This document shows positions 1 through 64,000 of a stretch of 64,000 nt of DNA, in pieces. The stretch covers positions 248,001 through 312,000 of the forward strand of contig WGMS01000001.1 of the NCBI GenBank assembly GCA_016124935.1, in the 5' to 3' direction. Both the position numbers and the translations under genes were made by a program. Position 1 is the stretch's first letter. Each line of letters begins with the position of its first letter. The stretch is from a bacterium (GTDB lineage: Bacteria > Cyanobacteriota > Vampirovibrionia > Obscuribacterales > Obscuribacteraceae). A model generated the notes under the pieces. That model searched no databases, had not been told where the DNA came from, and saw only the letters and a program-made list of their open reading frames with translations.

Positions 1-338
1 TTTGTAAATATCGGTCCGGGAACGAATTTGAACTTACCCTCTTTCTGGTCGAAGATCTGAACGCCGGAGATATCAGAAGGCAAAAGGTCGGGGGTTGCCT
101 GAATTCTTTTGAAATCCGCCTGGATAGAGCTGGATAGACTTTTGGCAAGCAGGGTCTTGCCCACTCCCGGAACGTCCTCCAGAAGCACATGTCCGCCGGA
201 GAGCATAGCCACCACAGCCAGCTTGGAAGCTCTGGTCTGACCGACCAGGGCTTTGGCCATATTGTCTACCAGAAGCTTTGCACGGGGGCTGAGCTCGTTT
301 GTATTGGTACTGCCTGCCAGGGCTTGGGGTCGATTCAC
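1..338 (-). CDS. MoxR-family AAA+ ATPase, N-terminal part (truncated by window edge)
   Basis: Reverse-strand reading from GTG at 338 gives MNRPQALAGSTNTNELSPRAKLLVDNMAKALVGQTRASKLAVVAMLSGGHVLLEDVPGVGKTLLAKSLSSSIQADFKRIQATPDLLPSDISGVQIFDQKEGKFKFVPGPIF. Walker A (GVGKT) and the RIQATPDLLPSDISG motif are typical of MoxR. GAGGAG ribosome-binding site lies just upstream. Not in the supplied ORF track because it runs off the edge. Confidence 0.9.
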   Translation of the reverse strand, partial: MNRPQALAGSTNTNELSPRAKLLVDNMAKALVGQTRASKLAVVAMLSGGHVLLEDVPGVGKTLLAKSLSSSIQADFKRIQATPDLLPSDISGVQIFDQKEGKFKFVPGPIFT

Positions 339-516
339 CGGCTACTCCTCTATGTTCTTGATAACTTCTAAAATATGTGGCTGATCTGGCCGAATATACC
401 CACCGCGGCCAGGGGTCTAACACCAGCCAACTGAGACCGGTAATCTATAATCAGTGAACCGTGTAATGGGATGGATCCTGTATAATCATTAAAGAGTTTC
501 GTAGGACGAGAGAAGA

Positions 517-678
517 ATGTCGCAAAATACCAGATTTTTGTTGATAGCCCTGGCTCTGCTAGTGGTTTTCGGAATTTTCTTGCAATCCCTCATCGCTCGT
601 TCGCTGCAAGAGAGCTTCAGTCCGGATAATGCCGAACTGCCCAAGCTGCCCACCAAAACTCCAATCAACCTGAAATAG
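517..678 (+). CDS. Small single-TM protein (53 aa)
   Basis: ATG at 517 to TAG at 678: MSQNTRFLLIALALLVVFGIFLQSLIARSLQESFSPDNAELPKLPTKTPINLK. Hydrophobic N-terminal helix, purine-rich RBS (gacgagagaag). Below the ORF-track length cutoff. Confidence 0.55.
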   Translation: MSQNTRFLLIALALLVVFGIFLQSLIARSLQESFSPDNAELPKLPTKTPINLK

Positions 679-714
679 AAGCACAGTTATCGGAAGCCCG
701 CATCCAAAATGTGC

Positions 715-1887
715 TCACTGAGCCTCCGGCTCCGGCAAAGGAACTGCTTCAGATTCCGAAGTATTGGTCGGCTCCTCTTCAGACCGCTGTCTGCTTGCGT
801 TCAGATATTTAAATAGCACAGCCAGGGTACCGGCGACAGGTAGAGATACGATAATACCCAGAATACCGTCCAGCCTGGCACCAATCATAATGGCAATGAA
901 GACCAGCACCGGATGAAGACCGATGGCGTCTCCTATATAGCGTGGAGCGACCAGATTATCTTTCACCCACTGACAGATATTAAAGACGAGCACAAGGACG
1001 AGAATCTCCATCAGTCTGTTACCGCCGACATTGGCCATGCCGAGAAAGAGCACCGACACCAGAGCGGGGACAAAACCGATGGTCGGTCCTATAACCGGCA
1101 CTATCTCCCAGATCCCCAGGAATAGTCCCAGGGCAAGAGCATACTCCACTCCCAGGAGCATGTAGACGACCACCATGAAAACTCCGAAAAGTAGACCCAA
1201 AGCTATTTGACCGCGGAAAAATGCATTCAGACAACGATGAATCTCAGAAAGCGCTTCGGTCACGGTATGCTGATATTTGGAAGGACTTAGCCTTACCACC
1301 GATTCGATCATGCCCTTGCCGTCGAGAAGGAAATAGAACGTAAGCAACAGCACCGAAAGACCGTAGACAGCAAGGGTCATGGTTGAAATCGCCACCCCGG
1401 ACATCTGGGCGACGATGGCGGAGCCGTCCGGCTGCGGCAGTCGACTGACAAGAAGAGATACCATCTCATCGGTTCCGACATGGATGTCATATTTAGCCAG
1501 AGTAGTCTCCAGCGGCTTCAAATAGGCACCGGAGTTCTGGAGCAATGAGGGAAGCTCTTTGATAGTCAGTTCGATCAACTGGCTGAGCTGAAAGAGAATA
1601 GTCGGTATAACCAGTACGATGCCGACCAATGTAAATACGGCACCGAGAAAGTAGACTCCGGTGACGGCAAGCATTCGATTCTTGAATTTGCTATCCAAGA
1701 AGTCGACCAGACTGATTACCGTGTAAGTCAGGAAGACCGATACCGCAAGAATATGGAGGATATCGGAAAAAACTTCCGCCAACTTGAAAAGGAGAATGCA
1801 GATAAGAAGCGTAAGGCAGGTGATCACCAGCCTTCTCTGGACGATAACAAGACTATCCTGCCTCTCTTTATCTTCGTTGTCAGCCAT
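715..1887 (-). CDS. AI-2E family (PerM-like) transporter
   Basis: 390 aa multi-TM protein with LGIWEIVPVIGPTIGFVPALV and LVAPRYIGDAIGLHPVLVFIAIMIGARLDGILGIIVSLPVAG, characteristic of AI-2E/PerM permeases. Confidence 0.9.
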   Translation of the reverse strand: MADNEDKERQDSLVIVQRRLVITCLTLLICILLFKLAEVFSDILHILAVSVFLTYTVISLVDFLDSKFKNRMLAVTGVYFLGAVFTLVGIVLVIPTILFQLSQLIELTIKELPSLLQNSGAYLKPLETTLAKYDIHVGTDEMVSLLVSRLPQPDGSAIVAQMSGVAISTMTLAVYGLSVLLLTFYFLLDGKGMIESVVRLSPSKYQHTVTEALSEIHRCLNAFFRGQIALGLLFGVFMVVVYMLLGVEYALALGLFLGIWEIVPVIGPTIGFVPALVSVLFLGMANVGGNRLMEILVLVLVFNICQWVKDNLVAPRYIGDAIGLHPVLVFIAIMIGARLDGILGIIVSLPVAGTLAVLFKYLNASRQRSEEEPTNTSESEAVPLPEPEAQ

Positions 1888-2591
1888 CAGCTTTTGCCTC
1901 CGGCACCGACCACTTTCTCCAGATATTTCAAACGCTCCATCAAATTGCCGTCTCGTTTGATATCGGCAGAAAGCGAGACGGCACGCTTGTATTCGTAAAG
2001 AGAACTCTGGTGGTCGTTGAGTCGATAGTAGATATCGCCTAAAAGAGCATGGTAAGAAGCCTGGTTCGGTCTCAACAAAATGGCGAGCTTGATCTCTTTC
2101 TCCGCTTCTAGAAAGAGCGAACGCGCCGTCAAAACTTCGGCGAGGCGATAGTGGCTTTCGATATCGTCGGGATTAGTTTTGAGAGCCTTTCTGAACTCGG
2201 TCTCGGCTTCTTCGTTCTTATCCCTCTTCATGAGGATGAGACCCAGGTTGAAATGATAATCCGCTCGCTCCGGTCTTAGAACCAGGGCCTGACGAGCCTC
2301 CTTTTCTGCCGCTTCGAAATTGCCCATCTCTTTGAGGAGTACGGCATAGTTGTTGTGATAAGCAGCGCCACCGGGATAAAGCGCTATCGCTTTTCGATAG
2401 AGTTCACAGGCTTCGTTCAATTGTCCCCGGGATTGCAGTTCTATCGCTTCCAGATTAAGCCTTCTTGCCTCATCCCTATTGCGGTCACCGGCAAAGACAG
2501 AATCGCCCGGAAGCAACCCCGATAAGAGCAGAAGAATGACCGGGACCACAGTCCTCAGGGAGCATTCGGGTTGAGAAAAGATAATATTCAT
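1887..2591 (-). CDS. Secreted TPR-repeat protein
   Basis: N-terminal signal-like segment and tandem TPRs (NLEAIELQSRGQLNEACELYRKAIALYPGGAAYHNNYAVLLKEMGNFEAAEKEARQAL). Adjoins the AI-2E gene with a 1-bp overlap. Confidence 0.85.
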   Translation of the reverse strand: MNIIFSQPECSLRTVVPVILLLLSGLLPGDSVFAGDRNRDEARRLNLEAIELQSRGQLNEACELYRKAIALYPGGAAYHNNYAVLLKEMGNFEAAEKEARQALVLRPERADYHFNLGLILMKRDKNEEAETEFRKALKTNPDDIESHYRLAEVLTARSLFLEAEKEIKLAILLRPNQASYHALLGDIYYRLNDHQSSLYEYKRAVSLSADIKRDGNLMERLKYLEKVVGAGGKS

Positions 2592-2701
2592 GTCTATCTT
2601 TGCCCGGGGCGCGTGACTTGATCTAGACTTACCAGTGCCATGATAATTTTACATTCCCCGCTGGCACAACTGTATTGTTCACAGAGAATATAAGACTGAT
2701 A

Positions 2702-3676
2702 ATGTCGAATTTCAACAGTTTTCTAAAGTCGAAAGGCCTGGTGCTTTTTATGGCGATAGCGCTTGCCGGATCTATTGCGGCTGTCATCGTCCTTTCGATT
2801 GCGCTGGGGAAAGCAGGCGGCAGAGCGCGCTCTATGAAAATAGAGAACAGTCAACTGGCAAGCCAGGTGACCAATTTGTCCTCGGCAAGCAGAAGCGGGG
2901 AGGCGGCAGACAATCAAGAGTTTTTCAGACGCGACTTCGTCAGCCACAAAGACGGCATACCGGACAGTTATCTGTTGATCCCACCCAAACAGCAGCCCCT
3001 CTCCAACAAATACACCCTCATCGTCTATCTTCACGGCATGGGCTCTAATTATCTCGAACCCTATGTGGTGGCAAACAAAACCCCAATAGCACCTGCAATA
3101 AGAGAAGCTTTTCCCAGTGCTGTAATCGCTTCTTTGAATTACAGAAAGAGCAATGCCTGGGGAAATGAACTCGCCCTTGCCGACATAAACCAGAATATAA
3201 CCGAAATAAGCCACGCCTATCCTCTGGATTCAATCATAGTTATGGGCACCAGTATGGGTGGCAGCGTCGCCTTGAATTATCCTGCGGTGGCACCGGATGC
3301 GATAAGAGATAAAATCCGTGGTGTAGTCAGTGTCGAAGGCACAGGAGACCTGGCAGAGTTATTTCGAAAAACCAGAGTAGATGTGGTTCGACTGGGGGTG
3401 GCTGAAGCGATGGGCGGGGCACCGGAACAAACCCCGGAGAATTATAAAAAGGCGAGCTTGCTGCGGCATATAGAGCAGCTTCCGAAAGATATCTCCTTCG
3501 CCATCGTCTCGGCCAGAAAAGATAAAACCGTCCCGCCGGTGCTCCAAAAAGATGCCGCCGCCGCTCTGGAGAAAAACGGCTTTCGCTGCAGATTGACCGA
3601 AATAGACCTGGATCATGAATTTCCCGAACCCCAGATCTATGTTGACGCGCTCAAATTCGTTGTGCAAAATCGCTAA
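2702..3676 (+). CDS. Membrane-anchored alpha/beta hydrolase
   Basis: N-terminal TM, YLHGMGSNY oxyanion region, nucleophile elbow GTSMGGS, C-terminal DLDHEFP histidine. ORF track starts at 2675; ATG at 2702 (MSNFNSFLKS) is a likely start. Confidence 0.8.
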   Translation: MSNFNSFLKSKGLVLFMAIALAGSIAAVIVLSIALGKAGGRARSMKIENSQLASQVTNLSSASRSGEAADNQEFFRRDFVSHKDGIPDSYLLIPPKQQPLSNKYTLIVYLHGMGSNYLEPYVVANKTPIAPAIREAFPSAVIASLNYRKSNAWGNELALADINQNITEISHAYPLDSIIVMGTSMGGSVALNYPAVAPDAIRDKIRGVVSVEGTGDLAELFRKTRVDVVRLGVAEAMGGAPEQTPENYKKASLLRHIEQLPKDISFAIVSARKDKTVPPVLQKDAAAALEKNGFRCRLTEIDLDHEFPEPQIYVDALKFVVQNR

Positions 3677-3716
3677 TTCTAGTATCTTAAATGGAGAAAA
3701 GAAAAGATATTTCGCT

Positions 3717-5054
3717 ATGGCACCATATATAGTATCTACTAAAAGAAGACGTTTTTTTCTGATCGGGCTATCCTGCTTGCTCGGTCTTGGCAATATTCCA
3801 GGCTTGCAAGAAATCATGCCGCCGGCTACCGCCCAGGTCGAGTACTGGAACAACGAGCCTAGAAAACGCTCTCAAAACCTTTCTTCCAGCGCTCTCAACC
3901 ATCTAAAGAATATCAACGCCGGCAAAAAGCGAAGCCGCTCAGGGAAAGGAGGGGATCTGGTAGAAGCGGTTCGGTTGCTGGAGAAAGCCATCCAGACCGA
4001 TCCCCAAGATCCGCTGCCCCACTATTTGCTTGGCATCGCGCTTGCCATGCAGGAAAAATACGATAAAACGCTGCCCCTGCTTCAGAAGGCAAACAAGCTG
4101 GATCCCCGGGAAGAAGAGATTCTTCTTGCCACCGGTCTGGCCCAGCATCTGGCTGGCAACTATGAAAAGGCGATCTCGATCTGGGAGAAGCTGCTCTCAA
4201 GAACCTCCCGCAAAGCTCCGATTCTGGTTTGTATCGGTCATGCCCGCTTGCGCCATGGCGAGCTGGAGGAGGCGGTGGAGAGCTTCGACAGAGCCCATGA
4301 GCAAGAACCAGGTTTGCAAGCCGCTCACGAAGGCATGGCCAGAGTCTACTTCCTGGCAGGCGACCTTGAAAAAGCACGGGTTGCCGCCGAACACGCGCAA
4401 TCCATAGAGAGTTATCCTCCGGTAGAGCTGATCCTGGCCGAGATAGCCTTTCTACAAGGTGATCGGTCGACAGCCGAAAGCCATCTAAAAGCATGGAAAA
4501 AAGGCTTGAGCAGAGGAAAACCAAATAAATCAATGACCCAGATAGGCTTTTCTCGCCAGCATGATTTCCGATGGGACCCTTTTATCGTAGATGATTTCGA
4601 CTCGGCAGAAGCGATGCGTGCCCGCAACGCCATTCGCCAGGCACCGGACAAAGCCTCCCGCTACTCCGGCAAATCGAGCCTGCGCGCTGTGGAAGCCCGG
4701 GTTGATCAAGCCCTTTCCAACAAACCATCGGATTATTTTCTCAAACATCAAAAAGGACTGATAGCGCTCGCCGGAGGCAAAAAAGAAGAGGCGCTGAAAT
4801 CCTTGCGAGAAAGCATCAGTTTGTGCCCGGGCAACCAGGTGGATCTGCTCAATCTGGTACTGGCAAGCGGCAACCTCGGTGGAGGAGCCTGGTTGAAGCG
4901 TTACAGAAGCGTCTATCCGAATGCCAGACTGGCGTCGACCTTCGACAACCTGGCGGCGGCGCCAGCTACTGATTCAACCAAAGAACCTCCCGCGCCTCAA
5001 AAGGAAATCCCGGTAGAAAAACAAGCTGAGAGCTCCCCTTCTCCTTTTGATTGA
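3717..5054 (+). CDS. TPR-repeat protein with N-terminal signal/anchor
   Basis: MAPYIVSTKRRRFFLIGLSCLLGLGNIPG signal followed by TPRs (VEAVRLLEKAIQTDPQDPLPHYLLGIALAMQEKYDKTLPLLQKANKLDP). Start trimmed from the ORF-track start 3615, which overlaps the previous gene. Confidence 0.8.
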   Translation: MAPYIVSTKRRRFFLIGLSCLLGLGNIPGLQEIMPPATAQVEYWNNEPRKRSQNLSSSALNHLKNINAGKKRSRSGKGGDLVEAVRLLEKAIQTDPQDPLPHYLLGIALAMQEKYDKTLPLLQKANKLDPREEEILLATGLAQHLAGNYEKAISIWEKLLSRTSRKAPILVCIGHARLRHGELEEAVESFDRAHEQEPGLQAAHEGMARVYFLAGDLEKARVAAEHAQSIESYPPVELILAEIAFLQGDRSTAESHLKAWKKGLSRGKPNKSMTQIGFSRQHDFRWDPFIVDDFDSAEAMRARNAIRQAPDKASRYSGKSSLRAVEARVDQALSNKPSDYFLKHQKGLIALAGGKKEEALKSLRESISLCPGNQVDLLNLVLASGNLGGGAWLKRYRSVYPNARLASTFDNLAAAPATDSTKEPPAPQKEIPVEKQAESSPSPFD

Positions 5055-5320
5055 TGAATGAAGACAGCAACAAAGTAAATACGGGCACCGGCGCCTTTGT
5101 CTTGAAAGCGCTCGGTCTGGTGCTTGTTTTTATATTTCTGATCAACACCGTGGTGCTTCTTTTCGTCTACAACAAAATAGAAGGAATGGAGCAGGGTTCC
5201 GGCGGCAGCACCCAGCAAGATATCGAGGCGCTCAATCGCTCGGGAAGCAAAGACTTGAAGCGCCTGCAGAAGCAATTCGAGGCCATGGAAAAAGCCGACA
5301 CTAAAGACGATATCAGATAG
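5051..5320 (+). CDS. Small single-TM protein with coiled-coil tail
   Basis: 89 aa, one hydrophobic helix (ALGLVLVFIFLINTVVLLFVYNKI), start overlaps the upstream stop (translational coupling). Confidence 0.6.
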   Translation: MMNEDSNKVNTGTGAFVLKALGLVLVFIFLINTVVLLFVYNKIEGMEQGSGGSTQQDIEALNRSGSKDLKRLQKQFEAMEKADTKDDIR

Positions 5321-5347
5321 AAGAAGAGTACAAGAACAAGAACAAGA

Positions 5348-5929
5348 TCAGGATTTGACCTTCTTCCAGTGACTGACATAATGCAGCTTCTTCCATTCTC
5401 CCTGCTTTTTCACAAAGATATCGGTACTCTTAGATTCGTAAGTGCCGGGTTTCTTAGTACCGCCGATAACCTTCACCGCCTTGAAAGTAACCACTGCGGT
5501 GTCACCGTTTACTTTGGCATAGGGATGCTCGATGGTATAGGAGAGAACAGGGTTCGGTCCGACATGGGAATCCTTCCATCTTTTCTCCACATACTCGAGA
5601 ACCGCTTTCTTCCCCACAATAAGCTTCTTCTTAGTATCATCAAATACGGTGACATCGTCATCCAGATACTTGCTGAAGGCCTCGAAATCCCCCTGCGAAT
5701 AGGTTTTAGACACTTTCATCAAAGTATCAATCACCACCTTGGACTCTTCGCAAGCGGCGTGGGGGCTGAGACAGGAGACCCTGGACTTATCCGTTGCAGG
5801 CTCTTCTGTCCCTTCTGCAAAAGCTGTTTGCATGGGAACAAGCGCTTGAATCAGAACCACCATAAAAGCGGTCCGCTCCATTGTTCTCGAAAATCTAGAT
5901 TTGTTTTGACTTGTCATAACTTTCACCAT
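5348..5929 (-). CDS. Secreted SnoaL/DUF4440-like (NTF2-fold) protein
   Basis: Signal-like N-terminus then YSQGDFEAFSKYLDDDVTVFDDTKKKLIVGKKAVLEYVEKRWK...DIFVKKQGEWKKLHYVSHWKKV, typical of NTF2-like DUF4440 proteins. Confidence 0.75.
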   Translation of the reverse strand: MVKVMTSQNKSRFSRTMERTAFMVVLIQALVPMQTAFAEGTEEPATDKSRVSCLSPHAACEESKVVIDTLMKVSKTYSQGDFEAFSKYLDDDVTVFDDTKKKLIVGKKAVLEYVEKRWKDSHVGPNPVLSYTIEHPYAKVNGDTAVVTFKAVKVIGGTKKPGTYESKSTDIFVKKQGEWKKLHYVSHWKKVKS

Positions 5930-5941
5930 CGCCCAGTTGAA

Positions 5942-6223
5942 TCAACTCGCTCTGCGAATTGCGTCCTCGATATCTCTCAGAGCTCTATCAGTGTCCCTGA
6001 TATAGCTCTCGACTATGCCGAGTTGCTTGTCGAGTTCCGCCATTTTGCCTTTGATCTCGTCAGCCTTGACCGCCAGGTGAGAGCGTTGATCTAATAACGC
6101 GTCCCTGGTCTTGCCCAGATTGTTGGCCACGGTTCGGTCATAGGCCTGAGCATATCCAATAGACCAGAACATCAAAGCAAATGCAAGCATTTTTATGGTG
6201 CTCTTGAATTTGAACCTGAACAA
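5942..6223 (-). CDS. Small secreted coiled-coil protein
   Basis: 93 aa, signal-like N-terminus (MLAFALMFWSIGYAQA) then a charged helical region. Confidence 0.55.
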   Translation of the reverse strand: MFRFKFKSTIKMLAFALMFWSIGYAQAYDRTVANNLGKTRDALLDQRSHLAVKADEIKGKMAELDKQLGIVESYIRDTDRALRDIEDAIRRAS

Positions 6224-6369
6224 TAGCCTTCTCCTTCTCCATCCATAAAATCACGGAAACTCGAACTGAAATATGATACTTTGCAACCGCATAAATCTCA
6301 AGCAGTCGAGAGGGACGATCGCCTGGCATAATATCAATCGTGATTATAGTGAAAAGTGAGTAAGCAGTC

Positions 6370-7299
6370 TTGAATAAAACCGAGAGCGGATGCAACCAAT
6401 CAAAATGGCATCTGGACGACAATCTGGAGAGTATGCTCGATAGAGCGATTGATCTGGCTCTCGATGAAGATCTGGGAACGCTAGCCGGTATCAACGGCGG
6501 AGTCGACATCACAACAATCTCGACAGTGCCCGCAAAAGCCATGGGTAGCGCCCGGGTCATACTTAAAGAGCCCGCGGTGCTGGCCGGCCTTGATGTGCTG
6601 AAGCGGGTCTTCGATAGATTGGCAAGCCGGGATGAAGAGGCGGAAAAATTCGATTTCGAAGCCTGCCTGGAAGAAGGGACCTATATAGAGGATCCTCCCA
6701 CCGTTGTTCTCACCTTAAAAGGACCGGCCCGGGCGATTCTTACCGGAGAGCGCCTGGCCCTCAACTTGATGCAGCGTATGTGCGGGGTCGCCACCATCAC
6801 CAGAGGTTTCGTAAAAAAGGTAGAGGGCACAGGTATCAAAGTGCTGGACACTAGAAAGACCACACCCTGCCTGAGAGCCTTCGACCGCATTGCGGTGCGC
6901 CTTGGCGGTGGAGTAAATCATAGAAGCGGTTTGTATGACCTGATTTTGATCAAGGACAACCATATAGCCATGGCAGGCTCTATAAAAGCAGCCATCGAAG
7001 CGGCAAGAAGCCTTTATCCGGATGCACCGATAGAGGTGGAGACCCGCACCCTCGAAGAGGTAGAGCAAGCTTCTGAACTGGAGCCGGAGCACATCCTGCT
7101 TGACAACATGGATCCCAAGACGGTGAAAGAGGCCATTGCCATAATCGACGGTAGAAGCCTGGTGGAGATCTCGGGCGGAATCAATATCGATACCATTGCA
7201 ACCTATGTAATCGAGGGCGTCGACGCCATCTCGGTGGGTGCGCTCACCCACTCGGCACCGGCTATAGACATAAGCCTGGACATGGATTTGAGGTCCTGA
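6370..7299 (+). CDS. nadC: Nicotinate-nucleotide pyrophosphorylase (carboxylating)
   Basis: LDEDLG, GERLALNLMQRMCGVATITR, DTRKTTPCLRAFDRIAVRLGGGVNHRSGLYDLILIKDNHI and EVETRTLEEVEQA motifs are diagnostic. Confidence 0.96.
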   Translation: MNKTESGCNQSKWHLDDNLESMLDRAIDLALDEDLGTLAGINGGVDITTISTVPAKAMGSARVILKEPAVLAGLDVLKRVFDRLASRDEEAEKFDFEACLEEGTYIEDPPTVVLTLKGPARAILTGERLALNLMQRMCGVATITRGFVKKVEGTGIKVLDTRKTTPCLRAFDRIAVRLGGGVNHRSGLYDLILIKDNHIAMAGSIKAAIEAARSLYPDAPIEVETRTLEEVEQASELEPEHILLDNMDPKTVKEAIAIIDGRSLVEISGGINIDTIATYVIEGVDAISVGALTHSAPAIDISLDMDLRS

Positions 7300-7578
7300 A
7301 TCAAAATCGCGATGATACCGAAATCGAGTTGGCAAGCGACTAAATCTTCTTAACAAACTGCTTAACAAAAGCCTGGTTACGTCTTGAAACCAGCATATAG
7401 CCAGGGGTTGCAACGATCACCCTCGATATATATCCTCTGCCTACCAGCTGTTCCCATTTAGTAGTTAAGGGTATACACTTGAATCCATCTTCAGATTGTC
7501 TTTATTTTTTTCGACACACTCTAGACAAAGTGGCTCTGAAGAACTGGCGTCTCAATGTAAGTTGATAGGGTTGAAATT

Positions 7579-7995
7579 ATGAATGATCAGGTCAAAGTTT
7601 TTATAATCGACGATTCGGAGCCGACCTTGTTCATGCTCAACCTCTGGCTCGATCATATGGACGATATAGAAGTGGTCGGCACCGCCCTTGTCAGCGACGA
7701 ATTCAAAGCAAGAGTGCTGGAGAGTGAAGCCGATGTGATCATTTGCAACTGGCATATGACTGGTCGCGGCTATGCCCAGCTGCAGGAACTGAAAAGAGAG
7801 AACCGCTCTCCTGCCCTTATCTCGATTAGAGACGGCAACTATCTTCCCCTCGAAGGTGTTCTCAACCAGACCCCCGAGACCCTGATTCCCACCACCGCCA
7901 CCGGTGAAAGTTTGCTTGCGGCGATCAAAAGAAGCGCCGAGAAAAGAAGTCTTGTTGCTAAAGTAGTAGAGTTGGGACTCAGCGAAGCCTGCTGA
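7579..7995 (+). CDS. Stand-alone receiver-like domain protein, atypical
   Basis: KVFIIDDSEPTLFMLNLWLDHMDDIEVVGTA...ADVIICNWHMTGRG has receiver-domain layout, but Asn at the phospho-acceptor position. Confidence 0.7.
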   Translation: MNDQVKVFIIDDSEPTLFMLNLWLDHMDDIEVVGTALVSDEFKARVLESEADVIICNWHMTGRGYAQLQELKRENRSPALISIRDGNYLPLEGVLNQTPETLIPTTATGESLLAAIKRSAEKRSLVAKVVELGLSEAC

Positions 7996-8036
7996 AATTC
8001 CGCCATCCGCCACTCCGCAAGCTGGACTGAGACCTG

Positions 8037-9248
8037 GTGAGCATCTCCGGTTTAGAATTCCTGGCTTATCTATTCTCCCTGCTCGTCCTCGAGCTGGCGG
8101 CGAGAGCCTGGATATTCAAAAGTCTGAATAAAGAAGAAGATTCTGCCACCGCTTTGAACAGCCAGAGAGAAGCTTTGCGTCCCGCGGAAATAGCATATTT
8201 AATCAGAGGCGGTGATACCACCCATGCCCTTATCGTCTTAGCTGCCGACTTGATGCAAAGGGCGCTGAAGCGTGGTGATGATATGAGCTTTTTGAATCAG
8301 CTCACCGACTACGAGAAAAACATGTGGACAGTCACTAAAAAGGCTCTAACCGACTGGGCGCAGCAGAAAGCGAAGCAGACTATTCTAGGCAATGCGCGCA
8401 ATCCCATACAGATTGCCAAACGGCTCTCCTTCCTTTATCGCTTCATAACAAGCTCACTCAGTACGATGATAAAGGATTCTATAAACGATCCCAATAGATT
8501 GCGGAAGTACTTTTCCGCCCAGGGGCTGTGGAGAATCATCGCCGATTTCACCGGCGCCGGATACAGACAGGCTTTTGAAAAGGAAATTCGAGAGACCCTT
8601 CTGAGAAGAGGACTTCTCATTGAAGCAGCAAGAAGAAAGAAACATGCCTCGCTTCTGTTGACCGCTTCCATTCTTGGTTTTGCAGGGGTATTTATAGTTG
8701 CCGCCCTGGCTTTCAAGACCTGGTATCTGGCCCTTGTCCTTGGAACAGGCTCGCTTGTCGCTGCCGCTATCTTTCGGACAGTCCTGATTGCACGCCAACT
8801 TCTGCCATTCTATGAAGAGCTTGCGGTGGTGGCAAATCAGATAGAGAGAACCTCCAGGCGACTCAATCTGGTAAAGTTCTTGCTTCGATCTGTGGACACG
8901 CTCAACTGGTTGGTTGCGATCCTGCTTGGTGGCATTATATCGGTGCTGGTGCTTACTCTGGCTAAACTGCTCTATTTTGAAGGCGGCGGCGACCTGGTCC
9001 TTGGTTATCTCGGTCTTTTTGTCGCCAACTTCGCCTGTGTCGATTTACTGTTCAAGGCTCTTGATCTGAGCTTCAACGATCAGCCAAGCGCCAGCGCCAG
9101 GGAAGAGATTCGACTTCTGAAAGAGGATCTCAGAGAGATTAAGCCGCTCAATTCTTTCAAAGAATACCTGGACAGTCAGGTATACAATCCGAAGTTTTCA
9201 CGACTGATTGCCGTCTATGGCATCGAGACCCTTTTTATTCTTGCTTAG
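8037..9248 (+). CDS. Multi-TM membrane protein, possibly related to TIGR04222-type proteins
   Basis: 403 aa, GTG start. N-terminal LRPAEIAYLIRGGDTTHALIVLAADLMQRALKRG resembles the P-x-E-x-AYL-x-GG segment of TIGR04222-type membrane proteins. Confidence 0.6.
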   Translation: MSISGLEFLAYLFSLLVLELAARAWIFKSLNKEEDSATALNSQREALRPAEIAYLIRGGDTTHALIVLAADLMQRALKRGDDMSFLNQLTDYEKNMWTVTKKALTDWAQQKAKQTILGNARNPIQIAKRLSFLYRFITSSLSTMIKDSINDPNRLRKYFSAQGLWRIIADFTGAGYRQAFEKEIRETLLRRGLLIEAARRKKHASLLLTASILGFAGVFIVAALAFKTWYLALVLGTGSLVAAAIFRTVLIARQLLPFYEELAVVANQIERTSRRLNLVKFLLRSVDTLNWLVAILLGGIISVLVLTLAKLLYFEGGGDLVLGYLGLFVANFACVDLLFKALDLSFNDQPSASAREEIRLLKEDLREIKPLNSFKEYLDSQVYNPKFSRLIAVYGIETLFILA

Positions 9249-9302
9249 TATAGAGCGCTTTCGACAACTTCTCTTTACATCCAGGTCTTCCCCAACGTAA
9301 AA

Positions 9303-10238
9303 ATGACCGGAGCATATCCTGGAGCCCGTATCAAAAACCAATATAATTTACGGATGCTGTTTGCAAGGAAGAGATCTTTGAAGAAAGAATTTGCCGGTGT
9401 GATAACCGGTGCATCATCGGGCATAGGCAAAGCCCTGGCAATTTACCTGGCTCGCAAATATCGAGCCAGGCTCATTATCACAGGGCGAAACGAAGAACAG
9501 CTCAAAACCACCAAGGAGCTGGTGGAGAAAGCAGGCGGACTGGCGACGATAGTGGTAGGGGACATAGGGGAGGAAGGAGCTGCCAGAAAACTGGTGGATA
9601 CCTGCGTAGAGCAGTTCGGCTCCATCGAGCTTCTGGTAAACAATGCCGGCATGGCTTATCCAGGAAGGGTGCTCAACCATAAAATGGAAGACTGGCGCAG
9701 GGTATTCGATGTCAACTATTTCGCCTGTGTGGAAGCTATCTACGCAGCGCTTCCTCACTTTCTGGAAAATGGCGGGGGCAAAATCGTCAACATCTCTTCC
9801 GTGGCAGGCAAAATTCCTATAGCCGGCTCGGTTATGTACTCCTCTTCGAAACATGCTCTCAACTCTATGTCGGTTGCCATGGGTGCGGAATTGAATTCCA
9901 AGAATATCGATTTCCTCACGGTCTGCCCTGGTTGGGTGAGAACTGAATTCTTCGAAAAGAATCAGGTTGCGGATGAGAAAAATCCAACCCTAATCGCCAG
10001 CAAGAATACCCCTTCGGGACTATTGATGCGCCTTGTGCTCTCGATATCAGCAGAAGATGTGGCGAAAGAAATAGACTCTTATTTAAGAAAAGGCGGAAGC
10101 CATGAAATTATAATGACGGCTCCCGGCAAGTTCTTCGAACGATTGAACGGATTGCTTCCCGGGGTGGTCTGGAATATCAACAAAATGCTGCCCACCGATT
10201 ATGTGGACTCCTCTACAAAGGATAAGGTCAAAACGTGA
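9303..10238 (+). CDS. Short-chain dehydrogenase/reductase
   Basis: TGASSGIGKA cofactor motif, NNAG, ISS...YSSSK catalytic Ser/Tyr/Lys. ATG at 9354 is an alternative start. Confidence 0.9.
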   Translation: MTGAYPGARIKNQYNLRMLFARKRSLKKEFAGVITGASSGIGKALAIYLARKYRARLIITGRNEEQLKTTKELVEKAGGLATIVVGDIGEEGAARKLVDTCVEQFGSIELLVNNAGMAYPGRVLNHKMEDWRRVFDVNYFACVEAIYAALPHFLENGGGKIVNISSVAGKIPIAGSVMYSSSKHALNSMSVAMGAELNSKNIDFLTVCPGWVRTEFFEKNQVADEKNPTLIASKNTPSGLLMRLVLSISAEDVAKEIDSYLRKGGSHEIIMTAPGKFFERLNGLLPGVVWNINKMLPTDYVDSSTKDKVKT

Positions 10239-10903
10239 GCCAGGAAAATGACCAGAACCGGACAGCCGGCGAGCCGACCAAACTGACCTATGATCAGGAC
10301 GCATTTCTAGAACAGGCGGCCAGTTATCGTTTTGCCCTCAAGAAGGAAAAAGAGATTAAGGCCAAACGCCATGCCGCTATGCAGGTCCTGGGAGCAGCCG
10401 CGGTCAATTTTGTGCAGTTGCTCGATCCTAACAATGGCGGAAACTCAGGTGAGGGGCAAAAATCGATTCTCACAGCCAACCTGGCTAACGATGTCATCAA
10501 CATACGCTCCGATAGACGCAGGCTTACCATTACTATACTGAGCGGAGTGAGCAGCGACTGCGAACTTTCCAACCCTAGATATGAGAACTGTGGACAGATC
10601 TTCGTCTACGCCTATCTGGCCGACCAGGATACGGCCTCACTGGTCTCCCGATTGAGAATCTATATCAACGGAGATATCGACGACGGCTTACTGCATAGCT
10701 GGAGCGTGGATGAAGGCGCCGAAGGCTGCTATCCCTATCTCTCAAACCTTATCAACAGCTGCTTATTCGCTCCGGATATGTCCTGGGTGACCGATTCGAA
10801 GCTGCCGCCCTTCTTGACCCATGTTCCGATTGTAAATGGAGAAGTACATTTGGAACATTTACACAGAACTTCGGGCCAATATACGGTCAAACCGGGCAAG
10901 TAA
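10235..10903 (+). CDS. Hypothetical protein (222 aa)
   Basis: Overlaps the SDR stop by 4 bp (GTGA), complete ORF; no family recognised. Confidence 0.6.
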   Translation: MSQENDQNRTAGEPTKLTYDQDAFLEQAASYRFALKKEKEIKAKRHAAMQVLGAAAVNFVQLLDPNNGGNSGEGQKSILTANLANDVINIRSDRRRLTITILSGVSSDCELSNPRYENCGQIFVYAYLADQDTASLVSRLRIYINGDIDDGLLHSWSVDEGAEGCYPYLSNLINSCLFAPDMSWVTDSKLPPFLTHVPIVNGEVHLEHLHRTSGQYTVKPGK

Positions 10904-10968
10904 TATTTACTGCTTATACAATGCAATTCAGTCGGTAAAAGTTACAGAGATAACTCGGTAGAAAGCTA

Positions 10969-12450
10969 GTGGCACAGCTTGAGTTGGCAATACCCTATAA
11001 AAGTAAGCTCTGCAGCGCAGGTATGTTCTGTACTGTGGCGATGATGCCTATCTGGGCGGCACTCATCCCATTCGCCCTGGGCTATTTCACCAGCTCGATT
11101 CTGCGGGGCAACTCCAATATAAGCGGTCTGGAAGCCATTTTTTTCTATACTCTTTTCCTGGCCATACCGGCAATAGGCATAGTTCTATCGGCTGTCTTCG
11201 AGGACAACTTGATAGTGGTCTCGAAAGAAGGGCTCTCTTTTCCTTTGCGCATGCTCTTTAACCTGGGCTTCCGCAGGGAGCGTCTCTGGTCCGAGGTAAG
11301 CCACGCCACCCTATCCGACCCCCTCAGTGAAGATGACAGCGACAGGCTGCTCACCCTGGGCTTCTCCTCCGGTGGCGATGTCCGTATTCAGCTGGGCAAG
11401 ATGAAAAAGCCCGATATAGAACAATTGATGCTCGCTTTAGAAGTCTGGGCAAAGAATATGCCCCGACCGCAAAATCTGATTGAGTTTCAGAACGACCTGC
11501 AAAACACCAACCTGGGCATCGAGAAACTGAGCTACACCCAGATGTGGGAAGAGGAGCTGAGCCGTCGGTTCAGCAATACCAGTTTCATTCCTTTGAAACC
11601 CAACCAGAAACTTATGGCGGACAAGCTGGTGGTGATTCGCCAGCTTGCCTTCGGAGGGCTTTCGGCTATCTATCTGGCGCAGCTGGGCGGCTCTTCCCTG
11701 GTGGTGCTCAAAGAGCTGGTCATTCCACCAAATTCGGGCGAAGCGGCAAGAGCCAAAGCCGAGGAGATGTTCGAGCGAGAGGCGAAACTCTTGGTCAAGC
11801 TCAAGCATCCTCATATAGCCCGGGTGATGGATCACTTTCAAGAAAACGGCCGCAATTATCTTTTGTTAGAGTATGTCCGGGGTCAGGATTTAAGGCAGCT
11901 GGTCAATCAGCACGGTCCCAGGCAAGAATGGCAGGTCCTGAGCTGGGCTTTGCAGATAGCCGACATTCTCGAATATCTGCACGGCAACGATCCGCCTGTC
12001 ATCCACCGGGATCTGACCCCGGACAATCTGGTGCTCAATCACAAGAACGATGTCGTTTTGATAGATTTCGGCGCCGCCAACGAATTCGTCGGCACCGCCA
12101 CCGGTACCTTCGTCGGCAAGCAGTCCTATATAGCTCCGGAGCAGCTGCGAGGCAAAGCGACCCCGTCAAGCGATCTCTATGCCCTGGGGGGCACCATGTA
12201 TTTCCTTCTCACCGGCTCGGATCCAGAAGCGCTTATGGCTTCGGATCCAAGATCTGCCGAGCCGAAAGAGGGAGCAGAAAATCCAAGTGTCTCCGATGAA
12301 ATAGCCGAGCTGGTGCTTGCTTGCACCCAGATGGAAGAGACGGATCGTCCAGGCAGCATCAAGAGAGTGAAAGAGACCCTGGCGGCGCTGAAGGCCAATT
12401 GCCCGGACCCGCCACAGGAAGTGCTCGAAGAGAAGGAAGGGGAGCAATGA
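10969..12450 (+). CDS. Membrane-anchored serine/threonine protein kinase (kinase 1 of tandem pair)
   Basis: Two N-terminal TM helices, PH-like segment, C-terminal kinase: VVLKE, HRDLTPDNL, LIDFGAAN, YIAPEQLRG. GTG start. Confidence 0.85.
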   Translation: MAQLELAIPYKSKLCSAGMFCTVAMMPIWAALIPFALGYFTSSILRGNSNISGLEAIFFYTLFLAIPAIGIVLSAVFEDNLIVVSKEGLSFPLRMLFNLGFRRERLWSEVSHATLSDPLSEDDSDRLLTLGFSSGGDVRIQLGKMKKPDIEQLMLALEVWAKNMPRPQNLIEFQNDLQNTNLGIEKLSYTQMWEEELSRRFSNTSFIPLKPNQKLMADKLVVIRQLAFGGLSAIYLAQLGGSSLVVLKELVIPPNSGEAARAKAEEMFEREAKLLVKLKHPHIARVMDHFQENGRNYLLLEYVRGQDLRQLVNQHGPRQEWQVLSWALQIADILEYLHGNDPPVIHRDLTPDNLVLNHKNDVVLIDFGAANEFVGTATGTFVGKQSYIAPEQLRGKATPSSDLYALGGTMYFLLTGSDPEALMASDPRSAEPKEGAENPSVSDEIAELVLACTQMEETDRPGSIKRVKETLAALKANCPDPPQEVLEEKEGEQ

Positions 12451-14060
12451 GCAGATCCCAGACCCGGACTCAGTCCTATCCTATAAGCCTGCATTTTGCC
12501 ACCGGAGCCTCCGGCGATGATGAATATCTGATCGAGTACAATCCTTATCATACGACCGAAAAATGGCTATCCAACAGATTCTCTGATCTCAATACATGGA
12601 AAGCCTGGTTCGGTCTATTCGTTGTGATCATCTTCTTTGTCATGGGCGGTCCCGGCAGAGTACAGGAATTCTTCGATAAGAAACCATCCGGTGACGGCAT
12701 TATCCCGCCCGATCTTGTTGGCGGCACCGATATCCCGAGCACCATCGATAACACCGGTCAGGTCCTCAATCTTCCTCAGATCGAAGGAGTGAAACAAGCA
12801 GCCGAAGGGCTGGGCTTCACTTCCATTGCGGTTTTGGGCTTCCTCGCCGGCGCTATTTCCCTGGCGGTGCTTTATATAATTTACCGGGTCACCTCCGAGC
12901 CTACTCACCTGGCCCTCTCAGAAAACGGCATCGCCTGGGAATGGCGACGCACGCTTTTAAATAGAGGCTCCAGGGTCGCCTGGGAGGATGTCAGATCGAT
13001 AGAGCTCTCTTCTCCGGAAGGGAACACCTCGGCTCTCAATTGCGTTATCAATATCAAGACCGAAGCAAAAGAGCCTGTGATGCGGATCAAGCTGGGTGGT
13101 CTTGCCACCCATGATGACCGCCAGGCTTTATTAGATTCTATCGAACGCTGGGCTCCGGATGCCACCCGGGATGCCCAGCTGACCGATTTACTTGCCGCTC
13201 CCCAAGATCAAAGCTATACGGAGCTGTGGCTGGAAGCCCTCTCGGCACCGCCTGATAGAGAACGTCTGGAGCCTCTTTCCGACGGCACAAAAATGCAGGG
13301 CGGCAAGTTTACCGTAGTCGGTCATCTGGGCACCGGCGGTCAGGGCACCGCTTATGATGCTGTTGACGCCGACGGCAACGCGGTGGTGTTAAAAGAGTTC
13401 ATTCTTCCTGTCTATGTCGACATCAATGTCCGCAAACAGGCACTGGATAGAATGAACAACGAGGTCAAGCTCCTGCAAAATCTGGATCATCCCCAGATTG
13501 TCAAACTGATAGATTTCTTCTTCGAAGACCATCGCAATTATCTGGTCCTGGAAAAAATCTCGGGCGGTTCGCTGAGGACCATGGTTGAGAAAGGCAAGCG
13601 CTTCAGCCAGGAAGAAGTCATTGCACTATCCATCCAGATGGCCGAGATCCTGTCCTATCTCCACAGCCTCTCACCGCCGATAGTGCACAGGGATTTCACC
13701 CCGGACAATCTCATGCTGCAGGAAGACGGGCTCTTGAAACTGCTCGATTTCAATGTGGCTCAGCAGAAGACTTCGTCTGTGACCTGTACGGTGGTGGGTA
13801 AACAGGCTTATCTGCCTCCGGAACAATTCCGGGGCAAACCCTGCTCCCAGAGTGACATCTATGCCATGGGTGCCACGATGTACTTCCTGCTCGTGGGCGA
13901 AGACCCCGATGCCATCACCAGCTCGCATCCGGCAAAAGTGACAAAAGTAGAAGAGAAGCTCGATGCCCTGGTGGCAAAGGCAACAGCACTGGAGCTTGAG
14001 AAGCGCTATCAAGACGCGCACTCGATTCTGGAGGACTTGAAAAATCTCGCCCAATGCTAG
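12447..14060 (+). CDS. Membrane-anchored serine/threonine protein kinase-like protein (kinase 2 of tandem pair)
   Basis: ATGA overlap with kinase 1. LGTGGQGTAYDA, VVLKEF, HRDFTPDNL, LLDFNVAQQ, YLPPEQFRG. ORF track start 12321 trimmed to ATG 12447. Confidence 0.85.
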   Translation: MSRSQTRTQSYPISLHFATGASGDDEYLIEYNPYHTTEKWLSNRFSDLNTWKAWFGLFVVIIFFVMGGPGRVQEFFDKKPSGDGIIPPDLVGGTDIPSTIDNTGQVLNLPQIEGVKQAAEGLGFTSIAVLGFLAGAISLAVLYIIYRVTSEPTHLALSENGIAWEWRRTLLNRGSRVAWEDVRSIELSSPEGNTSALNCVINIKTEAKEPVMRIKLGGLATHDDRQALLDSIERWAPDATRDAQLTDLLAAPQDQSYTELWLEALSAPPDRERLEPLSDGTKMQGGKFTVVGHLGTGGQGTAYDAVDADGNAVVLKEFILPVYVDINVRKQALDRMNNEVKLLQNLDHPQIVKLIDFFFEDHRNYLVLEKISGGSLRTMVEKGKRFSQEEVIALSIQMAEILSYLHSLSPPIVHRDFTPDNLMLQEDGLLKLLDFNVAQQKTSSVTCTVVGKQAYLPPEQFRGKPCSQSDIYAMGATMYFLLVGEDPDAITSSHPAKVTKVEEKLDALVAKATALELEKRYQDAHSILEDLKNLAQC

Positions 14061-14100
14061 AGCGATTATATTATGCGGTCTGATTGCCTCATCACAGACG

Positions 14101-14646
14101 ATGGCACAGATTCTGGCTGCAGAACATTACCAGAGCTGGTATCCGTCTTCTATCGCCCTTCCAAGTGGACTCAATTATCCCTGTGCGCTCACTCCCCTGC
14201 CCAGGGATTTGCCTGGTATACCCGCCGCCGATAGGGCTTACATAGATCATGTTTACAGTATGATCCTCAAATGCGTTCAGGCCAAGACCGCAATGCTGGC
14301 CTCCTTGAACGATCCAGATAAAGTCAAAGCGGCTTATTCCAGATATTATTACGATACGAAAGCGGCCATGGATAAAATTCGATCCGAGCCCACTCCTAAG
14401 GGACTGGAGGGCTTTCGCAATCAAGTTCTCAAAGCGATTGGTCTACAGATGGTCTTTTTCGACAAGGCGACAAAACAGGCTCAGGCCAGGATACCCTTCC
14501 AATCTATAATGACTATTCCGGAAGGCAAGCAAGCCTCGGGCGCGCTTATTGCCGCCTGGGGCAAAATGACCGCCCGTTATCCGTCCTGGAGCAAAGCCAC
14601 CAAAGATAGTATCTATCACCATCTCTGCGCCCTGGATCTTTTCTAG
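14101..14646 (+). CDS. Hypothetical protein (181 aa)
   Basis: Complete ORF immediately downstream of the tandem kinases on the same strand; no family recognised. Confidence 0.55.
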   Translation: MAQILAAEHYQSWYPSSIALPSGLNYPCALTPLPRDLPGIPAADRAYIDHVYSMILKCVQAKTAMLASLNDPDKVKAAYSRYYYDTKAAMDKIRSEPTPKGLEGFRNQVLKAIGLQMVFFDKATKQAQARIPFQSIMTIPEGKQASGALIAAWGKMTARYPSWSKATKDSIYHHLCALDLF

Positions 14647-15611
14647 ATCTCTTTTTCGCGAAGCAGCGAGATCTTGGTTTCGAGCATATCGGCATCCTGC
14701 TCTCTATCTGTGCGCCTGAGCAGATCGACCAGGTTCTCCATGGTGGCGGCGACACTGGGATGATCAGGTCCCAAGGCCTCTTCGTAGATCTCGATCGAGC
14801 GGCGGTAGAGGGATTCTGCCCTGGCCAGGTGATCGGAGTGGTGGTAGATCCAGGCAAGGCGGCTCAAGCTCTCGGCGACTTTAGGATTACCGGGACTGAG
14901 AGCCGCTTCTCTTATCGCCAGAGCACGACGATGAAAAGCTTCCGCCATATCGAGCTTATCAGATGAGGTAAATAAAGAGGCAAGGTTGGTGAGGATCTCG
15001 GCCACTTCTGGATGCTCCGGTCCAAAAAACTTCTCGTGGATTTTGAGAACCTGGCGGAGCATCAGCTCCGCTTCGGAAGGTCGTCCATGATCCCGGTAGA
15101 GCAGACCAAGATTGAGCAGCACTTCGGCCACCTCGACATGATCGTCACCCAGAAATTTCTGCCTTATATCCAGGGCTCTTTTGAAGAGAGGCTCGGCTTT
15201 CTCCACACGCTGCATGGCGCGATAGAGTTCTGCCAGGTTGTTGATGGCAGAAGCCAGCGACGGATGCTCTATGCCGAGACTCTTTTCCTGGATGGTAAGA
15301 GCCTGGCGAAAGAGAGGCTCGGCATCCTGCAATTTGGCCTGGGCGAGATAGACCATGGCGAGATTATTCATGGCAGAGCCGATATCCGGATGATCGACAG
15401 CCAGAACCCGGTCTCTTATGACAAGGGCGCGATCCAGAAAGATTTCGGCTTCATCGAAACGGCTTTCATGATAGAGGAGTAGACCGATAGAGGTCAGATA
15501 GTCGGCAAGTTCGGGATTCTCAGCCCCAAGAGCCTCTTCCATCTGGGGAAGAAGCGACATGAGCGCTTGGATATTGTCGTTCATATCTGCCTGGGCTTCG
15601 GATTCTGGCAT
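14643..15611 (-). CDS. Kinesin-light-chain-like TPR protein (TPR_10/TPR_12 type)
   Basis: About 42-residue repeats such as HPDIGSAMNNLAMVYLAQAKLQDAEPLFRQALTIQEKSLGIEHPSLASAINNLAELY. Confidence 0.88.
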   Translation of the reverse strand: MPESEAQADMNDNIQALMSLLPQMEEALGAENPELADYLTSIGLLLYHESRFDEAEIFLDRALVIRDRVLAVDHPDIGSAMNNLAMVYLAQAKLQDAEPLFRQALTIQEKSLGIEHPSLASAINNLAELYRAMQRVEKAEPLFKRALDIRQKFLGDDHVEVAEVLLNLGLLYRDHGRPSEAELMLRQVLKIHEKFFGPEHPEVAEILTNLASLFTSSDKLDMAEAFHRRALAIREAALSPGNPKVAESLSRLAWIYHHSDHLARAESLYRRSIEIYEEALGPDHPSVAATMENLVDLLRRTDREQDADMLETKISLLREKEI

Positions 15612-15705
15612 GTCTTTATCGAGCTTAGCCGTGCATATTAGTTTTTTGCCGTATTGGGAGCGATTCCTAACATATCCTCGAAGGAATTCTAAAGATCACT
15701 TATTA

Positions 15706-18018
15706 TCACTTACTGGAACTAGTCTCTCTCTTTCTTACGGTGGCGAGAAATGCGAGGATATAGAGCGCACCGGCTATATAAAACAGCGATTTATAGCCGA
15801 AATAAAGAGCGTTGTATTCTAAGAAGCCGCCCAGCATAGCGCCCAGCAAATTGGAGGCCAGGGCGATAGAGACGGAGCGAGCCGATAGAACCGCCCGGGA
15901 GAAGGCTAGACCGGAGAAGAAGAGAGGCAGAGTCATAGCCAGGGTCATAAGGAGCCTTTCGTTGACAGCGCTCAGTCCCTGTAGAATGGGCGCATCGACT
16001 ATCCAGATGCCGAAGCCGAGAGAGGCGAGGATAAGAAGATAGATGACGATCTCGGGAATTTTTACCTTATAGAGAATAAGCAGATTAGCCAGGAAGGCAA
16101 GGATTAAAATAGCGGCGATGACCACACTGGTGACTATCCAGGTACTGCCGAAAACCAGAGCCAGCTGGGCGATACTCTTGGTCTCCACCAGCATGAAACC
16201 GGAGCCTAGAAAGAAACAGCTGGCTGAATATTCTCTGACTTTGACACCGGAGAAGTGACTGAGCAGAAAGTAGGAGACCACGAAAAGGGCCAGGATAACG
16301 GCCATGTATGAGAAAGGGTAGCTCTTTTCGAAGATGAACAGAAATGGCCAGTCGTCGGTGGAGACCACCTGGCCTACGGAGGTCCGAGTGAACTCTTCGG
16401 TCAAATCCTGGAAAGTAGGTGTTTCCGAAGGAGGCTTGAGCCCTTCTCCCACCAGGAAAGTGAAGCCGGCGTCCCAGTTGGTGCGGTAGACATAAGGAGT
16501 GAGATCGGGGAAGGTCTCTTTCAACATACGAAAGATTTTCGGTCCCATAGAAGGATAGATACAGGCGGCCATGCTGATCGCTCCGCCGTCGGCGAGCTTC
16601 TCTTTGGCTTCGTTAAATGCTTCCTGGGTCCATACATAACTATCCATGCGCATCCCGGCAGAGTTGCCCGACATGAGCGTGGCGGAATCTAATAAGCCGT
16701 ATACTATTAAGTCATATTTTTTATCGGTTCGTCGGATGAAAGAGCGAGCGTCATCGTTATGAACTTCTACCCGGGCGTCGGCGTAGGGCCGCTCCGGATG
16801 CAGATGTCTGCCGACTTCTATTATTACCGGGTCTATCTCCACAGCATCCACATGCTCGGCACCATTTCTCAAGGCGGCGGCCACGTCGTTGCCGCTGCCG
16901 CTGCCCACTATCAATACATTCTTGGGGCTTGGTTTGAATAGATAAGCGAGGTTGTAGTACTCGGCAAGAGGCTTGGAAGAATCGTTTCTGGCAAGCGCCT
17001 CCGGGCGCAGATCGAGCATGCTCTGGAACCAGGTGTTATTGGAGAACAAGCGCGGATTCTCAGGCTCCATCATCACGCTGATTATTTGATAAGGCGAGTG
17101 ATAGTCGACCCGGAAGTAATTGAGGGGAACAGCCAGGAAAGCGATGGCGACAATGCCCGCTATGGCGTTGAGAAGGAGCGCTCTTGAAGAACGAAGAAAG
17201 GGGAAAACAGCGACAACTATCAATGCGAACCAAAGCGAAGGTGGAGTCCAGAGATAGGAGATAAGCACGATGATGGCGATGCCTACCAGGCTGCCTGCGA
17301 GGTTCCAGCTGTATGCCACCAGCTTCTCCCTCTTTTCCATTAAACGAGAAGCGAGCTGACCGAAAGGGATGAAAGCCAGGGCATTGAGGACGAAAAAGAA
17401 AGTGAGCAGGCCGAAGGACATCATCCTGTCCGGGATGGCACTGGCGTTGTAGAGCCCCATGGTGGCCTGTTCGGAGGTGGGGTTGAGGAGCATGAAATTG
17501 AGGTCGAAGAGCCGGAGCAGACAGTTGCCGGCAATAATTTGCAAAGCGAGCAGTGGAACCGCCAGTGGTGTGCTCAGGTTTCTGGTCCGGCCGGCATCAC
17601 CTGTTTTCAGGGAGTAGCCGATACCGAGGCCTAGAAAACAGGAGAGCAAAGATATGTTCTTGAAGTGGGCGAAGAGCTGGAAGGCATCAGCCTGCATGCG
17701 AATGATCACGAGTTCGGCGAACATTCCCAGTCCGGCAGCCAGAGCGATTGCCGCGGCAAGATAGCGAGACTTCGAATCGATACTGTCGATAAAATCAGTA
17801 TGCTCGCGGCATACTTCTTTGAGCCATCCGAACCAACCCGGCGCGCGCTCCCAGATTCGAAAGACCGAATAAGCCAGGATGACAGCGAGCACGACCAGAA
17901 TAGTTATCGGTCCCTGGTCGTCCTTATTGTCTTTCAATCGACAGGCAAGCCCGAATAGAAAGCTGCCCAGACTGAGGGACAGGATGACGAATGCGGGTTT
18001 AAGAAGCTTCCAGGGCAA
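15706..18018 (-). CDS. Multi-TM protein with spermidine-synthase-like SAM-binding domain
   Basis: 770 aa; TM helices flank VLIVGSGSGNDVAAALRNGAEHVDAVEIDPVIIEVG...NDDARSFIRR...YDLIVYGLLDS. Confidence 0.85.
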   Translation of the reverse strand: MPWKLLKPAFVILSLSLGSFLFGLACRLKDNKDDQGPITILVVLAVILAYSVFRIWERAPGWFGWLKEVCREHTDFIDSIDSKSRYLAAAIALAAGLGMFAELVIIRMQADAFQLFAHFKNISLLSCFLGLGIGYSLKTGDAGRTRNLSTPLAVPLLALQIIAGNCLLRLFDLNFMLLNPTSEQATMGLYNASAIPDRMMSFGLLTFFFVLNALAFIPFGQLASRLMEKREKLVAYSWNLAGSLVGIAIIVLISYLWTPPSLWFALIVVAVFPFLRSSRALLLNAIAGIVAIAFLAVPLNYFRVDYHSPYQIISVMMEPENPRLFSNNTWFQSMLDLRPEALARNDSSKPLAEYYNLAYLFKPSPKNVLIVGSGSGNDVAAALRNGAEHVDAVEIDPVIIEVGRHLHPERPYADARVEVHNDDARSFIRRTDKKYDLIVYGLLDSATLMSGNSAGMRMDSYVWTQEAFNEAKEKLADGGAISMAACIYPSMGPKIFRMLKETFPDLTPYVYRTNWDAGFTFLVGEGLKPPSETPTFQDLTEEFTRTSVGQVVSTDDWPFLFIFEKSYPFSYMAVILALFVVSYFLLSHFSGVKVREYSASCFFLGSGFMLVETKSIAQLALVFGSTWIVTSVVIAAILILAFLANLLILYKVKIPEIVIYLLILASLGFGIWIVDAPILQGLSAVNERLLMTLAMTLPLFFSGLAFSRAVLSARSVSIALASNLLGAMLGGFLEYNALYFGYKSLFYIAGALYILAFLATVRKRETSSSK

Positions 18019-18113
18019 GCGCGGATACTCTGTGATTAGATAACCAGATCATATTACCCGTTAATAAGGGAAATTAAATCCGGCTGTCGAAGCCTGGTTC
18101 CTTGACTGCGTAT

Positions 18114-18671
18114 CTACTTGGCAGAAGAACCGTCCGGTCGCAATTTGGCTATCACTTCCCGGGTGACGTCTATGCCGTTATCCAGAAATTTCTGACCACC
18201 GGCAAATATAGATTGTCCATCGACTATTATGTCCAGACCCTTCTCTTTTGCCACTGCGTTTACCGACTGGGCTATTGCTACCCTGACCTGATTCTCCTGG
18301 GTCTGAAGCAACTGGGCAAGGGCTTGCTGCTTGGCGTTGATCTTGGTCTGAGAGATTTCGATATGTTTCTTGATCTCATCTTCTGGTTTCTTATCTTCTT
18401 TGAGTTTCTGAAGCGCCTCGTTGAGACTGCGAGCCTCTTCGCGTAACTGGGCCTCGGCCTGGGCTTTCAATATTTCAGAGTTGGCAGCCTGGGGAAAGTT
18501 TGCTTTTACCATTCCAAGATTTAGATAGCCGATTTTGACGGTAACCGGCGAAGGTCCGGAGGACGTTGATTGTCCCTGGGCCTGAGCGTCCATCGCCGAC
18601 AAGCTACAGAGAGCGATCAGAAGGGCTGTACCCCGGGTAAGAGGCTTGTATAGTCTAGAAAAAATTCTCAC
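18114..18671 (-). CDS. OmpH/Skp-family periplasmic chaperone-like protein
   Basis: Signal peptide, IGYLNLGMVKANFPQAA start motif, long coiled coil, C-terminal VAKEKGLDIIVDGQSIFAGGQKFLDNGIDVTREVIAKL. Confidence 0.85.
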   Translation of the reverse strand: MRIFSRLYKPLTRGTALLIALCSLSAMDAQAQGQSTSSGPSPVTVKIGYLNLGMVKANFPQAANSEILKAQAEAQLREEARSLNEALQKLKEDKKPEDEIKKHIEISQTKINAKQQALAQLLQTQENQVRVAIAQSVNAVAKEKGLDIIVDGQSIFAGGQKFLDNGIDVTREVIAKLRPDGSSAK

Positions 18672-18737
18672 AGCAAAATTTCCTTCAAATTACGAATGCG
18701 GATTCATTATACAAAATTTCCTGAGCTCGACTCTCTA

Positions 18738-27430: not shown

Positions 27431-28249
27431 ATGGCAGTGACTGATTCCCCCAGTGCCCCCCGGGTTGAGATCGGTATTTTCGGAGGCTCCGGCTTCTACA
27501 AATTGCTCGACAGTTATGAAGAGATTGTTGTCGAGACTCCCTACGGCGCTCCCAGCGACAAAGTCGCCGTGGGCACCCTCGAAGGCAAAAAAGTCGCGTT
27601 TATGCCCCGTCATGGTGCCGACCATTCCCTGCCACCCCACATGATCAATTATCGCGCCAATATCTGGGCTATGAAATCCCTGGGTGTCTCCCGTCTAATT
27701 GCCCCCTGCGCCGCCGGCAGCCTGCAGAAGGACGTCGCCCCCGGCGAATTCGTAATCTGCGACCAGTTCGTCGACAGGACCTCCGGCAGAAGAGACACTT
27801 TTTATGACGGTCCCCGCACCACCCATGTCTCTTCAGCCGATCCCTATTGCCCCGAATTGCGAAATCTTGCCTACAAAGCCGGCAAGGATGCCGGTATCAC
27901 CATGCATGACCACGGTACGGTCGTGGTCATTCAAGGTCCGCGTTTCTCTTCTAAAGCCGAATCAGCCTGGTTTTCTTCCATGGGTTGGGAAGTAATCAAT
28001 ATGACCCAATATCCCGAAGTGCACCTTGCCAAGGAGCTAGAACTCTGTGTGGTCAACATCTCCTTGATCACCGATTATGACAGCGGCGTCCAGACAGGTT
28101 CAGATCCCGTCTCCCACGCCGAAGTCGTAGAAGTCTTCACAAAGAACAACGAGAAACTCCAGACCCTCCTCGCCAATCTGGTCAAAGCTATTCCTTCAAG
28201 GAGCGGCAAGTGCACCTGTGGTGATACATTGAAAGGGGCCAGAATTTAA
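27431..28249 (+). CDS. mtnP: S-methyl-5'-thioadenosine phosphorylase
   Basis: IGIFGGSGFYKLL, FMPRHGADHSLPPHMINYRANIWAMKSLGVSRLIAPCAAGSL, VVVIQGPRFSSKAES, INMTQYPEVHLAKELELC. Confidence 0.95.
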   Translation: MAVTDSPSAPRVEIGIFGGSGFYKLLDSYEEIVVETPYGAPSDKVAVGTLEGKKVAFMPRHGADHSLPPHMINYRANIWAMKSLGVSRLIAPCAAGSLQKDVAPGEFVICDQFVDRTSGRRDTFYDGPRTTHVSSADPYCPELRNLAYKAGKDAGITMHDHGTVVVIQGPRFSSKAESAWFSSMGWEVINMTQYPEVHLAKELELCVVNISLITDYDSGVQTGSDPVSHAEVVEVFTKNNEKLQTLLANLVKAIPSRSGKCTCGDTLKGARI

Positions 28250-28319
28250 CCGGTTATTCGAACAGACCAGGTAATCTGCCGCTAAAATAAAATCTACTCC
28301 CGAGCGGATATGACTTTAT

Positions 28320-28511
28320 ATGGTCCTGATCAATCTAAACCACATGGTTGCAACTCTGGCGGTCTGTCTCGCCCTGAGTTCCTATCTGGTTCTGAAACGC
28401 TACGGATTTCCGGAGAAGATAGCAATCGGGTCAGGTATACTCTGCATACTCCTGGTGGCGATGTTCTGGACCAGTGTCCTTCTAGGAACCGGCGATGACG
28501 ACGACGACTGA
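28320..28511 (+). CDS. Small two-TM protein with poly-Asp C-terminus
   Basis: 63 aa: MVLINLNHMVATLAVCLALSSYLVLKRYGFPEKIAIGSGILCILLVAMFWTSVLLGTGDDDDD; fills the gap before the M16 gene. Confidence 0.5.
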   Translation: MVLINLNHMVATLAVCLALSSYLVLKRYGFPEKIAIGSGILCILLVAMFWTSVLLGTGDDDDD

Positions 28512-28529
28512 TTAACAAAAGGTATAAGA

Positions 28530-29951
28530 ATGATTCAAAAGACGAGTTCGAAAAAGCTGATCGCACTATCCCTGGCGGTTCTGACCAGTGGCGCGACCGG
28601 TCTTATCAACCCGGCATCGGCTGAGACGACGAATCAATTAGCCGACCTCCAGATCAAAAAACCTCTGATTCCGATAACCCGAGACTTCAAACTCGACAAC
28701 GGCATGCGGGTAATAGTCTCTGAGGACCATTCCACTCCGGTAGCATCCATGGTTATCATCTATGATGTAGGCGCCCGGGACGAGATCAAAGGCAAATCCG
28801 GCTTTGCCCATCTCTTCGAGCATATGATGTTCGAAGGCTCCGAGAACGTTCCCAAAGGCGAATTTTTCAAGTATATCCAGTCGGCGGGCGGCAGTCTCAA
28901 CGCCTCTACCCATGAGGGTTACACCGACTATTACGTGAAAGTGCCGAGCAACCAGCTCGAACTCGCCTTCTGGCTCGAGTCGGATCGCATGCGCTCTTTG
29001 AAAGTAACCGAAGAAAATTTCAAGAACCAGCTCGATACGGTCAAAGAAGAAAAACGGCTGCGCATCGACAACAAGCCCTATGTGCCTGCGGAGCTCGAGA
29101 TGGAAGAGCTGGTCTTCGACAACTGGAGCAACGCCCATCCGGTGATAGGTTATTTCGAAGATCTAGAGTCTTCCACAGTCCAAGATGTGAAGAGGTTCTT
29201 CGATACTTATTATGTCCCCAACAATGCGGTCATGGCCGTGGTGGGCGACGTAGACTCCGACAAAGTAGAAGCGCTCGCTCGCAAGTATTTCGGCACCATT
29301 GCCCGGGGCGCGGAACCACCTCGCCCCGATACGAAAGAACCGGTTCAGAAATCGCCCAAATTACTGCGGGTCAAAGACAGTCACGCCAAACTCCCTGCAT
29401 TCTGGCTGGCCTGGAAAGCGCCTGCCCGAAGGGAGAAAGCTTCCTATGTGCTCAACCTCCTCCAGGGTGTACTGGCTATGGGACCGTCTTCTCGTCTCTA
29501 TCAGCGCCTGGTGAAAAAAGACCAGGTCGCCCTTACGGTGAGCTGCAGCTATGAAGAGCGTCGCGGTCCTTCGAACATCAACTTCTTCGTAATCACCAAA
29601 CCTGGCAATGATCCGGAGAAAGTAAAATCGATCCTGCTCGAAGAGATCAAGAAAGTCAAAGAGAGCCCTGTCTCTGAAGAAGAGCTGCAAAAGGCTAAGA
29701 ACCACATCCTCAAATTGCTCTTCTCCTCGGACAGCTACTACTCGCTGCAGGGCAGCCTCGGCAAAGCCGAAAACATCGCCCAGAATGCATCTTTCTTCGG
29801 CAAGCCGGATCTGGTCAACGAAGACATAGATACTTATTTAAGTCTATCGGCAGAGGATCTGCAAAAAGTTGCAAATGAGGTATTCACCGACAGTGGTGTT
29901 ACTACGGTGGACGTGATCCCGGCTGATGAGCCGCTGGTCAAAGAGAAGTAG
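28530..29951 (+). CDS. M16-family zinc peptidase (catalytic subunit type)
   Basis: Inverted zinc motif HLFEHMMFEGSENVPKGEFFKYIQSAGGSLNASTHEGYTDYY. Confidence 0.93.
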   Translation: MIQKTSSKKLIALSLAVLTSGATGLINPASAETTNQLADLQIKKPLIPITRDFKLDNGMRVIVSEDHSTPVASMVIIYDVGARDEIKGKSGFAHLFEHMMFEGSENVPKGEFFKYIQSAGGSLNASTHEGYTDYYVKVPSNQLELAFWLESDRMRSLKVTEENFKNQLDTVKEEKRLRIDNKPYVPAELEMEELVFDNWSNAHPVIGYFEDLESSTVQDVKRFFDTYYVPNNAVMAVVGDVDSDKVEALARKYFGTIARGAEPPRPDTKEPVQKSPKLLRVKDSHAKLPAFWLAWKAPARREKASYVLNLLQGVLAMGPSSRLYQRLVKKDQVALTVSCSYEERRGPSNINFFVITKPGNDPEKVKSILLEEIKKVKESPVSEEELQKAKNHILKLLFSSDSYYSLQGSLGKAENIAQNASFFGKPDLVNEDIDTYLSLSAEDLQKVANEVFTDSGVTTVDVIPADEPLVKEK

Positions 29952-30009
29952 AGAAATTATTACCCGCGCAAACGAGACTAGAGCTTATAGAGAAGTGAGA
30001 GATTCCTTG

Positions 30010-31659
30010 ATGAAAAGAAACACTAAATATGACACCAGGATAGACGCCGAAAGAGCATCGAAATCATTGAGAACCGGACTGGTCGCTGCGTCTCTGTTAT
30101 TGTCCACCGGCTTGACGACAATTTCGCCATGCTGCGCCGCCGGACAAAAGACCGAACAGAAGAAAGAGCAGAAGCAAGAACAAAAAAAAGAACCGTCCAG
30201 AACAAGCACCACCGGGCCCACCGCAAATACAGCTCCGAGACCGGAACCCTGGAGAAGAACCGCTCCGGAAGCGACAGAACCAAGACCCTTCAAGCTCCCG
30301 ACAGTTGAAACCTATAAGCTGGAGAACGGACTCAAGGTGCAGCTGGTGGAAGACCACCGGGTACCTTATGTCACTGTCTTTCTAGGGTTCAAAGCGGGCA
30401 AGCTTCTGGACGACAACCAGAGCCTGGGTGTGGCCCAACTCACCGCCGACATGCTCACCGAGGGCACCGGCGCAAGATCCAGTAAAGAGATTGCCGACCA
30501 GATAGACTATATCGGCGGCAGTCTCGGCGCCCATACCGGTTACGACTTCACTCTCCTGAACGGCTCCGCCCTCTCCAACAGCACTCCGAAACTGTTCGAA
30601 CTTCTCTCCGATGTGCTCCTCAACCCCTCCTTTCCAGAAGACGAGATCAAGCTGAAAAAAGCGAACTGGCTGCAAGCCCTTGTGATGAAGCGCTCCCAGC
30701 CTTCATTCCTTCTCGAAGAGAGATTTAGAAAAGTGATTTTTGGAGGTCACCCCTACGGCATAGTGGCTCCGCATCCCGATATGGTCTCGTCCATAACCCA
30801 GAAAGACCTGGTGGAATTCCATAAACAGCACTACATACCCAACGACGCAATCTTACTGGTCCTCGGTGATTTCGATAAGAGCAAGATGAAAGAGCTTGTT
30901 TCGAGTTCTCTGGGAGACTGGAAAGCCGGCGAACGCAAAGAGGCTGTTTTGCCGCATGTTCCTTCCCACAAGGGTCGCAAAATCTACCTGGTCGACAGAC
31001 CCGGATCAGTGCAATCTTCACTGAAACTCGGCAACCTCGGAATCAAGAAGACAGATCCGGACTATTTCAAGATCCTGGTAATGAACGAAGTTCTGGGCGG
31101 AGCGGCCCACTCCAGGCTCTTCGCCAACATCCGGGAGAACAAAGGCTATACCTATGGTGCCTACAGCGCCAGCGCCACCAGGGTCCATCCCGATGTTTTC
31201 TACGCCTCGGCCGACGTCAGAACCGATGTTACCGCGGCTTCTCTGCAAGAGTTTCTCTATGAACTCGAGAAGATAAGGAATTTGAAACCGAAAGCAGACG
31301 AGCTCACCACCGCCAAAAACTATCTGACTGGAACCTTCCAGCTAGGTATAGAGACCCAGGCAGGTCTTGCCCAGAGACTCCTTGAAGTCTCTCTTTACGA
31401 ATTACCGGAAGACTATCTGGAAACCTACACGAAGAAAGTGATGGCGGTCACCCCGGAAGATGTGAGAGTGGCTGCGCGACGCATTATCCAAGCGAAAGAC
31501 CTGGTAATTACCGTAGTCGGAGACGCAGAAAAGATCCGACCGGATCTGGAGCTGTTCGCTCCTGTCGAAGTCTACAGTGCCGAAGGCGAGGTTGTCACCC
31601 GGGCCGAGACCAGCGGCGCCGGTGATAAAGGCTCCGGGTCAGATGATCCTGATTCCTGA
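30010..31659 (+). CDS. M16-family peptidase-like protein without HxxEH (partner subunit)
   Basis: M16 fold (GVAQLTADMLTEGTGARSSKEIADQIDYIGGSLGAHTGYDF...) lacking the zinc motif. ORF start 29926 overlaps the previous gene; ATG 30010 preferred. Confidence 0.88.
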   Translation: MKRNTKYDTRIDAERASKSLRTGLVAASLLLSTGLTTISPCCAAGQKTEQKKEQKQEQKKEPSRTSTTGPTANTAPRPEPWRRTAPEATEPRPFKLPTVETYKLENGLKVQLVEDHRVPYVTVFLGFKAGKLLDDNQSLGVAQLTADMLTEGTGARSSKEIADQIDYIGGSLGAHTGYDFTLLNGSALSNSTPKLFELLSDVLLNPSFPEDEIKLKKANWLQALVMKRSQPSFLLEERFRKVIFGGHPYGIVAPHPDMVSSITQKDLVEFHKQHYIPNDAILLVLGDFDKSKMKELVSSSLGDWKAGERKEAVLPHVPSHKGRKIYLVDRPGSVQSSLKLGNLGIKKTDPDYFKILVMNEVLGGAAHSRLFANIRENKGYTYGAYSASATRVHPDVFYASADVRTDVTAASLQEFLYELEKIRNLKPKADELTTAKNYLTGTFQLGIETQAGLAQRLLEVSLYELPEDYLETYTKKVMAVTPEDVRVAARRIIQAKDLVITVVGDAEKIRPDLELFAPVEVYSAEGEVVTRAETSGAGDKGSGSDDPDS

Positions 31660-31727
31660 TTCCTGAATTCATCTTGCTTAGCCGGGCACCAAATCGAGTG
31701 CCTCTCCCGCGAACCGATACAGAAACA

Positions 31728-32198
31728 CTACTCGTCAGCTGAATCGCCGGCGCCTATCTTTTTGGGGTTGGTGATCCGATATTCATAGGTAGAGGTAAGC
31801 TTGATCCGCCCCGGGGTCTCAAGATTGGTGTTCAAAATCAGAAAGGGCAACGGGATACGGACCTCCGTATCGGTGCGGATTGTAAGCACCCTGACATCAC
31901 TGGCGACCTCATCGCTGTAGTATTTGTACTGGGGACGACCGATGAAGAATCCCCCCATTCCGCAACTATCCATTCCGCCCAGCGCAGCTGTCTGTACCTC
32001 TTGCTTATCTTTGCCGTCTAGGGCTTCTTTGGCCGCCAGCATAATCGAGTCCTTGCAGACCCTGTCGTTGTAGATCTTTGCAATGACGATCACATAGATG
32101 TTTGCCGAAAGAAGTCCAAGAACAATGAGCAGGACTACGGCGAGGCCGATCTCGACAATGCTGTGTCCCCTGGCTGATCGTTTACGAATTGGCACCAA
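31728..32198 (-). CDS. TadE-like/pseudopilin-like membrane protein
   Basis: RSARGHSIVEIGLAVVLLIVLGLLSANIYVIVIAKIYNDRVCKDSIMLAAKEALDG resembles TadE N-termini. Confidence 0.65.
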   Translation of the reverse strand: MVPIRKRSARGHSIVEIGLAVVLLIVLGLLSANIYVIVIAKIYNDRVCKDSIMLAAKEALDGKDKQEVQTAALGGMDSCGMGGFFIGRPQYKYYSDEVASDVRVLTIRTDTEVRIPLPFLILNTNLETPGRIKLTSTYEYRITNPKKIGAGDSADE

Positions 32199-32287
32199 CT
32201 TTTAAACACCTGAACCAAAATTGAAACCTAGATATCCTAGATTAGTTTACCCTTTTACAAAGTAAATATAGCGGCTTTTTAAGAACC

Positions 32288-32848
32288 TCAGTCCGGCAGA
32301 GACAACTCTCCGAGATAAGGCAGTTCTCTATAATTCTCGGCATAGTCCAGCCCATAACCGACTACGAAAAGGTCCTCGATAGAAAAACCGGTATAGTCCG
32401 GCTGGTAATCAACCGCTCTTCTAGAGGGTTTGTCCAGGAAGCAAGCCATTTTCAAGGTTCTGGGATGAAACTGTTCGGTCAGATAATCCATAAAGAAACG
32501 TGCCGTCCTTCCGGAATCGACTATATCTTCGATGACGAGAATATTTCTGCGAGAGATGTTGGGAAGTTCCAGATAAGGGGTCTGGATCTTACCCGAGCTC
32601 TCGGTGGCACTGCCATAGCTGGACAACCTGACAAACTCGATCTGAAGGGGATCGTTGACCGATATATTGCGAACCAGGTCGGCCATGAAGCAGAAAGCCC
32701 CTTTCATAACACCGATAACAACAGGATTCTCGAGATCCATAAAGTCTTTGCTGATCTCTTTGCCAAGCACTTCCAGGCGCTCCGCTATCTCCTCTTTAGA
32801 AAAAATCTGACTGATCCTGTGATTATTACAGGCTTTCGATTCGAGCAT
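32288..32848 (-). CDS. hpt: Hypoxanthine phosphoribosyltransferase
   Basis: VIGVMKGAFCFMADLVRNI, ILVIEDIVDSGRTARFFMDYL PRPP motif, DYTGFSIEDLFVVGYGLDYAENYRELPYLG. Confidence 0.95.
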   Translation of the reverse strand: MLESKACNNHRISQIFSKEEIAERLEVLGKEISKDFMDLENPVVIGVMKGAFCFMADLVRNISVNDPLQIEFVRLSSYGSATESSGKIQTPYLELPNISRRNILVIEDIVDSGRTARFFMDYLTEQFHPRTLKMACFLDKPSRRAVDYQPDYTGFSIEDLFVVGYGLDYAENYRELPYLGELSLPD

Positions 32849-32912
32849 GGGTTCACCCTTCTGAATACGACCTTAAGCGAAGATCCTAACACGATGGAAG
32901 CTTTAGTTAGAA

Positions 32913-34217
32913 TTAGAAAAATTCTTTATTGCCGAACACCTGCCGCCCTCGAATAAAGGTAGCCTCCACACAGCGATCATCGCCCAGGAAAACAAGGCTG
33001 GATAGGATATCTTCGGTCTCTTTTTCGAGCATGTCCCTGGCTATGGCATTGCGGTTGGTAGGGTCGACGATTATAAAATCTGCATCTTTTCCCGGTTCCA
33101 GCGAGCCGATATGCTCAGATAGCCCCAGAGCCCGGGCGCCGCCAAGAGTAGCCCTGTAGAAGAGATCGGCAGGGGTGAGCCAGTGGCTGGGCTGAATATA
33201 ATTGGCATCCTTCATCACCTGGAACATCGACATCTCCGGTCCGGCAGCCACATCGGAGCCGAGACCGAAACGGATACCGCTCTCCTTTATCCTTTCAAAA
33301 GCAAAGATGCCGCTTTTGAGAAAGAAATTGGAACTGGGACAATGGGCGAGCGAGCAATCATGGCTTTTGAGATCAGCCAGATCATCGTCATCCAGGTGGA
33401 TGGAATGGGCGAAAACGGTGTTAGTTCCGAAGAGTCCATTCATTTTGTAGACATCAACATAGGAGCGAGCTTCAGGAAACAGCTCCCGGACCAGATCCAC
33501 CTCGCCCCGGGACTCGGCCAGGTGCGTGTGGAGATAGCTTCCGGCGCTCGCCGCCCATGCCTCTCCGACACCTTTCAGTAGTTCCCTTGAAGAAGTCACC
33601 GCAAATCGAGGCGTGAAGGCATATTTCAATCGACCGCTATCCCGATCGTGCCATTTATCGAAAAGCTCCAGAGAATCTTCAATAGACTGACGGTGTGACT
33701 CCTTGAGCGATTCGGGGCAGTTCTCGTCCATCAGGACCTTGCCCATAATGACACGGTTGCCGACTTTCTCGGCCACGGAAAACGCCCTGTCGCAAGAGGT
33801 TTTATGAATAGTGGTAAACACGCAAGCGGTTGTCGTGCCGTTTCTCAAAAGCTCATCGAAAAACCAGTAGGAGAGCTTCTCGGCAAAGTCGACATCCTCG
33901 AACTTCATCTCGGCAGGAAAGATATATTTCTCCAGCCAGGCAAGTAAGTGCTCGCCGGAACGACCGGTCTGGGCGACCTGGGGCAGATGGATATGCATAT
34001 CGACAAAACCAGGCAATATAAGCGCTTTCCCAAGATCAACCACCAGATCGCCGGAGCCAGGTTTTAAATCCTTTCGTTCGCCCACGCCACTGATCTTGCC
34101 GCTTTCATCCACCCGTATATAACCATCGACCAGGTCCAGATTACTCCCCGCCTCGACAGGGGTATATACATGCCCTAGGAATGTTTTCGAAAGCGTAGTC
34201 TTGGATTCGGCTGCCAT
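32913..34217 (-). CDS. guaD: Guanine deaminase
   Basis: LPGFVDMHIHLPQVAQTGRSGEHLLAWLEKYIFPAE, LHTHLAES, FGTNTVFAHSIHL, GLGSDVAAGPEMSMFQVMK. Start trimmed to MAAESK at 34217 (track start 34403). Confidence 0.92.
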   Translation of the reverse strand: MAAESKTTLSKTFLGHVYTPVEAGSNLDLVDGYIRVDESGKISGVGERKDLKPGSGDLVVDLGKALILPGFVDMHIHLPQVAQTGRSGEHLLAWLEKYIFPAEMKFEDVDFAEKLSYWFFDELLRNGTTTACVFTTIHKTSCDRAFSVAEKVGNRVIMGKVLMDENCPESLKESHRQSIEDSLELFDKWHDRDSGRLKYAFTPRFAVTSSRELLKGVGEAWAASAGSYLHTHLAESRGEVDLVRELFPEARSYVDVYKMNGLFGTNTVFAHSIHLDDDDLADLKSHDCSLAHCPSSNFFLKSGIFAFERIKESGIRFGLGSDVAAGPEMSMFQVMKDANYIQPSHWLTPADLFYRATLGGARALGLSEHIGSLEPGKDADFIIVDPTNRNAIARDMLEKETEDILSSLVFLGDDRCVEATFIRGRQVFGNKEFF

Positions 34218-34522
34218 CTTGAAATTGAGAATAGATTCTTCTTGAAGCGGTCTTACGATCTTACAAACTTGCGAACTCATGAAAGAGGATAATATCCGAT
34301 TCCGCCTCTTCCTGCTTCCCTCAACCTGTTTTGAAATTCCGGAGATGCGGAAGCTACCACCGACGATGGCAACTGGCTTTCCCGGCATGATTATCAGCAG
34401 CACAGACAGGATAAAGGGCCACCGAATTCCGTTAACACCACATAAATATAGCGAAGGTTTTTAGCAAAAGATTATGAGGTATGATCAGTCCGTGGCAGAA
34501 TCCCTTACCAACCAAGGTAGCA

Positions 34523-36193
34523 ATGACAGCGAGCACCCCTCAGAGCCTCACCGCCCACCTTATTCTTGACCAGTTGAACACGGAAGGCTGCCGATACTTG
34601 TTCGGCTCCAATGCCTCCTCCGATTCTCCCATCGCCGCAGCGCTTTTAAGAAGCAAATATCACTCCAGCGAGCGCATCAAATTCATAGGCGCTCTGCATG
34701 AAGCGATAGCGGTTTTCATGGCCGCCGGATACTCCCAGGCGACCTCCCTGCCTTCGGTGGTCAACCTGGTCTCCGGTCAGGGCTTGCTGAACGCCATTCC
34801 GGCAATTTACTCGGCCTATCGCTCCCAGACTCCGGTCATAATCCTTGCCGATCAGGAAGACTCTTATCTGCTCAATGAAGATCCCCCACTGGCTGTAGAA
34901 CATCACAAGATGGCCAGTTCGGTCTGTAAATTCATGGCCGAAGCCCGCACGGCAAGGGAAGTATGCCGTTTGATTCGTCGTGCTTTTCACGAAGCGCTTA
35001 CCCCTCCCAAGGGTCCGGTGGTTCTCTCCATCCCTATAAACCTCTCGCTCTCCACCGCCCGGGCTCAAGTCCTGACCCCTCCGATATCCAGTCCCCAGGG
35101 CGCAGCCGACGAGAACTCCGTCGCCAAAATCGTCCAGAAGCTGACCGAAAGTCACAGTCCATGCATAATTTCGGGTAATGAAGTTTCGCAATACAGGGCA
35201 CGCAAAGAGGTGGTGCTGATTTCGGATGTGCTTGGCTGTCCGGTATTTTCTGAACCACTACCCACCGGCGTCAACTTTCCCAACCGTCACCCGCATTTTC
35301 ACGGAGTGTTGCCGCTCAATTCTAAAGAAGCCAGTAATTTACTGAGCAAACACGACCTTTTCCTTCTTCTTGGCGTTCAGAACCGATTGCCTTCGAGAAC
35401 CGACGGTCCGTCACTTTTGCCGGACAACGGCATCGCCATCCAGATTAATATGGATGGCAAACTGGCCGGCAAGACTCTTAGATCAAATCTAGCTATTCAA
35501 GCTGATATCGCCGAAACCCTGTCACGCCTCCGGGCTGAGCTTCAGCTTCAGGTGGACAAGAGCTGGTTGAAAGCGGCGAATGTCCGAGCAAGAAACACGA
35601 TTTCAGAGATTGCCGAGAAGCGGCAAAAATTCGAAACCGCCCTCAACTTTCCCGATCCCAACGGCCAGACCCCGTTATTCTGGCTCTTGAGAATTCTGGA
35701 CGGAACCAGACCGCAGAAATCGGTCATAGTTTCGGATATCAACGAAGAAACCTGCCAGCCTTTCGAGGTACTCAGCCTGGAGAGCGGCTCCTCCTTTTTC
35801 TCCTCCACCAGCGGGGTCTCGGGCTATGCCTCCGGTGCGACCATGGGGATCCAGTGGGCGGGCAAAGAGATTCCTGTCATCTGTATCACCGGCGACGAGT
35901 CATTTCTTGGCTATCCCCAGGCGCTGTGGACAGCCGGTCACTACCAGCTAAATTCTAAGTTCATAATCGCCAAGACCCAGGCAGTCCATTCTCTCAAGAT
36001 AGCCCCTTCGGCGCCAACCAAGAAAGCTTTACGCTGGCAGTTCTCGGATCCCCGCATAGATCTCAAAAAAATTGCCGAGGGCTTCGGCATCCAGGGAGAA
36101 TCGGTGAGAACCTTTGGAGACCTCGAACCTGCCATATCGCGCCTTTTCGAAACCAAGGGTCCGCGTCTTTTAGAAGTCGACGTCATTGTCTGA
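34523..36193 (+). CDS. Thiamine-pyrophosphate-enzyme-fold protein (acetolactate synthase/benzoylformate decarboxylase-like) with degenerate TPP motif
   Basis: GALHEAIAVFMAAGYSQATSLPSVVNLVSGQGLLNAIPAIYSAYRSQTPVIILA and GDESFLGYPQALWTAGHYQLNSKFIIAKTQ. Confidence 0.8.
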   Translation: MTASTPQSLTAHLILDQLNTEGCRYLFGSNASSDSPIAAALLRSKYHSSERIKFIGALHEAIAVFMAAGYSQATSLPSVVNLVSGQGLLNAIPAIYSAYRSQTPVIILADQEDSYLLNEDPPLAVEHHKMASSVCKFMAEARTAREVCRLIRRAFHEALTPPKGPVVLSIPINLSLSTARAQVLTPPISSPQGAADENSVAKIVQKLTESHSPCIISGNEVSQYRARKEVVLISDVLGCPVFSEPLPTGVNFPNRHPHFHGVLPLNSKEASNLLSKHDLFLLLGVQNRLPSRTDGPSLLPDNGIAIQINMDGKLAGKTLRSNLAIQADIAETLSRLRAELQLQVDKSWLKAANVRARNTISEIAEKRQKFETALNFPDPNGQTPLFWLLRILDGTRPQKSVIVSDINEETCQPFEVLSLESGSSFFSSTSGVSGYASGATMGIQWAGKEIPVICITGDESFLGYPQALWTAGHYQLNSKFIIAKTQAVHSLKIAPSAPTKKALRWQFSDPRIDLKKIAEGFGIQGESVRTFGDLEPAISRLFETKGPRLLEVDVIV

Positions 36194-36280
36194 ATTCTAA
36201 TTAAGAGATAAATAGTCAGTCAAATTGCTTTGCGAAATAGTTAAATCGCGTCAGTTTCGTGCGAAGAGTTGATAAACTTT

Positions 36281-38149
36281 ATGTCTCAACGCTGGTCCCA
36301 ACTGGTAAATGGTATTCGAACAGTGAAAACATTAGCTGCAAACAGCAAAGAAAAAATCGATCAAAAAGGTCAAATAGTCAACAACTTCTCCATCCACGTA
36401 GCCACGGTAAACGGTTCAGGAAGCCAATCTTCGAACACGGTGCTGATGCGCTCGATCTTCCAGATGGGGATACCGGTGAGCGGTAAGAACCTCTTCCCGT
36501 CGAACATCATGGGATTGCCCACCTGGTTCACCATCCGGGTTAGCAAAGACGGATATATCGCTCGCACAAGGGATGTGGACATCCTTGTGGCCATGAATCC
36601 CCAGACCGCCATCGATGATGTCAAGTCACTGCGTCCGGGAACTCTCTGTGTAAGCCCGGTCGAACTAGCCCTGGACAAAGTCCGGGATGACGTCAAGCAC
36701 TATCAAGTGCCTTTCGGCGACCTGGCTGCCGAAGCGACCACCAATGTCAAATTGAAGAAGCTGCTCACCAACATCATCTATGTGGGAGTGCTTGCTCACC
36801 TGCTCGACATCGACAATGACGAGATCGAAAAAGCGATTCGCGCGCAGTTCGAAGGAAAAGCCAAGGCCATCGATCTCAATATCAATGCCGCCAACATCGG
36901 TCGTAAATGGGCCAGTGAGAACCTCAAAAAAGAAGACCCCTTCATTCTGAGCCCTCTCGATAAAACCAGCGGAAAGATAATTATCGACGGAAACGGTGCC
37001 TGCGCCATAGGCTGCCTCTTCGGCGGTGTCTCGGTGGTGAGCTGGTATCCGATTACCCCTTCCTCCAGCGTCTGCGAACAATTAATAGATTACCTGGAGA
37101 AATACCGAAAAGATAAAGAGACCGGCAAGAGCACCTTCGCCGTGGTGCAAGCCGAAGACGAACTGGCCGCAGTTGGAATGGCTCTGGGAGCCGGTTGGTC
37201 CGGAGCAAGATCCATGACCGCCACCTCCGGTCCCGGTATCTCTTTGATGTCGGAATTCACCGGATTCGGTTACTTCGCCGAGATTCCGACGGTGATCTTC
37301 GATATTCAAAGAGTCGGTCCCTCGACAGGCCTGCCCACAAGAACAGCCCAGGGCGATTTGATCAGCACCTATTTCCTCTCCCATGGCGACACCAAGCACC
37401 CTATCCTTCTGCCCGGTTCGGTAGAAGAATGCTACGAGTTCTCCATGAAAGCATTCGACATGGCAGAGCGTTTGCAGACGCCGGTATTCGTGCTCACCGA
37501 TCTCGATCTGGGCATGAACAACTGGATGTCGGATCCGTTCAAGTATCCTACCCAGCCCTTCGACCGAGGCAAAGTTCTCTCCGCCGAAGATCTAGAGAGA
37601 CTGGGCGGCTTCGCCAGATACAAAGATGTGGACGGTGACGCCATTCCCTACAGAACTCTGCCCGGTACTCCCCACGACAAAGCAGCCTATTTCACCCGGG
37701 GCTCCGGTCACAACGAGAACGCCGGCTACACGGAAAAACCGGATGACTATGTCCATCTCATGGACCGCCTCAAGCGCAAATGGGAATACGCCAAGAAGCT
37801 TGTTCCGCCAGGCGTTGTCGAAACCGAAAAAGACGCCAAGGTAGGAATCATCGCATTTGGTTCCACTCACTGGGCCGTGGTAGAGAGCCGCGATCAACTG
37901 AAAGAGCAAAAGATGCCGACCAGCTATCTGAGAATCCGCGCTCTGCCTTTCACCGAGAAGGTAAAAGACTTCGTCGACGCCCACGATACGGTCTATGTCG
38001 TCGAGCAGAACCGTGATGGACAGATGCTCGACCTGATCAGACTCGAGTATCCGATGCTCGCCACCAAGCTCAAGTCTATTCGTCACTACAACGGCTTACC
38101 GATAGATGCTCAGTTTATTACTGAACACATCGTTGAACAGGAGAACTAG
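36281..38149 (+). CDS. korA: 2-oxoacid:acceptor (ferredoxin) oxidoreductase, fused gamma-alpha subunit
   Basis: NGSGSQSSNTVLMRSIFQMGIPVSGKNLFPSNIMGLPTWFTIRVS, then GVSVVSWYPITPSSSVCEQLIDYL and RSMTATSGPGISLMSEFTGFGYFAEIPTVIFDIQRVGPSTGLPTRTAQGDL. ATG at 36281 preferred over TTG 36269. Confidence 0.92.
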   Translation: MSQRWSQLVNGIRTVKTLAANSKEKIDQKGQIVNNFSIHVATVNGSGSQSSNTVLMRSIFQMGIPVSGKNLFPSNIMGLPTWFTIRVSKDGYIARTRDVDILVAMNPQTAIDDVKSLRPGTLCVSPVELALDKVRDDVKHYQVPFGDLAAEATTNVKLKKLLTNIIYVGVLAHLLDIDNDEIEKAIRAQFEGKAKAIDLNINAANIGRKWASENLKKEDPFILSPLDKTSGKIIIDGNGACAIGCLFGGVSVVSWYPITPSSSVCEQLIDYLEKYRKDKETGKSTFAVVQAEDELAAVGMALGAGWSGARSMTATSGPGISLMSEFTGFGYFAEIPTVIFDIQRVGPSTGLPTRTAQGDLISTYFLSHGDTKHPILLPGSVEECYEFSMKAFDMAERLQTPVFVLTDLDLGMNNWMSDPFKYPTQPFDRGKVLSAEDLERLGGFARYKDVDGDAIPYRTLPGTPHDKAAYFTRGSGHNENAGYTEKPDDYVHLMDRLKRKWEYAKKLVPPGVVETEKDAKVGIIAFGSTHWAVVESRDQLKEQKMPTSYLRIRALPFTEKVKDFVDAHDTVYVVEQNRDGQMLDLIRLEYPMLATKLKSIRHYNGLPIDAQFITEHIVEQEN

Positions 38150-38154
38150 GATCC

Positions 38155-39216
38155 ATGGCCGAAACAACAGCACAAAAAACAGCGCCTCAAGGCAAACCGC
38201 CGGCAACCAACAAACTCGGTCTTACCTTAGCCGATTACCGGGGACTGCCTTCCACCCTCTGTGACGGCTGCGGGCATGACGCTATCACCAGCCAGATCAT
38301 CAAAGCCTTCTGGGAGCTCTCGATCGAGCCCCATGATGTGGTCAAGCTCAGCGGCATCGGTTGCTCCAGTAAGACCCCGGCTTACTTCTTGAACCGCTCC
38401 CACGGTTTCAACTCTGTCCACGGAAGAATGCCTTCAATAGCCACCGGTACAAACATGGCCAACAAGAACCTGATTCTTCTCGGGGTCAGCGGAGACGGAG
38501 ACTCGGCCAGTATCGGGCTCGGTCAGTTCGGTCACATGATCCGACGCAACCTCCCGGTGATTTATATTATCGAGAACAACGGCGTCTACGGTTTGACCAA
38601 GGGTCAATTCTCGGCCACTTCGGACCGGGGCTCCACCCTCAAGGACGGTACCGTCAACGAGCTCACCGCCATCGATCTCTGTGGTCTTGCCATCGAACTG
38701 GGTTGCGGCTTCGTGGCTCGCTCCTTTGCCGGAGACCCCAGACAACTGGTATCACTCTTGAAAGCAGCTGTCTCCCATAACGGTACAGCGATAATCGACG
38801 TGATCAGCCCCTGTGTAACCTTCAACAACCATGAAGGTTCCACCAAGAGCTACAAACACGCTAAAGAGATTGACACGCCTCTGCATGAAATCGGCTATGT
38901 GCCGTTTTACGAACAGATCACAGTGGAGTACGAAGAAGGTGACATTCGCGATGTCACCCTCCACGATGGTTCCGTATTACAGCTCAAGAAGCTCGGCAAG
39001 GACTATGACCCCACCGACCGCTTCGCCGCCGATCATGCTATTCACCAGTCCCATCGAGACAAGACCATGCTTACCGGTCTGATCTATTTCGATGAGAGTG
39101 TTCCCGACTTCACAAGGATAAAGAATCTGGTGGATGCTCCTCTCTCTAGCCTGCAAGAGAAGGATTTGAGACCTTCCAAAGAGGTCCTCGACGAGATCAT
39201 GCAATCCCTGATGTAA
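38155..39216 (+). CDS. korB: 2-oxoacid:ferredoxin oxidoreductase beta subunit
   Basis: STLCDGCGHDAITSQIIKAF, LSGIGCSSKTPAYFL, GVSGDGDSASIGLGQFGHMIRRNLPVIYIIENNGVYGLTKGQFSAT. Confidence 0.93.
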   Translation: MAETTAQKTAPQGKPPATNKLGLTLADYRGLPSTLCDGCGHDAITSQIIKAFWELSIEPHDVVKLSGIGCSSKTPAYFLNRSHGFNSVHGRMPSIATGTNMANKNLILLGVSGDGDSASIGLGQFGHMIRRNLPVIYIIENNGVYGLTKGQFSATSDRGSTLKDGTVNELTAIDLCGLAIELGCGFVARSFAGDPRQLVSLLKAAVSHNGTAIIDVISPCVTFNNHEGSTKSYKHAKEIDTPLHEIGYVPFYEQITVEYEEGDIRDVTLHDGSVLQLKKLGKDYDPTDRFAADHAIHQSHRDKTMLTGLIYFDESVPDFTRIKNLVDAPLSSLQEKDLRPSKEVLDEIMQSLM

Positions 39217-39217
39217 A

Positions 39218-40396
39218 TCAGATCCCGTAGAGCTCCCTTGAGTTCTCGAAGAGAATACGATTGCTATAGAGGCTACCTTCCTTTTCGGACAGGTAGCCTT
39301 CTTCTTCAAGACAGGCGAGAGCATGAGCCAGACCTTTCCTGCTGGAGAGGGCACCGTAGAAATATGCCTCGGGGAAGCTGTGACCATCGGTGCCGGCCAT
39401 TATCTTGCTCAAAGGAGCGACCGAAAGCGCTTCCCGATAAATCCCACTGATTGCTGGTGCTACCATAATTGGTGCCAGAGAAAGATCGAGATGAACAGAA
39501 GAAAAGACCGAGGTCAGATAGGCTGCCTCTTTGACATAGGGAAAACAGTGCAGGAGCACAAAATCCACCCCTTCATAGCGTGAGTCTTTGAAGACGGTGG
39601 TCATTTTAGTTGGATTGGCCCGATCCAAAACAAGATCGCTATCTCCGAAACCGCAATGAACCTGCACTGACAACTGCTTTTCCCGGGCGATGGCGAAAGC
39701 CTCTCCAAGAAGATAGTGGTGCATCTTGGTGCCTTCAAGACGAACTGATGACGAGCCGCCTCTATTGCGCCACTTCAAGAAATCGAGCTCATCCCGGGCT
39801 TCGGCTTCGGTCACGGTTTGCAGTTCCAGCCCGCCACGATAGGCGGCGATGGTCTTGAGGGCGCGTATCGAACTGTCCGCATCGATCCTCTCTTGAAAAC
39901 CCTCCACCACGGACTGGATGGTGCCGACTTCGCCAAGCAAGTCCTCCAGTTCGGTCTCGATTCTGAGCACCCTGTGCACCGGTCTTTTAACAACCGCGCT
40001 CAGCTCATCCAGCGAAAGCATAGTCTGCGAATCTCCACCATAGCCGTCATCTATTAGAAACCGACTTATATTAGCCCGGGTGAGCAGCCGCTCGGCAAGA
40101 CGAGCAGGTCCTATCTCGGCTCGTTTCGTAAGATAGAAGCTCTCCATCTCCTCGCAAAGAGAATCTATCCGGCATTCTTCGTCTTCTAAAACAACCTCCA
40201 GGACGTTTCTCAAGAAATCGCGATAACTGAGCGAATCTAGAAGATGTCCTTCGAGAATTCCTCTCTCCTGAGATTCAGAAAAGGCGATGCGCAATATAGA
40301 CCCGGTAACTTCACTGTCCAACGGTCTGAGAGAATGAGCATGACCGTCGACCATGGCAATATCACAAAGCGCTTCAAATCTCTCTTCAAATTTCAT
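39218..40396 (-). CDS. Amidohydrolase-family protein (FluG N-terminal-domain-like)
   Basis: MVDGHAHSLRP, VQVHCGFGDSDLVLDRANP, MAGTDGHSFPEAYFYGALSSRKGLAHAL. Confidence 0.83.
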   Translation of the reverse strand: MKFEERFEALCDIAMVDGHAHSLRPLDSEVTGSILRIAFSESQERGILEGHLLDSLSYRDFLRNVLEVVLEDEECRIDSLCEEMESFYLTKRAEIGPARLAERLLTRANISRFLIDDGYGGDSQTMLSLDELSAVVKRPVHRVLRIETELEDLLGEVGTIQSVVEGFQERIDADSSIRALKTIAAYRGGLELQTVTEAEARDELDFLKWRNRGGSSSVRLEGTKMHHYLLGEAFAIAREKQLSVQVHCGFGDSDLVLDRANPTKMTTVFKDSRYEGVDFVLLHCFPYVKEAAYLTSVFSSVHLDLSLAPIMVAPAISGIYREALSVAPLSKIMAGTDGHSFPEAYFYGALSSRKGLAHALACLEEEGYLSEKEGSLYSNRILFENSRELYGI

Positions 40397-40438
40397 GCTT
40401 TTTTCTATCTGAATCTTTTTAAAAGGGGAATTTCTCTA

Positions 40439-41794
40439 TCAGAACCGCAGACGGTGCTGGGCATATTCGAAATCGCTATCTAATGCGAAGGCGTTCACTT
40501 CGGAAGTCTTGACAGTGATGTAGACATTGGCAAGCTCCGGTCCGAGCATCTTCATCAAATAAATATCGGTCTCCAACTCGACCAGTGCCTTATCGAGACT
40601 CTGGGGCAGTCGCACCACCTGATGGCGCTCCATCGCCTCGGCAGAGAGATCGGCAGGATCCCCCGCCACCGGCAGAGGTGGCTCCATCTTCTTCATGATA
40701 CCATCCAGACCAGACGCCACCACAGCCGCCATGGCCAGGTGCGGATTGATTGTACTGTCCACACACTTGATCTCGATATTGGTAGACTCTTCCTCTTTGC
40801 CCCAGTAAACCGACGGCACTCTGACCGCCGCTTCCCTATTGTCATAGCCCCAGCAGGCATAGGCGCTGGACCAGCTCTTGGGCTTCAGGCGCCGGTAAGA
40901 ATTGACCGAAGGACAGGTAATGGAGACCAGCGCTGGCAGGTGGGAGACCAGTCCGGCGATGAAATACCTGGCGATATCGCTCAGCCCGTCTCCCTCTTTC
41001 GACCAGGTCAGGTTCTGTTTCATCTCTCTATCCCAGATTGAAAGATGGAGATGACAGCCATTGCCCGGCTGATCTTCAAAGGGCTTGGGAGCGGCTGTAA
41101 AGAAGAGTCCGGCGGCGGTGGCCAGACCCCGCAAGCTCTCCTTGACGGCAAGATAACGATCACAGGCTTCCATGGCCGAAGCATGCTTGATACTGATTTC
41201 GTGCTGCCCATGTCCCAACTCCGGATAGATCTGCTCTATTTGAATACCCTGCCTGGAAAGACATTCGTACAAATCCGTGTAAAAGGCATCGGCTCTGTCC
41301 ATGGCATCGGTGCCGAAACAGACGTTTGTGTCGAGCGGTGTGTAGCTACCATCCTGACTATATTCACCGAGCATGTATTCGGTTTCGAAAGCTGCCTGGA
41401 TAGAGAATCCCAGAGTTCTGGCATCGGCTAGCTGTCGGCGCAACAGCTCCCTGGGGCAGAGGGACCAGCCCATATGATCCAGCTGGACGAGATCGCAAAT
41501 CACCGAAGCTGAAGACCTCGTATACGGTACCAGCCTGAAAGTATCCAGATCAGGCACCAGGCGAACCTCACCGGTGGCACCGAGTCCGGTATCGGTCTGC
41601 ATCTTATCGAGCATGTTCATGGCCATCATCCCCTTTACAAGCCCGATTCCGGTCTTGCTTCGCTCGGCGAAGGTGCCTGACGAAGAGAGCTTACCCCGGA
41701 CCTGCCCACTTAGATCCGTATAGAGAAAACGAATCAGCTCTATGCCGTGATCGTTGATTTTCGCCAGCACGTCGTCTTTTATCTGATTGGCCAT
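40439..41794 (-). CDS. Glutamine-synthetase-family protein
   Basis: IRFLYTDLSGQVRGK, AAFETEYML, GHGQHEISI, GNGCHLHLSIWD, KCVDSTINPHLAMAAVVASGLDGI. ATG 41794 preferred to 41830. Confidence 0.9.
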   Translation of the reverse strand: MANQIKDDVLAKINDHGIELIRFLYTDLSGQVRGKLSSSGTFAERSKTGIGLVKGMMAMNMLDKMQTDTGLGATGEVRLVPDLDTFRLVPYTRSSASVICDLVQLDHMGWSLCPRELLRRQLADARTLGFSIQAAFETEYMLGEYSQDGSYTPLDTNVCFGTDAMDRADAFYTDLYECLSRQGIQIEQIYPELGHGQHEISIKHASAMEACDRYLAVKESLRGLATAAGLFFTAAPKPFEDQPGNGCHLHLSIWDREMKQNLTWSKEGDGLSDIARYFIAGLVSHLPALVSITCPSVNSYRRLKPKSWSSAYACWGYDNREAAVRVPSVYWGKEEESTNIEIKCVDSTINPHLAMAAVVASGLDGIMKKMEPPLPVAGDPADLSAEAMERHQVVRLPQSLDKALVELETDIYLMKMLGPELANVYITVKTSEVNAFALDSDFEYAQHRLRF

Positions 41795-42035
41795 GGATTT
41801 GATTACGGCTCCTGAATTCGTCCTGCACACTCTTGAATAAATGAGCCTATTCTAGCTCGATTTCTGAACTGATTCTGAACTGATCTGCGACCAGATCCGG
41901 CGAGCAAAATTTACCCGGTTGTCAATAAGCTCCATGATGTTATTTCCATCCGGGTCAGTGGAACAATAAGATCGTCAACAGATATTTCTCCGCAGTTTGT
42001 GCGCGGAATATTCCCTATTGAGCGTTATCAGAGTC

Positions 42036-42578
42036 ATGAGCCTCAGCCCTTCAAAGATTCTCAACTCTTACTACACAGCCACCTTTATTCTCGGTGCACT
42101 CTTCACCCTGCCCACGGCTCACTGGGTTGCGGATAAAGAGATTGGCCTGAGAGGGGCCCTCGGTCTGATTCTTTGCTGGAACGTTTTATTCATCATGCTA
42201 TTGCCTCTGGTGCTGGACTTTCTGGAGCGACGCTTAATGAAAGCACGTTTTCTACAAGTCGAAGAGATCAAAGCGACGAATCCGGAGCTAGCCCTTGCCC
42301 TGGATCAGCAATGTCAGAAGCTATCCATACCAGGTCTCAAACTGGCAGTTACCGATTGCCCATCCAAAGAAGTCTTCTCCTATGGACTGTGGGGAGCGAA
42401 CGCCCGTTTGATGGTACCTTCGGAGTTGCTCGAAGGCGACTGCAAAAGCGAAGTTCTACCCTGTATCGAAGCCGAGCTCAGCAAATTCACAAGACGCAAT
42501 CATAATGTGGTCTATCTCATATTTGCCGGATTCCAGGCAGTGATTCTTTCGCTGGTTCTAGCCACAATGATCAACTGA
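42036..42578 (+). CDS. M48-peptidase-like membrane protein lacking HExxH
   Basis: IPGLKLAVTDCPSKEVFSYGLWGANARLMVPSELLEGDCKSEVLPCIEAELSKFTRRNHNVVYL follows the M48 (HtpX) layout, with AELSK where HExxH is expected. Track start is TTG 41997; ATG 42036 preferred. Confidence 0.65.
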   Translation: MSLSPSKILNSYYTATFILGALFTLPTAHWVADKEIGLRGALGLILCWNVLFIMLLPLVLDFLERRLMKARFLQVEEIKATNPELALALDQQCQKLSIPGLKLAVTDCPSKEVFSYGLWGANARLMVPSELLEGDCKSEVLPCIEAELSKFTRRNHNVVYLIFAGFQAVILSLVLATMIN

Positions 42579-42585
42579 CCGTTTT

Positions 42586-44172
42586 CTATTCTTCAAAAGA
42601 GATAGACTCGAATATTTCGAAAGTAGCCTCGGGTCTGCGCCAGGCGTATTTATCTAGACCTGCTTTCACGGCAAGCTGCTCGAGCGTCTCGGTCAGACTC
42701 CAGCCAAATTCGGTGGCGACATGGGGCAAGAATACCGACTGTCTATCGCCCAAATGAAAGACGACACCATGAACGCCTAGCTCGATCTCGTCTATGCTCT
42801 CGACCGGTCTGAGCGGAGTGAGAACGCTTATCTCTATCTCCAGATCGTTAAGCTCGTTGGCTTTCAAAGGGGTGAATCGATAGTCTCTTGAAGCTGCTCC
42901 GATGGCGTTATCAATCACAGCCTGGTAGAGCGGTTTGACAGGACAGATATAGCCGATGCAACCCCGGAGCTGCCTCTCCTTGCTCTCTTCGAAATCAAGA
43001 GTCCGCTTGAAAAGGGTGACAAATACTCCCCGGGCTGTCTCCAGGGCGGCGGTTACTTCGATAGCGGCATCGGCATAAGCTATCTGTCGACCGCTCCGGG
43101 CAAACTCCGTGACCACTCTCCTGGCAAGATGAAGGAGGTCTTTCTTCTCCGGCTCAGAAAGTTCCGGTTCCAACACCGATCTAGATTCAGATTCAGATTC
43201 AGATTCAGCTGCCCAGGCGACTTCTCTGGCAGAGTCCGTAACCACCAGGGCAAGGTAGGACACCGAATTTCGAGAGTCTTCTTTATGCGAATCCCTGGAA
43301 GTTCCGTATTTCAAGAGACTGGTTCTGGAGCCTTCCGGCAAAATTGAGAGCAAGAGAGAACAGGGAAAGAAACCGCATATGGTGCAACCGGTTTGATCAT
43401 GGAAATTCAAAAAGCCTTCCAGGTCACTATCCTGAATGTAGGAAAATGCATCCTGATCGAGCTTTCTGACTTGTTCGGGGAAATCTTCCTCGAAGGGAAC
43501 ATAATCATATCGGGGTCCGTAATGGGTGAAGTCGGAGCTGACCACCACCAGGTCGCCTGGACGAATCTGGCTTCTCAAGATAGAACCGGCGTAGCGAATC
43601 TCGGAAGAGTTCTTGAAAGCGCCCACCACCAGTGGAATCAACCGGGCATCGGGAAAGAGATGTTTGAGGAAGGCCAGTTGCAACTCGAGAGAATGTTCTC
43701 GGTTGTGGATATCATCGGAGAAGCCGTACAAAGGATGCCTGGAGAGCTCATCCACAGTCTTTCTCTCCAGGTCCAGGTCACCAAGCGGGGTGGAAAAAGC
43801 GCTACAGTGACTGAGGGCGACCCCTTCGAAGCCGACATAGTGACTGGGTCCCAGCAGAAATATCCTCTCAGGCTCGGCATGCTGCGCGGCGAATTCATAA
43901 GCGAAAGCCGCCGTGGCTCCCGAAAACATGTAGCCGGCATGGGGGACGATCAGGGCAAGCAGATTCCCCTGGGGAGCCGGATTGTCAGGGAACGCTTCTT
44001 CCGAGGGAGATTCAGACATTTTTTTTCGGGCGGATTCTAAGAAGCCGTCCATCTGCTTTACCAGGGAGCTCGGGTCGCTCTCATACCAGGTGCCTGCGAA
44101 ACGAGCTTCTCGTCGCCCGCCGGATTCTCTCCCCTTTCTGTCTTTTCTTTCTGATCTGTTGAAGATACGCAT
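42586..44172 (-). CDS. MEMO1-AMMECR1 fusion (AmmeMemoRadiSam system proteins B and A)
   Basis: REARFAGTWYESDP...LIVPHAGYMFSGATAAFAYEF...FLLGPSHYVGFEGVAL (MEMO) fused to RGVFVTLFKRTLDFEESKERQLRGCIGYICPVKPLYQAVIDNAIGAASRDYRFTPL...ELEIEISVLTPLRPV (AMMECR1). Confidence 0.93.
   Translation of the reverse strand: MRIFNRSERKDRKGRESGGRREARFAGTWYESDPSSLVKQMDGFLESARKKMSESPSEEAFPDNPAPQGNLLALIVPHAGYMFSGATAAFAYEFAAQHAEPERIFLLGPSHYVGFEGVALSHCSAFSTPLGDLDLERKTVDELSRHPLYGFSDDIHNREHSLELQLAFLKHLFPDARLIPLVVGAFKNSSEIRYAGSILRSQIRPGDLVVVSSDFTHYGPRYDYVPFEEDFPEQVRKLDQDAFSYIQDSDLEGFLNFHDQTGCTICGFFPCSLLLSILPEGSRTSLLKYGTSRDSHKEDSRNSVSYLALVVTDSAREVAWAAESESESESRSVLEPELSEPEKKDLLHLARRVVTEFARSGRQIAYADAAIEVTAALETARGVFVTLFKRTLDFEESKERQLRGCIGYICPVKPLYQAVIDNAIGAASRDYRFTPLKANELNDLEIEISVLTPLRPVESIDEIELGVHGVVFHLGDRQSVFLPHVATEFGWSLTETLEQLAVKAGLDKYAWRRPEATFEIFESISFEE
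43183..43208. repeat. AGATTC hexanucleotide tandem repeat (4 full units plus 2 bp) inside the MEMO-AMMECR1 gene
   Basis: agattcagattcagattcagattcag, encoding a Ser/Glu linker (SESESESRS) between the two domains. Confidence 0.85.
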
Positions 44173-44189
44173 GATTAGGATTTATATTG

Positions 44190-44621
44190 CTATTTCTTCG
44201 GCGAGCCTAAAGAAGCATTAATATGCCTGGAGCTGTCTCCATGGGGATCGGCGGAAGAGACGAAATCCAGGGTCAACTTGACTTTCTCACCGGCAGAAGC
44301 AGGCAGCGCGCCAAAAGGCTGAGCCTGGACAAAGGCCGTGTTGGCCGCCTGTTCGGCCTCGGGCGAACTCGGAGAGCTTGCGGTGACTACATCCTGAGCA
44401 GTGCCATCCGATTCCAGGGTGCAGGTCACGGTGACTTTATTCTTACCATCGGGAATGTACCAGTTGTTATTCAATTTCTGAGTGAGGCCGTTGATATAAC
44501 TTTTGCACTCAGCACTTTCATAGTTGGCACCGGCGGCAAAACCGACCTGGCTCCCCCAGGCAAGAGACACTGTCAGCAAAGAGATTCCGGCAATTAACGA
44601 TCGCGTTTTTAGCATGAACAA
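44190..44621 (-). CDS. Secreted TonB/TolA C-terminal-domain-like protein
   Basis: Signal peptide, LTQKLNNNWYIPDGKNKVTVTCTLESDGTAQDVVTASSPSSPEAEQAANTAFVQAQPFGALP. Confidence 0.7.
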   Translation of the reverse strand: MFMLKTRSLIAGISLLTVSLAWGSQVGFAAGANYESAECKSYINGLTQKLNNNWYIPDGKNKVTVTCTLESDGTAQDVVTASSPSSPEAEQAANTAFVQAQPFGALPASAGEKVKLTLDFVSSADPHGDSSRHINASLGSPKK

Positions 44622-44658
44622 CTCCCTGAAGCATGATCATCGACTAGATTTCAGTTTA

Positions 44659-45879
44659 TCAAAATCTCTCCCGAAAGATTCCGAAAGAGGATGTGTATCC
44701 GTGCAGAAAGGTCGAAGAGCCGACCGGTCCTATTTCACCGTTGCAAAAGAAACCGCCTAAGGGCACCGGTCCTAAATAAGTTTTGAAGCATTCACTGTCA
44801 TGATTGGGCTGTTGATAAAGATGAACACCCCGACCAAGACAGGAGAAGAGAAGCGCCCCCCTGGGCGCAAGGGTGCCACCAGCCAGGGTCTGATCCCGAT
44901 AATCTTTTAGAAGGAGTCGCAGATCTAGAGCAGAGCTGGCCGCATCTCGGACATGAAATTGAACTGTTTTCTGATTATCCAGAATCTCGCCGACAACCAG
45001 AGCACCGGAGGTGGGTTCGATGCCAAGGATATTGCGCACCAGAAAGTCTCCTGTCCATGGCTCGCTTTTCATCTCGTCCACGACTATGCCAATGAATATG
45101 GAATCTTTGATCAGCTCCCTATCCCTTTCGCCAAGCGAGTCTATGACCTCTTTCAGCGCCATTATCGCCGGCGCGCCATCGAGTTCATAAAGAATGTTTC
45201 TTTTACATCGGGTAATCGTAAAAGAACGTCCCACCGGCTTGCAGCCCTGGGCGACTACGGTGTCGACCACGACATTGCCGGAAAAAGTCAGGCCTACTAA
45301 ACCTTCGTTGTAAAGGCGATCATTCAAAAACAAGCCGTTCTGACCGGAGCTCAAAGCACCACTGGCGAGACCACCTATCTTCACCGCATCGGGATAGGCG
45401 AAATCGAGACCCTTTACCAGCACATCGGTGCTGAAGCTAAAGGGGTCCGGAATCATAACAAAAGCGGGCTTTTTTTTCGGACTGACTCCCATAAGAGCCT
45501 GCCAGGCCTCTTGAGACTCGTCCAGATCAGGCAAATTGTCATCCACTAGATGAAAGGGTCTCAGCTCTACATCCGGCAAATAGGCCGCGGTAAAAGCTAC
45601 CGAACACTCCTGTTCAATCTCCTTTCCGCCACCAATTAATCCGCCTGCCGAACAGCCTATGAAACATCCGGGAGCAAGCAGCTTTTTCACCAGTCCCGGT
45701 ATCATCCCATAAGAATCGCGAAAATGACTGGAGACGAATCCGAGCAGAAAGTCCACCGGATTATCCCCCAGATTCTCTCTTATCTCGGTAAGACAACTGG
45801 TTACCGCATCCTCCAGGTCCAGACTAGATGCGGCGCTGTCTTCTTTGCTGCGGATTGCTGAAGCCCATTTCATCGTCAT
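44659..45879 (-). CDS. FIST N- and C-domain sensory protein
   Basis: FIGCSAGGLIGGGKEIEQECSVAFTAAYLPDVELRPFHL and GALLFSCLGRGVHLYQQPNHDSECFKTYLGPVPLGGFFCNGEIGPVG. Confidence 0.9.
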   Translation of the reverse strand: MTMKWASAIRSKEDSAASSLDLEDAVTSCLTEIRENLGDNPVDFLLGFVSSHFRDSYGMIPGLVKKLLAPGCFIGCSAGGLIGGGKEIEQECSVAFTAAYLPDVELRPFHLVDDNLPDLDESQEAWQALMGVSPKKKPAFVMIPDPFSFSTDVLVKGLDFAYPDAVKIGGLASGALSSGQNGLFLNDRLYNEGLVGLTFSGNVVVDTVVAQGCKPVGRSFTITRCKRNILYELDGAPAIMALKEVIDSLGERDRELIKDSIFIGIVVDEMKSEPWTGDFLVRNILGIEPTSGALVVGEILDNQKTVQFHVRDAASSALDLRLLLKDYRDQTLAGGTLAPRGALLFSCLGRGVHLYQQPNHDSECFKTYLGPVPLGGFFCNGEIGPVGSSTFLHGYTSSFGIFRERF

Positions 45880-47267
45880 AGGTCTCGGCTCTCCTCTCCG
45901 GTCATTGCCGCCGGATCGAGGATCTTTACAAGCTCGCTCTCATCGATGTCGGTAAGCTCGAGAGCCGCTTCCAAAATCGAGCGCCCGGTGCTCTCGGCAT
46001 GCTTCGACACCTGGCAGGCCTGATCGTAGCCGATGACCGGAACGAGCGCGGTACAGAGACTCAATCCAAATGAGACCGACTTCGGTCCTCTATCGGTCGC
46101 TTCGGTGCCTTTGACACAGCGACGAGCGAAGTTTTGCGATGAACGCCCCAGTAGTGTGATCGACTGCAACAGGTTGTAGCCTGCCACCGGCAGCATTACG
46201 TTGAGCTCGAAATTTCCCGATTGACCGGCCAGGGTAATGGCGGCGTCGTTGCCGACCACCTGAGCGCAGACCATGGCCGTCGATTCTGCGATAACCGGAT
46301 TCACTTTGCCTGGCATAATAGAGCTTCCCGGCTGTACGGAAGGCAGTTTCAACTCACCATAACCGGCCCGGGGACCGCTGGCCAGAAAGCGGATATCGTT
46401 GAGGATTTTGAGCAATGAAACGGCGATGGCCTTCATTACGCCGGATGCTGTCACGATACCATCGATAGTACTCTGGGCTTGAAAGTGATTGTCGGTCTCG
46501 GTCAGCACCAGTGCGGTTCTTTTGTTGATTTGCGCAAGCACCCGACCGGAAAAGCTCCTGGTGGTATTGATTCCGGTGCCAACTGCCGTTCCCCCGAGGG
46601 CGACCTCGGCAAGAGTGCTTTCGGCATATTGCAACTTCAGAAGGGCTCTTTCAATCTGACCTGCATATCCAAGAAACTCCTGGCCAAGCCGTATGGGAAC
46701 AGCATCCTGCAAATGAGTGCGGCCGGTTTTGACCACGGGCATAAACAGATCGGCCTTCTGAGAAAGTGCCTCCTTGAGCTCGATAAGAGCAGGCCGGAGA
46801 GTTCGGTCGATCTCAAGAAGGGCAGCTATATGAATGGCTGTAGGGATGACGTCGTTGGAAGAGGTACCGAGATTGACATGATCATTGGGATGAATCAGAT
46901 GACGGTCGCCGCGCTTGCCGCCGAGACTCTCTATGGCCAGATTGGCGATAACCTCATTGGCGTTCATATTGGTCGAGGTACCGGAACCTGTCTGAAAGAT
47001 GTCGACCACGAACTGATCATGAAACTCACCTGCGGAGATTCGATCGCAGGCTTCTGCTATGGCATTGGCCAGTTCATTTTCAAGAAGTCCGAGTTCCTGG
47101 TTGACCCTGGCGCCGCAAGATTTGATCAGGCACAACGCCTCGATGAACACTGGAGGGAAGCGAAGGTCGGAGACTGGAAAGTTCTCCAGAGCTCTTGCGG
47201 TAGAGGCTCCATAATAGGCGTCCGCAGGCACGGCAAGTTCACCCATCGAGTCTCTTTCAATCCGCAT
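45876..47267 (-). CDS. fumC: Class II fumarate hydratase
   Basis: QTGSGTSTNMNANEVIAN, GRTHLQDAVPIRLGQEF, PGSSIMPGKVNPVIAE. Fumarase is favoured, but the superfamily also includes aspartase. Confidence 0.88.
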   Translation of the reverse strand: MRIERDSMGELAVPADAYYGASTARALENFPVSDLRFPPVFIEALCLIKSCGARVNQELGLLENELANAIAEACDRISAGEFHDQFVVDIFQTGSGTSTNMNANEVIANLAIESLGGKRGDRHLIHPNDHVNLGTSSNDVIPTAIHIAALLEIDRTLRPALIELKEALSQKADLFMPVVKTGRTHLQDAVPIRLGQEFLGYAGQIERALLKLQYAESTLAEVALGGTAVGTGINTTRSFSGRVLAQINKRTALVLTETDNHFQAQSTIDGIVTASGVMKAIAVSLLKILNDIRFLASGPRAGYGELKLPSVQPGSSIMPGKVNPVIAESTAMVCAQVVGNDAAITLAGQSGNFELNVMLPVAGYNLLQSITLLGRSSQNFARRCVKGTEATDRGPKSVSFGLSLCTALVPVIGYDQACQVSKHAESTGRSILEAALELTDIDESELVKILDPAAMTGEESRDL

Positions 47268-47272
47268 CGCCC

Positions 47273-48994
47273 TCAGTGCTTCTCCTGTTTCGTCTCTGTT
47301 TCAGCTTCTTGAATCTCCGCAGATTCTCCTGACTGATCTGATTCATTATTTTCATGCTTTTTCGTCTTCAAAGTGAGAAAACCGGAGCCTGGCTTCTTAG
47401 AATCTCGCCGAAGCTGCTCTTCGATTTTGCGTTCATCCGAGGCGATCTGATCGAGATCCTTATCCACCTCCATGACCAGCTCCTCGACTATATCAGGGTC
47501 GCCCGCCTCTTCACGCAACAGTCTCAAGAGAGAATCTTTTCTCGATTCCAGTAGCCTTTTACGGGTTTCACCCTCCTGAATACTTTCTATAATAGAATGC
47601 TCCAGCTTCATCTCTTCCATTCTGTGCGATAAATCTCTCTGCTTAGAGAGGATCTCATCGCGAATGCGCAGATAGATACCGCGGGTGACGATACCGCTGG
47701 TGAATTGGTGCTCCAGATCTTTCAACGCGTTCGACTCGGCATAAAGACGACTCTTGAGAGTGAAATATTCTCTCAAACGTTTATCATCGCTGGCCATGCC
47801 AAGGAAGCGCACCAGCGGTTCGATGGTGAGACCCGGTATCAAAAGGGTAAAGAGCACCACCCCGAAAGTCAGAACGACTATATTCTCGCGCATGGCGAAA
47901 TCATGAGGAAGGCTGAGAGCCAGGGCCATGGAAAGAGAACCCCGAAGAGCGCCCCAGAAAAGAAGATGGCGCCAGCTGTATGGTATCGGAAGACGTTTAT
48001 CTGATACGAAAAAGGACAGCCCATAAACTACGACTATGCGAGAGATCATGATGGCGACTATGGCTACGCCAATTTCATAGGCGTGACTCATGAGAAGATT
48101 CAAGTTTATCTGCAGCCCAATAAGAAGAAAAACCAGAGAGTTGGTCACGAAGGCGGCGTATTCCCAGAACGAGTTCACCGCCAGTCGTGTGGTGGCAGAC
48201 ATTCCAGTACGGCTGCCGTAGTTGCCCACGACCACACCGGCCACCACCACGGCGATAACGGCGGAAGAATGCAGTTGTTCGGCAACCAGATAGGATCCAT
48301 AGGCGACGATGGTGGTGAGGGTAATTTCAAGCAGATGGTCATCGAAATAGCGAGTCACCCTGGAGCCGAAAGCTCCCACACAAAGACCGACGATGGCCCC
48401 GATAACCACCACTCGCACAAACTCGTATACGGAACCGAATGCATTCAAGGTATTGCCGGTGATGGTCATCAAAAGAATCATCTTGAACAAAACCACGGCG
48501 GTACCGTCGTTAAACAGACTCTCCCCCTCGAGCATCAGAGAAAGACGCTTTTCCAGACCGAGTTTACGAAAGAGGGCAAGCACGGAAATAGGGTCGGTGG
48601 CAGCGGTCATAGAGCCGAAGAGCAGAGCTGCTTGCCAGGGCAATCCGCAATAGTGAGTGAGGATGGCACCGGTGATGAACATGGAGACGACCACACCCAC
48701 GGTGGCAAAGGCCGAGACAGGCTTCCAGATCTTCTTGAGCTCGTTGAGCCGGATGTTCCAGGAAGCCTCAAAAAGCAGGGCCGGCAGACAGACGAACAGT
48801 ATAAGCTCCGGGGTCATCTCCACCCGGGGGAAAAGGTGACTGGAGCCGATCAGCAATCCTACTATAACCAGGGCTACGGAGTAAGGCAGCCTCACCCACT
48901 TCAAGGCGAAGCCCACCGCTGATGCCACCATCAGTAGCACCATCAGAATCTCGATTCCGTGGGCTGTATTCAGAGCGGTATTTACTTCAGGCAA
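47273..48994 (-). CDS. CPA1-family Na+/H+ antiporter (NhaP-like)
   Basis: LLFGSMTAATDPISVLALFRKLGLEKRLSLMLEGESLFNDGTAVVLFKM, multiple TM helices, long cytosolic tail. Confidence 0.92.
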   Translation of the reverse strand: MPEVNTALNTAHGIEILMVLLMVASAVGFALKWVRLPYSVALVIVGLLIGSSHLFPRVEMTPELILFVCLPALLFEASWNIRLNELKKIWKPVSAFATVGVVVSMFITGAILTHYCGLPWQAALLFGSMTAATDPISVLALFRKLGLEKRLSLMLEGESLFNDGTAVVLFKMILLMTITGNTLNAFGSVYEFVRVVVIGAIVGLCVGAFGSRVTRYFDDHLLEITLTTIVAYGSYLVAEQLHSSAVIAVVVAGVVVGNYGSRTGMSATTRLAVNSFWEYAAFVTNSLVFLLIGLQINLNLLMSHAYEIGVAIVAIMISRIVVVYGLSFFVSDKRLPIPYSWRHLLFWGALRGSLSMALALSLPHDFAMRENIVVLTFGVVLFTLLIPGLTIEPLVRFLGMASDDKRLREYFTLKSRLYAESNALKDLEHQFTSGIVTRGIYLRIRDEILSKQRDLSHRMEEMKLEHSIIESIQEGETRKRLLESRKDSLLRLLREEAGDPDIVEELVMEVDKDLDQIASDERKIEEQLRRDSKKPGSGFLTLKTKKHENNESDQSGESAEIQEAETETKQEKH

Positions 48995-49004
48995 AATTCA
49001 TAAC

Positions 49005-49661
49005 CTATATTAGACCTTCTTTCATGGCTTTGACCGCGGCCTGGGTCCGATCCGTTACTCTTAACTTTTCCATGATGTGACGCATATGGGTTTTGACTGT
49101 CTCGATGCTGATAAAAAGCCCATCGGCAATCTCCTGGTTGGTCCTGCCATCCACCACCTGTTTCAGCACTTCCAGCTCTCGCTTGGTGAGCAAACCGGCA
49201 AGTTCGCTGTTCACTTTATGTCGACCTTCTCGGGTAGACTCGAGCACCATGCGCGCTATACCGGGGTCTAGCCAGGCGGCACCTTCGGACACAGAGAGAA
49301 TGGCGCTGGTCAAAAGCCCACCGGAAGAATCTTTCAAGCAGTAACCTTCCACTCCCGCCCCCAGAGCGGCAAAAACATGCTCATCATCATCATGGAATGT
49401 CAGCATGACAATTTTGGTCTCCGGTCTGGCTTCTTTAATTTGCCTGGAAGCCTCGACACCATTCAGAAAAGGCAGGCCTATGTCCATGACGATAACGTCA
49501 GGAGAGATACTGCGGGCTTGCTCTACGGCATCCTTGCCATCAGAAGCCGTACCCGCCACTTCCAACCCTTCGGTCTTGGCCAGGACGGTTGTGAGACCTA
49601 CCCGCACCAGTTCCTGGTCTTCAACGATTAAAACCCTGACAGGAACCTTCGAAGACCGCAT
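49005..49661 (-). CDS. NarL/FixJ-family response regulator
   Basis: Receiver (IVEDQ, VIVMDIGLP, GVEGYCLKD) plus LuxR-type HTH (LTKRELEVLKQVVDGRTNQEIADGLFISIETVKTHMRHIMEKL). Confidence 0.94.
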   Translation of the reverse strand: MRSSKVPVRVLIVEDQELVRVGLTTVLAKTEGLEVAGTASDGKDAVEQARSISPDVIVMDIGLPFLNGVEASRQIKEARPETKIVMLTFHDDDEHVFAALGAGVEGYCLKDSSGGLLTSAILSVSEGAAWLDPGIARMVLESTREGRHKVNSELAGLLTKRELEVLKQVVDGRTNQEIADGLFISIETVKTHMRHIMEKLRVTDRTQAAVKAMKEGLI

Positions 49662-49761
49662 CTTGACATCAACCTCTTGAAATGGGAACTCAGCGCACCT
49701 TTATATATATTCCATTTAAAGCCTAGATTAATGGAAAAACGAGCAAGTTTTTTGATTTTGT

Positions 49762-51333
49762 TTAGACAAGCAGCCGTTTGAGAACTTTACCGGTGGAATT
49801 GCGAGGCAAGCTGTCGCGGAATTCGAAGATTCGCGGCACTTTATAAGGCGCCAGTCGAGCCCGGCAAAATTCTTCGAGTTCAGATTCCGATAATTCAATC
49901 CTTCTTGAAGATTTCGATCCAGATTCGGTTTTCAGGACGACCACGGCTTTGACCCGCTCGCCCATATAGCGATCCGGAATGCCGACAACGGCAACATCTT
50001 CCACCGCTTCTAAAGACCGAATCACCATCTCAATTTCCCGGGGATAGATATTCTGTCCACCTCGAATAATCAGCTCTTTGCTTCGTCCGCAAATAAAGAG
50101 ATAACCGTCTTCATCGAGATAGCCGAGATCACCTGTCAGAAAGAGTCCTTCATGAAAAGCATCGGCAGTGGCTTCTGCATTACCGTAATAGCCCTGCATC
50201 ACCTGGGGACCGCCGATGGCCACTTCGCCGATATTCTCAGAACCGGCAGGCAGCAATGACCTGTCGACCGGAGAGAGAACTCTCAACTCTACCCCATCTA
50301 TAGCCGGACCAGCCGAACCCGGTTTTCGGATGCCATTGAGCGGTGTCAACGTTGCAACACAGGAGACTTCCGTAAGCGCGTATCCTTCCAGTACCGGTGC
50401 CTGAAGAGTGTCTTCAACCTCTTGCCTGGCTTCAGGAGTCATGGCCGCGCCACCGGTGACACAGTATTTAAGAGAGCTGGTATCGAACTGCCCGGGTCCC
50501 AGCTCTTTGACCTTCATGGACATGAACTGAAACATCGTAGGCACTGCCGGTAATATCGTGACCCTATCCCTGGCAATCTGCTCGAGCGCCCTTGAAGCAT
50601 CGAAATTTTTCAAAATGCTGAGCCTGGCGCCTTCGCTGAGCGTGCCGAGCATCACCACCACCATTCCGTAAATATGACACAGAGGCAGGGCCGCCAACAC
50701 ACAATCTTCCGAGTCGACTATGAACCTGCCGCGCTTCATTTCGACGGCACTTTCCAGATTGCCGTGACTCAACATCGCCCCTTTGGGATTCCCGGTGGTA
50801 CCAGAAGTATAGACCAGAACGGCGAGATCCTCTGCTCTTCTTGGAACCGGTAAGTGGCCGACTGAATCTGAATCAGTTTCAGTTTCTTGCTCGAGCGATT
50901 CGAGATCGATAAAGAAGACACCGTTCAGCCGCTCGACCAGGGCTTTACCATTTTCCAATTGATCGAGAAGCTGCTCACTTGCCACCATATACGAGGCACA
51001 TGAATCTTGCAGGATGTGCTCGATCTCGTTATTCTTCAACAGGGGATTGACCGGCACCACCACCCCTCCGGCTCTCAGAACAGCCAGGAAGGCGACAACG
51101 AACTGGGGAGTATTGGGAAGATAGATGGCGACGCGGTCGCCCGCTTTGACCCCTGCGGCGCTCAAGCGACGACAGAAAGCACGTTCGAGTATGGAGAGTT
51201 CGCCATAGCTTAGCTCTCTGCCATGATAAGAAAGCGCCGGGCGATCTTTGTAACGATAGAAAATCCGATCGAGCTGATCGGACAATCGGAGATCCTCACC
51301 GGAAATAACCTGGTCTTCTTTTGGTGATGCCAA
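49762..51333 (-). CDS. AMP-dependent long-chain acyl-CoA synthetase/ligase
   Basis: LVYTSGTTGNPKGAMLSHGN, EGYALTEVSC, FLTGDLGYLDEDGYLFICGRSKELIIRGGQNIYPREIE, LPRNSTGKVLKR. Confidence 0.94.
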   Translation of the reverse strand: MASPKEDQVISGEDLRLSDQLDRIFYRYKDRPALSYHGRELSYGELSILERAFCRRLSAAGVKAGDRVAIYLPNTPQFVVAFLAVLRAGGVVVPVNPLLKNNEIEHILQDSCASYMVASEQLLDQLENGKALVERLNGVFFIDLESLEQETETDSDSVGHLPVPRRAEDLAVLVYTSGTTGNPKGAMLSHGNLESAVEMKRGRFIVDSEDCVLAALPLCHIYGMVVVMLGTLSEGARLSILKNFDASRALEQIARDRVTILPAVPTMFQFMSMKVKELGPGQFDTSSLKYCVTGGAAMTPEARQEVEDTLQAPVLEGYALTEVSCVATLTPLNGIRKPGSAGPAIDGVELRVLSPVDRSLLPAGSENIGEVAIGGPQVMQGYYGNAEATADAFHEGLFLTGDLGYLDEDGYLFICGRSKELIIRGGQNIYPREIEMVIRSLEAVEDVAVVGIPDRYMGERVKAVVVLKTESGSKSSRRIELSESELEEFCRARLAPYKVPRIFEFRDSLPRNSTGKVLKRLLV

Positions 51334-51404
51334 AGAAAAAATCGGTTCAACCTCGAACTGGCTACGGTTACCACGAAAAGTTTACAATATTCACAAATCA
51401 GTCT

Positions 51405-51422
51405 AGTTAACTAGAGTTAACT
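51405..51422. promoter_or_regulatory. Two tandem AGTTAACT palindromes, 10-bp spacing; candidate operator
   Basis: AGTTAACT-AG-AGTTAACT in the gap upstream of the acyl-CoA synthetase gene (minus strand). The first copy is the core of the 14-bp palindrome TCTAGTTAACTAGA (51402-51415). Confidence 0.35.
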
Positions 51423-51431
51423 TCAATTCTT

Positions 51432-53690
51432 TTATATGGTCGACGGCAATCTGATCTCGGTCACCTCACCATTGAGATCGAGAAAGTACTTTCGCTCCGG
51501 AGCGATATAGCCATAGTTGACACAATCTACTCTAGGAACACCGTCTGAGACCGTAATCAGCCACTCGTTGTAGCCTTCGTTCTCGTACTCGAAGCTGATA
51601 CCATCATCTTCAAGGAAAAGACCGATACCATCTCCGAATCCGAAGCATTTGAATGTAACCGGAGCTTGCTGAAATTCCCTTGTCGCTTGAATTACCGGAA
51701 CCATGGGTATTATCGAACCTACCCTTGCAAAGGCAGGCACTGTACCCAGATCTAGCTCGACTCGAGTATATTTACCGCCTTCGATAACCGCACCACCTTC
51801 CAGAGGAATCCACTCGCCCCGGGGGAAATAGACTACTCTCGAACGATGACCACGCTTTGTCACCGGTGCCACCATAATGTCATCGCCGAAAAGAAACTGA
51901 TCGTCGATGTCATAGACATTCTGATCATCCGGATAGGACCAGAACAGCGGTCTTATCAAAGGGGCACCGTTTCTTGCATGCTCGAAAAACAATCGCTTGA
52001 TATAAGGCAGAAGCCGGTAGCGCATTCCAACCAGATGACGAATTCTCGCTTCTGTCTCTTCGCCGAAGACCCAGGGCTCCTGAACCACTCCCAGCATACT
52101 GGAATGATTGCGAAAGAATGGATAGAAAATGCCCAGTTCATACCAGCGTGTCAAAAGCTCTGCCGAGCAGTCGTCTCCGAAGCCACCGACATCCACCCCG
52201 GTAAACGGCACTCCGCTGAGACCCATATTGATAAGCATCGGAATACTGAGGGCAAGGTGCTCCCACCAGGACATATTGTCCCCGAGCCAGACGGCAGAAT
52301 AACGCTGCACCCCGGCATAACCGGAGCGCGTCAAAACGAAGGGTCTTTCATCGGGTCTCAGAGCCATTAATCCCTCGAAGCTCGCCCGGGCCATCTGAAA
52401 ACCATAGAGATTTCGGACTTCAAAATGACCGACCTTCCCCTCGGGCAGTGCCTGCATGAACATCTGTCTGTCTTCAGGGGGCAACTCTTTCGACCGGGGC
52501 GGCATCGGACAGGGAGAATCGATTAAACAAGGCTCGTTCATGTCGTTCCAGACACCGGCTATGTTGTTGTCAACGAAAAATCCGTGCTGGGCAGACCACC
52601 AGACCCGGACGTCATGACGCAGGAAATCGGGAAAAACGCTGGGTCCCGGCCAGACCTTGCCGAGGAAAGGACGTTGATCTCCACGCCTCACAAAAAAGTC
52701 TCGCTTTTTACCGTCGGCATAGACAGAGAACTTCTCCTCTTTTTTGACACCGGGATCAAGGATGCATGTGGTCTTGAGACCGATAGAATCTAATTCGTCG
52801 ATAACTTGTTTGAAGTCGGGGAAGCGCTCTTTAGAATAGGTAAAGACTCGATATTCATCCATATAGTCGATATCGAGAACCAGGCAGTCGCAGGGGATTT
52901 CAGATTCCCGCATTTTCTTGCCCACGGCAAGCAGTGTCTCCTGGTCGGGATAGCTCCAGCGCGACTGATGATGCCCAAGAGCCCAATCGGGAGGAATCTT
53001 GGAACGTCCGGTCAGGGCTGTGTAGGCCGCTATCAAATCAGGTAGACAATCGGTCTCCATGACATAGAGGCTCCAGCCACGACGGGAGAGAAGATCGACA
53101 ACGCCTCTATTATTCAGCTCTTCATCAAGACTCCAGCTCTGCCAGGCAGGTGAGTCGAGAAAGATACCATGATACTGATTACGGTGCCAATTGGCTATCA
53201 CCAGAAACGGTATCGACACGTACATCGTGTCGAGGGAAGGGATATGAAGATTATCCGAATAATTGAAGAGTGTGTGGCGACGCCCTCTCAAATTGACATC
53301 TGAAAGCCTCTCACCAAGGGCCAAACACTGCGCCCTTTCCTCCAGGTCGAATCCGACTCTGAAATGATCCTCGGCCAACTGCTTGAATGAGAGCTTCAAA
53401 GGAAGCGCCGTTTCTTCTATCGAGCCTAAGTGCTTAAATTCTTCCTTCTCGGTAATCGCAAAAGAGATAGGCGGCTCGCCATCGGCCAGAGGAGAGACAC
53501 CCAGACGAAGAACCCTCACCCCTTCTACAAAGCGTTCTGCCAGGGAGCATTTTCCCGAGAATATATCCTTGTCGAGCTTGAGCCAGAGCTCCTCTCTGGT
53601 CTTGAGATTGCGTGCTTCGAGCCAATCCGGCTTCTCTTGCGTCTTTTTCAATTGCTTCTTCTCCGCCCGACTTCCAACCAAGACAGTCAA
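51432..53690 (-). CDS. Glycoside hydrolase family 31 alpha-glucosidase
   Basis: DYMDEYRVFTYSKERFPD, GVWNDMNEPCLID nucleophile motif, RSGYAGVQRYSAVWLGDNMSWWEHL acid/base region. Confidence 0.95.
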   Translation of the reverse strand: MTVLVGSRAEKKQLKKTQEKPDWLEARNLKTREELWLKLDKDIFSGKCSLAERFVEGVRVLRLGVSPLADGEPPISFAITEKEEFKHLGSIEETALPLKLSFKQLAEDHFRVGFDLEERAQCLALGERLSDVNLRGRRHTLFNYSDNLHIPSLDTMYVSIPFLVIANWHRNQYHGIFLDSPAWQSWSLDEELNNRGVVDLLSRRGWSLYVMETDCLPDLIAAYTALTGRSKIPPDWALGHHQSRWSYPDQETLLAVGKKMRESEIPCDCLVLDIDYMDEYRVFTYSKERFPDFKQVIDELDSIGLKTTCILDPGVKKEEKFSVYADGKKRDFFVRRGDQRPFLGKVWPGPSVFPDFLRHDVRVWWSAQHGFFVDNNIAGVWNDMNEPCLIDSPCPMPPRSKELPPEDRQMFMQALPEGKVGHFEVRNLYGFQMARASFEGLMALRPDERPFVLTRSGYAGVQRYSAVWLGDNMSWWEHLALSIPMLINMGLSGVPFTGVDVGGFGDDCSAELLTRWYELGIFYPFFRNHSSMLGVVQEPWVFGEETEARIRHLVGMRYRLLPYIKRLFFEHARNGAPLIRPLFWSYPDDQNVYDIDDQFLFGDDIMVAPVTKRGHRSRVVYFPRGEWIPLEGGAVIEGGKYTRVELDLGTVPAFARVGSIIPMVPVIQATREFQQAPVTFKCFGFGDGIGLFLEDDGISFEYENEGYNEWLITVSDGVPRVDCVNYGYIAPERKYFLDLNGEVTEIRLPSTI

Positions 53691-53714
53691 ACAGTTTACC
53701 AGGTCAAAGCCTGA

Positions 53715-55436
53715 CTATTTGACTTCGCTCTCTCTGGAAACAGCCGATCTCAACCGGGCCAAATCAAGCCTGGCCTGGGTTATTCTTTTGTCGTTGGCTT
53801 CAATATCGGTGCCGGCGCCGGCACCGGAAACATCCAGAAACTTTTCCAGCGCCAATACCGCTCCTTCTTGATCCTCAGTTTTCTCCAGCGCTCTTGCCAA
53901 CATGAAGTAGCCTTCGGGGGAATCTGGCCCCAGGTCGAGGACCTGGCGAAAAGCAGCCTGGGCTTCATTATTGGACCCTCTTGCCAGCAGCAGGGTACCC
54001 AGGTTCATAAAAGAGGTCCACGAGTTCTGATCGAGCAAGACCGCCTCATGGGCATGTTCAATGGCTCGATCGAGTTTGCCCTGATCTCGATAAGCGTAAC
54101 TCAGCCTATCATGAAGCTCCGCGCTTCTTGGATAGTCGACGAGCAGGTCGAGCAACAGTTTCAGATTGACACTCTTCGAACTCTTGTCGGCGGCAGCGCT
54201 CTCGGCAATGCCAAAAACGGCATCGATATTGCGATGATCGAGATCGTAGGCTTTGCGGAAATAAATGGAACCATCTTCATTGTCCTCGGTCAGTGCGTTG
54301 GCCAGTTGAGAACAATAAATTGAGTCATAAGGATTTCCGACCACGGCAGCCTTAAAATAATCGCTAGCCTTATTCCATTCTTGACGCCGGGCATAGACAT
54401 TACCCTTAAGATAATCTACCAGGGGTAGATTGGCGGATGGCCTGATTGAAGACAATAGACTGAGTGCCTGCATCGACTTGCCGTAGGTCAGAGCCGAACG
54501 AGCCTGACCGCAGACACCGACCACGTTCTCAAAAGAGCTGACCACAGCCGGTTTCTCTGTTTTTGAGCGCGGCTTGCTGAGAAGATCAATCTTTCTGGTG
54601 CGAGCCGAGCCGTAATAGACCGGCGTCTGGATCTTGCAACCCCGACAGTCTTTGACCGTGGAGCGAACGGTACCGTCGTGAGCAAATCGGAATAGGTCAT
54701 CAAGATTTTTTCCCTCATCCGCCGCCTTTAAAGCTCTTTCCAGGCTGTCCGAAAAATAAGTACCCCAGGTAGGTTGGTTCTTCTTACTGGATGAGATGAA
54801 AGCGAAATTATCACCCAGGCAAGCTGCTTCGACGGAGACATTGTAGACTCCGAATCTGGTCCTGGCACCTGACACCATTTGTGGTGCCCCAGTAAACAAG
54901 GTCTGTGCCACCAAAACCACATCTTTAGCCCCGACCTTCTCTTTGACACGCTTGACCAGGTCGTCTACCGAAATAGAGGTGGAGAAGAAGTTGTCCAGAT
55001 CAGTGTCATAGGTCAAAAGATAAACCTGACCGTTCTCAGCAGGAAAACAGAGCGTACTGAGAAAGATAAACACAAGGTCGTCCTTGCCGGCCACTCTACC
55101 CAACCATTTATCTCCCAGGGACTGAAGAATGGCGTCGCGGGAAGCGGCGGCATCAGTAAGTTCGAGCACGGACTCTTTCTCGAAAGAGGCTTTCTCGACC
55201 AGCAATCGGGCCAGATCGAGAGCCGATTGGTCCAGCTTGAGATTGCTTCCAAGCCGGCTCTCGTCGAAACGATGAAGGCCGATGACCACCGCCCACTTTC
55301 TTGCGTAGGCACCTGTTCCTATCTTCTCCAGGGACAGCTCTTTCTCTGTCGCCCGGGCAGGTCCTGAAACCGATGCAATCAACAGAAGCAGCACAGGAAG
55401 GAGAATCCACGGCGTCGAAAGCTTTGAAATATTCAC
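53715..55436 (-). CDS. Caspase-like (C14-fold) pseudo-enzyme fused to TPR repeats
   Basis: KWAVVIGLHRFDESRLGSNLKLDQSALDLARLLVEKASFEKESVLELTDAAASRDAILQSLGDKW...DDLVFIFLSTLCFPAENGQVYLLTYDTD...ISVDDLVKRV...DVVLVAQTLFTG, followed by C-terminal TPRs. Confidence 0.78.
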   Translation of the reverse strand: MNISKLSTPWILLPVLLLLIASVSGPARATEKELSLEKIGTGAYARKWAVVIGLHRFDESRLGSNLKLDQSALDLARLLVEKASFEKESVLELTDAAASRDAILQSLGDKWLGRVAGKDDLVFIFLSTLCFPAENGQVYLLTYDTDLDNFFSTSISVDDLVKRVKEKVGAKDVVLVAQTLFTGAPQMVSGARTRFGVYNVSVEAACLGDNFAFISSSKKNQPTWGTYFSDSLERALKAADEGKNLDDLFRFAHDGTVRSTVKDCRGCKIQTPVYYGSARTRKIDLLSKPRSKTEKPAVVSSFENVVGVCGQARSALTYGKSMQALSLLSSIRPSANLPLVDYLKGNVYARRQEWNKASDYFKAAVVGNPYDSIYCSQLANALTEDNEDGSIYFRKAYDLDHRNIDAVFGIAESAAADKSSKSVNLKLLLDLLVDYPRSAELHDRLSYAYRDQGKLDRAIEHAHEAVLLDQNSWTSFMNLGTLLLARGSNNEAQAAFRQVLDLGPDSPEGYFMLARALEKTEDQEGAVLALEKFLDVSGAGAGTDIEANDKRITQARLDLARLRSAVSRESEVK

Positions 55437-55459
55437 TTGTATAAATCCCTATCCCTGAA

Positions 55460-56200
55460 TCAAGCGCCCGGTAGAATCTTCTCGATACCGCGCGAGATAC
55501 TCTTCTCCCCGGAATATCCGATAGCATAGTCTACAACTTCGCCATCGGCATTCAAGAAAATAACGGTGGGTATGGGACTAATTTCATATTGATCCACCAT
55601 CTTCTGATTCTTGGGATCATCCACATCGACTCGCATAAAATGCACCTTGTCGCCATAACGCTGAGAGATAGTGCCCATATCCTGCTCCAGCTTCTTACAG
55701 GGCTGACACCAGCTCGCATAAAAATCAATGACTGTCGGAGTAGGAGCTTTCCCCGGTGCGCCTCTATCTTTAGAGAACCCGAAAAGAGACGCCAGGAAAC
55801 GAGTCGCAGCACCGGTCCGCGGCTTGATATAGTCGGCAGGGACCTTCATTATCTCCTGATTGGCCTGTTGAGAATAGGTCGAGCCCCGACCGAGCCGGAT
55901 GGCAATTCTCAGGTGCTTACGGGCATTTCGGTAGTCTTTTTTGCGGGAATAACAGACTCCACTGTAATAATGATAAGCTGCCGGCTGAAGCCTGGATTTT
56001 TGGGCTTTCAGCGAATCGAGGGCTTTATCGAACTGCGATGCTTTGATCATCGCCTCTATCTTCGAAGCAGAAGATACGGAAGATATGGGAGAATGGGTCT
56101 TGGCCGCCACCATGGTGCCCTGGATGCTGAAACCCAGAGACGCCATCACGGAAAGCAAAACTAGTCGTACTAGTTGCTTGTGGAACTTCAAAACCTTCAT
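55460..56200 (-). CDS. Secreted TPR-thioredoxin fusion
   Basis: Signal region, TPR-like helices, then VIDFYASWCQPCKKLEQDMGTISQRYGDKVHFMRVDVDDPKNQKMVDQYEISPIPTVIF. Confidence 0.9.
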   Translation of the reverse strand: MKVLKFHKQLVRLVLLSVMASLGFSIQGTMVAAKTHSPISSVSSASKIEAMIKASQFDKALDSLKAQKSRLQPAAYHYYSGVCYSRKKDYRNARKHLRIAIRLGRGSTYSQQANQEIMKVPADYIKPRTGAATRFLASLFGFSKDRGAPGKAPTPTVIDFYASWCQPCKKLEQDMGTISQRYGDKVHFMRVDVDDPKNQKMVDQYEISPIPTVIFLNADGEVVDYAIGYSGEKSISRGIEKILPGA

Positions 56201-56213
56201 AAATTACGACCCC

Positions 56214-64000: not shown

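Follow-up and report, generated by a model that had tools for sequence, protein, structure and literature searches.

What can a caspase-like protein do for a bacterium when both of its catalytic residues have been replaced? The question is raised by a gene on the minus strand of the window, by which we mean the whole stretch of 64,000 nucleotides that was analysed (Table 1).

Gene and domain organisation

The gene begins with a GTG codon and runs for 573 codons without an internal stop, and is thus a real open reading frame. The amino-terminus of its product (MNISKLSTPWILLPVLLLLIASVSGPARA) is hydrophobic and ends in SGPARA; judged by eye from these residues, the protein is putatively exported. 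The TPRs announced for the carboxy-terminus in a preliminary description of this DNA are indeed present (TPR_2 match, 1.9e-14), and the AlphaFold model shows them as a helical array running from residue 297 to about residue 540. They follow directly on the p20 domain, and no p10 domain was reported by a scan run without a p10 profile.

Table 1. Features of the pseudo-caspase locus, in positions of the window.
Feature	Positions	Strand	Basis
Pseudo-caspase-TPR gene, 573 aa	53715..55436	-	ORF reading, Pfam, AlphaFold
Putative Sec signal peptide, aa 1-30 (...ASVSGPARA)	55347..55436	-	sequence inspection; low pLDDT aa 1-40
Caspase-like p20 domain, aa 45-290	54567..55304	-	paralogue match, alignment, fold match, NCBIfam
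Codon of L129 (catalytic His position)	55050..55052	-	alignment to HC-intact caspases
Codon of L180 (catalytic Cys position); Q178 in place of S1 Asp	54897..54899	-	alignment
CxxC (C264-R-G-C267), kept in own subclade and in HC-intact relic L012	54636..54647	-	alignment columns
TPR array, aa 297-540	53817..54548	-	Pfam, AlphaFold model
Putatively exported thioredoxin-TPR protein (WCQPC), between hydrolase and pseudo-caspase	55460..56200	-	Pfam/NCBIfam, locus comparison
Putatively exported alpha/beta-hydrolase, PF12146 E 2.4e-43 (GESMGG, D, EHLI)	56214..57236	-	Pfam, motifs
GH31 glycosidase, no obvious signal peptide, 24 bases downstream of pseudo-caspase	51432..53690	-	Pfam, locus comparison

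Caspase fold and catalytic residues

The caspase homology of the protein is well above chance. A paralogue from the same genome that retains the His-Cys dyad (HC-intact; G000:C22) matches it with an E-value of 3e-31 and 36% identity over residues 46-285. The NCBIfam caspase model NF047832 matches residues 48-250 (1.1e-6), with a score of 28.3 bits that lies under the cut-off of 140, so that the protein is not classed as an EACC1-associated caspase (system 4 of Kaur et al.). The Pfam caspase model does not match the protein itself and matches 26 of 39 family members. Searching PDB sequences with the p20 domain alone gave nothing useful, and the TPRs dominated the results of a profile search, so folds were compared instead. 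The AlphaFold model, made with 38 relatives, has a pLDDT of 89.5, rising to 92.7 when the p20 domain is modelled alone. The best PDB match of the p20 model is MALT1 (E 2.6e-12, TM about 0.7); further matches are caspases 6, 7 and 9, bacterial GSU0716, metacaspase 9 and legumain. The caspase or metacaspase layout proposed in the preliminary description is thus borne out by the paralogue, by the alignment and by the fold matches, as is its view that the fold has outlived the dyad.

The catalytic positions were located by alignment to 49 HC-intact caspases encoded in the same genome or in related ones, all 49 of which contain both His and Cys. The HG of their S-[ST]-H-G motif aligns with L129-C130, and D-x-C-[HYN]-S-G aligns with Q178-T179-L180-F181-T182-G183. 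Both catalytic residues are thus leucines, glutamine 178 occupies the place of the S1-pocket aspartate and C130 that of the glycine after the histidine; the two motifs had been correctly placed, and correctly called lost, beforehand. An alternative His/Cys pair, which would have spoken against that earlier view, was sought in the alignment columns and rejected, since none is conserved: no histidine is invariant in the subclade of our protein, and the only family-wide His and Cys, at positions 89 and 154, are both absent from it. C130 is conserved within the subclade. With the His-Cys dyad of its caspase-type p20 domain substituted, the protein belongs to the pseudo-orthocaspases and not to the catalytically active members of peptidase family C14. 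The best reading is that its p20 domain keeps the caspase fold and cannot cleave peptides.

Family, dyad variation and selection

Relatives were sought in 60 related genomes and in a named genome collection, and turned up in a single family of genomes only; most of the records that bear a name are Candidatus Obscuribacterales, Obscuribacter or Melainabacteria, and a few have generic or other names. The lineage is generally regarded as non-photosynthetic. Most of the genomes are incomplete metagenome assemblies, and the reading frames of the relatives were read from stop to stop, which leaves their exact start sites uncertain. One clade holds 62 members (support 98/100 in a 56-row tree, SH-aLRT 100 in a 111-row tree from which the dyad columns had been left out). 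The family counts exclude two proteins on long branches, L010 and L171, the former not being placed in the clade.

Among the 61 members aligned with confidence, a single one (L012, from genome G013) has His-Cys, while the other 60 have lost one or both residues; the loss suspected from one sequence is therefore conserved among its relatives. These 60 show 16 combinations: S/A (17), H/P (9), S/G and E/K (5 each), Q/S, Q/P and N/C (4 each), N/A (3), L/C (2) and seven singletons, counts that are not independent events, as the members are related by descent. The Tyr-Ser and Phe-Ser dyads of the published groups, which mark subgroups and do not define the pseudo-orthocaspase class, are absent from the 16, our protein being Leu-Leu. 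The tree requires the dyad to have changed state at least 22 times, and in conservation within the clade its two columns come 221st and 207th among 245. Beside them, F131-P132 and G183 are invariant, the flanking FP and SG being fixed. Our protein shares 46% identity with its nearest relative, and the 21 close pairs used for dN/dS all come from the larger subclade, sister to its own. Over these pairs, the median dN/dS is 0.063 for the p20 domain and 0.068 for the TPRs, so that the pseudo-caspases of the larger subclade are not dying genes. Judged by its sequences, the family is a maintained non-enzyme.

The genome of our protein also encodes nine HC-intact caspase paralogues, the active-type relatives that the preliminary description thought worth looking for, a second dead member of the family (L041, Ser/Ala) and one unrelated dead caspase. 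The latter (L010:1267-2781, at G000:C1:54560-56074, outside the window) has the dyad Arg/Ser and a carboxy-terminal TonB domain (PF13103, 3e-9).

The neighbouring hydrolase and DUF4384

Enough upstream sequence was available at 57 family loci, and at 56 of them the family gene is preceded, on its own strand, by a PF12146-type alpha/beta-hydrolase gene. The exception is L123; L015, where the contig end falls inside the DUF4384 part, was not counted. The hydrolase is directly upstream of the pseudo-caspase or one small gene away, and the stop-to-stop gap between the two is often 3 bases, or there is a short overlap. Its nucleophile (GESxGG) and histidine (EHL[IL]) motifs are kept wherever that region is covered; six hydrolases that first-pass motif counts gave as non-intact turned out on inspection to contain both. 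By comparison, 6 of 45 HC-intact caspases have such a hydrolase within 3 kb, and four of these owe it to a nearby pseudo-caspase module, which leaves L172 and L157. At L172 (L172:7219-11075, G000:C14), an HC-intact caspase-TPR gene adjoins a hydrolase whose serine is replaced by alanine (GEAMGG), a live caspase with a dead hydrolase and so the reverse of our arrangement. Divergent from the hydrolase operon in the window, a putative membrane protein of 563 residues is encoded at 57376-59067 on the plus strand, and Pfam gives no match for it at E 1.

Hydrolases linked to the larger subclade have a carboxy-terminal DUF4384 domain, and most pseudo-caspase-linked hydrolases are fused in this way. 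On the hydrolase tree the fusion arose once, and the fused form occurs only in the pseudo-caspase-linked clade; the three fused hydrolases that are not directly upstream of a pseudo-caspase are one gene off, in tandem. At the HC-intact family member (L012/L056), DUF4384 is a separate gene between hydrolase and caspase. A separate DUF4384 gene is also found beside HC-intact caspase-TPR genes (L070, L125), and L126 and L053 are examples of other caspases to which the domain is fused. This distribution suggests, although it does not prove, that DUF4384 brought caspase and hydrolase together.

Our protein's own hydrolase lacks DUF4384, as do the other loci of its subclade. In all six loci of this subclade, the hydrolase gene is followed by the thioredoxin-TPR gene and then by the pseudo-caspase; the GH31 gene comes next in most of them, adjoining the pseudo-caspase, and is probably not part of the module. 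A CxxC after the p20 domain is likewise present in all six. A strict linkage between thioredoxin and CxxC was considered; L012 makes it less likely, since it has a CxxC but no thioredoxin gene beside it. Hydrolase-thioredoxin pairs of this type also occur without a pseudo-caspase (in G007, G018, G021, G022 and G027), so the partnership is optional in this subclade and the hydrolase does not depend on it everywhere. In a G004 member of the lineage (L171), the TPRs have been lost.

Possible function

Since the family is almost always encoded beside an intact hydrolase, the pseudo-caspase is probably the non-catalytic partner of that enzyme. On balance, we favour the reading that our protein is an exported pseudo-orthocaspase-TPR adaptor of the upstream alpha/beta-hydrolase. 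The p20 domain and the TPR superhelix would together serve as a platform for binding the hydrolase, either holding it or regulating it, the serine hydrolase providing the chemistry and the dead caspase the recognition or scaffolding. The fold, the dyad loss, the purifying selection in the sister clade and the near-invariant gene pairing are the observed parts of this proposal; we infer that the protein is exported, that the two partners interact physically and which way the regulation runs. Of the "secreted scaffold or decoy" in the preliminary description, the scaffold fits, while the decoy has no support beyond analogy; the conserved hydrolase, which is the best clue to function, had been missed there.

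How the pairing arose can be put forward only tentatively. A unit of caspase-TPR and DUF4384 may have captured the hydrolase, DUF4384 being at first a separate gene (as at L056) and then fused to the hydrolase in a single event. With activity supplied by the hydrolase, the caspase site would have become dispensable and eroded repeatedly, ending in a dedicated exported hydrolase-pseudocaspase complex peculiar to the Obscuribacterales.

The main rival, which we consider unlikely, is that the dead domain would associate with active paralogues and set the activity of these HC-intact caspases, by analogy with the action of FLIP(L) on caspase-8 (PMC7586951). That human pseudo-caspase is likewise a dead caspase alongside active paralogues, of which our genome has nine; however, it is an intracellular animal protein with no TPR or hydrolase partner. 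C14 hits number 3-25 in the 28 family genomes that have a pseudo-caspase and 0-5 in the 8 that do not, 36 genomes in all (Mann-Whitney p 3e-5), but these counts take in some pseudo members and genome size differs as strongly between the same groups (p 9e-5). An HC-intact caspase does lie near the pseudo-caspase operon, often divergently, at L125, L067, L070, L073 and L140; yet such linkage is seen in a minority of loci, our own not among them, whereas hydrolase linkage is nearly universal. Several of these neighbouring caspases are divergent with a separate DUF4384 gene, and at L067 a protein kinase gene is also nearby.

It is improbable that the protein is a client or partner of the thioredoxin encoded next to it and is under redox control, with C264-C267 switching the conformation of the scaffold: intervening thioredoxin gene and CxxC do coincide in all six subclade loci, but L012 and the hydrolase-thioredoxin pairs without a pseudo-caspase mean that the traits are not strictly linked. 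A decaying relic without function is less probable still; the dyad was lost through many substitutions and the G004 relative is truncated, but the 573-codon frame is intact, dN/dS is near 0.06 in the sister clade, F131-P132 are new invariant residues and the gene pairing is conserved. An enzyme of caspase fold whose active site has moved, to which the conserved C130 might point, is very improbable given the missing invariant histidine, the lost S1 aspartate and the absence of H89 and C154.

Comparison with known systems

Bacterial pseudo-orthocaspases have been described by Klemencic et al. 2019 (PMC6426788), including Phe-Ser variants with carboxy-terminal TPRs in Rhizobiales. Like these, our protein has a p20 domain with a substituted dyad followed by TPRs; unlike them, it is Leu-Leu, its family shows 16 non-HC states instead of one fixed pair, and the family is tied to a putatively exported alpha/beta-hydrolase. 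In the VMAP (MoxR-vWA) conflict systems of Kaur et al. 2020 (PMC7159879), the caspase domain is always accompanied by an alpha/beta-hydrolase gene, as it nearly always is here, and about 70% of effector-position caspase domains are inactive. In contrast to those systems, the proteins of our family appear to be exported and have a TPR architecture, and no MoxR, vWA or VMAP gene was found among the genes scanned around the pseudo-caspase in the window and around L041. SyOC, a Synechocystis pseudo-orthocaspase whose deletion raised oxidative-stress tolerance (PMC7889975), is also a dead orthocaspase from a related lineage, a likeness by description. The PADLOC anti-phage models match neither the pseudo-caspase nor the thioredoxin or the hydrolase. 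TPR pseudo-orthocaspases and alpha/beta-hydrolase-caspase pairs are each known already, from separate publications; in the open literature searched, we found no paper on the exported hydrolase-pseudo-caspase pairing or on Obscuribacter caspases.

The locus bears on why bacteria keep dead caspases. In one lineage it brings together dozens of dead members, the relic L012 with its dyad intact, HC-intact paralogues encoded in the same genomes and a conserved candidate partner, which makes the partner hypothesis directly testable, and it extends the published association of caspases with alpha/beta-hydrolases to proteins that appear to be exported.
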